Below, in pieces: positions 1 to 64,000 of a stretch of DNA of 64,000 nucleotides (position 1 is the first letter of the stretch; every line of letters starts with the position of its first letter). Below the pieces are notes generated by a model, which was not told where the DNA came from, did no database searches, and saw only the letters and a program-made list of their open reading frames with translations. Both the position numbers and the translations under genes were made by a program. Source of the stretch: an uncultured Candidatus Actinomarina sp. (GTDB lineage: Bacteria > Actinomycetota > Acidimicrobiia > Actinomarinales > Actinomarinaceae); assembly GCA_902619825.1 (NCBI GenBank), contig CACNFT010000002.1, forward strand, positions 1 through 64,000, in the 5' to 3' direction.

Positions 1-90
1 TTCAACAGAAATACCTAAATGTTTAGCTCTTGCCTCAGCAGACCTAATCAATAGATATTCAGGTACGTTTAAAGGTTTTTCTTCACTCAT
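1..90 (-). CDS. N-terminal part of an unidentified protein (truncated by window edge)
   Basis: Minus-strand open frame from ATG at 90: MSEEKPLNVPEYLLIRSAEARAKHLGISVE..., continuing off the left edge; co-directional with 108-792. Confidence 0.45.
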   Translation of the reverse strand, partial: MSEEKPLNVPEYLLIRSAEARAKHLGISVE

Positions 91-107
91 AATTTAACTT
101 TACCTGC

Positions 108-296
108 CTAGTTTAATGCACGCGGGGATAATGTTATTTCATTTTTCTGTGGTGAAACACAGTTTGAAACAGTTTCACCATCACAACATTCAGCTTGGTT
201 CAAACCAAACATAGGACATTGATTGTTGATACAAGCTCCATGACCATGAAGATAGGTCATTTCTCTTTTACACCAGGTACAAACTAAATTATTCAT
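108..296 (-). CDS. Small Cys-rich (zinc-ribbon-like) protein
   Basis: 62 aa with CTWC, CINNQC and CC motifs; start overlaps the 3' end of the sodX-like gene by 8 nt. Confidence 0.6.
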   Translation of the reverse strand: MNNLVCTWCKREMTYLHGHGACINNQCPMFGLNQAECCDGETVSNCVSPQKNEITLSPRALN

Positions 297-792
297 AACT
301 CTTAAACTTATGATAGGGCCAATAGAGGTATCTTAATTTCCAACAGTCCTCATTTTTAATTGGACCAATAGATGACGAATCACTAGAAGATTTTTCTCTA
401 TTATCTCCTAATACAAATAATTCATCTTCCTGCAATGTAATAGTTTCAAAAGAAGCTGACTTACCATTACCCCAACTATCGCTAATTGATTTTCCATCAA
501 CTTTTATCTCCCCATCTTCATTTGAAATAGTCTCACCTGGAAGTCCGATGACTCGTTTAATTATTTCAATATTTTTTGGAGCATATTCATAAATAACAAT
601 ATCACCTCGATTTAATGGTTCTGCAACTTTTATAGCTAATACGTAATCGCCTTCATGTAATGATGGCTCCATACTTTCTTCTTTGATTTCATATGTTCTA
701 TAAGTTCCATCTTTATTATTTTTTAGAAATAAATAGACAGCGATGATAAGAAGGTTTCTAATATTTAATATCCGTGTAATGCTTTTAATCAT
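289..792 (-). CDS. sodX: S26-family signal peptidase, Ni-SOD maturation protease (SodX-like)
   Basis: Ser motif ESMEPSLHEGDYVLA, KRVIGLPGE, GDNREKSSDS; divergent from the Ni-SOD gene. Confidence 0.8.
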   Translation of the reverse strand: MIKSITRILNIRNLLIIAVYLFLKNNKDGTYRTYEIKEESMEPSLHEGDYVLAIKVAEPLNRGDIVIYEYAPKNIEIIKRVIGLPGETISNEDGEIKVDGKSISDSWGNGKSASFETITLQEDELFVLGDNREKSSSDSSSIGPIKNEDCWKLRYLYWPYHKFKSYE

Positions 793-840
793 ATAGTTTT
801 TTTGTTATTAAAATTAATAGTAGATTACTAAAGGAGATTT

Positions 841-1227
841 ATGAAGTTATTTAAACCAACAAGAGTAGCTCATGCTCATTGTGATTTGCCATGCGGTGTC
901 TATGATCCTGCACAAGCAAGAATCAATGCAGAGTCAGTTGTAAATGCCTCCAAAAAATATCAAGAATCTGATGATGCTGCATTCAAACAACGATGCATCA
1001 CCATTAAAGAAGATATGGCTGAAGAGGTTAAGAAAGATCTATGGGTATTGTGGACAGATTATTTCAAGCCAGAACACCTTGAAAAATTTCCAAATGTTCA
1101 TGATCTTTTCTGGAATGCAACAAAGAAAGCTGGAGAAGCAAAGAAAACAGAAGATCCTGCTGTAGGCGAGGAACTTCTAGGTTTGATTAATGAAATAGAT
1201 GAGGTATTTCAAGCTACAAAGAGCTAA
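841..1227 (+). CDS. sodN: Nickel superoxide dismutase
   Basis: Ni-hook HCDLPCGVYDPAQARI after a short propeptide MKLFKPTRVAHA; AAAGGAG SD just upstream. Confidence 0.95.
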   Translation: MKLFKPTRVAHAHCDLPCGVYDPAQARINAESVVNASKKYQESDDAAFKQRCITIKEDMAEEVKKDLWVLWTDYFKPEHLEKFPNVHDLFWNATKKAGEAKKTEDPAVGEELLGLINEIDEVFQATKS

Positions 1228-2843
1228 TCAAATTTTTTAAAAAGGTGTCCAATATTTTCTAAAGGGGCACCTTTTTTTATGTCGTTTACTGACCAATTAT
1301 TATTTGTATTTTTTTCAATTGCATTTTTTACAACCTCAGATGTTGTCGGCATAAAAGGAGTAAATAATGATGCACATGCATCTATTGCTGTAAGTGATGT
1401 GTGTAGTATTGCTGTTGCTCTGGCGTTGTCCTCTTTTATTATCTTCCATGGTTCTGTTTCATTAAGATAAGCATTTATTTTATTTACATATCCCATAACT
1501 GACTGAAGTGATGATTTGAGTTCGACCTTTTCGATTAATTCACTTGTCTTTTCAAAACAAACACTGGCTTCATCAATTATTTTTTTATCAATTTCATTTA
1601 ACTCAAAATCAAAGTCTAATTTTTCATAATTATTTATATATTGTGAAAAAACTCTTTGAACTAAATTTCCCCATGCCGCCACAAGTTCTTCGTTATTTCG
1701 TCTAATCATTTCATCTTCAGAGATTTCAGAATCATTTTGCTCTGGCAGGATACTGGCTAGAGCGTATCTTAATGAATCTGGATTCCATTCATCAAGATAA
1801 TCGTTCAAAGTTTTTCCAACACCCCTACTTGCAGATGCCTTTTCACCTTTAATCAATATGTACTGGTTTGCCGGAACATTTGTTGGTAGGTTCAAATCAC
1901 CATATGCAAGTAACATGGCAGGCCATATTATTGCATGAAAAGGAACATTATCTTTTCCAACAAAATAATAAGACTCTGCATCCTCATTCATCCAAAAATC
2001 TTTCCATGCATCAGGTGTGCCATTGTTTATTGCCCACTCTTTAGCTGCAGATAAATAACCAATTACAGCTTCAAACCATACGTATATTTTTTTTCCATCA
2101 CCTAATTCATTTTCTGGAATGTCGATTCCCCAGTCTAAATCTCTCGTTATAGCTCTATCTTGTAGACCTTCTTCAACAAATGATTTAGAAAAGTTTATAA
2201 CGTGAGGTCTCCAACCTTCTTTACTATTTAACCAATCAGAAAGTCTCTCATTTAGAGCACTTAACTTTAAAAAATAATGTTCAGTCTCTTTAAATTCTGC
2301 TTTGTTTCCAGATATTTTACTTATAGGATTTATTAACTCTTCTGGATCAAGAGTTTTACCACAGCTATCACATTGGTCACCTCTTGCTTCACTATAAGCA
2401 ACAGGACAAGGACAAGTTCCCTCTACATATCTATCAGGTAAAAACATTTTTTCTTGTGGATCAAAAGCCTGGATACTTTTATTTTTTTCAATAAAGCCAT
2501 TCTGTTTTATTTTTAAGAACATTTCCTGAGTAACTTCTTTATGATTATCAGTCATTGTTGTTGTATAGTTATCCCAAGAAATACCAAGTTTTTCCCAATA
2601 CCCCAAAAATTCATTGTGATATTTATTGACAATATCTATTGGTTGAACACCTTCTGCATCAGCTCTTACAGTTATTGGGGTACCGTGAACGTCGCTTCCT
2701 GACACCATTAAAACATTGTTACCAACAGCTCTGTGGTACCTTGCAAAAATATCAGCAGGCAGATATGCTCCACCAATATGGCCTAGATGTCTTGACCCGC
2801 TTGCATATGGCCAAGCCACACAAACTAATACATTTTTTGACAT
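1224..2843 (-). CDS. metG: Methionyl-tRNA synthetase
   Basis: CVAWPYASGSRHLGHIGG (HIGH), CPCP..CDSC zinc site, VWFEAVIGYLSAAKEW. Confidence 0.95.
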   Translation of the reverse strand: MSKNVLVCVAWPYASGSRHLGHIGGAYLPADIFARYHRAVGNNVLMVSGSDVHGTPITVRADAEGVQPIDIVNKYHNEFLGYWEKLGISWDNYTTTMTDNHKEVTQEMFLKIKQNGFIEKNKSIQAFDPQEKMFLPDRYVEGTCPCPVAYSEARGDQCDSCGKTLDPEELINPISKISGNKAEFKETEHYFLKLSALNERLSDWLNSKEGWRPHVINFSKSFVEEGLQDRAITRDLDWGIDIPENELGDGKKIYVWFEAVIGYLSAAKEWAINNGTPDAWKDFWMNEDAESYYFVGKDNVPFHAIIWPAMLLAYGDLNLPTNVPANQYILIKGEKASASRGVGKTLNDYLDEWNPDSLRYALASILPEQNDSEISEDEMIRRNNEELVAAWGNLVQRVFSQYINNYEKLDFDFELNEIDKKIIDEASVCFEKTSELIEKVELKSSLQSVMGYVNKINAYLNETEPWKIIKEDNARATAILHTSLTAIDACASLFTPFMPTTSEVVKNAIEKNTNNNWSVNDIKKGAPLENIGHLFKKFD

Positions 2844-2889
2844 AACACTTTAAGAATAGACTTCTTAATCACAAACAATACAATTTTGT

Positions 2890-2927
2890 GAAACAATTAT
2901 GAAACATTTCGGTAATAATCATTTAAC
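2890..2927 (+). promoter_or_regulatory. GlnR-like operator (four half-sites, 11-bp period)
   Basis: GAAAC-AATTAT-GAAAC-ATTTCG-GTAAT-AATCAT-TTAAC, matches the GTnAC-n6-GAAAC pattern of actinobacterial GlnR boxes; upstream of amt. Confidence 0.6.
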
Positions 2928-2986
2928 TTTTATCAGGTCTCGTAACATTTATATTTAATTAGGTTGTTACAAAAGGAGATTTATAA

Positions 2987-4186
2987 ATGGAATTAGCAAC
3001 TTATGTAGATAGTTTGTGGATTGTAGTTGCAGGTATTTTAGTCATGTTTATGCAGCCTGGCTTCATGCTTGTAGAAACTGGATTCACAAGATCAAAAAAC
3101 TCAGTCAATATCGTAATGAAAAACTTTATGGACTTTTCGGTTGGTGCAGTGACCTATTGGGCATTTGGATTTGCACTAGCTTATGGAGGAACAACCCTAG
3201 GTGGATTTTTAGCTTATGGGAACTTCTTCTTAGAAGGTGACTCAATTACCTATTTCTTTCAGGTAGTCTTCGCAGCAACTGCAGCAACAATTGTTTCTGG
3301 TGCAGTCGCAGAGAGAACAAAATTTAGCGCATACTTATTATTTCAACCATTTATATGTGGTGTAATTTATCCAATAGTTACTCACTGGGTTTGGAGTGGT
3401 CAAGGTTGGCTTGGTGACTTAGGCTTCATTGACTTTGCAGGTTCTGGTGTAGTTCACATGGTAGGTGGATTTGCTGCATTAGCCGGTGTACAAATCGTCG
3501 GACCAAGAATTGGAAAATATGATGATGACGGAAATCCTCAAGTTATCCCTGGAAGCTCAATGGTAGCTGGAGCACTTGGTGTCTTTATTCTCTGGTTTGG
3601 ATGGTATGGATTTAACGTAGGATCTGCTTTAGCAGCAGTAGACGTTGACCTTGCTGCAATTGCGGTAACAACAACTCTATCAGCAGCTGCTGGTTCTATA
3701 ACAGCAATGTATACGTCAATGATTTCAGGCAAGCCAAATGTTGGTATGACACTAAATGGTGCTTTAGCCGGTTTAGTTGGGATTACAGCTGGTTGTGCGA
3801 ATGTTAACAACTTAGGAGCAGTTCTAATTGGTTTAGTATCTGGTGCCTTAGTTGTCTACTCAATAAACTTTTTGGAGAAAAAAGGATTTGATGATGCAGT
3901 GGGTGCAGTCTCTGTCCACGGTATTTGTGGAATCTGGGGTGTTCTTGCTGTTGCAATTTTTGATACTTCTGATGGTTTGTTTTATGGAGGCGGAGGAACA
4001 TTGTTTGGTCCGCAATTAATCGGTATTTTAGCAATTGGTGCATGGGCATATGCAACCTCTTATCTTGTTTTCAAGGTTATTGATTCAACTGTAGGATTAA
4101 GAGTTACAGCTGAAGAAGAAATTGCTGGATTAGATGCTTCAGAACACGGAACATCTGCATATGGAGATTTCATAACTAAAAAGTAA
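2987..4186 (+). CDS. amt: Ammonium transporter
   Basis: AMT family: MQPGFMLVETGFTRSKNSVNI, GSGVVHMVGGFAAL, DDAVGAVSVHGICGIWG; AAAGGAG SD. Confidence 0.95.
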   Translation: MELATYVDSLWIVVAGILVMFMQPGFMLVETGFTRSKNSVNIVMKNFMDFSVGAVTYWAFGFALAYGGTTLGGFLAYGNFFLEGDSITYFFQVVFAATAATIVSGAVAERTKFSAYLLFQPFICGVIYPIVTHWVWSGQGWLGDLGFIDFAGSGVVHMVGGFAALAGVQIVGPRIGKYDDDGNPQVIPGSSMVAGALGVFILWFGWYGFNVGSALAAVDVDLAAIAVTTTLSAAAGSITAMYTSMISGKPNVGMTLNGALAGLVGITAGCANVNNLGAVLIGLVSGALVVYSINFLEKKGFDDAVGAVSVHGICGIWGVLAVAIFDTSDGLFYGGGGTLFGPQLIGILAIGAWAYATSYLVFKVIDSTVGLRVTAEEEIAGLDASEHGTSAYGDFITKK

Positions 4187-4198
4187 CAAATTATTAAG

Positions 4199-4255
4199 GA
4201 AACCAGCTTAATTTAGGTCCCCCCCTAAAGATTTTTAAGGCTGGTTTTCTTATTT
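4199..4255 (+). terminator. Rho-independent terminator downstream of amt
   Basis: AACCAGC-TTAA ... TTAAGGCTGGTT stem with nested TTTAG/CTAAA and C-run loop, followed by T-rich tail. Confidence 0.7.
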
Positions 4256-4291
4256 ATATAACAACTTATTCATAGTAAAATTGTCATACTA

Positions 4292-7200
4292 ATGACATTT
4301 AATTTCGAAGAAAAAGATTCATGCGGTGTTGGATTTATAGCCTCAAGAGGAATTCCAAGAACGCATGGTATGACACTAAAGATTCTTGAATGCCTCTCTA
4401 ACTTAGATCATAGAGGTGCAAAGTTTGCTGACGGAACTGGAGACGGTGCTGGAGTATTGACAGAAATACCATTTGAACTAATTGAAGCTGAACTTTCTGA
4501 AAGGGGCTTAGATTTAGAAGAGAGATCCAAACTTGGAATGATATCTTGTTTCTTCGATCCAAAAAACATAAACGAGTCAATTGAATTAATCGATAAAAAA
4601 CTAAAAGAATTTGATATCAAACTTCTTTATTGGAGAAAAGTACCAACAGATAAAGAGATACTTGGAACTATGGCAAAAAATTCAAAACCTGGAATTTATC
4701 AAGCAATTATTTGTTCTACTAAAGAATATAAATACAAATTTGAAAACTATCTTTATTTATTTAGGAAATCTCTAGAAACTGATCTTGCAAAAAATGAATT
4801 TTTAAACATTCATATAAACTCATGCTCAAGTAAAACTGTTGTATATAAAGGATTGTTTACAGCTACTCAAACTGCAGATTTTTATTGGGATCTTAGAAAT
4901 CCTCTCTACAAGACAAGATATGGAGTGTTTCATCAACGGTTTTCAACCAACACAACTTCCACTTGGGATAAAGCTCAACCTTTTAGAATGTTGGCACATA
5001 ACGGTGAAATAAATACAATTAGAGCAAATTATTCTTGGATGAAAGCAAGAGAAGTAGATGCTTCATCAAATCTTTGGAAAGAAGACATTGAAAAACTTAA
5101 GCCATTCATAAATGAAAATCTTTCTGATTCTGGACAACTTGATAACGCTATAGAATTGCTAGTTCAATCTGGAAGGAAGCTCTCCCATGCTCAAGAGATG
5201 CTTATTCCTTCAGCATGGGAGAATAATCCAAGATTTACAAAAGATCAGCAAGCTTACTATCAATACCACGCTTTTTTATCAGAACCGTGGGATGGTCCAG
5301 CAGCTATAGTTTCTACTGATGGGGAAGATATAATTGCAGGTCTTGATAGAAGTGGTTTGAGACCTTTAAGGTGGATGGTCTCAGATAGGTATATATTGGC
5401 AGCATCTGAGGTTGGTATCTGTCCTTCTGTTGAAGCAGGAGCGTATAAAACTGCTCAATTAGAGCCTGGTCAAACTATTAGATATCGAATAAAAACTGAT
5501 GAACTATTGGATGAACAAGAAGTTATAGAGAAACTATCTGAGAAAAACCCATATAAAGAGTGGGTAAAAACTAAACCATTAGTTGCTGATACTGAATTCA
5601 GTGACAAACCTGATGAAATGGAACTTGATCAACTCTCAGATTATTTCCAATACACACCAGAAGAAGAGAGGTTAATTTTACTTCCAATGATACAAGGTGA
5701 TATACCAACTGGATCAATGGGCAATGATTCTCCACTAGCTGTTTTAAGTAAAACAAAGCCAAGATTAAGTAGATATTTCCATCAAATGTTTGCTCAAGTA
5801 ACTAATCCTCCTATTGACCCAATAAGAGAACGGTTTGTAATGTCAACCAAAACTTATTTAGGTAAAAGAGGTTCAATACTTAGAGAAACATCACAACAAG
5901 CAAATTTAATTACACTTGAATCTCCAATTCTTAGTAAGGGCAGTTATGATCTCCTTGTTTCAAAAGGTTTCTCAAAGGATAAATCGAAAGTTTTCGATAT
6001 CTCATTCAATAAATCAGAAACAAGTCTGGAAGATTTTCTTAATGATTTATGTGAAGAGGTTTATAAATCAGTTTTAAATAAAAAATCTTTAATTATATTT
6101 AGTGATAGAAAAGTTATAGCAGGAAATAGCATTGCACCATCTCTTCTTGTATTAGGCCGTGTACATCAGTATCTAATTAATAAAGGTGTAAGACTGAAAG
6201 CCTCATTAATAGTTGTTTCTGGTGAAATACGTGATGCTCATGACTTGGCATGTCATATAGCATATGGTGCTTCTGCTATATGGCCATACCTTGCTCTAGA
6301 AAAAGCAAGATTGTTATCAATCGATAATCCAGATTTAGAGGTTACTCCTTCTGAGGCTCAAGAAAACTATAGGGATGCATTGAATAAAGGTCTTTTAAAG
6401 ATAATGTCAAAAATGGGAATCTGTACTGTTTCTTCATATAGAGGATCCGAAATTTATGAAATTATTGGACTTGATAATGAGATAACACATTCGGCATTCT
6501 CAAATTCGTACACAAGAACAGAAGGACTAGGGTATAAAAATATACAAGATAACTTACTTGTCTTAGGAAAAGATGAACCATTTGATCTTGAGATTGGTGG
6601 ATTTTACAAACATAAAAAAGGAAGTGAACCACATGTAACTTCACCAGTGACAGTTCTAAAATTGCAAAAAGCTGTTCGTTCTGGAGATAGGGACGAATGG
6701 AACAAATATCTTGAGTCCTTAGAAGATCGAGATAATGTACAAATACGTGATTTATTTACACTCCCTGAGAATAATAAAATTTTAAATTCGGTAGAAGATG
6801 ACTCACTTCAAGATATATACAAAAAATTTACAGTTAGCTCAATGTCACTTGGTGCCTTGTCAGAGGAAGCTCATCAAGCTTTAGCTATAGCAATGAATCG
6901 TATTGGAGCCAAGTCAGGCTCTGGAGAAGGTGGTGAAGATCCAGAAAGATATGGAACTGAAAAGAATTCAAAAATAAAACAAATTGCCTCTGGACGTTTT
7001 GGAGTAACACCAGATTATTTGGCATCAGCTGAGGAATATCAAATAAAAATGGCACAGGGATCAAAACCGGGAGAGGGTGGTCAATTACCTGGATTCAAAG
7101 TAGATCCACATATCGCAAAACTAAGACACACTGTCGAAGGTGTGACATTAATATCACCCCCACCTCACCATGACATATACTCAATTGAAGATCTTGCACA

Positions 7201-8668
7201 GTTAATATATGACTTAAAAACTTTTAACCCTAACAATCCAGTAAATGTAAAACTTGTTTCTGAACCTGGTGTAGGAGTTATAGCTGTTGGAGTGGCAAAA
7301 GCTGGAGCAGATGTAATAACAATAGCTGGTAGTGATGGCGGGACAGGAGCAAGTCCATGGACAAGTATTAAACATGCTGGATCTCCATGGGAACTTGGAT
7401 TAAGTGAAACTCATCAGGCATTAGTAGAAAATAATATGCGAGATAAAGTTCTTCTTGAGGTTGATGGAGGATTGCGGTCTCCAAAAGATATTATCATTGC
7501 GACCCTATTAGGTGCTGATAGATATGGCTTTGGAACATTACCACTTTTAGCCTTGGGTTGTAAAATGGTTCGACAATGTCATGAGAATACCTGTCCAGTT
7601 GGAATTGCAACTCAGGATGAAAATTTAAGAGCAAAATTTACTGGTGCCCCAGAACAAGTTATGCAACTTTTTAAATTTATTGCTGAAGATATTAAGTCAT
7701 ACTTACAAATTTTTAATGTTCAGTCGTTAGATGATCTCATTGGACATGCAGATCTTTTAGGACTTAAAGTAATGAATAATAACTTACCAAAAAGTCTTCA
7801 CAAGCTTTTAAGGAATGCTGTTTCAGATAAGAAAAACCCAGGATTTATAAGGCATGACGAAGGAAGGTTATCAAGAAGACTAACTTCAGAAATAATGAAA
7901 GGTGTAAGAAGTAAGAAATCAACTATTATTCAATATCCTGTATCAAACGAAGATAGGAGTATCGGAGCAAGAGTTTCTGGAGAGATATCAATTAACAAAT
8001 TAGGTAATGAATTAAAAGAAAATCCAACATATATAAGCCTTTCTGGAGCCGCAGGCCAAAGTTTTGGAGCATTTATTAGAGACGGTATAAATCTAAAGCT
8101 AATTGGAAGTGCAAACGATTATGTTGGTAAAGGAATGGGTGGAGGAAGTATTACGATTATCCCTCAAGGTACAAAAAATCAAGGAGCATATCATGCGGCT
8201 GGAAATGCACTTTTATATGGAGCAACAGGTGGACAACTATATATATCTGGAAGAGTTGGTCAGAGATTTGGTGTGAGAAATAGCGGGGGAATAGCAGTAG
8301 TTGAGGGCTGTAGCGCACATGCAGCAGAATACATGACTGGTGGTACCTTAATCATTCTTGGAAGTATTGGTTTCAATTTTGGTGCTGGAATGACTGGTGG
8401 GAAAGTTATATTATTAAATACACAAAAAAACTTTGAGCAATATATTTCTAAATCTGCTCCAGAATCTCGAGAGATAAATGACATAGACGCATTAGAGTTG
8501 AGAGCATTCTTAAACAAACATATTGAGCAAACAGGATCACCTCTAGCTAAGGATATACTTTCAAAAGAGCCAGATTGGTCAAAAATGTTTACTGTATTCG
8601 GGGGCCTTGCAAATGTTACTGAAAGTGATATAAACATTGCAAAAGCAAAGATTGAAGCGCTTGATTAA
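4292..8668 (+). CDS. gltB: Glutamate synthase large subunit (GOGAT)
   Basis: 1458 aa; N-terminal DSCGVGF amidotransferase nucleophile, GEGGEDPERYGT, 3Fe-4S motif CKMVRQCHENTCPVGIATQ, C-terminal GXGXG repeats. Confidence 0.95.
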   Translation: MTFNFEEKDSCGVGFIASRGIPRTHGMTLKILECLSNLDHRGAKFADGTGDGAGVLTEIPFELIEAELSERGLDLEERSKLGMISCFFDPKNINESIELIDKKLKEFDIKLLYWRKVPTDKEILGTMAKNSKPGIYQAIICSTKEYKYKFENYLYLFRKSLETDLAKNEFLNIHINSCSSKTVVYKGLFTATQTADFYWDLRNPLYKTRYGVFHQRFSTNTTSTWDKAQPFRMLAHNGEINTIRANYSWMKAREVDASSNLWKEDIEKLKPFINENLSDSGQLDNAIELLVQSGRKLSHAQEMLIPSAWENNPRFTKDQQAYYQYHAFLSEPWDGPAAIVSTDGEDIIAGLDRSGLRPLRWMVSDRYILAASEVGICPSVEAGAYKTAQLEPGQTIRYRIKTDELLDEQEVIEKLSEKNPYKEWVKTKPLVADTEFSDKPDEMELDQLSDYFQYTPEEERLILLPMIQGDIPTGSMGNDSPLAVLSKTKPRLSRYFHQMFAQVTNPPIDPIRERFVMSTKTYLGKRGSILRETSQQANLITLESPILSKGSYDLLVSKGFSKDKSKVFDISFNKSETSLEDFLNDLCEEVYKSVLNKKSLIIFSDRKVIAGNSIAPSLLVLGRVHQYLINKGVRLKASLIVVSGEIRDAHDLACHIAYGASAIWPYLALEKARLLSIDNPDLEVTPSEAQENYRDALNKGLLKIMSKMGICTVSSYRGSEIYEIIGLDNEITHSAFSNSYTRTEGLGYKNIQDNLLVLGKDEPFDLEIGGFYKHKKGSEPHVTSPVTVLKLQKAVRSGDRDEWNKYLESLEDRDNVQIRDLFTLPENNKILNSVEDDSLQDIYKKFTVSSMSLGALSEEAHQALAIAMNRIGAKSGSGEGGEDPERYGTEKNSKIKQIASGRFGVTPDYLASAEEYQIKMAQGSKPGEGGQLPGFKVDPHIAKLRHTVEGVTLISPPPHHDIYSIEDLAQLIYDLKTFNPNNPVNVKLVSEPGVGVIAVGVAKAGADVITIAGSDGGTGASPWTSIKHAGSPWELGLSETHQALVENNMRDKVLLEVDGGLRSPKDIIIATLLGADRYGFGTLPLLALGCKMVRQCHENTCPVGIATQDENLRAKFTGAPEQVMQLFKFIAEDIKSYLQIFNVQSLDDLIGHADLLGLKVMNNNLPKSLHKLLRNAVSDKKNPGFIRHDEGRLSRRLTSEIMKGVRSKKSTIIQYPVSNEDRSIGARVSGEISINKLGNELKENPTYISLSGAAGQSFGAFIRDGINLKLIGSANDYVGKGMGGGSITIIPQGTKNQGAYHAAGNALLYGATGGQLYISGRVGQRFGVRNSGGIAVVEGCSAHAAEYMTGGTLIILGSIGFNFGAGMTGGKVILLNTQKNFEQYISKSAPESREINDIDALELRAFLNKHIEQTGSPLAKDILSKEPDWSKMFTVFGGLANVTESDINIAKAKIEALD

Positions 8669-8710
8669 TTAGTTATTTCTTTATAACAAATTAAGTTATA
8701 CCATAAGAAT

Positions 8711-9649
8711 ATGAATACAAAACTATCAATTAATAACATTGTCGACTGGACAACAACAGAAGATATGGTTAACAATGTGAAAGTTGACGAAGTTGGGGTG
8801 TTAGACCGAGTGTCATCACTTGCAACACGAAGTATCAAGAGAGAATCTAAATTAAATGCTTTACAAAAAATAGTAAGCATGTGTGACCTTACAACATTAG
8901 AGGGCGAGGATACTGAAGGTAAAATTATCCAGATGTCATCAAAAGCAATAGCACCAGATCCAAATGATGAAAGCGTCCCTAGTGCTGCTGCAGTATGTGT
9001 ATATCCAGCACTTGTATCAACAGCTAAAAAAACAGTAAAAGATTCTAGTGTTAAAGTAGCATCCGTTTCTTCTTATTTCCCAAGTGGACAAGCACCTATT
9101 GAATCAAAAATTTCAGACACTAAATTTGCAATTAATGAAGGTGCTGATGAAATAGACATCGTAATTAATAGAAAAGCTTTTTTTGAAGGTGATTATAAGA
9201 AAGTGTATGAAGAAATAAAATCTTTAAAAGATGTTTGTGGAGATATTCATTTAAAAACAATACTGGAGATTGGAGAACTGAAAACTTATGAAAACATAAA
9301 GAAAGCAAGTGTAATTGCTTTATGTGCTGGATCTGATTTTATCAAAACTTCAACAGGAAAAATATCAAATGGTTCATCAAGAGAAGCATGCTTGGTAATG
9401 GCCAGAACTGTTAGAGAATTTCAATCTTATGGTTATGGTATGAGGGGAATAAAAGTGGCAGGAGGAATAAGAAGCTCTAAAGATGCGATACGGTACTTAG
9501 TAATTATTAATGAAGAATTAGGTAGCTCCTGGCTTTCTCCAGATTATTTTAGATTTGGTGCATCAAGCTTGTTAGATGATGTCCTTAGACAAATAAAAAA
9601 ACTAAAAACTAATGCATATCAATCAAGTTATTATTTTCCAAGAGGATAA
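8711..9649 (+). CDS. deoC: Deoxyribose-phosphate aldolase
   Basis: EIDIVINRKAF, LKTILEIGEL, FIKTSTGK, MRGIKVAGGIRS. Confidence 0.9.
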   Translation: MNTKLSINNIVDWTTTEDMVNNVKVDEVGVLDRVSSLATRSIKRESKLNALQKIVSMCDLTTLEGEDTEGKIIQMSSKAIAPDPNDESVPSAAAVCVYPALVSTAKKTVKDSSVKVASVSSYFPSGQAPIESKISDTKFAINEGADEIDIVINRKAFFEGDYKKVYEEIKSLKDVCGDIHLKTILEIGELKTYENIKKASVIALCAGSDFIKTSTGKISNGSSREACLVMARTVREFQSYGYGMRGIKVAGGIRSSKDAIRYLVIINEELGSSWLSPDYFRFGASSLLDDVLRQIKKLKTNAYQSSYYFPRG

Positions 9650-9651
9650 TT

Positions 9652-11091
9652 ATGAATAATTGGGAATACGCAGAATCAATAGAGTCAGAAAAAATTGTAA
9701 ATATAGAAAAAAAGTATGGCCACTTCATTCAGGGAGAATTTGTGTCACCAAATTCTAAAAAATATCTAGACACAATCTCTCCATCAACTGAAGAAGTTTT
9801 ATCATCAATATCCATTGGTGATGAAAAGGATGTAGATTTTGCTGTAAATGCAGCAAAAGAAGGGCTTAAACAATGGAGTAAAACCTCACCATCAGAGAGA
9901 TCAAAGTATCTATTTAAGCTTGCAAGATTAATCCAAGAAAGATCCAGAGAGTTTGCAGTGCTAGAAAGTCTAGATGGTGGAAAGCCTATAAAAGAATCTA
10001 GAGATTTTGACCTTCCACAAGTTGCACAGAATTTTTTCTACTACGCCGGGTGGGCTGACAAAATTGATCTTGCATGGGGTAATGGTATTTCAAAACCTTA
10101 CGGAGTTGTAGGTCAAATTATTCCATGGAACTTTCCATTATTAATGCTTTCTTGGAAAGTTGCTCCCGCGCTAGCAACGGGTAATACTGTAGTTTTAAAA
10201 CCTGCAGAGACCACTCCACTTACTGCTTTATTATTTGCAGAACTTTGTGATGAAGTAGGTCTTCCCAAAGGTGTTTTTAATTTAGTTACTGGAGATGGAA
10301 CTACAGGCTCCCATTTAGTGAATCATAAAGATATTAAAAAAATTGCATTTACTGGATCAACAAGTGTTGGTAAATACATACAGAAATCTTTATCTGGAAG
10401 GGATGTTGGCCTTACTCTTGAGTTAGGTGGAAAGGCTGCAAACATCGTTTATAACGATGCAGCCTTAGATGAAGCAGTAGAGGGAGTGGTAAATGGAATC
10501 TTTTTTAATCAAGGACACGTATGCTGCGCTGGAAGTAGATTATTAGTTCAAGAGGATATCCATGATGTATTTATCGACAAACTTGAAAAAAGGATGCAAA
10601 CCTTAAGAGTTGGCAATCCACTCGATAAGAATACTGATATTGGTGCGATTAATTCAAAAGATCAGCTTGATAAAATCAATGAACTGGTCAATGAAGGTGT
10701 AAACGATGGTGGGGAGCTCTTTCAAATTGAATGTGAACTACCTAAGAATGGTTTTTGGTTTAAACCAAGTCTATTTACTGGAGTTCAGGCAAATTATAAA
10801 ATTGCGACAGAAGAAATATTTGGTCCAGTTCTGACTACCTTAACATTTCGAACTCCAGATGAAGCTGTTGAAATAGCTAACAATACAGAATATGGATTAT
10901 CTGCAGGAATTTGGACTGAAAAAGGATCCAAAATACTATGGACTGCAGACAGGCTTGATGCTGGTGTAGTTTGGGCTAATACGTTTAATAAATTCGACCC
11001 GGCTTCTCCATTTGGAGGGTATAAAGAATCTGGTTTTGGAAGAGAAGGTGGCAGGCATGGTCTCCTTTCATATTTAAAGGCATCATCATGA
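9652..11091 (+). CDS. Aldehyde dehydrogenase, catalytic (ALDH16-like N-terminal half by context)
   Basis: IIPWNFPLLMLSWKVAPALATGN, ELGGKAANIVY, FFNQGHVCCAGSRL catalytic Cys, EIFGPVLT. Confidence 0.9.
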   Translation: MNNWEYAESIESEKIVNIEKKYGHFIQGEFVSPNSKKYLDTISPSTEEVLSSISIGDEKDVDFAVNAAKEGLKQWSKTSPSERSKYLFKLARLIQERSREFAVLESLDGGKPIKESRDFDLPQVAQNFFYYAGWADKIDLAWGNGISKPYGVVGQIIPWNFPLLMLSWKVAPALATGNTVVLKPAETTPLTALLFAELCDEVGLPKGVFNLVTGDGTTGSHLVNHKDIKKIAFTGSTSVGKYIQKSLSGRDVGLTLELGGKAANIVYNDAALDEAVEGVVNGIFFNQGHVCCAGSRLLVQEDIHDVFIDKLEKRMQTLRVGNPLDKNTDIGAINSKDQLDKINELVNEGVNDGGELFQIECELPKNGFWFKPSLFTGVQANYKIATEEIFGPVLTTLTFRTPDEAVEIANNTEYGLSAGIWTEKGSKILWTADRLDAGVVWANTFNKFDPASPFGGYKESGFGREGGRHGLLSYLKASS

Positions 11092-11915
11092 CAGAAGTTA
11101 AAAAAACATATAAACATTATGTTGATGGTAAATTCGTAAGATCAGAGTCAGGAAAAGTGTATGCAATTGATTTAAAAAATGAAAAATACGAGATCCCTCT
11201 TACTTCAAAGAAAGACTTAAGAGACGCAGTTACCTCATCTAAAGCTGGCTTTATAAAGTGGAACTCATTAACTATGTACAACAAATCCCAGATACTTTAT
11301 AGATTATCTGAAATGATTGAGGGAAATAAAGAAAGTTATATAATATTGCTACAAGATCATGGACTTAGTAAAAATGAGGCCAAAAATGATATCGAAAATT
11401 CAATAAACACAATCATTTGGTATGCAGGTCTTGTTGACAAATGGGAACAACTTACAGGTAATCTCAACCCTGTAGCTGGAGAATATTTTAATATTTCTCA
11501 TCAAGAGCCAATCGGGGTTACATTCACACTAAATTCAAACTCAATATCTTTAGACGATTTAGTTAAGTCCTTTCTGCCTGCATTAACTGTTGGATGTTCA
11601 GTAATTAATTTTTCTGAGAAAAATGCAGTCATTGCTTTAAAACTTTCAGAGGACATAAATAATTCAGATTTTCCGGCAGGTAGTCTGAATATAATCGCAG
11701 GAAAATTTGAAAATATTGTTGAAGATGTTGGTGGTCATGTTGAGATAAAACATGCAGTAATTTATGATGACATTTCAAAAGAATCTAAGACAATTATTGG
11801 TGAAAAAGGATCAGAGTCTGTTAAAAGAATTTCTTTTCAACCACCAACAAGTGGATTAAGTTCCATACTTCCGTTTATTGAAACAAAGACAGTTTGGCAT
11901 CCCAAAGGTAAATAA
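11088..11915 (+). CDS. Truncated/degenerate aldehyde dehydrogenase-like protein
   Basis: 275 aa; N-terminal ALDH-like (YVDGKFVRSESGK, QEPIGVTFTLNS, FLPALTVGCSVI, FPAGSLNIIAG) but no catalytic-Cys domain; overlaps upstream ALDH by 4 nt. Confidence 0.75.
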   Translation: MTEVKKTYKHYVDGKFVRSESGKVYAIDLKNEKYEIPLTSKKDLRDAVTSSKAGFIKWNSLTMYNKSQILYRLSEMIEGNKESYIILLQDHGLSKNEAKNDIENSINTIIWYAGLVDKWEQLTGNLNPVAGEYFNISHQEPIGVTFTLNSNSISLDDLVKSFLPALTVGCSVINFSEKNAVIALKLSEDINNSDFPAGSLNIIAGKFENIVEDVGGHVEIKHAVIYDDISKESKTIIGEKGSESVKRISFQPPTSGLSSILPFIETKTVWHPKGK

Positions 11916-11965
11916 ACTGTCGTACCTATATTCTAATATTTTATTATTACTCATTAACCCTGTTT

Positions 11966-11992
11966 AAGCTGTCTTGTTAGTCAAGACAGCTT
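11966..11992 (+). terminator. Hairpin downstream of the deoC-ALDH operon
   Basis: Perfect 11-bp stem AAGCTGTCTTG-TTAGT-CAAGACAGCTT followed by ATT; modest T tail. Confidence 0.55.
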
Positions 11993-12016
11993 ATTCATAA
12001 ATGTTGTTATTATTAC

Positions 12017-12436
12017 ATGATGGTTGAAGACAATATTGATAATCTTTTACAGAATAGCGGAATGCCTGTTCCAAATGTATGGATTGAGCTTGAGGGTGAA
12101 TTTTTAGAATTTGATAAGGAAAATGAAACCTTAAAATGCAAATTCCCTGTAAGGGAAAGATATTTCAATCCATTACCTACAACACTTGGTGGAATTATTG
12201 ATTCTTGGATAGACATTACTATGGGGCCATTAAGTGTATTACTTGGTCAGAAAGCCGTGACAAAAACTTTCTCAATAAAATTCATAAAACCTGTTGGACC
12301 TTCAATAAAATACGTAACTGCAGTTGCTTGGAGAGAAAGTATTAATGGGAGAAGTAGTCAGTTTAAAGGCGAACTTTATTTAGATAATGGAGAATTAGCT
12401 GCAATTGCTGAGTCAGAACTTGTAGAAATAAAATAA
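12017..12436 (+). CDS. Hotdog-fold thioesterase (PaaI-like)
   Basis: FPVRERYFNPLPTTLGGIIDSWIDITMGPLSVLLG hotdog pattern. Confidence 0.7.
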   Translation: MMVEDNIDNLLQNSGMPVPNVWIELEGEFLEFDKENETLKCKFPVRERYFNPLPTTLGGIIDSWIDITMGPLSVLLGQKAVTKTFSIKFIKPVGPSIKYVTAVAWRESINGRSSQFKGELYLDNGELAAIAESELVEIK

Positions 12437-13285
12437 TTAAGTTCTCGAATATAAAAAAGCTGAAGTAAGAATCACTCCAATCCCAACAAATTGTATGGCA
12501 TAAGTAATTTCATTTAGAAACTGATAACCAAAGAAAATAGAAAAAATCGGAATCATATAAACTATAAATGAACTTGATATCCTTCCAACATTGTCTAAAA
12601 GTTTGTAATAGGTTAAGAATGCAATCCCAGTACCACCAATACCTAAAATTAACATTGGAATTAATGAAATCTGTAGAGTTGGAAGTTTAAATGATGCAGT
12701 AAATCCATATAAAATCAATGAAAGCAATGAAGCATATCTCATGACAATTTTAAGAACGATATAGGATTCATATTTTTTAATCAGTGGCTCAACTATATTT
12801 ACAGCAATTCCATAAGATATAGAGGCAATTAATGCAAATATAGACCCGATATTAAAAGATAGATCATTAATTCCACCACTTAATGTAATCAGGCCAACTC
12901 CAATGAAGCCTGAAAAAATATAAATGATTTGAAGATTGGTAATTCTCAGTCTGTAAAAAACTACTGCGATGAAAGCAACAAAAATTGGCGTTGAACCGTT
13001 GATTAATCCAGCTAATGATGAGGTTATTGTTTGCTCTGCTATTCCAAACATATAAAAAGGTAAAGCCATCCAAAAAAAGGAAACTATAACAAATTTAATA
13101 TGATCAGCCTTATCAATCTTTTCTTTAGTTCTTACAAAAATATTTACAAATAATGCACCAATTAGAATTCTATAAAGAGCTATATCGGAAGGATTTAGTT
13201 CATCAAGAGAATATTTGATCATTAAAAATGAAGATCCCCAAATTGATGAAGTTACAAGAGCTAGAAATAGGTTTTTAATTTGCAC
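12437..13285 (-). CDS. EamA/DMT-family transporter
   Basis: 10-TM DMT pattern: SSIWGSSFLMIKYSL, GSTPIFVAFIAVV; probable GTG start. Confidence 0.85.
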   Translation of the reverse strand: MQIKNLFLALVTSSIWGSSFLMIKYSLDELNPSDIALYRILIGALFVNIFVRTKEKIDKADHIKFVIVSFFWMALPFYMFGIAEQTITSSLAGLINGSTPIFVAFIAVVFYRLRITNLQIIYIFSGFIGVGLITLSGGINDLSFNIGSIFALIASISYGIAVNIVEPLIKKYESYIVLKIVMRYASLLSLILYGFTASFKLPTLQISLIPMLILGIGGTGIAFLTYYKLLDNVGRISSSFIVYMIPIFSIFFGYQFLNEITYAIQFVGIGVILTSAFLYSRT

Positions 13286-13315
13286 AGATTAAGAAGCCTA
13301 ACATATTTTTATTAA

Positions 13316-13381
13316 TGGAGCCACCCCAACAGGGTAGTTGATTAGTGTCAGTGGTTCAGACTTACACAAAAGGCGGCTCCA
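13316..13381 (-). ncRNA. Candidate structured leader RNA (three-way junction) upstream of the EamA transporter
   Basis: Minus strand UGGAGCCGCC...GGUGGCUCCA closes a 10-bp P1 (with G-U); inside are GUGU-A-AGU(CUGAACC)ACU-G-ACAC and CAAC(UACCCU)GUUG. Confidence 0.5.
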
Positions 13382-13405
13382 CTTTAAGTTTAGATGAAAG
13401 AATAA

Positions 13406-14071
13406 TTAGATTATCTGGTCAGTAATTATTTCAATATTTTTTGAATAATTCTTTAAAAGATTAATAGGTAAGTTATTGTCAACGTTTACAAGTTTAAGTA
13501 TATTTTTCTTACTTTCACCAGTTGCTAGGACATATATCTTTTCAATTTTTCCAAGTAAGTGAAAAGTTGATGTTACTCTCCATTTTGTTTTTATATTTAC
13601 CTCGTTTGCAACATAAAGTGAATCATTATTATCAAGGGCTTTTGTCCCAGGAAACAGTGACGCTACATGTCCGTCTTCGCCCATACCAAGAATAGCTACA
13701 TCGAAGACCTGGATTGTGCTTTTTAGTTTATCTTCATACTTTTTTGCATCACTTTCAGGAGAGGAACTTGTGAATTCAAATTTTAAAATATTTGCGTCAG
13801 TTCTTTCAAAATATTCATTTATCATTCTCTGGTTTGAAAGGTCATTATCTTCTTCAATCCATCTATCATCAATTGTCCAAATAAAAGTTTTTGAGAGGTC
13901 ATCAAAGTTTTCTGCGATCATTGAATAAGTTAATTTTGGAGTGTTTCCACCAGAAAGTCCGATTGAAAAATCTCTATTTGAATTAACTAATAAATTTTTA
14001 ATCTCGCCTACAAGATAACTCGACGCACTCTCATGGTTGTTTTCATGATGAATATTTATATCATGTGTCAT
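13406..14071 (-). CDS. pgl: 6-phosphogluconolactonase
   Basis: GLSGGNTPK, WTIDDRWIEEDNDLSNQRMI, DVAILGMGEDGHVASLFPG. Confidence 0.9.
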   Translation of the reverse strand: MTHDINIHHENNHESASSYLVGEIKNLLVNSNRDFSIGLSGGNTPKLTYSMIAENFDDLSKTFIWTIDDRWIEEDNDLSNQRMINEYFERTDANILKFEFTSSSPESDAKKYEDKLKSTIQVFDVAILGMGEDGHVASLFPGTKALDNNDSLYVANEVNIKTKWRVTSTFHLLGKIEKIYVLATGESKKNILKLVNVDNNLPINLLKNYSKNIEIITDQII

Positions 14072-14108
14072 AAAAAAATTGTTACACTTTAAACTTCAAG
14101 TAATATCA

Positions 14109-15377
14109 ATGATAGTGGAAAAACATATTTCGATTGAAGGTAACCACAAATTAAGTGGTGAGATAAATGTAAAAGGCGCTAAAAATGCGGTATTAAAAGA
14201 AATGATCCTTCCCATTCTTGCAGAAGGAAAATATCTTCTTAAAAATGTCCCTTTGATTGACGACGTTGAATACATGCAGGACGTTTTAAAAGTTTTAGGT
14301 ATAAATAGTAATTTTAAAAATGATTCTTTAGAGATAGTTTCACCTTCAACAATTGGTGTAGAGGCTCCATATGAGATAGTCCAAAAAATGAGGGCTTCAA
14401 TAATTATTCTTGGTCCTTTGTTAGCTCGTTGTGGTGAAGCGAGAATAGCATTTCCTGGTGGAGATCAATTAGGACCAAGACCTGTACAAATGCATCTAGA
14501 TGCATTAGAAAAAATGGGTGCAAATTTTGAACTTGATCATGGTGTTTTAATTGGTAAAACGGATGGTCTTAATGGTGTTGAGATAAACCTTCCTTACGCA
14601 TCAGTTGGAGCTACTGAGAATACTTTACTAGCAGCTGTATTAGCTCAAGGAAGAACAGTCATTGAAAATGCCGCAAGAGAACCTGAAATAGTTGATATTG
14701 TCAACATGCTAAAAAAGATGGGTGCCAATATAAGTGGTGCTGGTACAAGCGAAATTATTGTTGAAGGTGTAGACAAACTGAACCCAGTAGACCATGAAAT
14801 TATTGGAGATAGAATTGCTGCAGGAACTTTTTTAGTTGCAATATTGTCAACGAAGGGTTCAGGTAGGGTAAATGGTATTAATCCAGAGCATTTGCCTATG
14901 GAGTTAAAAAAATTAGGTGAAATGGGTGCAAAAATTGATAGCACTGAAACTTCTATTAATATTGAATATCGAGATAATCTTCAATCAATAGAACTTTCAA
15001 CTTTACCATTTCCTGGTATAGCTACGGATCTTCAACCAATTTTTGGTTCTGCATTATTATTAGCTGAAGGTACATCAATATTAACTGAAAATGTATATGA
15101 TCAACGTTTTCAATGGATACCAGAAGTTCAAAGAATGGGGGCGAATATACAGACTGGATGGCAACATGCAATGATAAAAGGTGTTGAAAGTCTATCTGGA
15201 GCTCCAGTCCATGCAACAGACATTAGAACTGGTGCAAGTCTGATTATTGCAGCATTACAAGCTGATGGTTTGTCTACTATCACAGGAATTGATCATATTA
15301 ACAGAGGATACGAAGACATCGTTACTTCATTAAGCTCATTAGGGTCAACAATCGAATATAATAATACCAATGGATGA
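14109..15377 (+). CDS. murA: UDP-N-acetylglucosamine 1-carboxyvinyltransferase
   Basis: GEINVKGAKNAVLK, RCGEARIAFPGGDQLGPRPV, TDLQPIFGSALLLA; start shifted to MIVEKHISIEG from the ORF start at 14079. Confidence 0.93.
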   Translation: MIVEKHISIEGNHKLSGEINVKGAKNAVLKEMILPILAEGKYLLKNVPLIDDVEYMQDVLKVLGINSNFKNDSLEIVSPSTIGVEAPYEIVQKMRASIIILGPLLARCGEARIAFPGGDQLGPRPVQMHLDALEKMGANFELDHGVLIGKTDGLNGVEINLPYASVGATENTLLAAVLAQGRTVIENAAREPEIVDIVNMLKKMGANISGAGTSEIIVEGVDKLNPVDHEIIGDRIAAGTFLVAILSTKGSGRVNGINPEHLPMELKKLGEMGAKIDSTETSINIEYRDNLQSIELSTLPFPGIATDLQPIFGSALLLAEGTSILTENVYDQRFQWIPEVQRMGANIQTGWQHAMIKGVESLSGAPVHATDIRTGASLIIAALQADGLSTITGIDHINRGYEDIVTSLSSLGSTIEYNNTNG

Positions 15378-15648
15378 TACAGGAATAAATTTTCCAACTT
15401 TTAAGGAAAGACCTGAAAAGGTTGATATTGATATGGATATATTAAATGACACTATTGAATATATTCGACCAGCTGTACAGGCTGATGGTGGTGACATAAA
15501 ACTATCTTCCGTCGAAGATGGAGTAGTCAATATCGAGATGCTAGGTGCATGCCAAGGATGCCCCCTGTCAATAGCGACTCTTAAGAGTGGTATAGAGAGA
15601 ATATTGATAGATAAAGTTCCTGGTGTTGAACAAGTAATAGCTACTTAA
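15370..15648 (+). CDS. NifU-domain Fe-S scaffold protein
   Basis: IRPAVQADGGDIKLSSVEDGVVNIEMLGACQGCPLSIATLKSGIERIL. Confidence 0.9.
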   Translation: MDDTGINFPTFKERPEKVDIDMDILNDTIEYIRPAVQADGGDIKLSSVEDGVVNIEMLGACQGCPLSIATLKSGIERILIDKVPGVEQVIAT

Positions 15649-15657
15649 GTTTTAAAT

Positions 15658-16266
15658 TTATTCTGAAAGTATCCTGCTGTAAAAATTAATTCCTACCATT
15701 TGATTTTCAATAACAATTGGCTCTATCTCATATTGAATTTGATTGTTTAGAGTAGTGCCTCCATATTCATTTGGATCAAGTAATTCTTCATATAGTCCAA
15801 GATCAACTAAAACAGTTTCTCTTTCATCTTTATCTAAAGAATCATCTGAAATACTTATAATCATCAAAAAAAATAATTTTGTTTGTTGAGATGTAATTTC
15901 ATCTGTTGATGTTGGTGAGAAAAATTCTATTGCGTTTACTACGTTATTTGAAACATTTAGATTTAATACAAAAATATTTTCTGTACTTCCAAATTGATAC
16001 ACAAATGTTTCTTTAGCAGTACTTACTTGATATATGCCATCGGGATCAATTGAAAAAAAAGTAATAGTATCTTGATCATTTGATATTGAATCGATTAATT
16101 TATTCCAATTTGAAACAAACTCTTCAGGAGATTTACCGAGCCCTTGACTCCAATTAAGTTCATTATCTATTGACATACCCTCATCAACTTCTTGAATATC
16201 GGTTTCTGTATTGGCACATCCAATAATAAAAATTGTTAAAAGAACTAAAAACTTAAAACTTTTCAT
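15658..16266 (-). CDS. Putative lipoprotein of unknown function
   Basis: Signal/lipobox MKSFKFLVLLTIFIIGCANTE. Confidence 0.65.
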   Translation of the reverse strand: MKSFKFLVLLTIFIIGCANTETDIQEVDEGMSIDNELNWSQGLGKSPEEFVSNWNKLIDSISNDQDTITFFSIDPDGIYQVSTAKETFVYQFGSTENIFVLNLNVSNNVVNAIEFFSPTSTDEITSQQTKLFFLMIISISDDSLDKDERETVLVDLGLYEELLDPNEYGGTTLNNQIQYEIEPIVIENQMVGINFYSRILSE

Positions 16267-16269
16267 ATC

Positions 16270-16413
16270 TTAATTTCCATTTTTTAATACTTGTGATGTT
16301 CTTTCAAAATGGACATTATTTTCAATAAAGTCTTTATCTCTCTCAATGTTTGCTTCATTAGAACATGCCATAAAAAATACAATTAAAAAAATAAAAGGAC
16401 TTATGTTCTTCAT
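16270..16413 (-). CDS. Small (47 aa) putative lipoprotein
   Basis: Not in ORF track: MKNISPFIFLIVFFMACSNEANIERDKDFIENNVHFERTSQVLKNGN*; lipobox FMAC; ATGA overlap with the upstream SRPBCC gene stop. Confidence 0.65.
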   Translation of the reverse strand: MKNISPFIFLIVFFMACSNEANIERDKDFIENNVHFERTSQVLKNGN

Positions 16414-16850
16414 TTTTCAATCTCATTCTTTAAATTATTTAAATTTTCTTTCCATATAAATTCTAAAATAGGCTTTCCAACAATTTCTCCAATTGGACCG
16501 AATAAATAAAATGGAAATTTTAAAGTTTCTGTCCATTTAAATTTTGTTGTATTATCGTCAACTTTGTTAAATTCCATTTCACCTTTACCTGTGACTATAC
16601 CTATATGATCAACACCAATAATTTTTTTTTCTTCCCATTTAGTAAAAGTCATATAATCATAAAGTTTTATAGGACCTATTTTTGTAAGAACTTTTATCTT
16701 TGTTCCTACACCAGATTTTATTTCACTCTCAAAGTCAATTTTTACTGCATCTTTCATCCAGTTTGAATGATTTTCAATACGAGATACCTCACTCCAAACT
16801 TCATCTAAAGAAGCGTCTATTGTTGTTTCTACAGTAATTGTTTTACTCAT
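16410..16850 (-). CDS. SRPBCC (START-like/polyketide cyclase) family protein
   Basis: TVETTIDASLDEVWSEVSRIENHSNWM... Confidence 0.75.
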   Translation of the reverse strand: MSKTITVETTIDASLDEVWSEVSRIENHSNWMKDAVKIDFESEIKSGVGTKIKVLTKIGPIKLYDYMTFTKWEEKKIIGVDHIGIVTGKGEMEFNKVDDNTTKFKWTETLKFPFYLFGPIGEIVGKPILEFIWKENLNNLKNEIEK

Positions 16851-16886
16851 TGTGTGTTTTACAATAATAGTTCCTCACTAAAATAA

Positions 16887-18034
16887 TTGAGTATGAAAAA
16901 TCAGGACTATTTATACCTAGACCATGCTGCATCAACACCGATGCGTAAATCTGCTTTGGATAAATATATAGAAGCAGAGAGCTTTGGTTTTGCTAATTCT
17001 TCAGGAGGACATAAGCTTTCTAGAAATTCAAAAAATTTATTAGAAGATTCTCGAGAAATAATTGCTGAATTATTTGATTCTGTTCCTAGTGAGATCATTT
17101 TTACAAGTGGTGGAACCGAAGCGGATAATTGGACAATTAAGTCTTTATTTGATTCAAAACAACCAAATAATAATCTAGTAACTTCAAATATTGAACATGA
17201 GGCAGTTCTTGCATCAGCTGAATGGATATCTTCAAACGGTTTTCAAACTAAATATGCAAAGTCTGATGAAAATGGGTTTGTAACAAAGGACGAATTTATA
17301 AAACAAATTGATGATGAAACTAAAGTTGCATCATTAATGTGGGGAAACAATGAAACAGGAGTCATCCAACCAATAAAAGATATTTCTAAAGAATTAAAAT
17401 CTATCAACTCATCAACACTTTTTCATTCAGATGTTGTCCAAGGCATTATCTCAAATAATGTTGATTTTCATAGAAATGGAATTGAAAGTGCAGCAATATC
17501 TGCTCACAAAATTGGAGGCCCTAAAGGTGTTGGGGCTATGTTTGTAAATAGTAAATTTAAGCTACCCAGCTTTTTACATGGTGGGAAACAAGAACTTGAG
17601 AGAAGAGCAGGGACAGTGGATGTACCCGGCATAGCAGCATTTGCAACAGCATTACAGGAACAGCAAACAAGATTTGATGAAGAAGTTGGTTTGATGAATA
17701 ATGAAAGGTTAATTTTTGAAGACAAACTTAAGAATGCATTAAGCGTAGAGATTATAGGAGAGTCAATGAAGAGACTTCCACATATCAGCAATGTACAATT
17801 TAGAGATATTAATTCTGAAGTACTTTTAATTCAGTTAGATCTAAATGGTCTTGGAGTTTCACGAGGTTCTGCTTGTGCAAGTGGTGCACAAAAACCTTCC
17901 CACGTGCTACAGGCCATGAATATAGACTCTAAATTTATAAACAATCATTTGAGGTTTAGTTTTGGCTGGACAACTCAAGCTGGTGATGGAAGCAAGGCTG
18001 CAGACATAGTCATGAAAGCTGTAAAGGAAATAGA

Positions 18035-18038
<4 letters not shown>
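16887..18038 (+). CDS. iscS: Cysteine desulfurase
   Basis: YLDHAASTPMR, TSGGTEADNW, SAHKIGGPKGVGAMFV, SRGSACASGAQ. Confidence 0.9.
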
Positions 18039-21571
<3,533 letters not shown>

Positions 21572-21609
21572 ACATTAAAATACTATCTAATAACTAAAAA
21601 GAGACCAAT

Positions 21610-22422
21610 ATGAATATTGAAAAATTAAAAGAAAACATTGAAAACATTGATGCTGAGAATATTTCTACTGAAGATATTACTTCAATTAGGCAGACTATTG
21701 ATGCATTAGATAATGGCAAAATAAGAGTTGCAGAACAAGTCGATGGTGAATGGTTGGTCAATGAATGGGTAAAGAAGTCAATATTATATTATTTCACCAT
21801 AGAAAATTTGAAAGTCATCTCATCAGGGGATGTCACTTATTTTGATAAATTAGAACCTAAGAAAAATTATGAAGATTTAAAAATTAGAGTAGTTCCTCCG
21901 GGAGTAGTAAGGTATGGAGCATTTTGTGAGCCTGGAGTAGTTGTAATGCCGGGTTTCGTAAATATTGGAGCTTATGTCGGTTCTGGAACAATGGTTGATA
22001 CTTGGGCAACAGTTGGTTCATGTGCTCAAATTGGAAAAAATGTTCATTTATCTGGTGGGGTAGGAATTGGAGGAGTTTTAGAACCGCCTTCAGCAATGCC
22101 AGTAATTATCGAGGATGGTGCATTTATTGGTTCAAGGGCAATAATTGTTGAGGGTGTAAGAATTGGTAAAGGAGCTGTTATAGGCGCAAACGTTACGATA
22201 ACTTCTTCCACTCCAGTGATTGATGTTTCTGGTGAAAAGCCTATCGAGCACAAAGGAATTGTACCTGAAAACTCTGTTGTAATTCCTGGTACTAGACCAA
22301 AGAAATTTCCAAGTGGTGAATTTGAAGTTCAATGTGCACTAATTATTGGTCAGAGAAAAGAATCAACTAATGAGAAAACTTCACTAAATGAGGCACTCAG
22401 AACATTTGGAGTTGACGTTTGA
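21610..22422 (+). CDS. dapD: 2,3,4,5-tetrahydropyridine-2,6-dicarboxylate N-succinyltransferase
   Basis: Left-handed beta-helix hexapeptides: MPGFVNIGAYVGSGTMVDTWATVGSCAQIGKNVHLSGG. Confidence 0.93.
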   Translation: MNIEKLKENIENIDAENISTEDITSIRQTIDALDNGKIRVAEQVDGEWLVNEWVKKSILYYFTIENLKVISSGDVTYFDKLEPKKNYEDLKIRVVPPGVVRYGAFCEPGVVVMPGFVNIGAYVGSGTMVDTWATVGSCAQIGKNVHLSGGVGIGGVLEPPSAMPVIIEDGAFIGSRAIIVEGVRIGKGAVIGANVTITSSTPVIDVSGEKPIEHKGIVPENSVVIPGTRPKKFPSGEFEVQCALIIGQRKESTNEKTSLNEALRTFGVDV

Positions 22423-23459
22423 ACTTAAACGAATTGACCCAAAGATTAATAGATATTGAATCAGTAACTGGTGATGAACAGGAATTAATCAATTTTATTG
22501 AAAGTTTTCTTCTGGATTCTGGATATAAAGGAAATATATTTAAAGATGAAGGAGGTTTGATTGTTAACTCTCCTGATTCAAATCCCAAAATAGCATTAGT
22601 TGGACATCTCGATACTGTTCCTATTCATGAAAGCCAAAAAAATTATTCCGATGAAGAAAATATTTATGGTCGGGGAGCTGTTGATATGAAGGCTGGAGTT
22701 GCAGTCATGATTCAGACCATACTTGATGAAAGGGAGAATGTAGTTGGTGTTTTTTATACAGGCGAAGAAGGAACTCCAGAACAAAATGGACTTAATAATC
22801 TAATGAGTAAATTGAAGGAGGACTTTTCTATTGAATTAGCAATTGTTATGGAGCCAAGTAGTTTAGAGTGTCAATTAGGTTGCAATGGGACACTTAACGC
22901 AACATTAGTTATTCCTGGTGTTTCAAGCCACTCTGCAAGACCTTGGATGGGAGAAAATCCTTTTTTTAAACTTAAAGAATTGAGTGAATTTTTATCAAAG
23001 AATGAAATAAAAGATTATGAAATTGATGGGTTAATTTACAAACAGGTAATTACTGTAACAAGAATAAATGGCGGAGTGGCAAATAATGTAACACCACCTA
23101 ATATCACTTTAAATATAAATTTTAGGTTTGTCCCTTCTTTTTCAGCTGAGGATGCAGAAAAATATATTACAGATGAGTTACAAAAGTTTGGAAATGTTAG
23201 TGTAAAAGACATATCCGTTGGAGCGTTACCAAATAAAAATCTAGATATAATCAACGATTTTATAAATTCTACAGGTCTAAAGGTTACGCCAAAACAAGGA
23301 TGGACTGACGTGGCGAGATTTACTAATGATGGCATCCCAGCACTTAATTTTGGGCCTGGTGATCCATTACTAGCTCATACTTCAGATGAATTTGTTATTA
23401 AAAATGAAATATTAGAATCTTATGAGATATTAAATAAGTTTCTTGAGAGTGTTACATGA
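22419..23459 (+). CDS. dapE: Succinyl-diaminopimelate desuccinylase
   Basis: M20 peptidase: LVGHLDTVP, YGRGAVDMKAG, TGEEGTPEQNG; directly follows dapD. Confidence 0.9.
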   Translation: MNLNELTQRLIDIESVTGDEQELINFIESFLLDSGYKGNIFKDEGGLIVNSPDSNPKIALVGHLDTVPIHESQKNYSDEENIYGRGAVDMKAGVAVMIQTILDERENVVGVFYTGEEGTPEQNGLNNLMSKLKEDFSIELAIVMEPSSLECQLGCNGTLNATLVIPGVSSHSARPWMGENPFFKLKELSEFLSKNEIKDYEIDGLIYKQVITVTRINGGVANNVTPPNITLNINFRFVPSFSAEDAEKYITDELQKFGNVSVKDISVGALPNKNLDIINDFINSTGLKVTPKQGWTDVARFTNDGIPALNFGPGDPLLAHTSDEFVIKNEILESYEILNKFLESVT

Positions 23460-23740
23460 GCGAAAATTTTAACATTGATGATATATCAAATCTTGCTTCT
23501 ATAGAGCTTAGTAAAGATGAAAAAGCCAAACTTCAAAAAGATTTACAAATAATTCTTGAACATGTTGACGCTTTGAAAAATATTGATGTAAAAGACGAAA
23601 AAATTGACATTCATCCTTTAAGTAAGGTCCTTGAATTGAGAAAGGATGAATCAAAAGAATCACTGAAACACGAGGATGCAATGATGAACTCTCCTGAAAC
23701 TAAGGATGGTCATTTTGTTGTACCTCCATCCATAGAATAA
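23456..23740 (+). CDS. gatC: Asp/Glu-tRNA amidotransferase subunit C
   Basis: 94 aa, ISNLASIELSKDEKAKLQKDLQIILEHVDAL; precedes gatA. Confidence 0.9.
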   Translation: MSENFNIDDISNLASIELSKDEKAKLQKDLQIILEHVDALKNIDVKDEKIDIHPLSKVLELRKDESKESLKHEDAMMNSPETKDGHFVVPPSIE

Positions 23741-23746
23741 ATAGAC

Positions 23747-25204
23747 ATGGCAGAGAAAATACCTTCAATTTCCAAGATAAATGAACTGTTTCAGAATAAA
23801 GAAATGAAACCATCTGAACTATTTGAACAAGTATATGAAACAGCTTCTTACACAGAATCCGTGCTTCATGCACATTTAGAATTATTTTATGATGAGGGTT
23901 TAAAATTGTCTAAAGAGTCTGATAAACGATATACAAAAAATGAGAGTTTTGGACTACTCGATGGAATTCCAATCGCAATAAAAGACAATATCAATATCTA
24001 TGGATATAAGACAACATGTTCATCAAAAATGCTTTCCAACTATGTTTCACCATATGATGCAACGGTTGTCACAAGTCTAAAAAAAGCAGGAACAATCTTT
24101 ACGGGAAAAACGAATCTTGATGAATTTGCAATGGGTTCCTCAACAGAAAATTCCGCTTATGGTCCTACAAAGAATCCTTGGAATCCTAATTTTGTGCCTG
24201 GTGGATCCTCTGGAGGTTCGGCAGCAGTAGTTTCTGCAGGATCGGCTGTAGCATCATTAGGAAGTGATACAGGTGGATCAATTAGGCAGCCTGCTTCATT
24301 TTGTGGAGTAGTTGGGTTCAAGCCAACCTATGGAACAGTCTCAAGATATGGATTGATAGCATTCGCATCTTCTCTAGATCAAATTGGTCCAATTACAAAT
24401 ACTGTGGATGACACTCGAATTATATTCAATGAAATTCAAGGTTATGACAGTAAGGACGCAACATCAATAACTCCTGAATACACAAAACTAGAAAATAAAA
24501 AAATAAAAGTCGGAATTTTGAAGGAACTTATGCAAGAAGGAGTATCAAATGAGTCTCAAAATGAAGTTAACAAAGTAGTCAATCTACTTAAAGAAAAAGG
24601 ACATGATGTGACTGAAATTTCTTTACCTCTTACTGAAATGGCGTTGTCAGTTTATTACCTTATTGCCCCTGCCGAATGTTCTGCAAATTTGTCAAGATTT
24701 GATGGTGTTAGATATGGCATTAGAGAAGATGCATCGACAAGTTATGAAATGATGAATAAAACACGCTCGGTTGGATTTGGTGAAGAAGTTAAAAAAAGAA
24801 TTTTATTAGGAACATATGCTTTATCTGCTGGATATTTTGATGAATATTATGGCAGAGCTTTAAAAGTCAGATCAAAAATTATTACAGATTTTAAAACTGC
24901 ATTCGACGAAGTTGATTTTATTTTATCACCAACGACTCCTACACCCGCATTTGGTTTTGGTGAAAAAACAAAGAATCCACTTGAGATGTATTTGTCTGAT
25001 TTATGTACAATTCCAGCCAATCTTGCTGGCCTACCAGCCATAAGCATACCAACTGGGTTATCGGAAAATAACTTACCCTTATCAGTACAGATAATGGGTA
25101 AGCCTTGTTCAGATTATTCACTCATTGATTTTGCAGAATCCATTGAGGAAATGGTTGAGTTTAATTTTTCTCCAAATTTATTAAAGGAAAATAATGAATC
25201 TTAA
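23747..25204 (+). CDS. gatA: Asp/Glu-tRNA amidotransferase subunit A
   Basis: PGGSSGGSAAVVSAG, GSDTGGSIRQPASFCGVVGFKPTYG. Confidence 0.96.
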   Translation: MAEKIPSISKINELFQNKEMKPSELFEQVYETASYTESVLHAHLELFYDEGLKLSKESDKRYTKNESFGLLDGIPIAIKDNINIYGYKTTCSSKMLSNYVSPYDATVVTSLKKAGTIFTGKTNLDEFAMGSSTENSAYGPTKNPWNPNFVPGGSSGGSAAVVSAGSAVASLGSDTGGSIRQPASFCGVVGFKPTYGTVSRYGLIAFASSLDQIGPITNTVDDTRIIFNEIQGYDSKDATSITPEYTKLENKKIKVGILKELMQEGVSNESQNEVNKVVNLLKEKGHDVTEISLPLTEMALSVYYLIAPAECSANLSRFDGVRYGIREDASTSYEMMNKTRSVGFGEEVKKRILLGTYALSAGYFDEYYGRALKVRSKIITDFKTAFDEVDFILSPTTPTPAFGFGEKTKNPLEMYLSDLCTIPANLAGLPAISIPTGLSENNLPLSVQIMGKPCSDYSLIDFAESIEEMVEFNFSPNLLKENNES

Positions 25205-26639
25205 GGCAACAATTGGAATGGAAACTCACGTTGAACTAGATACAAAATCAAAAATGTTCTGTTCGTGCGAAGTAGTTGAAACTGATGAACCTAATATTAG
25301 CGTTTGTCCAACATGCTTAGGTCTTCCAGGTGCTTTACCAGTACCAAATAAAACAGCCATTGAATATATAGTTATGCTTTCATTAGGTGCAAATTGTAAT
25401 ATTACTAATGAAGGCATGTTTCATAGAAAGAATTATTTTTATCCTGACTTGCCAAAAAACTATCAAATTTCTCAATTTGATTTTCCTGTAGGAGTTAATG
25501 GGTCTTTAGAAATTGTTTTAGATGAGGAGCTTCATTCAGTTGAAATTGAAAGAGTACATATGGAAGAAGATACAGGAAAAAGTGTTCATATCGGTTCAGG
25601 CAGAATTGATTCTGCAACCAGTACACTTTTAGATTTCAATAGATCAGGTATTCCATTAGTAGAGGTTGTAACTAAGCCAGTTATTTCAAATTCAAAAATG
25701 GCTGTTGCTTATATTGAAGAATTAAGACAATTAGTCATCGATCTCGGAATTTCTAAAGGCAAATTAGAAAAAGGAAATTTAAGATTTGATGCAAATATAT
25801 CTGTAGCAAACGAAGATTCAAATGAACTTGGAACTAAGGTAGAGATTAAAAATATGAATTCATTGAAGTCGTTAGAAAAAGCAATCGATTATGAAATCAT
25901 GAGACAGTCCAAGCAAATTGAAAAAGGTGAATCTGTAATTCAGGAAACTAGGCATTGGGATGAGAATAAACAAGTCACTATATCAATGCGTACAAAAGAG
26001 GGAAGTGCTGATTATAGATATTTTTCAGATCCAGATTTACCAAATATGATTATTGATGAAGAATTTATTAATAATTCAAAAAAGAATATACAAAACTTAC
26101 CTACAGATAAAAGAAAAACTTTAAAAGAATCTGGATTATCTTTATCAGATTCAAACTATCTAGATAAAGGTGATAAGTGGTTATATGATCTTTATTTGTC
26201 TACCGTTGAAAATACTAAAGATAGTAAATCAACATTTAATTTCCTTACAGGGGAACTACAGGGACAAATGAGGAAAGCAGAAATTGATGAATTACCTGAC
26301 TGGGTTGATTCAGAAAAAATTTCAAATTTAATAAATTTGTTTGAAACTAATGAGGTTTCTTTTACATCAGCAAAAGACATTCTTGCAAAATTGTTAGGTG
26401 AGGATATTGATCCTATATCTTATGCAACAGATAACAATCTTATCCAATCTTCAGATGATGAGGAAATAAAAACACTTGTGACTTCAGTAATTAAAGAAAA
26501 TCAAGATATTGTTGAAAGATTAGAAGACCCCGAAGACAAACTTGTTGGTTTTTTAGTGGGTCAAGTAATGAAAAGCTCAGAGAATAAGGTTAATCCTGGA
26601 TCTGTAAAAGATATCTTACTTAAAGAGTTATTTGGATAA
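25194..26639 (+). CDS. gatB: Asp/Glu-tRNA amidotransferase subunit B
   Basis: GMETHVELDTKSKMFCSC, RKNYFYPDLPKNYQISQ, KVEIKNMNS. Confidence 0.96.
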   Translation: MNLKATIGMETHVELDTKSKMFCSCEVVETDEPNISVCPTCLGLPGALPVPNKTAIEYIVMLSLGANCNITNEGMFHRKNYFYPDLPKNYQISQFDFPVGVNGSLEIVLDEELHSVEIERVHMEEDTGKSVHIGSGRIDSATSTLLDFNRSGIPLVEVVTKPVISNSKMAVAYIEELRQLVIDLGISKGKLEKGNLRFDANISVANEDSNELGTKVEIKNMNSLKSLEKAIDYEIMRQSKQIEKGESVIQETRHWDENKQVTISMRTKEGSADYRYFSDPDLPNMIIDEEFINNSKKNIQNLPTDKRKTLKESGLSLSDSNYLDKGDKWLYDLYLSTVENTKDSKSTFNFLTGELQGQMRKAEIDELPDWVDSEKISNLINLFETNEVSFTSAKDILAKLLGEDIDPISYATDNNLIQSSDDEEIKTLVTSVIKENQDIVERLEDPEDKLVGFLVGQVMKSSENKVNPGSVKDILLKELFG

Positions 26640-27096
26640 TTTGATTCACAATCATGGCTGAAATTAATCCAATAAATCCAGCCCCAAGATCATCGTAGAG
26701 AACTCCTAATTTCCCTGGAAGCTTCTCCAATTCTCCAACAAAAGATGGTTGCTTAAGAATATCACTTATTCTAAAAACTAGAAAACCAGACAATAAAGGT
26801 AACATTTCAGCTCCAGAACCTATTGTTACAAGACTCATTCCACAAATCTCATCTAGGGTAATCCAGCTTGGATCAGAGGATGCATCATTATCATCGACAG
26901 TTACAAAATATAAAATAATTAAAACAATAAATAATATGAATAAGTTAAGAGTGTTCCAAATCCCAAACAGATTATTACCGAAATAGATTTCAAATATTAA
27001 TAATAAAGAGGCAAAAGTGCCTCCACCCTTTTTATTTTTAAAAAATGCCTCCCAAAAAAGGCCAACCCCAAATCCTGAAGCAATAAATCGTTTCAC
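26620..27096 (-). CDS. pgpA: Phosphatidylglycerophosphatase A-like
   Basis: GGGTFASLL, DPSWITLDEICGM, VLYDDLGAGFIG. Confidence 0.8.
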   Translation of the reverse strand: MKRFIASGFGVGLFWEAFFKNKKGGGTFASLLLIFEIYFGNNLFGIWNTLNLFILFIVLIILYFVTVDDNDASSDPSWITLDEICGMSLVTIGSGAEMLPLLSGFLVFRISDILKQPSFVGELEKLPGKLGVLYDDLGAGFIGLISAMIVNQIIQITL

Positions 27097-27156
27097 AATT
27101 TGAATAATAGTATTTTTCTTGGATAGACCTTTTAAAAGGTGTAGTATTTATTTACT

Positions 27157-28071
27157 GTGGAAAAATCCGAATTTATATGGTTTGATGGTGAATTTGTAGA
27201 CTGGGACAGTGCTCAGATAAATGTAATGACACATACTCTGCATTATGGAACAGGTGTGTTTGAAGGTATAAGAGCAAGAAATACAGATAAAGGTGTCTCA
27301 ATTTTTAGACTTAATGACCATGTTGATAGATTATTTGCTTCAGCTGATTCGTATAATTTAAAAATTCCGTACACTAAAGAAGTTATCTTCGAAGCAATAA
27401 AAGATGTTGTGAGTAAAAACAAGCTTGAATCGGCATACATCAGACCATTAGTTTTTTTTGGCGAGGGAGAAATGGGACTTCTTCCAAAGGATGTTCCTGT
27501 AAGGGTTTCAATAGCAGCTTGGTACTGGGGAGCTTATTTAGGCGACGAGGCAGTCAATCAAGGTGTCAACGTTTGTATTTCAAGATGGAGAAGAATTAGT
27601 CCAACGAGTTTTATACCTTTAGCTAAAGGTGTGGGAGGCTACATGAACTCCACATTAGCAAAGATTGATGCTGTTGAGAATGGTTATGATGACGCAATAA
27701 TGTTGGGTGATGACGGAACAGTTGCTGAAGGCAGTGGACAAAATATTTTTATTGTTAAAGATAATAATATTTTCACACCTCCAAATTCCACAGGTGCCCT
27801 AAATGGAATTACCAGAAGAACAGTAATTGAGATTGCTGAACAGAAAAATATACCAATTGAAGAAAAAAACCTTACTGTTGATGATCTTAAAACTGCGGAT
27901 GAGGTATTTTTTACTGGAACCGCAACGGGTGTTATTGGAGTAGTGAGTATTGATAAAGATGATATATCTGATGGACAGGTTGGAAAAATCACCTCAGACA
28001 TAATTGATTCATATGAAGATGTGGTTAATGCAAAGGACGATAATTTTAAATCATATATAACATTGATTTAA
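27157..28071 (+). CDS. ilvE: Branched-chain amino acid aminotransferase
   Basis: MTHTLHYGTGVFEGIRA, AYIRPLVFFGEGEMGL, GVGGYMNSTLAKIDAVENGYDDAIML. Confidence 0.9.
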   Translation: MEKSEFIWFDGEFVDWDSAQINVMTHTLHYGTGVFEGIRARNTDKGVSIFRLNDHVDRLFASADSYNLKIPYTKEVIFEAIKDVVSKNKLESAYIRPLVFFGEGEMGLLPKDVPVRVSIAAWYWGAYLGDEAVNQGVNVCISRWRRISPTSFIPLAKGVGGYMNSTLAKIDAVENGYDDAIMLGDDGTVAEGSGQNIFIVKDNNIFTPPNSTGALNGITRRTVIEIAEQKNIPIEEKNLTVDDLKTADEVFFTGTATGVIGVVSIDKDDISDGQVGKITSDIIDSYEDVVNAKDDNFKSYITLI

Positions 28072-28487
28072 TGCCTCAAGAACCAAATATCAATTTAGAT
28101 AAAATTAAAAGAATCAACGACCCGGTAATGCCTGTCCCAAGGAAAAACTCTAAAAGACTTGCAGAAAATCTTGATCCAAACGACGAAGAAGTTTTTGGAA
28201 GTACTGGACCAGACAGCGGTTTTGCATTAAAAATAGTGAACAAGTACAAAACTTTATGGGGTAACCATCCAAGAAATAAATTAGTTTCATCGATTGTTAC
28301 AACCCTAATGATTAATAGAGCAGCTCATTTTGGTAGAGCTCCAACAGTATATGATCTTCACCATATATTGGGTATATTAAGAATAACTGAAAATTGCCTT
28401 GGTGATCTATCTGAAGAATTGTTAATTAAATGCTCTAAGGAAAAAAATAAAGGCACACACCTTTTATCAATATTTAATTTTTACTAA
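28071..28487 (+). CDS. Conserved hypothetical protein
   Basis: 138 aa; 1-nt overlap (TAATG) with ilvE stop. Confidence 0.6.
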   Translation: MPQEPNINLDKIKRINDPVMPVPRKNSKRLAENLDPNDEEVFGSTGPDSGFALKIVNKYKTLWGNHPRNKLVSSIVTTLMINRAAHFGRAPTVYDLHHILGILRITENCLGDLSEELLIKCSKEKNKGTHLLSIFNFY

Positions 28488-28525
28488 ACACTCTATTTTT
28501 CTAATGCCTTAATATTGTTAAAAGT

Positions 28526-29293
28526 ATGAAAATTGTAAGAGCAAAACATCAAAATGAAATCTTTTATGGAGAGATAATTGACGACAAAGTTGTTCGTTAC
28601 GAGGGATCACCTCTAGTTATCTGGGAAAGTACAGAAGAAATCTATGAACTTGATGAAATTGAATTATTAGCACCAGTCTTACCATCAAAAGTTGTTGCAG
28701 TAGCAAAAAACTATGCAAAACATGCTGAGGAAATGGGTTTGCCTGGATATGAGTATCAGGCAGATAATCCAGTATTTTTTATTAAACCTTCAACCTCGGT
28801 AATTGGCACTGGTCAAAATATAATATATCCAAAAATAGGTCAACATGTTGATCATGAAGCAGAACTAGCACTAGTGATTTCAAAAGTCAGTAAAAATATT
28901 TCTAGAGAAAATTGGACGGAACATGTCCTTGGATTAACTGCAGCTAATGATTTATCAGAAAGAGTATTACAAGGCAAAACAGGTCACTTTACAAGAGCAA
29001 AGGGTTTTGACACATTTTGTCCTTTGGGACCATTTATCCAAACAGAGTTCACAAATAATCCAGAACTCAACATTAAAGCATTTGTCAATGGTGAACTTAA
29101 ACAGGATGGAAACAGTCGAGATATGATATATTCAATCGGTGAAATATTAGAATTTGTTACTTCAATTATGACATTACTTCCAGGAGATGTTGTTATGACG
29201 GGTACACCTGAAGGGGTTAGTCAAGTTAAGCCTGGAGATGAAATTAAAATTGAAATTGAGACACTTGGAACCTTAATAAATTCAGTTGAGTAA
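28526..29293 (+). CDS. Fumarylacetoacetate hydrolase family protein
   Basis: VAVAKNYAKHAEEMG, HEAELALVISK, ANDLSER, GDVVMTGTPEGV. Confidence 0.9.
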   Translation: MKIVRAKHQNEIFYGEIIDDKVVRYEGSPLVIWESTEEIYELDEIELLAPVLPSKVVAVAKNYAKHAEEMGLPGYEYQADNPVFFIKPSTSVIGTGQNIIYPKIGQHVDHEAELALVISKVSKNISRENWTEHVLGLTAANDLSERVLQGKTGHFTRAKGFDTFCPLGPFIQTEFTNNPELNIKAFVNGELKQDGNSRDMIYSIGEILEFVTSIMTLLPGDVVMTGTPEGVSQVKPGDEIKIEIETLGTLINSVE

Positions 29294-29296
29294 ATT

Positions 29297-30604
29297 ATGA
29301 AATTAAGAATTGCGCCATCACCTACCGGAGAGCTTCATATTGGCAATGCAAGAACAGCATTATTTAACTGGCTTTATGCAAGAAAAAATAAGGGTAAATT
29401 TCTTCTTAGAATTGACGATACTGATACTGAAAGAAGCACCCCAGAATATATTGAAAATATTGTACAAAATCTTTCATGGCTTGGTATCGATTGGGATGAG
29501 GGTTATGAATTAAATGATTCAAATTCTTATAAACAGTCAGATAGATTTGGAAGGTATGAGGAAATAGCAAATCAACTACTGGAAAATGATTTTGCATATA
29601 AAGATGATGGAGCAGTGAGGTTTAGAGTTCAAAAAGATAAAGAAATATTTTTCCAAGACTACATAAGAGGAGATATGAAATTTAATACCAATGATGTTGA
29701 GGATTTTGTAATTTTAAGATCTGATAAAAGCCCAACATATCACTTAGCTTCGACTGTAGATGATATTGACTATGAAATAACAATAATTGCTAGAGGAGAG
29801 GACATCCTTTCTTCCACTCCAAAACATATAATGATAATGAATGCATTAAATGCAAAAGTTCCTGATTTTTGCCATCTTCCTTTGTTGTTTGGTCCAGACG
29901 GAAAAAAATTAAGTAAAAGACATGGCGACACTTCAGTCTCGTCTTTTAGAGAACGTGGAGTTTTATCTGAAACAATGTTTAATTATATGTCGATTCTTGG
30001 TTGGTCCCCAGGAAATGATTTAGAAATATTTGATAAAGAATTTGCAATTAATAATTTTGATTTAAAAAATGTTTTAGCTAACCCAGCAATTTTTGATACA
30101 CAAAAGCTTCTTTGGATGAATGGTCAATATATAAGAGAGTTTGATGAAAAAACATTTAATAAGATTGCTCTTGAGACAATTGAAACTTCATTATCAAGGG
30201 AGCTATTTAGCGAGGAAATTGAAAGGATGAATTTAATTCTTTCTGTTGTCCAAGAGCGCCTTGAAACATTAAATGACCTTACAGGACAAGTAAAATTTTT
30301 ACTCGATGAACCTTTTAATGTTGACAAGGACGAATGGGATGAAGTTAATTCAAAATCTGCACAGGATTATCTTACGAACATTCGAGAACAATTTAAAACG
30401 ATGAAAGATTTCGAACTAGACAAAATTGAAGCAATGATGCGTGAACAATTAAAGAAACTTGATTTAAAACCTAAAGAAGGATTCCAGGCTGCAAGAGTTG
30501 CAATAACTGGTACAAAAATAAGTCCACCGTTATTTGAATCCATTTATGCACTAGGTCAATCTTCTACAATTGCAAGAATTGCCGAAAAGATTGATAATTT
30601 GTAA
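29297..30604 (+). CDS. gltX: Glutamyl-tRNA synthetase
   Basis: RIAPSPTGELHIGNARTALFNWL (HIGH), RIDDTDTERS, KKLSKRHGDTSV (KMSKS). Confidence 0.95.
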   Translation: MKLRIAPSPTGELHIGNARTALFNWLYARKNKGKFLLRIDDTDTERSTPEYIENIVQNLSWLGIDWDEGYELNDSNSYKQSDRFGRYEEIANQLLENDFAYKDDGAVRFRVQKDKEIFFQDYIRGDMKFNTNDVEDFVILRSDKSPTYHLASTVDDIDYEITIIARGEDILSSTPKHIMIMNALNAKVPDFCHLPLLFGPDGKKLSKRHGDTSVSSFRERGVLSETMFNYMSILGWSPGNDLEIFDKEFAINNFDLKNVLANPAIFDTQKLLWMNGQYIREFDEKTFNKIALETIETSLSRELFSEEIERMNLILSVVQERLETLNDLTGQVKFLLDEPFNVDKDEWDEVNSKSAQDYLTNIREQFKTMKDFELDKIEAMMREQLKKLDLKPKEGFQAARVAITGTKISPPLFESIYALGQSSTIARIAEKIDNL

Positions 30605-30642
30605 CAAATAATATATAAGTTACTATATTCTTATACAAATAC

Positions 30643-30715
30643 GGCCCCGTCGTCCAGAGGCCTAGGACGCTGGGTTTTCAACCCAGAAACGCCGGTTCGA
30701 ATCCGGTCGGGGCTG
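30643..30715 (+). tRNA. tRNA-Glu (TTC)
   Basis: Acceptor GGCCCCG/CGGGGCT, anticodon arm CTGGG-TTTTCAA-CCCAG, T arm GCCGGTTCGAATCCGGT. Confidence 0.95.
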
Positions 30716-30722
30716 CTACCTT

Positions 30723-30794
30723 TCGGGGATGGTGTAATTGGCAACACAATGGGTTCTGGTCCCATCGTTGAGGGTTCAAGTCCTTCTCCCCGAG
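30723..30794 (+). tRNA. tRNA-Gln (CTG)
   Basis: Acceptor TCGGGGA/TCCCCGA, anticodon arm ATGGG-TTCTGGT-CCCAT, T loop GGTTCAAGTCC. Confidence 0.93.
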
Positions 30795-30798
30795 CAGA

Positions 30799-30871
30799 GG
30801 CCCCGTCGTCTAGAGGCCTAGGACGCCGCCCTCTCAAGGCGGAAACGCCGGTTCAAATCCGGTCGGGGCTG
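30799..30871 (+). tRNA. tRNA-Glu (CTC)
   Basis: Acceptor GGCCCCG/CGGGGCT, anticodon arm CCGCC-CTCTCAA-GGCGG, T arm GCCGGTTCAAATCCGGT. Confidence 0.95.
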
Positions 30872-31474
30872 CTAAAACTCTAAATTTTTAGACCATCTTG
30901 GTCTATGCTGAAGAAAATTATTGAAATCTTCTTCGTCATCTATCTCAAAACTAAATTCTTTATTAAATGATTTTTTGATATCTAAATTTTCTTGAAGAAA
31001 AATATTCATGTGATTATCAAAACTATTTTTACCATACATTAATTTTTTAATTTTAATATTTCCCCCAAGTAGAGGAGTTCCGCTATCTTTACTTGAACAA
31101 ATTACAATCTGGGATGACTTGCATTCTTTTATCCATTCTTGTGCATAAAAATTGTTTAGGTATGGCAGGTCAGCATGGCAGATAGTCCAATATTCATATT
31201 CATAAGAATGAAGAAACTCTTCGAGCTCAAAATTTAAACCCTTTTTTCTGGTTGAGAATGTCTCAATATTATTGTTCTTACAATAATCAATAACAAGCTC
31301 ATCATTTGTGATACAAACAATTTTTGTGTATTCATTTTCAAATGATTTCACTATATTTTTAAACATTCCTTTTGAAAGTTCTATTCTTTTTTCGACACTC
31401 AGAATATTTTCAAGTCTAGACATAGGATTTTTAAAATTTCTTACGGGGATACCTATCAAAAAATTTTTTAACAT
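30872..31474 (-). CDS. 2-phospho-L-lactate/phosphoenolpyruvate guanylyltransferase-like (CofC/FbiD, coenzyme F420)
   Basis: IPVRNFKNPMSRLENILSVEKRIELSKGM, HADLPYLN, SSKDSGTPLLGGN, YGKNSFDNHMN, FEIDDEEDF; stop abuts the tRNA-Glu 3' end. Confidence 0.7.
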   Translation of the reverse strand: MLKNFLIGIPVRNFKNPMSRLENILSVEKRIELSKGMFKNIVKSFENEYTKIVCITNDELVIDYCKNNNIETFSTRKKGLNFELEEFLHSYEYEYWTICHADLPYLNNFYAQEWIKECKSSQIVICSSKDSGTPLLGGNIKIKKLMYGKNSFDNHMNIFLQENLDIKKSFNKEFSFEIDDEEDFNNFLQHRPRWSKNLEF

Positions 31475-31517
31475 TACAACACTTTACATATTCCATGCTA
31501 TTAAGTTATATATTGAA

Positions 31518-32915
31518 ATGACAAGAAAAACTAAAATAATCGCAACTGTAGGTCCAAGTATTCATTCAAAAGAGGCCATCAGTGAAATTATTGATGCAGG
31601 AGCTAATGTTTTAAGGTTAAATTTTTCACATGGATCTAATTACGAATATAAACAAATAGTAGATTGGGCTAGATCATCAAATAAAAAGATTGCAATAATG
31701 CAAGATATTCAAGGTCCAAAAATAAGAACAGGCAATTTGGAACAATCATTTGATTTATCTCAAGGAACTGAAATTGAAATATCCAATGAAGATTCCAAGA
31801 AAAATAATGAAAATATCGTTATAAATTATGAGCAGTTATTTAAAGATGTGAGTGAAGGTGAACGAATATTAATTGATGATGGAAAATTGTCCTTAAGAGT
31901 TACAAAAAAAGAAAAAAATAAAGTTCTTGCTGATGTAGAGATTGGTGGAGAATTAAGGTCAAATCAAGGGGTCGCTTTCCCAGATTCTAATTTATCAGTT
32001 TCAACTTTAACAAAAAAAGATATTAAAGATTTAGAGTTTGGCAATCAACTCGGGGTTGATTTTGTTGCTGTTTCTTTTGTTCGAAACGCAGAAGATATTA
32101 TAAATGTCAAGAAATACATAGATGATGATACAAAAGTTATAGCAAAAATTGAACTTAAGTCTGCAGTAAAAAATCTAAAATCAATTATTCAAGAGTCAGA
32201 TGGAGTAATGGTAGCAAGGGGCGATCTAGGTGTACAACTTCCTCTTGAGAGAATTCCTCTCGTTCAAAAAGAGATATTAAATGAAACAAATTTACAGGGA
32301 AAAATTACAATTACAGCTACTGAAATGTTAACTTCCATGATTTCTTCTCATCGGCCTACAAGAGCAGAGGTTTCGGATATTACAAACGCAATACTCGATG
32401 GAACTGATGCTGTAATGTTGTCAGCGGAAACCTCAATCGGTGAAAACCCAATTGAAGTTGTCAGTGCCATGGCAAAGATTTGTAGTGAGGTAGATAGTGT
32501 TTCTGGTACAAAAATAACTTCATCTAAAGATGTATTGACTTCTGATGAACTAACAAATTCTCTTTCAAAAGCTGCAGTACAAGTAGCAAATGATTCTAAT
32601 GCAAAGGCAATCGTAGCTTTCACTGAAACTGGTAAAACAGCATTATTGATTTCAAATCATCGACCAGACGCTCCAATTTTTACATTTACAACTGTTGGAA
32701 AGACTTTTAATCAACTTAATTTGATATGGGGAGTAGAACAGATAAAGATAGAGAGATTGGAAACTACTGATGAGATGTTTGGGATTGCAAATCAATGGTT
32801 AACTCAAGAGATGAATTTTATAAAAAATGATAAAGTAGTTATTGTCGCTGGTACACCTCCAAATAAAGAGGCAGCAACTAACCTTATTAGAGTAATGAAG
32901 ATTGGTGAATTTTAA
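31518..32915 (+). CDS. pyk: Pyruvate kinase
   Basis: MTRKTKIIATVGPS, LRLNFSHGS, IMQDIQGPKIRTG, VMVARGDLGVQLPLERIPLVQKEI; ORF-track start at 31308 is an overextension across cofC antisense. Confidence 0.95.
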   Translation: MTRKTKIIATVGPSIHSKEAISEIIDAGANVLRLNFSHGSNYEYKQIVDWARSSNKKIAIMQDIQGPKIRTGNLEQSFDLSQGTEIEISNEDSKKNNENIVINYEQLFKDVSEGERILIDDGKLSLRVTKKEKNKVLADVEIGGELRSNQGVAFPDSNLSVSTLTKKDIKDLEFGNQLGVDFVAVSFVRNAEDIINVKKYIDDDTKVIAKIELKSAVKNLKSIIQESDGVMVARGDLGVQLPLERIPLVQKEILNETNLQGKITITATEMLTSMISSHRPTRAEVSDITNAILDGTDAVMLSAETSIGENPIEVVSAMAKICSEVDSVSGTKITSSKDVLTSDELTNSLSKAAVQVANDSNAKAIVAFTETGKTALLISNHRPDAPIFTFTTVGKTFNQLNLIWGVEQIKIERLETTDEMFGIANQWLTQEMNFIKNDKVVIVAGTPPNKEAATNLIRVMKIGEF

Positions 32916-33217
32916 TGGGTCAAAAAATTGAATTAAAAACAACTCAATTTGGAAAAAACGTCATATTCGACTTGAACAGATCATTATCAGGACAAGACGG
33001 TGAAACTTATCACAATATAGCCCATGCTTCATTAACAAATGAAATTAGTGCACAACTTGCAATGAAAATATTTCAATTCTCAAATGATATTGAAAATATT
33101 TTTATTCAATCGAATGTTGTTACTGTCAATTTTACAAAAAACATGGGTACTGCAGTTTCAGACTTTGAAAAGCTAATCGAAGATTTCTTTCTTTTTTATG
33201 GAGATGAGGAAGAATGA
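32915..33217 (+). CDS. Small conserved protein, possibly Nfu N-terminal-domain-like
   Basis: 100 aa; NEISAQLAMKIFQFSNDIENIFIQSNVVTVNFTKN resembles Nfu_N patterns. Confidence 0.5.
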   Translation: MGQKIELKTTQFGKNVIFDLNRSLSGQDGETYHNIAHASLTNEISAQLAMKIFQFSNDIENIFIQSNVVTVNFTKNMGTAVSDFEKLIEDFFLFYGDEEE

Positions 33218-34149
33218 TAGTTGGGGTCACAGGCGCCTCTGGTTTTATTGGTAAAAAAACAATAAAAATTTTAAAGGATTCTGGCCATGAAGTTAAAAGG
33301 TTTGTAAGAAGAGAACTGAAGAATGATGATGAAATTTATTGGAGCCCAGCAAAGAAGGAAATAGATAAAGACAAATTTCAAGAACTTGATGCAATAATCC
33401 ATTTAGCTGGAGAAAGTATAGCTCCCCAAGATATATTAGGCTTCCTCCCATTTGCAGGTGGTCGTTGGTCTAAAGAAAGAAAATCAAGAATTTATTGGTC
33501 CAGGAAGTGGGCATCTGATCTTTTTGTGGATACATACAAATCTTGTGAAAAATATCCAAAAATATTTATCACTGCATCTGGAAATGATATTTATGGAGAT
33601 CACGGAGATGAAATAGTTACTGAAGAAACCACCTTTAATCGTGGTCAATTTTTACAAATGGTAGCAGAAGAATGCTGGGAAGAACCATTATATGAAATTG
33701 AAAAGATGGGTGTAAGAGTAATGAAGTGTAGAGCTGGAATTGTTCTAGGGAAGGGAAATATCGCAACACAAATATTTACACTTATATCAAAATTAAATTT
33801 GTCCGGTCCAATTGGAGATGGTAAGCAATATTTTTCTTGGGTATCTGTTTATGACATGGCTGAAGCATTCGTATTTTGTTTAGAAAATGAAAATATCGAT
33901 GGCGCTGTTAATGTAACTGCTCCTGAACCTTTGCAGCAAAAAGAATTTTCAAGAGCCATAGCCAAAATTATGGACAAGGCTTTCTTTGCTCCTCCTTTAC
34001 CTCCAATAATAATGAGATTAGCTGTTGGCTGGGAACTAGGTGAGCAACTTGGTTTAAATAGTATAAGAGCAATTCCACAAAAATTATTAAAAGAAGGATT
34101 TCAGTTTAAAAACCCTACTTTGGAAACAATGAAAGATGATTTTAATTAA
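33214..34149 (+). CDS. TIGR01777-family NAD-dependent epimerase (SDR39U1-like)
   Basis: VTGASGFIGKKTIKILKDSGHEV, AIIHLAGESIA, ASGNDIYGDHGDE, GPIGDGKQYFSWV. Confidence 0.88.
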   Translation: MIVGVTGASGFIGKKTIKILKDSGHEVKRFVRRELKNDDEIYWSPAKKEIDKDKFQELDAIIHLAGESIAPQDILGFLPFAGGRWSKERKSRIYWSRKWASDLFVDTYKSCEKYPKIFITASGNDIYGDHGDEIVTEETTFNRGQFLQMVAEECWEEPLYEIEKMGVRVMKCRAGIVLGKGNIATQIFTLISKLNLSGPIGDGKQYFSWVSVYDMAEAFVFCLENENIDGAVNVTAPEPLQQKEFSRAIAKIMDKAFFAPPLPPIIMRLAVGWELGEQLGLNSIRAIPQKLLKEGFQFKNPTLETMKDDFN

Positions 34150-34502
34150 TGAGTAGTTACGAAGAAAGAATGTCGCAGAAATATAATTTCTTCTCTTCTG
34201 ACGATAAAAACCAAGTTTCTGATTCAGAAGTCGAAAAGAAAACAAAAAATGAAGAAATTACTGAAAATGTAGATGAGGTAAATGAAACTCAAGAAGAAGA
34301 AAACATGCTCGTTCCAATATCTGCTTGGAAGAAAGTTTTAGATCAATTAGGAAATTTACATGAGGCTGATAAGTTAATGGCTGAAGCTAGAGAGAGGGCA
34401 GCAAAAGCAGAGGCTGAAAGTCAATTTTTAAGAGAAAAACTAAAAAATACACGAGAAGAATTAAACACATTCAAAAAGAAAAAAAGGTTTTTCTTTTTCT
34501 AA
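34149..34502 (+). CDS. Coiled-coil protein of unknown function
   Basis: 117 aa, LHEADKLMAEARERAAKAEAESQFLREKLKNTREELN. Confidence 0.6.
   Translation: MSSYEERMSQKYNFFSSDDKNQVSDSEVEKKTKNEEITENVDEVNETQEEENMLVPISAWKKVLDQLGNLHEADKLMAEARERAAKAEAESQFLREKLKNTREELNTFKKKKRFFFF
34473..34498. terminator. Possible bidirectional A/T terminator within the coding 3' end
   Basis: AAAAAGAAAAA-AAGG-TTTTTCTTTTT, perfect 11-bp inverted repeat at the convergent junction of 34149-34502(+) and 34507-35727(-). Confidence 0.4.
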
Positions 34503-34506
34503 TAAC

Positions 34507-35727
34507 TTAATTCACAAAATTGCTTTCATCAGATACACCTCTGATTATAAAAAATGAAATCATTAAGAGTACAACAAGAGACAGCATGGCAGTATTTCGT
34601 CCTAAATTTAAAGTATTAACAATAAAGCCCCATAAAATTGGACCAATAATTGTTGCAAATCTTCCAACAGTAGAATATAAACCATAAAATTCACCAAGAT
34701 GTTCTTTTGGACTAAGTCTTGTCATAAACACTCTATCAACCGCAAATATTCCACCAATGTTGAAGCCACCAATAACTCCAGTTACATAAATTAACCAGTC
34801 AATATCAAACTCTGTAGAAATAACTGCAATGATTAATGAAACCATCCAACAACCTAAGCTAAATAAAGTGCATTTTCTTGGACCATATTTATCTCCAGCT
34901 TTACCGTAAACATAACCACCGATAATCGAGATGATTATTGCTAAGGCTAATAAATTTTGACTGTCTTCAGCGGTAAGTCCAGCCTCTTCAACAAGATATA
35001 CTGCAAGTAAGCCACTGATTAAAGTATTAATTGCGTCTGCATAAAAAAATCTCCCAATAAGAAATCTTGTAAGACCTTTATATTCTCTGGAATGTCTCCA
35101 TGACTTAACAACTATATAAAGAGATTCTCTAAATTTAACACTTACTTTATCAATATTAAATTTTTTCTCTTCTATGAACAAAAATGCTGGAATTGAAAAT
35201 AATAAAAAAAGAATAGCTACGGATCTAAAAATTTCTACATAACTATAACCAAATTCCTGAAGGATCGATGCAACACCAAATCCTATAAGTGATCCCATGT
35301 ATCCAAACGCAACTCCCATGCCCGAAATCTTTCCTCTGTTACCTTCATTACTTACTGAAACAAGTAAAGCATCGTAGACTACCGAACCGAGATTAAATCC
35401 AATTAACGAAATGATGAACAATAGAACAGATATATTGACATTAAACGTCCCAAGAAGGAAGGTCGCTATGATGCAGATTGCAGTTGTAATAAATAATAAT
35501 GGTTTCTTTCCTTGTGCACCATCACTTCTTGCTCCTACCCAGGGACCCGTTAACGCAACAACTATCATCGCTCCTGAAGTTGCTAGACCCAAAGCTTGAT
35601 CTGTCCAGCCTTGTTCACTCACAAGCCAGACAGAAAAATATAAACCAGGAATTACAAATGCATAAACTGTATTTGCTAAATCAAAAAGTAACCAAGAATA
35701 TAAACTTTTTTTCTTTATTTCGTTCAT
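34507..35727 (-). CDS. MFS transporter, UMF1/Atg22-like
   Basis: SWLLFDLANTVYAFVIPGLYFSVWLV; 12-TM pattern. Confidence 0.8.
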   Translation of the reverse strand: MNEIKKKSLYSWLLFDLANTVYAFVIPGLYFSVWLVSEQGWTDQALGLATSGAMIVVALTGPWVGARSDGAQGKKPLLFITTAICIIATFLLGTFNVNISVLLFIISLIGFNLGSVVYDALLVSVSNEGNRGKISGMGVAFGYMGSLIGFGVASILQEFGYSYVEIFRSVAILFLLFSIPAFLFIEEKKFNIDKVSVKFRESLYIVVKSWRHSREYKGLTRFLIGRFFYADAINTLISGLLAVYLVEEAGLTAEDSQNLLALAIIISIIGGYVYGKAGDKYGPRKCTLFSLGCWMVSLIIAVISTEFDIDWLIYVTGVIGGFNIGGIFAVDRVFMTRLSPKEHLGEFYGLYSTVGRFATIIGPILWGFIVNTLNLGRNTAMLSLVVLLMISFFIIRGVSDESNFVN

Positions 35728-36923
35728 TAAATTGATTCTAGAGCGTCTTTAAATCTCGTGAGGCCTTCCTCTAGATCTTGATCGCTTAGAGCATAAGAAC
35801 AACGTAAAAATCCTTCTTTCCCAAATACCTCACCAGGTACAAATGCAATGTAGAATTTTTCTAATAACCAATCGCAAAGCTCAATTGATGTGCTGACTCC
35901 ATCTATAAGACCATTTGTGTAATGACTTACATCAGGAAAAACATAAAAAGCTCCTGTTGCATTTGGAACCCTTATATTTTCTAAAGTATTAAATAAATTG
36001 AGTGCATAATTTCTTCTTTTATCAAATGCTTTCTTCATTTCGTTTGTGCTACCTAATCCATTTTTTAATGCTGAATATGCAGCAACTTGCGAAATATTTG
36101 CAACGTTTGATGTTGCATGAGACTGAATTTTTTTTGAAAGACCGATGACATCATCATTACCCATTATCCAACCAACTCTCCATCCAGTCATTGAGTACGC
36201 TTTTGCAACACCATTCACAACAATTGTTTTCTCCAGATTTTTATCAATAGTTGCTGGAGAGGGCGAAGTAACGCCTTCATAAACTAGATGTTCGTAAAGC
36301 TCATCCGAAAGTATCCATATATTTTTATCAAATGCCCAGTTATATATTTCTTCAGCTTCTTCTTTTGAATAGACGACCCCGGTTGGATTCGATGGAGATA
36401 CCCAAACAACAACCTTGGTTTTTTCTGTAAATTTCTCTTCAAGTTGTTCAACTGTAACTTTGAAATCATTTTCAAAATCTGTATTAACAATTACTGGCTC
36501 CCCACCTGAAATTTTTACTGCTTCAGGATATGTTGTCCAATATGGTGAAGGTATTAATACTTCATCTCCAGGATCAAGCAGTGACATAAATGTTGTAAGT
36601 ATTGCTTGTTTTCCTCCATTTGTTACAACTACATTATCTGGGTTAACTTCAAAATTTGAGTATTCACTTGTTGTTCTAGAAATTTCATCTCGTAAAATCG
36701 GTAATCCACCAACTGCTGTGTACTTATGATATGTTGGATTTTCCGATGCAATTTTTACTTCCTCTATAACATGTGAAGGTGTTGGGAAATCAGGTTCACC
36801 TGCACCAAAGCCAATTACAGGCTTTCCTTGTTCCTTTAGAATTCTAGCCTTGTTTGATATTGCCATTGTTCCAGAAGGCGTAATATTGTTATTTAATTTT
36901 GAAATTTCCACATTTATCTCCAA
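35727..36923 (-). CDS. aspC: Pyridoxal phosphate aspartate aminotransferase
   Basis: IGFGAGEPDFPTPSHV, SPSNPTGVVYS, VNGVAKAYSMTGWRVGW. Confidence 0.93.
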   Translation of the reverse strand: MEINVEISKLNNNITPSGTMAISNKARILKEQGKPVIGFGAGEPDFPTPSHVIEEVKIASENPTYHKYTAVGGLPILRDEISRTTSEYSNFEVNPDNVVVTNGGKQAILTTFMSLLDPGDEVLIPSPYWTTYPEAVKISGGEPVIVNTDFENDFKVTVEQLEEKFTEKTKVVVWVSPSNPTGVVYSKEEAEEIYNWAFDKNIWILSDELYEHLVYEGVTSPSPATIDKNLEKTIVVNGVAKAYSMTGWRVGWIMGNDDVIGLSKKIQSHATSNVANISQVAAYSALKNGLGSTNEMKKAFDKRRNYALNLFNTLENIRVPNATGAFYVFPDVSHYTNGLIDGVSTSIELCDWLLEKFYIAFVPGEVFGKEGFLRCSYALSDQDLEEGLTRFKDALESI

Positions 36924-36980
36924 ATGTCATTTTAACGAAATAATTTATAAACTAACCAAGTGATTTATTAAACTTAATTT

Positions 36981-37817
36981 ATGTCACAAATCTTATATGG
37001 TAAACCTGTTGCTGAAAACCTTGACTTTAAAAGTAAAACAATTTTTGAAAATTACACAACACAAAATGATAAATCTCCAGTATTAACAGCAATTACTGTC
37101 GGTGAAAATCCTGCATCACTTCTTTATGTATCTGTAAAAGAAAAAAAAGCTAAGGAATTAGGAGTAGATTTTAATTGGATAAAATTAAAAGAGAGTACAT
37201 CAGAAAGTGAATTAGAAGATACTATCTCTAAATATTCTGAATCATCTCAAGGAATGATTGTACAGCTTCCACTACCAAAACATTTGAATGTTGAAAAAGT
37301 AATTGATTTAATACCAAGTGAAATAGATGTCGATGGCCTTACTACTTTTAATTTGGGTAGGCTTTATTCTGAAAATTTAAATATTATTCCTGCCACATCA
37401 TTAGCAATTCTTGAGTTACTGTCACACTATGAAATAGAAACAGAAGACAAAAACATAGTTATTGCTGGACGATCAAGGCTAGTAACCTCTCCTCTTTCAA
37501 AAATTCTGAGTTCAAAGAAATATAATGGAAACGTATCTGTAATTCATAGTAAAACTTCAAATCCCAAAGAATTTATATCCAATGCAGATATTTTTATATC
37601 TGCTGTTGGAAAAACAAAAATATTTGATAAATCTTATTTTAATGAAGGTTCTTATGTAATTGATGTTGGAATTTCTATCGTTGATGGTAAATCATATGGA
37701 GATATTGACACCTCTGATTTAGATAATTATTTAATAGGAAGAGCTCCGTATCCTGGTGGAATAGGTCCAGTCACTGTTTCAGGCTTATATTCAAATTTAG
37801 CAAAATTGATTAGCTAG
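36981..37817 (+). CDS. folD: Methylenetetrahydrofolate dehydrogenase/cyclohydrolase
   Basis: GENPASLLYVSVKEKKAKELG, GMIVQLPLPKHLN, IAGRSRLVTSPLSKIL, APYPGGIGPVT. Confidence 0.95.
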   Translation: MSQILYGKPVAENLDFKSKTIFENYTTQNDKSPVLTAITVGENPASLLYVSVKEKKAKELGVDFNWIKLKESTSESELEDTISKYSESSQGMIVQLPLPKHLNVEKVIDLIPSEIDVDGLTTFNLGRLYSENLNIIPATSLAILELLSHYEIETEDKNIVIAGRSRLVTSPLSKILSSKKYNGNVSVIHSKTSNPKEFISNADIFISAVGKTKIFDKSYFNEGSYVIDVGISIVDGKSYGDIDTSDLDNYLIGRAPYPGGIGPVTVSGLYSNLAKLIS

Positions 37818-39123
37818 CAGCCCATTCCTCAGGTGTAATTCTTAATTTTTCTGGTTCAGTTCTCATCAATAGTACAAATCCAACCACAAATACCAATGAA
37901 ATTACTTGAAGAGAATTTCTACCAGAACCTGTAGATTGGCTTACAGCTGCATAGATCAATGGACCCCACATTGCGGCAAATTTTGAGATTACTGAGAAGA
38001 AACCCATAAATTCTGACTGTGCATTATCTGGAATCATCATTGCATACATACTTCTACTCAATGCTTGAATCCCACCCATTCCTAATCCTATAATTGTGCC
38101 CAGTCCAATTACTGGTAAAAGTTGTTCCTCTGGTAAGAAAGCTCCACCATTTCCAGCTAAGAAAAACAAAACAATACAACCTAAGACTGTCTTTTTTGGA
38201 CCTATAGAGTTAGAAACTCTACCTGCAATTACTGCTCCTAAAAATGCTACAAATTGAACGATTACAAACACTATTAATACATCCTGTGTTGTAAGTTTTA
38301 GTACTGAAACACTAAATACACCTGCCATATTAATTATTGTTTGGGCTCCATCCCAATAAAACATATAAGCAATTAAAAATGTAAGCAATTGAGGAAATCT
38401 TCTTACTTTTCTTAAGGTTTCTCTGACACTGTTCCACCCGGCATTAAAGTAAGTCACACCAGGCTCTAAATCTTTGGGAGATTCATCAACTTCTATTCTT
38501 GAAAAACTGAAGTACGAAAATCCTGCCCACCAAATTCCTGCTGTTGCAATTGCAATTCTTGTAGCTAATCCTGTATCAATACCCAATAAATCTGGACCAA
38601 ATAAAACAATCACAAAAGCAAATATTAGTTGAAGACCACCGCCAATATAACCCAGCGCATATCCTCTTGTAGATACCTGATCAATTGTATCTTCTGTTGT
38701 TATATCACGAAGCAAACCATCATTAAATACAAGTGAACCTACAAATCCAAATTGTGCTCCAAGATAAAGAAAAAGTGTAAGCCAAACATCTCCGGCAGTA
38801 AGAAAAAACATTACTGTTGCAAAAACTGAACCACCATAAGCAAAAATTCTAAGAAACTTCATTTTTGAGCCTGACATATCTGCCATTGCACCAAATACAG
38901 GCATTATTAAAAAGAATATAAATATTACAATTCCGGTTGCATAACCCCATATTTCATCTGCTAAATAGTTAGTACCGCCGAAATTCCATCCATCTTCTCC
39001 CACAACTACTGCAGCAAAATATGCTGGCATTAAAGCACCAACTGTAGTGGTTGAATAAGCTGAATTTGCCCAATCATACATTGCCCATCCAAAAACAGTT
39101 CTTTTATTATTTTTTACCGTCAT
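37810..39123 (-). CDS. MFS transporter, UMF1/Atg22-like
   Basis: FGWAMYDWANSAYSTTTVGALMPAYFAAVVVG. Confidence 0.85.
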   Translation of the reverse strand: MTVKNNKRTVFGWAMYDWANSAYSTTTVGALMPAYFAAVVVGEDGWNFGGTNYLADEIWGYATGIVIFIFFLIMPVFGAMADMSGSKMKFLRIFAYGGSVFATVMFFLTAGDVWLTLFLYLGAQFGFVGSLVFNDGLLRDITTEDTIDQVSTRGYALGYIGGGLQLIFAFVIVLFGPDLLGIDTGLATRIAIATAGIWWAGFSYFSFSRIEVDESPKDLEPGVTYFNAGWNSVRETLRKVRRFPQLLTFLIAYMFYWDGAQTIINMAGVFSVSVLKLTTQDVLIVFVIVQFVAFLGAVIAGRVSNSIGPKKTVLGCIVLFFLAGNGGAFLPEEQLLPVIGLGTIIGLGMGGIQALSRSMYAMMIPDNAQSEFMGFFSVISKFAAMWGPLIYAAVSQSTGSGRNSLQVISLVFVVGFVLLMRTEPEKLRITPEEWAAS

Positions 39124-39226
39124 ATAACTCCTTAAATATGACTTTAATCAAAATATTTCTCGGATGGAGCTTCCATGGTAAAAATAAATAAAAAAGTTGA
39201 TTATTCTCCTTCAGAGGAAAAAATTT

Positions 39227-40318
39227 ATGGGATTTAAGTGTGGAATTGTTGGATTACCTAATGTTGGAAAATCTACTTTATTTAATGCACTTACCCAAGC
39301 AGATATAGAATCCGAGAATTATCCATTTTGTACAATCGAACCAAATGTAGGTATTGTTCAATTATCTGACAGTAGGCTTAATAATTTAGCAGATATCGTA
39401 AATCCAAAAAAAATAATTCCAACAGTTATCGAATTTGTTGATATTGCTGGTTTAGTTGAAGGTGCCTCAAAGGGAGAGGGACTTGGAAATCAGTTTTTAG
39501 CAAATATTCGAGAAACTGACGCAATCATACATCTAGTTCGCGCATTTGAAAATGAAGATATTGTTCACGTATCTGGAAAAGTGTCTCCACTTGATGACAT
39601 AGAGATCATTAACACAGAACTTATTTTGTCCGACCTCAGTACTCTCGAAAAGCTTTATGATAAAGCGATAAAAAACTCTAAATCAGGAAAAGAAGATGAA
39701 TTAGTAATAAAAAATTTGCTTGAGAAAATAATCCCTACACTTGAAGAGGGCAATAATCTCAGAAATCATAATTTTAGTGATAGCGAAATAAAAATTCTAA
39801 AGAGCTTTCAATTACTTACTACTAAACCAGTATTGTATGTAGCAAATGTAAATGATGATGGATTTGAAAATAATCCACATCTTGAAAGCATTCTAAATTA
39901 TGCAAAAAAAGACAATTCTGAAGTTGTAGTTATATGCGCAAACATTGAAGAACAAATATCTAAATTAGAAATTGAAGAAAAGATGGAGTATCTGATAGAA
40001 ATGGGTCAAAAAGAATCTGGATTAGATAAGCTTGCAAAAGCAGGTTATCAACTCTTGGGTCTTCAAACTTTTTTTACTGCAGGTCCACAAGAAGTTAGAG
40101 GGTGGACGATAAATATTGGAGATAAGGCTCCAAGAGCTGCTGGTAAAATTCACGGTGATTTTGAGAAAGGATTTATACGTGCTGAGACAATAAGTTATGA
40201 AGATTACATATCAAACAATGGAGAAAAAGGAGCCAAAGAAGCTGGCAAACTTAGGTCCGAAGGAAAAGATTATATTGTACAAGATGGAGACGTAATGCAC
40301 TTTCTTTTTAATAATTAA
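39227..40318 (+). CDS. ychF: Ribosome-binding ATPase YchF (Obg family)
   Basis: [51 protein letters not shown]-like C-terminus. Confidence 0.95.
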
Positions 40319-40431
40319 AAAGGGAGAACTTAACTTTAAAAGTAAAAAACCTAATGAAATAGGGCTTTATTTTTCAACAAGTTTTTAAAAGTAGTCCTTT
40401 ATCAAAATCAGATTTATAGCATAATAAGCAC

Positions 40432-41838
40432 GTGAAAGTAATTATCGTAGGCGCTCATGGTGAGGCACGCCAACTCATTAATAGAATTAGCACAGGCTGG
40501 AACATCTCTGTTATAGATATGGATCAAGAAAAACTTAGGAATTTTAATCCAAATAGGCAAATAGAAAAATATCAAGGAGATGGGACTTCAACCCTTGTTT
40601 TGAAAAAAGCAGGTATTGAAAATGCAAGTGCTTTAGTAACACTAACTAATGATGATGAAGTGAATTTGGAAATTTTAAAAATTGCAAAACAAAATAATAT
40701 TTACAGGTTATCTTCAATTGTTAATGAAGATAAAAATTCTCAGCAATACAAGGATTTAGATGTTGAGGTTGTAGACCCAGATGTATTAATAGGAAGAAGA
40801 TTAGAACACATACTTGAACCAAGAAGAGTAGTCTCCCAGGCATTTGCTGGTGGTAGAGCAGAGGCGATTGAACTTGAAATTAACTCAGATAGTCCTGCAA
40901 GAGGAAAAAAACTAAAAGATATAGGTTCTGATTTTTTTATAGTTGGAGCACTGTTAAGAAAAGGAAATGTTGTTATTCCTCATGGTGATACTGAGCTTGA
41001 GACGGGTGATCTTGTAACAATAGTTTTACAATCAGGAGCTTTCTCAAATGTTGTAAATTTATTTTCTGGTTCTGAATCAAGATTTCCACTTGAGTTTGGT
41101 AAAAATGTTGCCGTATTCCTAAAGAATGAAGATGAATTAAAAAATCTTTCTGAAGCAGAATATTTCATTAGAAATACAAAAGCAGATAAATTAGAAATTC
41201 TAACCTCAGGTGATATATTTCCTGATCAAAAGGAAGATCAAACAGATACATATAAAGCGATCATGAAGGATCAAGATTTTGAATTATATAATGTACAAAA
41301 ATCTTTACTTAAAGAAATTGAGAGCAATAAAGATTCATTCTCTATAGGAACTATATTGATACCATTTGATGAAAAAGAAATTACAAAATCAAAATTAAAA
41401 ACATATATTAATTTTTCAAATAAAAACAGTATTCCTTTGTTGTTTTCGAGATCTTCATTCCCATATAAAAAAATAGGAATACTTGTCAGTGATGATTTTA
41501 GTGATAATAGTCCTGTCAATGTAGCATTTGATTTAGCCTCAGCTTTATCTGCAGATGTTACAGCTTTAAACATATCTCAACCAAAGTTTCTTCAACCAGA
41601 ACATACATCAACATCAAATAAAAACACAGAAAGAATTCAAGATTTAGCATTATCTAATGAAGTACAGTGTGAGATTGTCAATGCTGAAGGAAATGAAGCA
41701 AAAGTCTTTTCTTCTTTCACGGATAAAATTGATCTTTCAATTGTTAGTCAAACTAGTCAGTCCAATTGGCAAGGTAAAAAGATTGCAGAGTTTATTCTTC
41801 AGAATGCAAAATCTTCAGTTTTATATATACCTAATTAA
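40432..41838 (+). CDS. RCK/TrkA-N K+ regulatory protein with C-terminal universal-stress-like domain
   Basis: VIIVGAHGEARQLINRI, RCK_C region (SPARGKKLKDI..VIPHGDTELETGDLV), then KKIGILVSDDFSDNSPVNVAFDLASALSADVTALNIS; GTG start. Confidence 0.75.
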   Translation: MKVIIVGAHGEARQLINRISTGWNISVIDMDQEKLRNFNPNRQIEKYQGDGTSTLVLKKAGIENASALVTLTNDDEVNLEILKIAKQNNIYRLSSIVNEDKNSQQYKDLDVEVVDPDVLIGRRLEHILEPRRVVSQAFAGGRAEAIELEINSDSPARGKKLKDIGSDFFIVGALLRKGNVVIPHGDTELETGDLVTIVLQSGAFSNVVNLFSGSESRFPLEFGKNVAVFLKNEDELKNLSEAEYFIRNTKADKLEILTSGDIFPDQKEDQTDTYKAIMKDQDFELYNVQKSLLKEIESNKDSFSIGTILIPFDEKEITKSKLKTYINFSNKNSIPLLFSRSSFPYKKIGILVSDDFSDNSPVNVAFDLASALSADVTALNISQPKFLQPEHTSTSNKNTERIQDLALSNEVQCEIVNAEGNEAKVFSSFTDKIDLSIVSQTSQSNWQGKKIAEFILQNAKSSVLYIPN

Positions 41839-42992
41839 TGGAAAACTTTGACGCTTTATCTCTTGTAATTATTTCTTTAGGTGCTTTTTTATTGCCACTT
41901 ATTGCACAAAGAATAAGCATTCCAAGTATCGTTTTAGAAATTGCATATGGAATACTAGTTGGGCCAGTTTTGGGAATAGTCAAGATTTCAGAATTTATAT
42001 CTGGGTTGGCAATATTTGGATTTATGTTGTTAATGTTTCTGTCTGGGTTTGAAATTGAACTAGACACATTCAGAGAAAAAGGTTTGAAAACTTTATCGAT
42101 ACCTCTTGCAATCTATGTTGCTACTGTTGCAACATCTTTCTATTTGATAATTACTTTAGATTATCCAATATTTTTGGCACTTGTACTTTGTACTACAAGT
42201 GTTGATATTGTTATAACTGTCTTGAGAAGCGATGATACGATCAAAACTAATTATGGTCAGTCACTTTTTATGTCTGCTTTGATAGCTGACATATTTACTT
42301 TGATTGGAGTAACAGTTTTTGCATCTTTACAACACTCTGAAGGATTTTCTATATCTAACTTAAATGTCATTTTGTATTTCTTAATTGTAATTTTAATTCT
42401 TAGAATTATTCGAAGGGTTGCTTGGTGGAACCCACAAATATTTTCCAGAATGTTTGATGGTAATGACCCAGAGGAGATGGGCATTAGAAGCTCAATAGCT
42501 TTAATGCTGACTTTAGTTGGTGTTGCTGTGTTGTTCGATATTGAATATATCTTAGGTGCTTTTCTTGCAGGAACTTTATTTGCCTTTACTTTTCCAAATA
42601 GAGGAAGTTTAGAAAACAGCCTGAAAGGTTTTTCCTATGGATTCCTCATTCCAATATTCTTTATAAATATTGGATTAAATTACGATATTGAAGTTTTTAA
42701 AAATACAGAATTTTATATTCAGGTGTTGAGTCTTTTAGGAATTGCACTCATTGTTAAAATTGTGCCCTCACTATTTCTTATATTTTCAAAAATAAAATTT
42801 AGACAATTAGTAGCTGGCGGTTTTTTATTAGCTGCAAGATTTAGCTTAATTATTGCTATGGCTGAGATTGGTGTAGAACTGGAACTTATTTCAAAAGCGT
42901 TGGAGCAGCAAATTATATTGCTTGCTGTACTAACTGCAACAATCTCACCAATTTTCTATAGAATTTTTTCTCCAAAATCGACAGAGGCTTAA
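41838..42992 (+). CDS. CPA2 cation:proton antiporter
   Basis: Na+/H+ exchanger-like: GAFLLPLIAQRISIPSIVLEIAYGILVGPVLG, LIPIFFINIGLNYDI. Confidence 0.88.
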   Translation: MENFDALSLVIISLGAFLLPLIAQRISIPSIVLEIAYGILVGPVLGIVKISEFISGLAIFGFMLLMFLSGFEIELDTFREKGLKTLSIPLAIYVATVATSFYLIITLDYPIFLALVLCTTSVDIVITVLRSDDTIKTNYGQSLFMSALIADIFTLIGVTVFASLQHSEGFSISNLNVILYFLIVILILRIIRRVAWWNPQIFSRMFDGNDPEEMGIRSSIALMLTLVGVAVLFDIEYILGAFLAGTLFAFTFPNRGSLENSLKGFSYGFLIPIFFINIGLNYDIEVFKNTEFYIQVLSLLGIALIVKIVPSLFLIFSKIKFRQLVAGGFLLAARFSLIIAMAEIGVELELISKALEQQIILLAVLTATISPIFYRIFSPKSTEA

Positions 42993-42993
42993 A

Positions 42994-43905
42994 TTGAAAG
43001 AGAGAATTGGTCTTTTCTTTAAAGGTGTTGCGATGGGCGCTGCAGATATTGTTCCAGGTGTTTCTGGAGGAACTATTGCTCTTATAACAGGTATTTATGA
43101 GGAGCTTATTGAATCAATTAAAAATATTAATTTTTCTTTATTTCAGACACTATTTAAAACTGGCGTTAAAGATTTTTGGAAAAAACTAAATGGTAATTTT
43201 CTTTTAACGATTTATCTAGGAATAACAGCAGCTGTTTTTTTGTTAGCTAATTTAATTAGTTATTTACTTTCTAATCATGAATATAAGATTTGGGGATTAT
43301 TTTTTGGATTAGTACTTGCATCAGCCTTTATGATTCTTAATCAAGTTGAAAAACTTACAAATAAAAATTTTGTTTTCCTAGTTATAGGAATAGTTGTTGC
43401 AGGACTTATTTCATTTCTTTCTCCAGCTTCAACTCCAGAAACACCTATTTTTGTATTTTTATCAGGCTCTATAGCAATCACCGCAACTATTCTCCCAGGA
43501 ATAAGTGGTTCGTTTATTTTGTTACTTCTTTCAAAGTATGAATTTATTATTAATGCAATTAAAAGTTTTGATTTACAAATTTTGTCAATCTTTGCTCTTG
43601 GTTGTATTTTAGGCTTAATTATTTTTAGTAGAGTTTTATCATTTATGTTTACAAATTTTAAGAATGAAATATTATCTCTACTTTCCGGATTTCTTATTGG
43701 CTCTCTTATAAAGATATGGCCATTTAGAAATGTTCTTGAATCAAGAGTAAACAGTGAAGGTCAATTAGAGGCGGTTGTAACAAGACCTGAACTACCAAAC
43801 GCTACCAATGTTGAAGAAATTATATTCTTTATTGTTTTTACAATATTTGGATATGTAATAATCAATTTTTTACAAAAGAAATCTTTAGAAGATAATAAAG
43901 AATAG
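42994..43905 (+). CDS. DUF368-family membrane protein (undecaprenyl-phosphate translocase family)
   Basis: FFKGVAMGAADIVPGVSGGTIALITGIYEELI, ILPGISGSFILLLL; TTG start. Confidence 0.88.
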   Translation: MKERIGLFFKGVAMGAADIVPGVSGGTIALITGIYEELIESIKNINFSLFQTLFKTGVKDFWKKLNGNFLLTIYLGITAAVFLLANLISYLLSNHEYKIWGLFFGLVLASAFMILNQVEKLTNKNFVFLVIGIVVAGLISFLSPASTPETPIFVFLSGSIAITATILPGISGSFILLLLSKYEFIINAIKSFDLQILSIFALGCILGLIIFSRVLSFMFTNFKNEILSLLSGFLIGSLIKIWPFRNVLESRVNSEGQLEAVVTRPELPNATNVEEIIFFIVFTIFGYVIINFLQKKSLEDNKE

Positions 43906-43924
43906 ATTAAGTTAAAATTAAATT

Positions 43925-44062
43925 ATGAGATTAGGACTACCTGAATTACTTATAATTTTATCGATTTTATTGTTACTTTTTGGAGCAAAGAGACTCCCGG
44001 GTTTGGCAAGATCCTTAGGTAAATCAACTAGAGAGTTTAAAACTGGTCTAGAAGAAGAATAA
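43925..44062 (+). CDS. tatA: Sec-independent translocase subunit TatA (45 aa)
   Basis: Not in ORF track: MRLGLPELLIILSILLLLFGAKRLPGLARSLGKSTREFKTGLEEE*; TatA TM, hinge FGAKRLP and amphipathic helix. Confidence 0.9.
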   Translation: MRLGLPELLIILSILLLLFGAKRLPGLARSLGKSTREFKTGLEEE

Positions 44063-44064
44063 GC

Positions 44065-44352
44065 ATGAAAAAAGCAATCGTATTGTTTCTTTTTTTATTT
44101 ATTGCGTGTGGAGCTCAAGAAACTGTAGAGCTTACGACTGGTAAAGAGATTTACACAGCAAGATGTTCAGCTTGCCACCAAGAAGATTTCTCAGGTAGAG
44201 TAGGACCGAGTCTTAAAATGGCAAACGTACTTAAAAAACCCGATTCATATTGGCTTCAAACTATTTTAAAAGGAAAAGGGTCTATGCCTGCAGTTCGAAT
44301 TACAGAAGAACAAGCTCAAATCGTAATTGATTATATAAGAGAGAGTAACTAA
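44065..44352 (+). CDS. Class I cytochrome c (lipoprotein)
   Basis: Lipobox LFIACG; heme motif CSACHQ; distal SMPAV. Confidence 0.88.
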   Translation: MKKAIVLFLFLFIACGAQETVELTTGKEIYTARCSACHQEDFSGRVGPSLKMANVLKKPDSYWLQTILKGKGSMPAVRITEEQAQIVIDYIRESN

Positions 44353-45938
44353 GCCCTATTTGTTGCTTTATTAAGTGTTTTAAGATCTTCCTTAACTGGC
44401 TCTAAATTTTTCAAATTTTCAAGTCTCCATATCCAGTTGTTTTCTGATGTTCCAGGAATATTAAAACGTGCTTTAGAATCCAGTTTTAATAAATCTTGAG
44501 TTGTTGTAATTGCTAATTGGGAATTAGACTCCCAAACTAAAGCAATGAAATCCCAAACATCATTGTTAAAAGAATTTTTTAGGGTTTTGGTATATCCTTT
44601 GTAATTTTCATATTTTGACTCATTAACTTCATCAAACCACTCTTGAGTTGTAGGACTGTCATGAGTTCCTGTGTAAGCTGCTAGATTATAATCCCATTCA
44701 ACTGGATGAGTTTCCTCAAAATAATCATCAGAAGCTTCCTCAAATAAAGTTGCTTTATCTATGATTTCTGAATCTCCTTGAAATGGTAGGTCATCAACAT
44801 CATCAGGTATTCTTTGTTGAAGCACCTTCATACCTGGTATGTTGTATTTAGTTAATATCTCTTTCGTTTCTTTTAAAATTACACCAAGATCTTCAGCAAG
44901 TAATTTCGTTAAATCAACATCTTGAGAAATAGATTCAAAAAAGTCATGTCGAGGCCCCTCTCTCCAGTGCCCATTAAGTGCAGATTCTCCTGTCGGAATT
45001 GCCCAGAATTTAAAGAATCCTACGAAATGATCAACTCTTAAATAATCGTAAAGATCTAGAGATTTGTTTAACTTTTCTTTCCAGTATTTAAAGTTGCTAG
45101 ATTTATGGTTATCCCATTTATATAAAGCATTACCCCATACCTGTCCTTGTTGGTTAAAACTATCAGGAACTGCACCAGAAATAAATTCCATTTCACCACT
45201 TTGGTCTAACTCAAAAATTTCTTTATTTAACCATACATCTGCTGAATCATGGTTAACATAAATTGGAATATCACCAAGAATACTTATTTTTTTTTCATTG
45301 GCATATTTTTTTAAATCATTCCATTGTTTAAAGAATTCATATTGTGTAAAAATATGAAAATTCATTAAATGAGATTCATCTTTTAACAATTTTTCAAATA
45401 ATTTTTCACTATATTCGTTGTATTCGTTATCCCAACTAGTCCATACTGTTTGGTTAAGATCTTTTAATACTAAGAAAGTAATATGTTGTTTAATTAATTC
45501 TTCATTTAAAAAATTTGAATAAATTTCATCATCTGGATTTATAGTCTGAGATAAGTCTTTAAAGACTAAATCTTTGAAATCATATACTTTTTTATATTCA
45601 ACGTATTCTTTTGAGAAATTCTCTACATTATAATTCTTGTTATCAAAGCCATCCAATTGTTCAATATCAATTAAATATCTGTTTCCCAAAATTGATGACG
45701 GACTTGAATATGGTGAAAATTCATCAAGGCTAGTAAGTCCTAATGGAAGTACCTGCCATATATTTGTAGATGTTTCCTCTAGAAAATCTATAAACTCTTT
45801 CGATGTATTACCAAAATCACCAATTCCATACTTTGAAGGTAAAGCAGTTGGGTGCATTATTAATCCAGATGATTTTTTGATATCCAATTCAATCCTTTCA
45901 ACTAAAGTATATAGTACAATACTTATTCGGAAATACAT
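44349..45938 (-). CDS. malQ: 4-alpha-glucanotransferase (true start possibly TTG near 45887)
   Basis: SSGLIMHPTALPSKYGIGDFG, ILGDIPIYVNHDSADVW, LRVDHFVGF, YTGTHDSPTTQEW. Confidence 0.92.
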   Translation of the reverse strand: MYFRISIVLYTLVERIELDIKKSSGLIMHPTALPSKYGIGDFGNTSKEFIDFLEETSTNIWQVLPLGLTSLDEFSPYSSPSSILGNRYLIDIEQLDGFDNKNYNVENFSKEYVEYKKVYDFKDLVFKDLSQTINPDDEIYSNFLNEELIKQHITFLVLKDLNQTVWTSWDNEYNEYSEKLFEKLLKDESHLMNFHIFTQYEFFKQWNDLKKYANEKKISILGDIPIYVNHDSADVWLNKEIFELDQSGEMEFISGAVPDSFNQQGQVWGNALYKWDNHKSSNFKYWKEKLNKSLDLYDYLRVDHFVGFFKFWAIPTGESALNGHWREGPRHDFFESISQDVDLTKLLAEDLGVILKETKEILTKYNIPGMKVLQQRIPDDVDDLPFQGDSEIIDKATLFEEASDDYFEETHPVEWDYNLAAYTGTHDSPTTQEWFDEVNESKYENYKGYTKTLKNSFNNDVWDFIALVWESNSQLAITTTQDLLKLDSKARFNIPGTSENNWIWRLENLKNLEPVKEDLKTLNKATNRA

Positions 45939-45940
45939 TT

Positions 45941-47872
45941 ATGGTTGAAAGACACTCAGTAGAATTTACAGATAAAGATGAAGCTCAAAAACTTGAATTT
46001 TTTGAAGGGGATGTACATCTAGGCCATTATGATTTTCGTTTTGACTTTAATGATAAAAAGTTTTTTTCAATTTCAGCAGACGGTACCGTAAATCTTAGAA
46101 TCCACAGTGAGCCAAAGATAGCAAAGGTTTGGCTTCTAGTTGAGGATGATGACTTAAGACCATTAGAGCTTGAAATGTATGCTGAAACAGATAGATTTAA
46201 GTTTTGGAATTTAAATTTTAATTTTAGAACTACAGTCTCAAAGTTTAGTTTTGCAGCTCAAACAGAAGATGAGTTAAATATTTATTTTGGAACAAGTGGG
46301 GTAGCTAATTTTATTTCTCCTTCAGAAAAATGGATTTACAGCTCAGAGGACTTTCCTCGACACACCATTCCTGATTGGGTTTATGGAGGTGTCATGTATC
46401 AGATATTCCCTGAACGCTTTAGGAATGGAAATGATGAAATTACTCCTGAAAATGCTATTCCTTGGGAAAGTACTCCAACAAGATTAGATTTTCACGGTGG
46501 CGATCTTCACGGAGTTACAGAAAAAATAGATTATATTAAAGACTTAGGTGTAAATATAATTTATTTGAATCCTATATTTTTATCTTCAAGTACGCATAAA
46601 TATGATGCTTGGGATCATTTTAAAGTTGATGACACTTTTGGGGGTGATGAAGCATTAAAGGATCTTATCAAAGAAGCTCATAACAGAAATATGAAAGTTG
46701 TATTAGATTGCTCTTTAAATCATGTTCATCCAAGACATTTTGCCTTTCAAGATATTGTTGAAAAAGGTGAAAAATCAGAATATAAAGAGTGGTTTACTGT
46801 ATTTGATTATCCCGTTCGTTTTTTACATAGACCACACTTATACGCGAATACTTACAAAGTAGGATGGGATGGTAATGCTGAAGAATATAAAACATACCTT
46901 GAGAAGACCTTTAAAGAAACAAAAGTTCCAGTTGAAGTTGTTGATGATGATGGCCCAATTATAGAACCAACATTCAAAGCATGGTGGGGTGTCCCTGACA
47001 TGCCAAAAATAAACTTCAAAAATGATGGTGCTAGACAGTGGGCACTGGATGTTACAGAACATTGGATTAAAAATTTTGATATAGATGGTTGGCGAATGGA
47101 TGTTGCAAAAGAGTTAGATTTTTCATTTTGGAAAGACTTCAGAGATGTTGCCTATAGTGCAAAAAAAGATATATTGCTCATTTCAGAAATATTTGGAGAT
47201 ACTTCACAATGGCTTCAAGGAGAGAGATTTGATGGGACAATGAACTATTCCTTTAGAGAGACTATGACAGACTATTTTGCTACGAAAAGAATTGATAACA
47301 AAGAGTTCGCAAATTCTCTTGCTAACTTATATTCGATGTACTCTTTTGAGGCCCTATCCTCGTGTCAAAATCTACTTAGTTCACACGATGTAAAGAGATT
47401 CCTGAATCGTTGTGGAGCAAATACTGACGGCATGTTTGGAGCTGTATTTCTTCAGGCAACTTTCCCTGGTATAGCTGGAATTTACTATGGTGATGAAATT
47501 GGCCTAGGTGGAGCTGATGATCCGCAGAACAGAGAGCCATTCCCTTGGGAATCGGAAGATAAATGGAATAAAGACCTTTTAAAGTTTACAAGTGAGCTAA
47601 TGAGTATAAAAACAAGTCAACCGATTCTAAGATATGGCAACTTTGAAATGGTTACTTATGACGATAACTATGTCATATTCAGAAGAGTTTTAAACGATGA
47701 GTCACTTTTGTGTATCGTAAATAGGGATCTTAACAACAAAGACATAGAATTGAATACAAATGCTCATAGTGTCGACATAGTCTATGGTGATTGCAGTATT
47801 GAACTTGATTCAGGTAAATTGAAAATTACAGACATAGCAGATAATTTTGGACTCATAATTAAAGAGAGCTAA
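45941..47872 (+). CDS. GH13 neopullulanase/cyclomaltodextrinase-like alpha-amylase
   Basis: GGVMYQIFPERFRNG, GGDLHGVTEKIDYIKDLGVNIIYLNPIF, DGWRMDVAKEL, LLSSHDVKRF. Confidence 0.92.
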   Translation: MVERHSVEFTDKDEAQKLEFFEGDVHLGHYDFRFDFNDKKFFSISADGTVNLRIHSEPKIAKVWLLVEDDDLRPLELEMYAETDRFKFWNLNFNFRTTVSKFSFAAQTEDELNIYFGTSGVANFISPSEKWIYSSEDFPRHTIPDWVYGGVMYQIFPERFRNGNDEITPENAIPWESTPTRLDFHGGDLHGVTEKIDYIKDLGVNIIYLNPIFLSSSTHKYDAWDHFKVDDTFGGDEALKDLIKEAHNRNMKVVLDCSLNHVHPRHFAFQDIVEKGEKSEYKEWFTVFDYPVRFLHRPHLYANTYKVGWDGNAEEYKTYLEKTFKETKVPVEVVDDDGPIIEPTFKAWWGVPDMPKINFKNDGARQWALDVTEHWIKNFDIDGWRMDVAKELDFSFWKDFRDVAYSAKKDILLISEIFGDTSQWLQGERFDGTMNYSFRETMTDYFATKRIDNKEFANSLANLYSMYSFEALSSCQNLLSSHDVKRFLNRCGANTDGMFGAVFLQATFPGIAGIYYGDEIGLGGADDPQNREPFPWESEDKWNKDLLKFTSELMSIKTSQPILRYGNFEMVTYDDNYVIFRRVLNDESLLCIVNRDLNNKDIELNTNAHSVDIVYGDCSIELDSGKLKITDIADNFGLIIKES

Positions 47873-47934
47873 ATTTTTCTATCAATTAGAAATTTTTCTA
47901 ATTAAATCATATAATTTAAATAGTTCATTTTGTG

Positions 47935-47948
47935 AATATACGTATATT
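47935..47948. promoter_or_regulatory. Perfect 14-bp palindrome, possible LacI-family operator
   Basis: AATATACGTATATT, central CG, 14 nt upstream of the sugar-binding-protein start codon. Confidence 0.4.
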
Positions 47949-47962
47949 AAGAAAGGAAGTGT

Positions 47963-49264
47963 ATGAGTAATACAAAATTGCGATTTGGAGCAATTTTATT
48001 AATTCTTTCCCTGGTACTTGTTGCCTGTGGTGGTTCAACTGAAGAAACCGTTGAAGAACCAGCAACAGAAGAGGCACCAGAGGAAACACTTGCAGCCCCT
48101 GCTACAACTTCTCCACCACCGGAAAAGTTGTTGATTTGGGCTGAAGAAAAAGTTGCCGTTGCTTTAGAACCTCTCCTAGGTGCATATGAATCTGCAGCTG
48201 GGGTAGATGTTGAAGTGGTAATTTATGAATTTGGAGCAATAAAAGACGATCTTTCTACAGCAGGACCTGCTGGCGAAGGGCCGGACCTTTTTATTGGACC
48301 ACATGACATGGTCGGTGAAGTTGTGACTAATGGTCTTGTTTCACCAATTGATCTTGGTTCAATCCAATCAGATATTTTTGATGTTGGTATCTCAGCATTT
48401 AGTGTTGGTGGAGAAGTTTATGGTTTTCCATACGCAACTGAAGCTATAGCAATGTTTTACAATTCAGATTTAGTCGATGGTGTTCCATCAACATGGGAAG
48501 AAGTGAAGGCAGCATGTGACGCTGCAGGTACTGAACTCTGTGTTGCAGCACCAGGTGGTGGTGGAGGCGGAGACGCTTACCACAATATCCCATTCGTTCA
48601 ATCTGACGGTGGATATATTTTTAAATTTGACGGAGGTTTTGACCCTTCAGATGTTGGATTAGACAATGCGAGCGCATTAGCTTCTGCAGAGTTTCTTGAT
48701 TCATTAGTTAAAAATGGAACGGTTGCTTCTACAGACTATGGTGGCTCTATGTCTGCCTTCCAAGAAGAAAAATCTTTATTTTGGATGACTGGACCTTGGG
48801 CTAGAAATGATGCTGCTGCTGTTAATTATGGTGTTGGGTTAATTCCAACATTTGATGGCAATGCTGCAACTCCATTCGTTGGAGTCAGAGGCATGTTTAT
48901 ATCAGCCTTTAGTGAAAATAAAGTTTTAGCGCAAAGCTTTATACTTGACTTTTTTTCTACTGTTGATGTTCAAGCAGCTATGTATGCAGAAGATCCAAGA
49001 CTACCTGCAACAAAATCATTGTTTGCAATAGTTGAAAATGAAGATCCAATTGCAGCACAATTTGCAGCAAGTGCATCAAATGGAATCCCAATGCCTAACA
49101 TTCCAGAAATGGGAAGCGTTTGGGGACCAGTTGGAGACGCTCTTTTAATTATTAGAGATCAAAATTATGGCACTAATGAAGATACAGGTGTAACTGTTGA
49201 TTCTGCTTCTGACGCTATGAAATTAGCAGCTCAGCAAGTAAGAGATGCCATTGCTGGCGGATAA
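47963..49264 (+). CDS. ABC transporter sugar-binding lipoprotein (maltose/maltodextrin/trehalose type)
   Basis: Lipobox LVLVACGG; SBP family 1 features: IWAEEKVAVALEPLL, YGFPYATEAIAMFYNSDLV, FWMTGPWARND. Confidence 0.9.
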   Translation: MSNTKLRFGAILLILSLVLVACGGSTEETVEEPATEEAPEETLAAPATTSPPPEKLLIWAEEKVAVALEPLLGAYESAAGVDVEVVIYEFGAIKDDLSTAGPAGEGPDLFIGPHDMVGEVVTNGLVSPIDLGSIQSDIFDVGISAFSVGGEVYGFPYATEAIAMFYNSDLVDGVPSTWEEVKAACDAAGTELCVAAPGGGGGGDAYHNIPFVQSDGGYIFKFDGGFDPSDVGLDNASALASAEFLDSLVKNGTVASTDYGGSMSAFQEEKSLFWMTGPWARNDAAAVNYGVGLIPTFDGNAATPFVGVRGMFISAFSENKVLAQSFILDFFSTVDVQAAMYAEDPRLPATKSLFAIVENEDPIAAQFAASASNGIPMPNIPEMGSVWGPVGDALLIIRDQNYGTNEDTGVTVDSASDAMKLAAQQVRDAIAGG

Positions 49265-49283
49265 TTTATAAAATTATTATTTA

Positions 49284-49316
49284 AATCGGGGCTCTAGAAG
49301 AGCCCCGATTTTTTTG
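49284..49316 (+). terminator. Strong rho-independent terminator between binding-protein and permease genes
   Basis: AATCGGGGCTCT-AGA-AGAGCCCCGATT 12-bp perfect stem plus T run. Confidence 0.92.
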
Positions 49317-49334
49317 TGATATATTTATATATAG

Positions 49335-50927
49335 ATGAAAACTTCGACAATTTTGAAGTATATTTTACTCGGCATTTTCAATGCTTTAATGTTTTATGTT
49401 GTTCCCTTAGCAATAACTTATGAATCTTGGTTTCTTCTGTTAATCATTGGTATTATCACTTTCCTAATCAACATTACTTATATAACAAATAGATTAAAAC
49501 CTTTAAAGTGGATTACTCCTGGATTTATATTTCTGATTTCTTTTGTTTTATTTCCTGCTGGATACAATTTTTATGTTTCATTTACAAACTGGCAAACTGG
49601 TCATATATTAACTAAAACTCAAGTCATAGAACGTCTAGAGGATTTAACTTATTCCACAGATGAGCAAAAGGGAGTTGAGTTTGATTTATATGTTATGCAA
49701 GATTCAAATTTAGATTATTTCTTTCTTGCAGACTTTGATCAAGACAATTTATTGTTTGGAAAAGCAGTTACTTCAGATCAATTTGAAGATATTGAATATG
49801 CGACTCATGAACCTTCTTTTAAAGATTCAAACAACAATATTACTATTCCTGAATCACTTTATTTATTATCGGGTAAAGAACAAATTGCAAACTCCAGTAC
49901 ATTACAAGATCTTTCAATATTAATTGATAAAAATACAAGAATTAAACTTTACAATATCTCTGTCTTTGGTGCTTCAAGCGGAAGAATATTTTCATCACAG
50001 CAAAAATACACATACGATCAAGATTCTGAAATTTTATATGACAACAGAAAAAATGTTGCCTGTACTCTTGGAGACCGTGGAAATTTTGTTTGTGGTGGTG
50101 AATTGGTAGATCCAGGTTGGAGAATTAATGTTGGTACAGAAAATTATCATAGAATTATTAATGATGATCGATTTAGAGGCCCTTTAAGTACAGTCACAGA
50201 ATGGACTTTCCAATTTGCTTTTCTCTCGGTTGTCCTTGCATTTATTGTTGGTCTTCTTTTGGCGACAACACTTAATAATGAAAAAGTTAGATTTCAAAAA
50301 ATTTATAGATCTATATATATAATTCCTTATGCAATACCTGCCTTTATTTCAATACTCGTTTTTAGGGGATTACTAAATCCAGATTTTGGGCTTGTAAATG
50401 ATTGGCTTGATCCTTTTTACCAATTATTTAATATTGAACCAATTAGATGGTTCAGAACGGAAGGAAGTTCCAAAGCAGCAGTTTTATTGGTCAACACTTG
50501 GCTTGGGTTTCCTTATATGTTTTTAATTGTTACAGGTGCGTTGCAGTCAATTCCAAATGAATTAATTGAAGCTTCTAAGGTTGATGGTGCTACTCCCAGA
50601 CAATCTTTTTTTAAGATAACTTTTCCATTATTGTTAGTGTCAATATCGCCACTTTTAATAGGAGCGTTTGCTTATAATTTTAATAATTTCACTCTAATAT
50701 TTTTGCTTACAGGAGGAGGACCTCCTATTGTCGGAGCCGACGTTTCCGTTGGATACACTGATATACTTATTTCTTTTACATATAATTTAGCTGTATCTGG
50801 TGGCAGGGGTGTGCAGTTCGGTCTTGCTGCTGCTGTAACAACAATAATATTTTTTCTTGTACTAATTATTTCAGCTATTTCATTTAGATACTCAAAAAGA
50901 TTAGAGCGTGTTTATGGAAATATATAA
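49335..50927 (+). CDS. ABC sugar permease, MalF-like with large periplasmic loop
   Basis: EAA motif EASKVDGATPRQSFFKITFPLLL; ~200-aa insertion between TM segments. Confidence 0.9.
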   Translation: MKTSTILKYILLGIFNALMFYVVPLAITYESWFLLLIIGIITFLINITYITNRLKPLKWITPGFIFLISFVLFPAGYNFYVSFTNWQTGHILTKTQVIERLEDLTYSTDEQKGVEFDLYVMQDSNLDYFFLADFDQDNLLFGKAVTSDQFEDIEYATHEPSFKDSNNNITIPESLYLLSGKEQIANSSTLQDLSILIDKNTRIKLYNISVFGASSGRIFSSQQKYTYDQDSEILYDNRKNVACTLGDRGNFVCGGELVDPGWRINVGTENYHRIINDDRFRGPLSTVTEWTFQFAFLSVVLAFIVGLLLATTLNNEKVRFQKIYRSIYIIPYAIPAFISILVFRGLLNPDFGLVNDWLDPFYQLFNIEPIRWFRTEGSSKAAVLLVNTWLGFPYMFLIVTGALQSIPNELIEASKVDGATPRQSFFKITFPLLLVSISPLLIGAFAYNFNNFTLIFLLTGGGPPIVGADVSVGYTDILISFTYNLAVSGGRGVQFGLAAAVTTIIFFLVLIISAISFRYSKRLERVYGNI

Positions 50928-51780
50928 ATTATCAACTTGGTTAAAAGAATATGGATGGAGACATTTAGTTGGTTTAACTTTCGTAGTATTTTCAATGTAT
51001 CCAATACTATATGTAGTAGCTAATTCTTTTGCAGATTTTCCAAATTTGGAAAACTCTAAACTAATTCCAGATAGTTTTACTTTGAAGCATTTTCAATCCT
51101 TGTATGGAGATCCACTTGTTCCATACTTTAAGTGGCTTTTTAATACATATAAAATTGCTTCATTAGCTGGTTTTTTTAATGTTCTTTTAGGTACCTTTGC
51201 GGGCTATGCATTTGCCAGATTAAAATTTAGAGGCCGTAGAGTAGGCCTAATTACTCTTGTACTTATTCAAATGTTTCCAGCATTTCTTGCATTTGTCGCA
51301 ATTTATTTACTATTTTTTCAAATTAGCGATATTGCTCCCTTTATGGGCTTAGGAACTCATTTTGGACTTATTTGTGTTTATCTTGGTGGATCAATAGGTT
51401 TTAATTCATGGTTGATAAAAGGGTTTATGGATACAATTCCTGAATCATTAGATGAAGCAGCAAAGGTTGATGGTGCTTCCGATTCGCAAATATTTTTCAG
51501 AATTGTTGCACCATTAGCAAGACCAATCATAGTTGTTCTATTTGTTCTCACGTTTATAGGTATATATTCAGACTATATACTTGCTGCTGTATTTCTTAAG
51601 GATACTAATTTATACACCGTAGCATTAGGAATTAATGTCGTCTTTACGGATGATTTCAGTAATGAGTGGGGAAGTATTGCCGCAGCTTCTGTAATAGCAG
51701 CTACTCCAATAGCTGTATTATTTCTTTTTTTCCAAAAGCAAATAACTGGAGGTCTTACTGCAGGATCAATAAAAGGATGA
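50908..51780 (+). CDS. ABC sugar permease, MalG-like
   Basis: EAA motif EAAKVDGASDSQIFFRIVAPLARP. Confidence 0.92.
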   Translation: MFMEIYKLSTWLKEYGWRHLVGLTFVVFSMYPILYVVANSFADFPNLENSKLIPDSFTLKHFQSLYGDPLVPYFKWLFNTYKIASLAGFFNVLLGTFAGYAFARLKFRGRRVGLITLVLIQMFPAFLAFVAIYLLFFQISDIAPFMGLGTHFGLICVYLGGSIGFNSWLIKGFMDTIPESLDEAAKVDGASDSQIFFRIVAPLARPIIVVLFVLTFIGIYSDYILAAVFLKDTNLYTVALGINVVFTDDFSNEWGSIAAASVIAATPIAVLFLFFQKQITGGLTAGSIKG

Positions 51781-52445
51781 CAAAAAAAGCACTTTTTATT
51801 TCTGGTGGCTGGGATGGGCATGAACCTGTAGAAACTTCGGAATTTATAAGCGAACAGATAAAAGTATTCAATATTCAGAGCAATATAGTTAATGACCTTG
51901 ATGTTATGACAGATCTTGAGTATTTAAAAAGTTTTGATGTAATACTTCCTGTTTGGACGATGGGGCAAATAGATGATAACAATTGGGAAATTAAAAATTC
52001 AAAAATTGGAAATTTACAAGAAGCAATTCATTCTGGTGTCGGACTTGCCGGTTGGCACGGAGGTATGACTGATGCATTTAGAGATAATACAAACTATCAA
52101 TTTCTTGTAGGAAGTCAGTTTGTTTGTCACCCAGGCAATTTTGTTGATTATGAAGTGAATATAATTGATAAAAATCATGAGATAGTAGACGGAATAAGGG
52201 ATTTTAAAGTCTTTTCTGAACAGTACTTCCTTCATATCGATCCATCAATAAATATCATTGCTTCAACAAAATTTACCAAAGAATATCATCAGTGGATCGA
52301 TGGTGTAGAGATGCCCGTAGCTTATACAAAAACATGGGGAAATGGGAAAATATTTCATTGCTCTATCGGGCATTATTTAAAAGATTTCGAAAATGAAAAT
52401 GTTGTAAAGTTACTAATTCAGGGCATAAATTGGACTACACAATAA
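51777..52445 (+). CDS. ThuA-like trehalose-utilization family protein
   Basis: ALFISGGWDGHEPVETSEF, GVGLAGWHGGMTDAF, VVDGIRDFKVFSEQYFLHID, GKIFHCSIGH; ATG at 51777 overlaps permease stop (ATGA). Confidence 0.85.
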   Translation: MTKKALFISGGWDGHEPVETSEFISEQIKVFNIQSNIVNDLDVMTDLEYLKSFDVILPVWTMGQIDDNNWEIKNSKIGNLQEAIHSGVGLAGWHGGMTDAFRDNTNYQFLVGSQFVCHPGNFVDYEVNIIDKNHEIVDGIRDFKVFSEQYFLHIDPSINIIASTKFTKEYHQWIDGVEMPVAYTKTWGNGKIFHCSIGHYLKDFENENVVKLLIQGINWTTQ

Positions 52446-52446
52446 C

Positions 52447-53493
52447 ATGAATATCGGAATTATTGGATGTGGTGCAATTTCTAGTCAATATATGATTGGT
52501 CTAAAAGAAAATAAAACAAAAATCAATGTAATAGCTTGTGCTGATAAAGATAAAAATAAATCCGAATCTTTTGCTGAAGAATATAATATAAATCCGTTAT
52601 CTGTTGAGGCATTGCTCAACGATAAAGATATAGACATTATAATCAACTTAACTCCTCCTTCATCGCACTTTGACATATCTTTGAAATCATTAGAAAATGG
52701 TAAGCATGTTTTTTCTGAAAAGCCGGTTTCCTTGACAATTGAAGAAGGAAAAAAACTATATTCTACAATGAAAAAAAATAATGTTTATTTATTTTCTGCA
52801 CCAGACACATATCTTGGTCCAGCATTCAAGGAAGCTCAACAAATAATATCTTCAAATAAAATCGGAAAAATTATTGGAGGCTCTGCTAGTTTTACAAGTC
52901 ATGGAGTTGAAGGTTGGCATCCTGATCCAAATTTTTATTATAAACGTGGAGGAGGTCCATTATTTGATATGGGGCCATATTATTTAACATCTTTAATCAA
53001 GATATTTGGAAATGTAGAGAAGGTGATATCTTATTCACAAAAAACATTCGACAAACGTAAAGTTGAAAATCCAGATGTTGACTACAGCGAGATTAAGGTA
53101 GATATTGATACACATTATTTTGCTTTATTAAAGTTTGAGACTGATATTGTTGTAGATTTTCAAGTAAGTTTTGATGTGTGGAAACCATATGATCCTAAAT
53201 TAGAAATATATGGTGAAAACTCTTCTTTAAAACTTGCGGACCCTAACAATTATGATGGTGAAATTTCAATATTTAATAAGGATACTTATGAATGGGAAAG
53301 TATTTATAAACCTGTTGATAATGAAAATAATTACTATAGAGGACTTGGTGTAGTTGAAATGGTTAAAAGCATAACTAAAAATAATATTTCGAGAGAAAAT
53401 GTAAATTTACCCTTTCATGTATTAGATGTAATGTGCACATTAGATTCTTATCAAAATAATGGTGTTTGGGCTAATGTTGAACAACAATTTTAG
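52447..53493 (+). CDS. Gfo/Idh/MocA oxidoreductase (ThuB-like by context)
   Basis: IGIIGCGAISSQYMIGL, NLTPPSSHFDISLKSLENGKHVFSEKPVSLT. Confidence 0.88.
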   Translation: MNIGIIGCGAISSQYMIGLKENKTKINVIACADKDKNKSESFAEEYNINPLSVEALLNDKDIDIIINLTPPSSHFDISLKSLENGKHVFSEKPVSLTIEEGKKLYSTMKKNNVYLFSAPDTYLGPAFKEAQQIISSNKIGKIIGGSASFTSHGVEGWHPDPNFYYKRGGGPLFDMGPYYLTSLIKIFGNVEKVISYSQKTFDKRKVENPDVDYSEIKVDIDTHYFALLKFETDIVVDFQVSFDVWKPYDPKLEIYGENSSLKLADPNNYDGEISIFNKDTYEWESIYKPVDNENNYYRGLGVVEMVKSITKNNISRENVNLPFHVLDVMCTLDSYQNNGVWANVEQQF

Positions 53494-53553
53494 ATATAGA
53501 TTAGAGAATTTTTAATTTGATTATTAAAATTTATATAAAAAGAGCGGAGTGAT

Positions 53554-55482
53554 ATGACAAATATTCATGAATTCATGAAAAACAGGGAATCTTCAGTTAC
53601 AAGCGTTGTAGATGGAAAAACAATAATTGACTTTTTTAATCAGAATGCTGATGATTATCCTGATTATCCAGCATTAAATACCCCAATTAATGATGAATAT
53701 TCTGGTTGGAACTCAACTTCATGGTCTGAATATAGGGAGATGGTCCATAATTTAGCGTCCGGCCTCATTGATATTGGTTTTAGTGCAGGTGAAAATGGAT
53801 TTATTGTTAGTGACAATACAAAAGAACATTTCATATCTGATCTCGCAATTATGCATGCAGGAGGAACACCTTCAACTATATATAAACAACTTAAATCTGG
53901 GCAGATAGAGTATATTGCTAATTTACTTGATGCGAAGATAGCATTTGTTGGAAATGCCGAATTGTTTGATGAAGTTAATGAAGCAAAAAAGAATTCTCCA
54001 AACTTGAAGTACTTGATAATGATAGAAGATTTCGAAGACTATAAAGATCTCGATTATGTTTTAAGTTTTTCGGATTTAATTCAAAAAGGTAAGGATATTA
54101 ATTCTACAGATAGATCGAAACTTGATGAAGCAATTTCATCCGTCAGCCCTGATTCTTTGGCTTGTTTGATATTTACTTCAGGAACAACTGGAAATCCAAA
54201 GGGTGTGATGATAACTCACGAAAACGTATTGTGGACTGCTCAAAGTCTCTTTGCCGAAACAGTACAGCTTTCAACTAATCCAAGAATTGTATCCTATTTG
54301 CCTATGGCTCATATAGCTGCGAGACTTGGTGACCACTACCAGTCAATTTATAGAAGAGGTCAGATATTTCCAGTTCCAGTGTTAGAAGATATGGCAAAAG
54401 CATTACCTACAATTAAACCCTCTATCTTTTTAGCTGTACCTAGAGTTTGGGAAAGATTTCAATCTGGTCTACTAAACAAAATTAATGAATCTGATAAAAA
54501 AGATCTTGCGCTAAAAGCAATTGATAACGGTCTAGAAAGAGTTGAATATGAGCAAAGAGGTGAAACACCTCCTCTTGGAGTAAGAATTAAAGATGCAGTA
54601 TTCAAAAGACTTGTATTTGAGAGATCTTTCAAAGAGGGTTTGGGATTAAGTAATACTGAAATATTTGCAACTGCTGCAGCACCAATGAACCCAGAGGTTC
54701 ATAAGTGGTTTCATGCAATACATATTGATGTTACAGAAATCTATGGAATGACAGAAGACACAGGTCCTGCAACAATAGGCATTCCAAATCATGCCATTAA
54801 TTATGTTGAGAGTATGTTTAAGTCTAATAATGTCCCTATTCCCGAGGTATTAAATCCAATCGGAAAGGTTGGAATACCCCTTGCAGGTACTGAAGTAAAA
54901 GTCCTTGATGATGGTGAACTTTGTATAAAGGGTAAACATGTTGCTAAAGGGTATTACAAACTTGATGATGAGACAAAAGAAACTTTTGATTCAGATGGAT
55001 GGTTACACACCGGTGATCTTGCAGAAATCGATGATAATGGATATGTGAAAATCGTTGGAAGAAAAAAAGAAATACTTATAACATCAGGTGGAAAAAATAT
55101 AGCACCTGTTGAAATTGAAGATCATGTAAAGCCTCATACACTTGTAGGTCAAATTTGTATTGTTGGAGATGGTAAAAAATTCTTATCAGCATTAATTGTT
55201 CTTGATGGCGATGGTGGTGCTGAAAAATGGGCAGAAGAAAATGGAGTTGAATATAACATTAGTGATATGTCAAAAAATTCTAAAGTTATCGATGCAATAC
55301 AAGAACAGATTGATGAAGCAAATTCCAAAGTTGCTAGAGTTCAGCAAATAAAGAAGTTTATACTTCTTGAAAATGAATGGACAGACTCAAGTGGTGAATT
55401 AACACCAACTTTGAAATTAAAAAGAAATGTTATTGCTGAGAGATATAAAAACGAAATTGAATCAATGTACGAGGAGGCTTAA
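53554..55482 (+). CDS. Long-chain acyl-CoA synthetase (AMP-forming)
   Basis: IFTSGTTGNPKGVMITHENV, EIYGMTEDTGPATI, WLHTGDLAEIDDNGYVKIVGRKKEILITSGGKNIAP. Confidence 0.93.
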   Translation: MTNIHEFMKNRESSVTSVVDGKTIIDFFNQNADDYPDYPALNTPINDEYSGWNSTSWSEYREMVHNLASGLIDIGFSAGENGFIVSDNTKEHFISDLAIMHAGGTPSTIYKQLKSGQIEYIANLLDAKIAFVGNAELFDEVNEAKKNSPNLKYLIMIEDFEDYKDLDYVLSFSDLIQKGKDINSTDRSKLDEAISSVSPDSLACLIFTSGTTGNPKGVMITHENVLWTAQSLFAETVQLSTNPRIVSYLPMAHIAARLGDHYQSIYRRGQIFPVPVLEDMAKALPTIKPSIFLAVPRVWERFQSGLLNKINESDKKDLALKAIDNGLERVEYEQRGETPPLGVRIKDAVFKRLVFERSFKEGLGLSNTEIFATAAAPMNPEVHKWFHAIHIDVTEIYGMTEDTGPATIGIPNHAINYVESMFKSNNVPIPEVLNPIGKVGIPLAGTEVKVLDDGELCIKGKHVAKGYYKLDDETKETFDSDGWLHTGDLAEIDDNGYVKIVGRKKEILITSGGKNIAPVEIEDHVKPHTLVGQICIVGDGKKFLSALIVLDGDGGAEKWAEENGVEYNISDMSKNSKVIDAIQEQIDEANSKVARVQQIKKFILLENEWTDSSGELTPTLKLKRNVIAERYKNEIESMYEEA

Positions 55483-55484
55483 AT

Positions 55485-56399
55485 ATGTCAGATGTTAATT
55501 TTGAAAACAGAGTAGCGATTGTTACAGGTGCCGGTAATGGTTTAGGTAAAGCATATGCGCTGGAACTCGGTAAAAGAGGTGCAAAAGTTGTAGTCAATGA
55601 CTTGGGAGGTGCTGTTGACGGTTCTGGTTCAGGTAATTCCCCAGCAGACGATGTTGTTAATGAGATTATCAAAAATGGTGGAGAAGCTGTTGCAAATTAT
55701 GATTCTGTTGCTTCAAAAGATGGTGGAGAGTCAATAGTTCAAACTGCAGTAGATAATTTTGGAACTGTTGATGCTGTTATTAATAATGCTGGGATATTGA
55801 GAGATAGAAGTTTCGCAAATATGACAGAGGAAGAATTTTTGTTGATTATTGATGTACATCTAAAAGGAACATTTTATGTAACTCATCCTGCATTCAAAAT
55901 AATGAAGGAAAACAATTATGGAAGAATTGTAAATGTTGCCTCTCCATCGGGTTTATTTGGGAATTTTGGTCAGGCAAATTATGGTGCAGCAAAAATGGGT
56001 ATAGTTGGTTTAACTAATGTCTTAGCGATTGAGGGAGCTAAATACAATATCAAGGTTAATGTTATAGCTCCTACTGCTTACACAAGGATGACGGAAGGAC
56101 TTATCCCTGAAGATGTTGGTAAATTCATGACTCCTGAGCTTGTCACACCATTAGTTACCTATCTTGCGTCTGAAGCCTGTGAACCAACCCATGAAATATA
56201 TGGGGTTGCTGCAGGTAGATTTGCAAGAATTGGGATAATTACACATGAAGGTTACGTTAACCAACAAGCAACTGCAGAAGACATTGCCAACAACATTGAT
56301 GAAATAAGAACTATTACAGATGGAACCTATCCTTTAAGTAATGATGATGAAAATATGTTGATAATGAAAGCTTTACAAGGAAATAGCTCTAACGAGTGA
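55485..56399 (+). CDS. Short-chain dehydrogenase (peroxisomal MFE-2-like 3-hydroxyacyl-CoA dehydrogenase)
   Basis: AIVTGAGNGLGKAYALELGKRGAKVVVNDLGG, NNAGILRDRSFANMTEE, YGAAKMGIVGL. Confidence 0.88.
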   Translation: MSDVNFENRVAIVTGAGNGLGKAYALELGKRGAKVVVNDLGGAVDGSGSGNSPADDVVNEIIKNGGEAVANYDSVASKDGGESIVQTAVDNFGTVDAVINNAGILRDRSFANMTEEEFLLIIDVHLKGTFYVTHPAFKIMKENNYGRIVNVASPSGLFGNFGQANYGAAKMGIVGLTNVLAIEGAKYNIKVNVIAPTAYTRMTEGLIPEDVGKFMTPELVTPLVTYLASEACEPTHEIYGVAAGRFARIGIITHEGYVNQQATAEDIANNIDEIRTITDGTYPLSNDDENMLIMKALQGNSSNE

Positions 56400-56416
56400 T
56401 CGGTGTATAATTCAAT

Positions 56417-57634
56417 ATGGTAAAAATTGAAACAAAACCAGCTGACGCAGAAGAGTTAGTTAAAGATAGACTTAAAGAATTAATTTCATTCAGAGAAGAA
56501 AATCAAGATATTAAAGATTTTTGGGGAAAACAATTTGATTTAGGTTTAGCTTGGGTTCATTTTCCAGAAGGCTCTGGTGGTTTAAACGTAAATCCAAAGT
56601 TTCAATTACTTGTGAATGAAACCCTTCGAAATGAAGGAATTTCAACCAGTAATCGGATAGCCAATTTACTTGGTATTGGGATGGGTGCTCCAACAATTAA
56701 GGAGTATGGAACTCAGGAGCAAATTGATAAATATTTAAGACCCATGTTCACTGCTGATGAAATCTGGTGTCAATTATTTTCTGAGCCAGGGTCTGGTTCA
56801 GATTTAGCAAGCCTTTCAACAAAAGCAGTAGATGACGGTGATGGTTACATTGTTAATGGTCAAAAAGTTTGGACTACATTAGGTCACTTATCTAAATGGG
56901 GCTTACTTGTTACAAGAACAGATCCTGATGTTCCAAAACACCGTGGGTTAACATTTTTTATAGTAGATATGGAATCAGAGGGTGTTGAAGTAAGGCCATT
57001 AAGACAAATTACTGGAGAAGCAGAGTTCAATGAAGTTTATTTTACAGATGTAAAAATCCCAAAAGAGAACGTTTTAGGAGAAGTGGGTGATGGCTGGAGA
57101 GTTTCACTAGCCATATTGATGAATGAAAGAGTTGCTATTGGTGGTAACGTAAGACAAAGAGGAAGTGGAGCTCCTGGGCACCTTGTACAACTTTGGAAAG
57201 ACAGAAACCTAGATGACCCTGTTGTTAAGGACAAGCTTGTTGATTTATGGATTCAGCAAGAAGCTGTTCGCCTTACGAACATGAGAGCTTCAGAATTAAG
57301 AGAGAAGGGAACGCCTGGTCCTGAAGGCTCTACAAGTAAGCTTCACGAGGCCGAAATTAACAAATCTTCTTATGAATTTGGTATGGAAATGTTAGGAAAT
57401 GATGGATTGTTATTTCCAAGAGGATATGAGCTGTCTCAACCTGAATTAAATTTTGATAATGATTCTTATGGATTTACAGATACACAAAGTTTATTTTTAA
57501 GATCTCGTGCGAACTCCATAGAGGGTGGTACATCAGAAATAATGAGAAATATCATTGCTGAAAGAGTTCTCGGTCTTCCTAGCGAACCGAAGCTAGATAA
57601 AGACAAGGCATGGAAAGACTTGCCTAGGTCCTAA
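56417..57634 (+). CDS. Acyl-CoA dehydrogenase
   Basis: QLFSEPGSGSDLASLSTKAV, GYIVNGQKVWTTLGH, RANSIEGGTSEIMRNIIAERVLGLP. Confidence 0.93.
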   Translation: MVKIETKPADAEELVKDRLKELISFREENQDIKDFWGKQFDLGLAWVHFPEGSGGLNVNPKFQLLVNETLRNEGISTSNRIANLLGIGMGAPTIKEYGTQEQIDKYLRPMFTADEIWCQLFSEPGSGSDLASLSTKAVDDGDGYIVNGQKVWTTLGHLSKWGLLVTRTDPDVPKHRGLTFFIVDMESEGVEVRPLRQITGEAEFNEVYFTDVKIPKENVLGEVGDGWRVSLAILMNERVAIGGNVRQRGSGAPGHLVQLWKDRNLDDPVVKDKLVDLWIQQEAVRLTNMRASELREKGTPGPEGSTSKLHEAEINKSSYEFGMEMLGNDGLLFPRGYELSQPELNFDNDSYGFTDTQSLFLRSRANSIEGGTSEIMRNIIAERVLGLPSEPKLDKDKAWKDLPRS

Positions 57635-58248
57635 CTATTAATAATTAAACAAAACTTTCCTTCAGAAACTGATATATTTATTTTCTCATTTCTTGCAACG
57701 TTTCGAAGCGTTTTAGTTCGACCAAACTCTATATTTTCATTTTCTAAATTCCATTTCGCTCCAGATATATTTAAGTTTTTTAAGTTTGTAAAGGGTAAAA
57801 CACTAAATTTAGTTTTTATACCTATTCCTATGCTTTCAGATTTTGGAAATAGAATCTTTTGTTCACTATGAAGCCATAAAATATTTTGGTCTGTATGTAA
57901 TTTAGTTATAGCAAGTAAAGCTCCAAATAGGTGATCAATATCCCCATACTCACCTCCGATTACGGTTATATCTTTAATTTTTAGATTTATTACGTGGTTT
58001 AATGCAATTTCAAAATCTGTATAGTCTTTATCTTTTTTATACTCTAAAATCTCAATTTTATCTTTAGTTACTCTGTCATATGTTTTTGTACTTATGGAAT
58101 CAAGATCGCCTATAATCAAATCAGGCTTCAAAAATAATTTGTAAGCATGTTCAGCTCCGGAATCAACAGCAACAATATAATCAAATTCCCCTATTTGATC
58201 TCTATTTGTTGTGTTATTACCACCATTAATGATTAATGCGTTTTTCAT
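57631..58248 (-). CDS. Thiamine pyrophosphokinase-like
   Basis: YIVAVDSGAEHAYKLFLKPDLIIGDLDSI, KDKDYTDFEIAL, GGEYGDIDHLFGAL. Confidence 0.85.
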   Translation of the reverse strand: MKNALIINGGNNTTNRDQIGEFDYIVAVDSGAEHAYKLFLKPDLIIGDLDSISTKTYDRVTKDKIEILEYKKDKDYTDFEIALNHVINLKIKDITVIGGEYGDIDHLFGALLAITKLHTDQNILWLHSEQKILFPKSESIGIGIKTKFSVLPFTNLKNLNISGAKWNLENENIEFGRTKTLRNVARNEKINISVSEGKFCLIINS

Positions 58249-58271
58249 ATTTTATTGAAGGTTATCATACT

Positions 58272-59453
58272 TTATTTGATAATCGGATTGGCTAAATTCA
58301 AAGCTAAAGTTAGTGAATCCATTACTTTCTCTTTGCTATCTCCCTGTGAAAAAATAAAACCTAAATATTTATCTCCAAAAGGGGGCTCTAAAAGATTTGA
58401 ATTTTCAGATACAGTAATCTCAACCCCAGAAACATTAGGTATACTTTCAAGTTCATTCTTATTGATCGATATAAATTTTCCAGATATTGGCGTTGGTATC
58501 ATTAATACCCCTACAAAATTACTGAGTAGGTCAATACTCTTTAATTCATTATTTAAGAATGCGTGAAGTGCAATTTCTTCAAGTGAGGTTTTAAATAAAC
58601 CAAAACTTAAGCATCTTGAGCATAAACCCCCAATCATTCTTGGATTAATCTCAATTATGAATATCTCGTTATTATGTATTTTAAATTCAACGTGTACTGG
58701 TCCATTTTCAAGACCTAATTCTTTACAAGCTTTTCCAATTAAATAAATTATTTCTTTTTGAGTTTTATCTGGAATTTCTGTTGGAGCAATATATATAGAT
58801 TCTTCGAAGTAAGGCTCTTTGTAATTAATTGGCTTATCAAATATGACTATTTTATTTAATTCAGAATTAATTAAATTTCCTTCTAATGCATACTCACTTC
58901 CATCGACAAATTCTTCGATAATTAAATCCTGATCTGAACAGTCTTGCATTAATTTTTCTACCGCAGCTTTGTTTTCTTTAAAACTATTAATTTTTATAAC
59001 ACTTTTACTGGCTGTGCCATAAATAGGTTTTAACACAGAGGTTCCATTTTCATTTATAAATAGCTCTATATCTTCAATTTTTTCCACAATTGCATTTTGA
59101 ATTTTTATATTAGATATTGAATTAAATATATTTCTTGATTCGAATTTGTTCATGGCAGTATTAATTGATTTAGTGTTATTACCTTTAGCGTTCAATAAAT
59201 CTACAAGATATGCAGAAAATTTAAGAGCACTATGGTCTACTGGAAGTATATGAGTTACATCTTGAAGTTTTTCTTTTACATCATTCTCTAATTCCTTATC
59301 AAAACTATGAATTATTACCGTATCTGAGAATTGATCGGAAACCTGCTGGCTATCTGTAATTACTAAGAAATCAAGATCTAGTTTTTCAGCTGATGTAACA
59401 AAATCGTTTGATTTGTAGCTATTTTCTGGAATAACAAGTAATAGTTTCTTCAT
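58272..59453 (-). CDS. ATP-grasp domain carboxylate-amine ligase of unknown substrate
   Basis: VLKPIYGTASKSVIKI, LIIEEFVDGSEYALEG, HVEFKIHNNEIFIIEINPRMIGG. Confidence 0.82.
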   Translation of the reverse strand: MKKLLLVIPENSYKSNDFVTSAEKLDLDFLVITDSQQVSDQFSDTVIIHSFDKELENDVKEKLQDVTHILPVDHSALKFSAYLVDLLNAKGNNTKSINTAMNKFESRNIFNSISNIKIQNAIVEKIEDIELFINENGTSVLKPIYGTASKSVIKINSFKENKAAVEKLMQDCSDQDLIIEEFVDGSEYALEGNLINSELNKIVIFDKPINYKEPYFEESIYIAPTEIPDKTQKEIIYLIGKACKELGLENGPVHVEFKIHNNEIFIIEINPRMIGGLCSRCLSFGLFKTSLEEIALHAFLNNELKSIDLLSNFVGVLMIPTPISGKFISINKNELESIPNVSGVEITVSENSNLLEPPFGDKYLGFIFSQGDSKEKVMDSLTLALNLANPIIK

Positions 59454-59493
59454 ATTTATTTACACATATCTTGAGCTTACTAATATTAAGTAT

Positions 59494-60126
59494 ATGACTG
59501 ATGAATTTAAATTCAATATTGGTGATACCGCCGTTGATAAAATTCTTGAATTAAGAGAGCAAGAACCAGGTGAAAAAGATTACGCCTTATTTCTGCAAAT
59601 AGATGGTGTCCAGGGAAATCAATATACTTATGACTTAAGTTTCCTTGACTTAGATCAGGCAAGACCAGATGATAAAAGAATAGAATTTGGTGAATTGTCA
59701 GTAGTTATTGCCAGTAAAGATGTTGATAATTTTAACGGAGCAAGCCTAGATATGTCAGACGATCCAGACGCTCCTGGATTAACAATGGATAATCCAAACA
59801 CTCCAAGCCCAGCAATGTTTGGCAATCCTGAAGACATGCCTGAACTTACAGGTGAACTAGCAGAGAAAGTACAGACAGTTTTAGAGAGTCAGATAAATCC
59901 TGCAATAGCCTCCCACGGTGGTCAAGCAAGTCTTGTAGGAGTAGAAGGCCAAGATGTATATCTTAGACTTGGTGGTGGTTGTCAAGGATGTGGTATGGCA
60001 CAAGTAACTCTTACACAAGGTATTGAAAAGGCATTAAGAGATGCAGTACCAGAAATAGGTAATATTATTGATGCAACTGATCACGCATCTGGATCAAATC
60101 CTTATTTTGAATCTTCAAAGAAGTAA
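59494..60126 (+). CDS. NfuA-like protein (degenerate A-type domain + NifU domain)
   Basis: INPAIASHGGQASLVGVEGQDVYLRLGGGCQGCGMAQVTLTQGIEKAL; N-terminal HesB-like domain lacking Cys. Confidence 0.85.
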   Translation: MTDEFKFNIGDTAVDKILELREQEPGEKDYALFLQIDGVQGNQYTYDLSFLDLDQARPDDKRIEFGELSVVIASKDVDNFNGASLDMSDDPDAPGLTMDNPNTPSPAMFGNPEDMPELTGELAEKVQTVLESQINPAIASHGGQASLVGVEGQDVYLRLGGGCQGCGMAQVTLTQGIEKALRDAVPEIGNIIDATDHASGSNPYFESSKK

Positions 60127-61098
60127 TTAAAAGCTAATAACTGTTTTTCCTATATTCTTGCGAGATAAGAAATTTTCTAATGCAAGGGGAGTTTCTTCAA
60201 TTGTGTGAATATTTTTTGGCTCAATATTTAATTCACCTTTTTCAATAAAACTTAAGAGTTCCCCAAAATCTTCTGCCGTTTCTTCTGGTGAAGTTGTTGT
60301 CCATCGTCCCCACCACACTCCAACTATCGAAACACCTTTTACCAAAGTTAAATTAAGAGGTATCTTCGGAATGTTTCCATCTGTAAAACCAATTACAAGT
60401 AGCCTCCCATTCCAAGCTGTAGCTCTTAAAGCTTGCTCAGTCACATTACCACCAACTGGGTCTATTACGACATCAACACCATTTCCCTTAGTTAGCTCTT
60501 TTGTTGTTTCCTTTAAATTGACTTGGTCATATCGTATAATTTGATCTGCACCCAATGATTTTACGTATTCTTCTTTTTCATCACTTCCAACTGCGCATAT
60601 TGTCTTTACACCCATAACTTTTGCCAATTGGATAGTTGCAGTTCCAATTCCTCCTGCAGCACCAAGAACAAGTAAACTCTCACCCTTCTGTATATTTGCT
60701 CTTCTTTTTAATGCGTAATAACAAGTTCCATAGTTTATTGGTAAGCTTGCCCCAGCATAGGAATCTACTGCTTCAGATACCGGTACAACTAAACTTTTAT
60801 GAACACTTACATATTCTGCAAAACCACCCATTGGAGGTAAAGCTATAACTTTTGTACCAATCTTAATTTCAACGTCTTCTCCAATTCCTTCTACAATCCC
60901 ACAAACTTCTGTTCCGGGCGTAAATGGTGGGTCCATAACAATCTGATATTTTCCTTGTACCATCAGTGCATCTGGAAAATTTACACCTGCAGCTTCAACT
61001 TTTATTAATACTTCATTTTTTTGAGGTTCTGGGATAGGATTATCTTTAATTTCAAGGAGATTAGGTTCACCAAGTGTTGTACAAACTACAGCTTTCAT
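60127..61098 (-). CDS. Zinc-independent MDR: NADPH:quinone oxidoreductase family
   Basis: EAAGVNFPDALMVQGKYQ, VLGAAGGIGTATIQLAKVMG, VDVVIDPVGGNV. Confidence 0.9.
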   Translation of the reverse strand: MKAVVCTTLGEPNLLEIKDNPIPEPQKNEVLIKVEAAGVNFPDALMVQGKYQIVMDPPFTPGTEVCGIVEGIGEDVEIKIGTKVIALPPMGGFAEYVSVHKSLVVPVSEAVDSYAGASLPINYGTCYYALKRRANIQKGESLLVLGAAGGIGTATIQLAKVMGVKTICAVGSDEKEEYVKSLGADQIIRYDQVNLKETTKELTKGNGVDVVIDPVGGNVTEQALRATAWNGRLLVIGFTDGNIPKIPLNLTLVKGVSIVGVWWGRWTTTSPEETAEDFGELLSFIEKGELNIEPKNIHTIEETPLALENFLSRKNIGKTVISF

Positions 61099-62552
61099 TA
61101 CTCTTCTCTTTTAATGATTCCAGACAACTTTTTTGCAAAGTTCTTCTTTTCTTCAATATCAACTTTTCTTGAAATTTGGATTCTTTGTGCTTGAGGGGAT
61201 CCAGCTCCATGCATAGACTCAGTTAAATATGCTACAGCATTTCTTCCTAAAGTCATATTTTCTATTAGTCTCAACATTTTGACACGATCTTCAGTATTTA
61301 TATCTTCTTTACCTTTTAGGTATTTTTTGAGATTTGGGGACATGTCACTTTCGTGAATGTCAATTCCTGAGGGCATTGAAGCAACCAATCCTCCCGCAAG
61401 ATCTTGTGCTAATCTTCCAATTTCATATGTTTCTTTTGTTACATGTTGCTTACAAACATTTGCCAGTAAATCGTCATTGATAAAGTTTCCACTTTTAGTT
61501 TCTTTCCCTTGTAATGATGAAGCAATTCCCGTCGCGTATATTGTTTCATTTAATTTATTCATCTCAACTAATTTTTCTCTGATATGTGATTTGTTTTCGA
61601 CTCCATTGTATTCAGCAATAGTTGCAGCTGCTCCAATCATTACATCTCCCACTCCAGCTTTACAAACATAAGATCTTCTGTGATAGCATGTAAATCGTTC
61701 AACCAACATTGCTGCAAAATCGTATTCACCATTCATAAATATATATTCATTCGGTATAAATACATTGTCAAAAATTACCATTGCTTCCTGGCCAGCAAAG
61801 TACTTATTACCAACATCGTATTCCCCAGGCTCCATACTTCTTGTGTCACATGATTGACGCCCATAAATGTAAGTTATTCCTTCAGATTCGATTGGTAGCG
61901 CTCCAACTATTGCATAATCTTTATCATCTTCTGTAAGTCTTAAAGTTGGCATGATGACCATCCAATGGGAATTTAAACAACCTGTCTGGTGAGCTTTTGC
62001 CCCAGAAACGTAAACACCTTTTTTGTCTCGTTTCACAATTCTGAGATATAAATCTTGGTCTGCCTGTTGATGAGGTGGCTTTGATCTATCACCTTTGACA
62101 TCAGTCATTGCGCCACCAATAACGAGATTGGATTCATGCATTTTTGTTAAGAAACTTATAAATTTTTTGTGATAATCAGTCTTATATTTTTCATCAATTT
62201 CGTAAGTTACTGAATGAAGAGCATTGAATGCATCCATACCAACACATCTTTGAAAACAAGTCCCAGTTAATTGTCCCAACTTTCTTTGCATTTGGTTTTG
62301 TAGATATAAATCTTGATTATTTTCAGCAATATGTAAAAACCTATTAATTGGCTCATTGGTATAAGGAGATATTGCAGAAGCTAATTCAGGTTCTCTCTCA
62401 GCAAGAGCATAGGTCTCAGCCATTGCTTCTATGCTTGGTTTTATTATTGGATGTGTCAACGGATCTTCTACAAGCTCACCCATTAAGTAAATTGTTAGGT
62501 TTCTATTTTTAAGAGAATCTAGATAATCAGCTTTTGTATGAATTTTTTCCAT
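61098..62552 (-). CDS. 4-hydroxybutyryl-CoA dehydratase / 4-hydroxyphenylacetate 3-hydroxylase family (AbfD-like)
   Basis: TGTCFQRCVGMDAFNAL, GAMTDVKGDR, GAKAHQTG, YGRQSCDTRSME, YHRRSYVCKAGVGDVMIGAAA, TESMHGAGSPQAQR. Confidence 0.8.
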   Translation of the reverse strand: MEKIHTKADYLDSLKNRNLTIYLMGELVEDPLTHPIIKPSIEAMAETYALAEREPELASAISPYTNEPINRFLHIAENNQDLYLQNQMQRKLGQLTGTCFQRCVGMDAFNALHSVTYEIDEKYKTDYHKKFISFLTKMHESNLVIGGAMTDVKGDRSKPPHQQADQDLYLRIVKRDKKGVYVSGAKAHQTGCLNSHWMVIMPTLRLTEDDKDYAIVGALPIESEGITYIYGRQSCDTRSMEPGEYDVGNKYFAGQEAMVIFDNVFIPNEYIFMNGEYDFAAMLVERFTCYHRRSYVCKAGVGDVMIGAAATIAEYNGVENKSHIREKLVEMNKLNETIYATGIASSLQGKETKSGNFINDDLLANVCKQHVTKETYEIGRLAQDLAGGLVASMPSGIDIHESDMSPNLKKYLKGKEDINTEDRVKMLRLIENMTLGRNAVAYLTESMHGAGSPQAQRIQISRKVDIEEKKNFAKKLSGIIKREE

Positions 62553-62578
62553 AAAACATTATAAATTGTAAGATCGTG

Positions 62579-62610
62579 ATTTAAAATTTAGTTACAAATT
62601 TAAAATTTAG
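62579..62610. repeat. Two direct copies of ATTTAAAATTTAG, 19-bp period
   Basis: 62579-62591 and 62598-62610 identical 13-mers in the thiolase-AbfD junction. Confidence 0.8.
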
Positions 62611-63785
62611 ATAACTTCAAATAAACCAGCTGCACCCATACCACCACCGACACACATAGTTACAACTACGAATTTTGCGTTTCTTCTTTTACCCTCTATT
62701 AATGCATGCATTGTCATTCTTGCACCAGTCATTCCATAGGGATGGCCTATTGATATTGAACCACCATTAACGTTATATATGCTGTTGTCAATACCAAGCT
62801 CGTCTCTACAGTATAAAGTTTGAACAGCAAACGCTTCATTTAGTTCCCAGAGGTCTATATCTTCAATTTTTAAGTTGAATTTGTTTAATAAGTCTGGAAC
62901 TGCGTATACAGGACCTATTCCCATTTCCTCTGGTGCTAATGCTGATACAGTCATACCTCGATAATATCCAAGTGGTTCGAGGTTTCTTTTTTCTGCTTCA
63001 CTTGCTTCCATTAAAACAACAGAAGCTGAACCATCTGATAATTGTGAAGCATTACCAGCTGTAATGAACTTTCCTTCTCCGTAAACAGGAGGAAGAGAGG
63101 ATAAACCCTCTAAATTTGTCTCTGGTCTATTTCCCTCATCTTTTGTTAATTCAACCTCTTCATCAGTAACTTCACCGGTTTCTTTATTTTTGACACTTTT
63201 TGTTGTAGTTGTTGAAATAATTTCGTCATCAAATTTGTTACCTTCTTGAGCAGCTGCAGTTCTTTGTTGACTTTGTAATGAATATTCATCCTGATATTCT
63301 CTTGTAATATTATATTTTTCAGCAACAAAATCAGCAGTTTCGATCATAGGCATATAAGCGTTATCAGCAAGTTTTACCACATTTGGATCTGGAGCAAATC
63401 GCAATTCAGCAGTTTGAACCAACGATATAGATTCAACACCGCCTGCAACAACAACATTCATATTGTCTGTCATTATTTGTTTTGCACCAGTAGCAATGGC
63501 CATTAGGCCAGAAGAACATTGTCTATCTATTGTCATTCCTGGAACAGTAATTGGTAATCCTGCTGCGATTCCACTTAGTCTTCCAATGTTCAATGCTTGT
63601 GAGCCTTGTTGTTGAGCACAACCCATAATGACATCTTCTATTTCATTTGGATCAACATTTGCTCTTTCAACAGCTTCTTTGATTGAATAAGAACCTAATG
63701 TAGGAGCATCTGTTTTGTTGTATGCTCCACGATAAGCTTTTCCAATAGGTGTTCTTGCTGCTGATACTATTACTGCTTCTCTCAT
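62607..63785 (-). CDS. Acetyl-CoA acetyltransferase / thiolase
   Basis: [58 protein letters not shown]. Confidence 0.95.
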
Positions 63786-63802
63786 CTTTAGTCTTCTTTC
63801 TT

Positions 63803-64000
63803 CTATTCTGTAATTATAAATAAAGTTAAAGGCTCAACAATAGCTGCTGGCTTATCTTTACCTTCTATTTCAATTGTAGCAGTATGCTTTACCAACCATC
63901 TACCAGCTTTTTTATACTGGACATCTGACAAAACAAATCTTCCTCTAATCTTGCTATTTACTGGCACAGCTTCCATGAAACGAACTTTATCAAGTCCGTA
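63803..64000 (-). CDS. MaoC-like dehydratase, C-terminal part (truncated by window edge)
   Basis: Frame ...[65 protein letters not shown]. Confidence 0.75.

Follow-up and report, generated by a model that had tools for sequence, protein, structure and literature searches.

The window analysed here, a stretch of 64,000 nucleotides from an uncultured Candidatus Actinomarina sp., encodes on its minus strand a 6-phosphogluconolactonase (pgl, 13406..14071) and, downstream of it, a transporter of the EamA/DMT superfamily with a GTG start (12437..13285). The sole Pfam family match of the transporter is EamA (PF00892, E 3e-33). Among NCBIfam models, the closest to this protein (carboxylate/amino acid/amine transporter, YedA and YddG) score far below their cut-off, and no chain in the PDB matches it; we take it to be a probable exporter. 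The 120-nt gap between the two genes harbors a 66-nt element on the minus strand (13381-13316), whose 3' end is separated from the EamA GTG at 13285 by 30 nt. In the sense of the transporter it reads UGGAGCCGCC UUUU GUGU A AGU CUGAACC ACU G ACAC UAAU CAAC UACCCU GUUG G GGUGGCUCCA. The initial annotation had described it as a three-way junction ending about 30 nt ahead of a probable GTG start, and our analysis bears out its sequence, coordinates, pairings and distance, with RNAfold returning the same junction on the minus strand.

The outer helix P1 is formed by UGGAGCCGCC (13372..13381) and GGUGGCUCCA (13316..13325), as seen from the sequence and from folding, and is further marked by compensatory changes across copies. 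The 5' strand of P1 leads into the junction J1/2 (UUUU, 13368..13371), of which UUU is invariant in the comparison of copies. This is followed by the P2 hairpin GUGU-A-AGU(CUGAACC)ACU-G-ACAC (13345..13367) with a 7-nt loop of the form [C/U]UGAACC, and by the P3 hairpin CAAC(UACCCU)GUUG (13327..13340) with the hexaloop UACCCU, which emerges from both folding and the comparison of copies. For the minus strand of the gap we obtained a folding energy of -30.6 kcal/mol and a z-score of -3.7 relative to dinucleotide shuffles (0/200 equally stable); the plus strand gave a z-score of -1.1, with 29/200 shuffles equally stable. When six copies from clades A (that of the window), B and C were folded singly, all proved compatible with the same three-way junction, which was the minimum-energy fold in five of them and the centroid in one. 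The earlier choice of the minus strand as the functional one holds because the inner eight P1 pairs, taken over five distinct P1 types, are formed in 40/40 instances on this strand versus 33/40 on the plus strand, where the inner helix is broken in each of the five types.

Conservation and distribution of the leader RNA

Between representatives of different clades the 34 core positions are 97.6% identical, as against 43.6% for the 30 nt upstream of P1 and 33.3% for the 20 nt downstream, in a comparison across which the amino-acid identity of Pgl drops to 41-50%. The core exists in just two states, which differ at two positions. Judged by these identities, its conservation is far in excess of what common descent leaves in the flanks. 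The loops and J1/2 are invariant except for one C/U alternation and are thus more conserved than the variable P1, a combination of invariant unpaired nucleotides with a changing outer helix that is looked for in riboswitches. Because the loops and junction are fixed while the outer helix varies, the element has the look of an aptamer or a protein-binding site.

The covariation of P1 was scored on 24 distinct, deduplicated rows, in which it is paired in 98.4% of the cells. Two-sided changes occur in 10 cells, as opposed to 2.2 after shuffling, a count that 0/500 shuffles reached. The covariation score of 0.154 was likewise reached by 0/500 shuffles, which gave 0.104, and slid structures did not score above 0.063. 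These counts are inflated by kinship among the copies, and their statistical weight lies in P1 alone, where two pairs (three in another count) have changed on both sides. The two-sided changes are A-U/G-C/U-A and U-A/C-G/U-G, and the one-sided changes G-U/A-U and C-G/U-G. P2 is invariant, stems included, in 33 copies, and covariation is therefore silent on it. Every copy has the C-G-closed UACCCU hexaloop of P3. The two middle pairs of this hairpin are both A-U in clade A and both U.U in clades B and C, where further pairs are added to give AUCC-UU-C(UACCCU)G-UU-GGAU with a tandem U.U. A conserved leader structure with covariation, as expected of a riboswitch, is hence present in P1 and on the minus strand only, and the proposal survived the test of conservation and covariation across homologous leaders by which the initial annotation was prepared to see it fail. 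We are highly confident, on these comparative grounds, that the element is a conserved structured leader RNA.

A covariance model recovered the leader RNA in 32/42 Candidatus Actinomarina genomes, with one copy in each; 353 genomes from elsewhere in the class gave no hit, and a draw of 397 genomes from the phylum gave only the one in the window's own genome. A DNA search yielded close copies in four congeners, and named Actinomarina assemblies contain nearly identical loci. Phage and plasmid sequences showed no match, and none of the viral contigs contained the P2 consensus. Starting from the transporter, the element is present in the leaders of 28/30 EamA orthologues, and it sits between pgl and EamA at each of the retrieved loci whose length permits a judgement. 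The constancy of pgl as the upstream neighbor notwithstanding, we do not think that pgl is under its control. Ten of the Actinomarina genomes lack the leader RNA: seven have adjacent pgl and EamA genes without any trace of it and constitute a single clade in the pgl tree, and the remaining three have either no EamA match or an EamA gene cut by the contig end. The element-less clade (L139-L143, L040 and L042) has a short pgl-EamA gap and offers a natural comparison group.

When a loose two-motif pattern was run over 84,980 species, the matches confirmed by the covariance model were all Actinomarina-type loci. Two of these carry other labels. L110, on a contig labelled Woeseiaceae, is nested within clade B of Actinomarina in the trees of both genes, and L097, labelled Flavobacteriales, has a 105-base stretch containing most of the leader RNA. 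On account of the gene trees in the former and of the element itself in the latter, both look like Actinomarina contigs mis-binned with unrelated bacteria.

Probable promoter, upstream ORF and exchange of the transporter

In a distance scan over 33 leaders, the offset that matched TATAAT best of all those scanned was 7 nt ahead of the GAG in P1 (mean 4.36/6), and most copies have a -10-like box at this distance. In the window it is the hexamer TAAACT (13387..13392, minus strand); the same place is occupied by TATAAT/TATACT in the sister clades (TATAAT or TATACT in clade B). A strict promoter scan of the window returned no promoter and no consensus -35; L073 has CTGACC-18-TATAAT, and the -35 is not conserved among the copies. 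Given the usual spacing, we infer that transcription starts at about 13380-13381, which makes the opening base of P1 the first one transcribed. The fixed distance of the -10-like box from P1 therefore makes it probable that EamA has its own promoter and that its mRNA begins with the leader RNA.

The maximum-likelihood tree of Pgl recovers the leader types A, B and C each as a single group. In the EamA tree, ten clade-A and seven clade-B genes make up one type (type 1), which is about 80% or more identical to that of the window, and a second type is about 50% identical to type 1. Mapping these types on the Pgl tree gives six changes, of which at least five fall on well-supported branches. Where EamA was swapped within clade B, the native leader has stayed in place, and the replacement sets in some 5-15 nt beyond P1, at AAGGAATCTATGTTAAGC. 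As the leader follows the pgl tree while the EamA type beneath it changes, the leader RNA, going by the two trees, is a module that works with either transporter. Viewed over the pgl-EamA locus as a whole (L051-L080), the two EamA types have been exchanged at least five times, with the exchange beginning just after the leader RNA.

The type-1 leaders also contain a short upstream ORF that overlaps the EamA start and is putatively translated (13275..13304 in the window, minus strand; nine codons, MLGFLICAN*). In 17/17 type-1 leaders its ATG is found exactly 19 nt ahead of the EamA start codon, and the ORF is nine codons long in 16 of them; except in L053, where it is truncated, its stop overlaps the EamA start region. 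This overlap suggests that the upstream ORF and EamA may be translationally coupled. The encoded peptides include MLGFLICAN, MLSFKACEF and MLGSLSCAN, and in several genomes a Shine-Dalgarno-like AAGGA is placed to suit the ATG of the upstream ORF and not the EamA start.

Relation to known RNA families

At the gathering score, Rfam 15 detects only three tRNAs in the whole window and leaves the leader RNA unmatched; with E-values up to 10, the window and the clade-B and clade-C copies give chance-level matches and no bacterial regulatory RNA. The earlier failure to place the element in a known riboswitch class is thus upheld by both searches. Our literature search likewise found no description of it, including in a paper that covers both Actinomarina and riboswitches. 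It is best classed among the orphan riboswitch candidates, as a structured leader RNA that forms a new and as yet unnamed family.

Three known systems invite comparison. EamA genes are targets of the orphan ykkC subtype 2d RNA, which is found upstream of EamA/TauE genes (PMC7266159). Like it, the leader RNA is structured, has invariant nucleotides and lies directly 5' of an EamA gene with an unassigned substrate; however, it is far smaller (66 nt), has another fold and consensus, and is restricted to one genus and one context. The ykkC families of Rfam give no match to it at E-values up to 10. With the purine-type riboswitches it shares a junction closed by P1, from which two hairpins of about 7 and 4-7 pairs project side by side, with loops of 6-7 nt. 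It differs in having no Rfam match and in its loops, UGAACC and UACCCU, between which the G-C kissing pairs of that class are not possible; nor are its conserved junction residues those of the purine class. The resemblance to T-boxes, including the short actinobacterial form, consists in a GGGUGG stretch and a hairpin loop able to hold a codon. Here again there is no Rfam match, and the T-box consensus with an accessible UGGN is not found: there is no free UGGN bulge, the UGG being paired in P1 in the predicted folds, and the base following it is not conserved, being C in clade A and U in clades B and C.

Putative function and rival explanations

Comparative sequence evidence makes the leader RNA very probably a new gene-control RNA. 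We favor, with moderate confidence, the reading that it is a genus-specific, autonomous sensor acting in cis from the 5' leader, most likely a small orphan riboswitch that controls the probable exporter EamA. That it is a metabolite riboswitch is, in our estimate, evenly balanced. We propose only tentatively that it represents a new riboswitch class, with a small three-way-junction aptamer (UUU, [C/U]UGAACC and UACCCU) that is confined to Actinomarina and was kept as a module as the exporter was swapped. The cis-regulatory RNA or riboswitch suggested by the initial annotation stands as to a conserved and strand-specific element located in cis in an EamA/DMT leader; the hairpin proposed as its switch, ACCC(UGUUG)GGGU, is specific to clade A, the other clades reading ACCCUGUUGGAUGGU instead.

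As a sensor, the leader RNA would begin at or beside the first nucleotide of the EamA mRNA and present the invariant loops [C/U]UGAACC and UACCCU along with the UUU junction as its recognition surface, where a small intracellular ligand could bind and adjust EamA expression. Its fixed site at one transporter and its retention through the replacement of that transporter suggest that it might sense something relevant to the cargo of both EamA types. Because it accompanies a single gene family in a single genus, its gene context cannot identify the ligand. Against a sensor stands the clade of seven genomes that does without it. The step after sensing would most likely be translation, with the RBS and the type-1 upstream ORF just 3' of P1. 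In most copies of clades B and C, a U-rich tract after P1 would permit transcription attenuation instead: the 8 nt after P1 contain 4-8 U in these copies versus 1-3 in the window's clade and L077 (3 in the window itself). The earlier observation that no U-run follows P1 accordingly applies to the window's clade and fails for most sister-clade copies. A terminator scan detected none in the window, L073 or L070, and the window has no G+C-rich hairpin followed by a U-run.

Of the rival explanations, we consider it unlikely that an RNA-binding regulator occupies the two invariant hairpin loops and represses or activates EamA translation. Such a protein site would account for invariant sequence in the apical loops as well as the junction, for a P2 that never varies and for an ACC-containing motif in both loops (UGAACCACU and CUACCCUG); however, the RNA occurs in a single copy per genome with no reuse at other genes, and no candidate protein was identified. 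It seems rather improbable that P1 and the U-rich tract end transcription in clades B and C to release a stand-alone RNA of about 66 nt or a leader terminated by default. Not only are there few U in the window's clade and L077 and an empty terminator scan, but P1 also encloses about 45 nt rather than a short loop and the leader RNA is never found away from EamA; in favor of attenuation are the 4-8 U of most clade-B and clade-C copies and the likely start of transcription at P1.

Stable 5' hairpins are known to stabilize mRNAs, and a P1 beginning at the transcription start might merely shield the EamA mRNA from 5'-end-dependent decay. We give this little credence, as it would need pairing and not invariant loops, whereas P1 is the less conserved part of the element. 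Hardly credible is a tRNA-related leader, whether one that imitates the anticodon arm of tRNA-Phe (CUGAACC vs CUGAAAA) or a miniature T-box (GGGUGGCUCC, which resembles the T-box GGGUGGNACC): the 7-nt loop does contain pyrimidine-U-GAA as in the tRNA-Phe of the genus, and the 3' strand of P1 does contain UGG, but a C is found where tRNAs have a purine, the P2 stem is interrupted, neither T-box nor tRNA models of Rfam match, and the UGG is predicted to be paired in P1, with a clade-dependent base after it.

Few free-living marine bacteria are known to be as small as Candidatus Actinomarina, whose streamlined genomes measure about 1 Mb. That an untranslated element has been preserved to the base throughout this genus, while the rest of the gap has turned over, points to a strongly selected control step. 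Members of the EamA transporter family are mostly uncharacterised, and the ligand of the putative riboswitch, if found, would name the substrate of this one. The natural swap of EamA types under one leader furnishes a ready-made control, in that both types should handle the ligand, and at 66 nt the RNA is small enough for direct probing and structure work.

Folding of the complete leaders revealed no shared alternative pairing of the RBS. We considered and rejected its sequestration (AAGGA) by the UCCUU of the AUCCUU in the clade-B and clade-C P3: the three-way junction dominates the folding, UCCUU does not occur in clade A, and only one species (L065) shows a strong alternative. In the latter (1501-1600, plus strand), the full leader is predicted to fold best with its P2/P3 region paired to GGAAGGAAGU, around the RBS; this pairing, not seen in other species, might serve as an expression platform.
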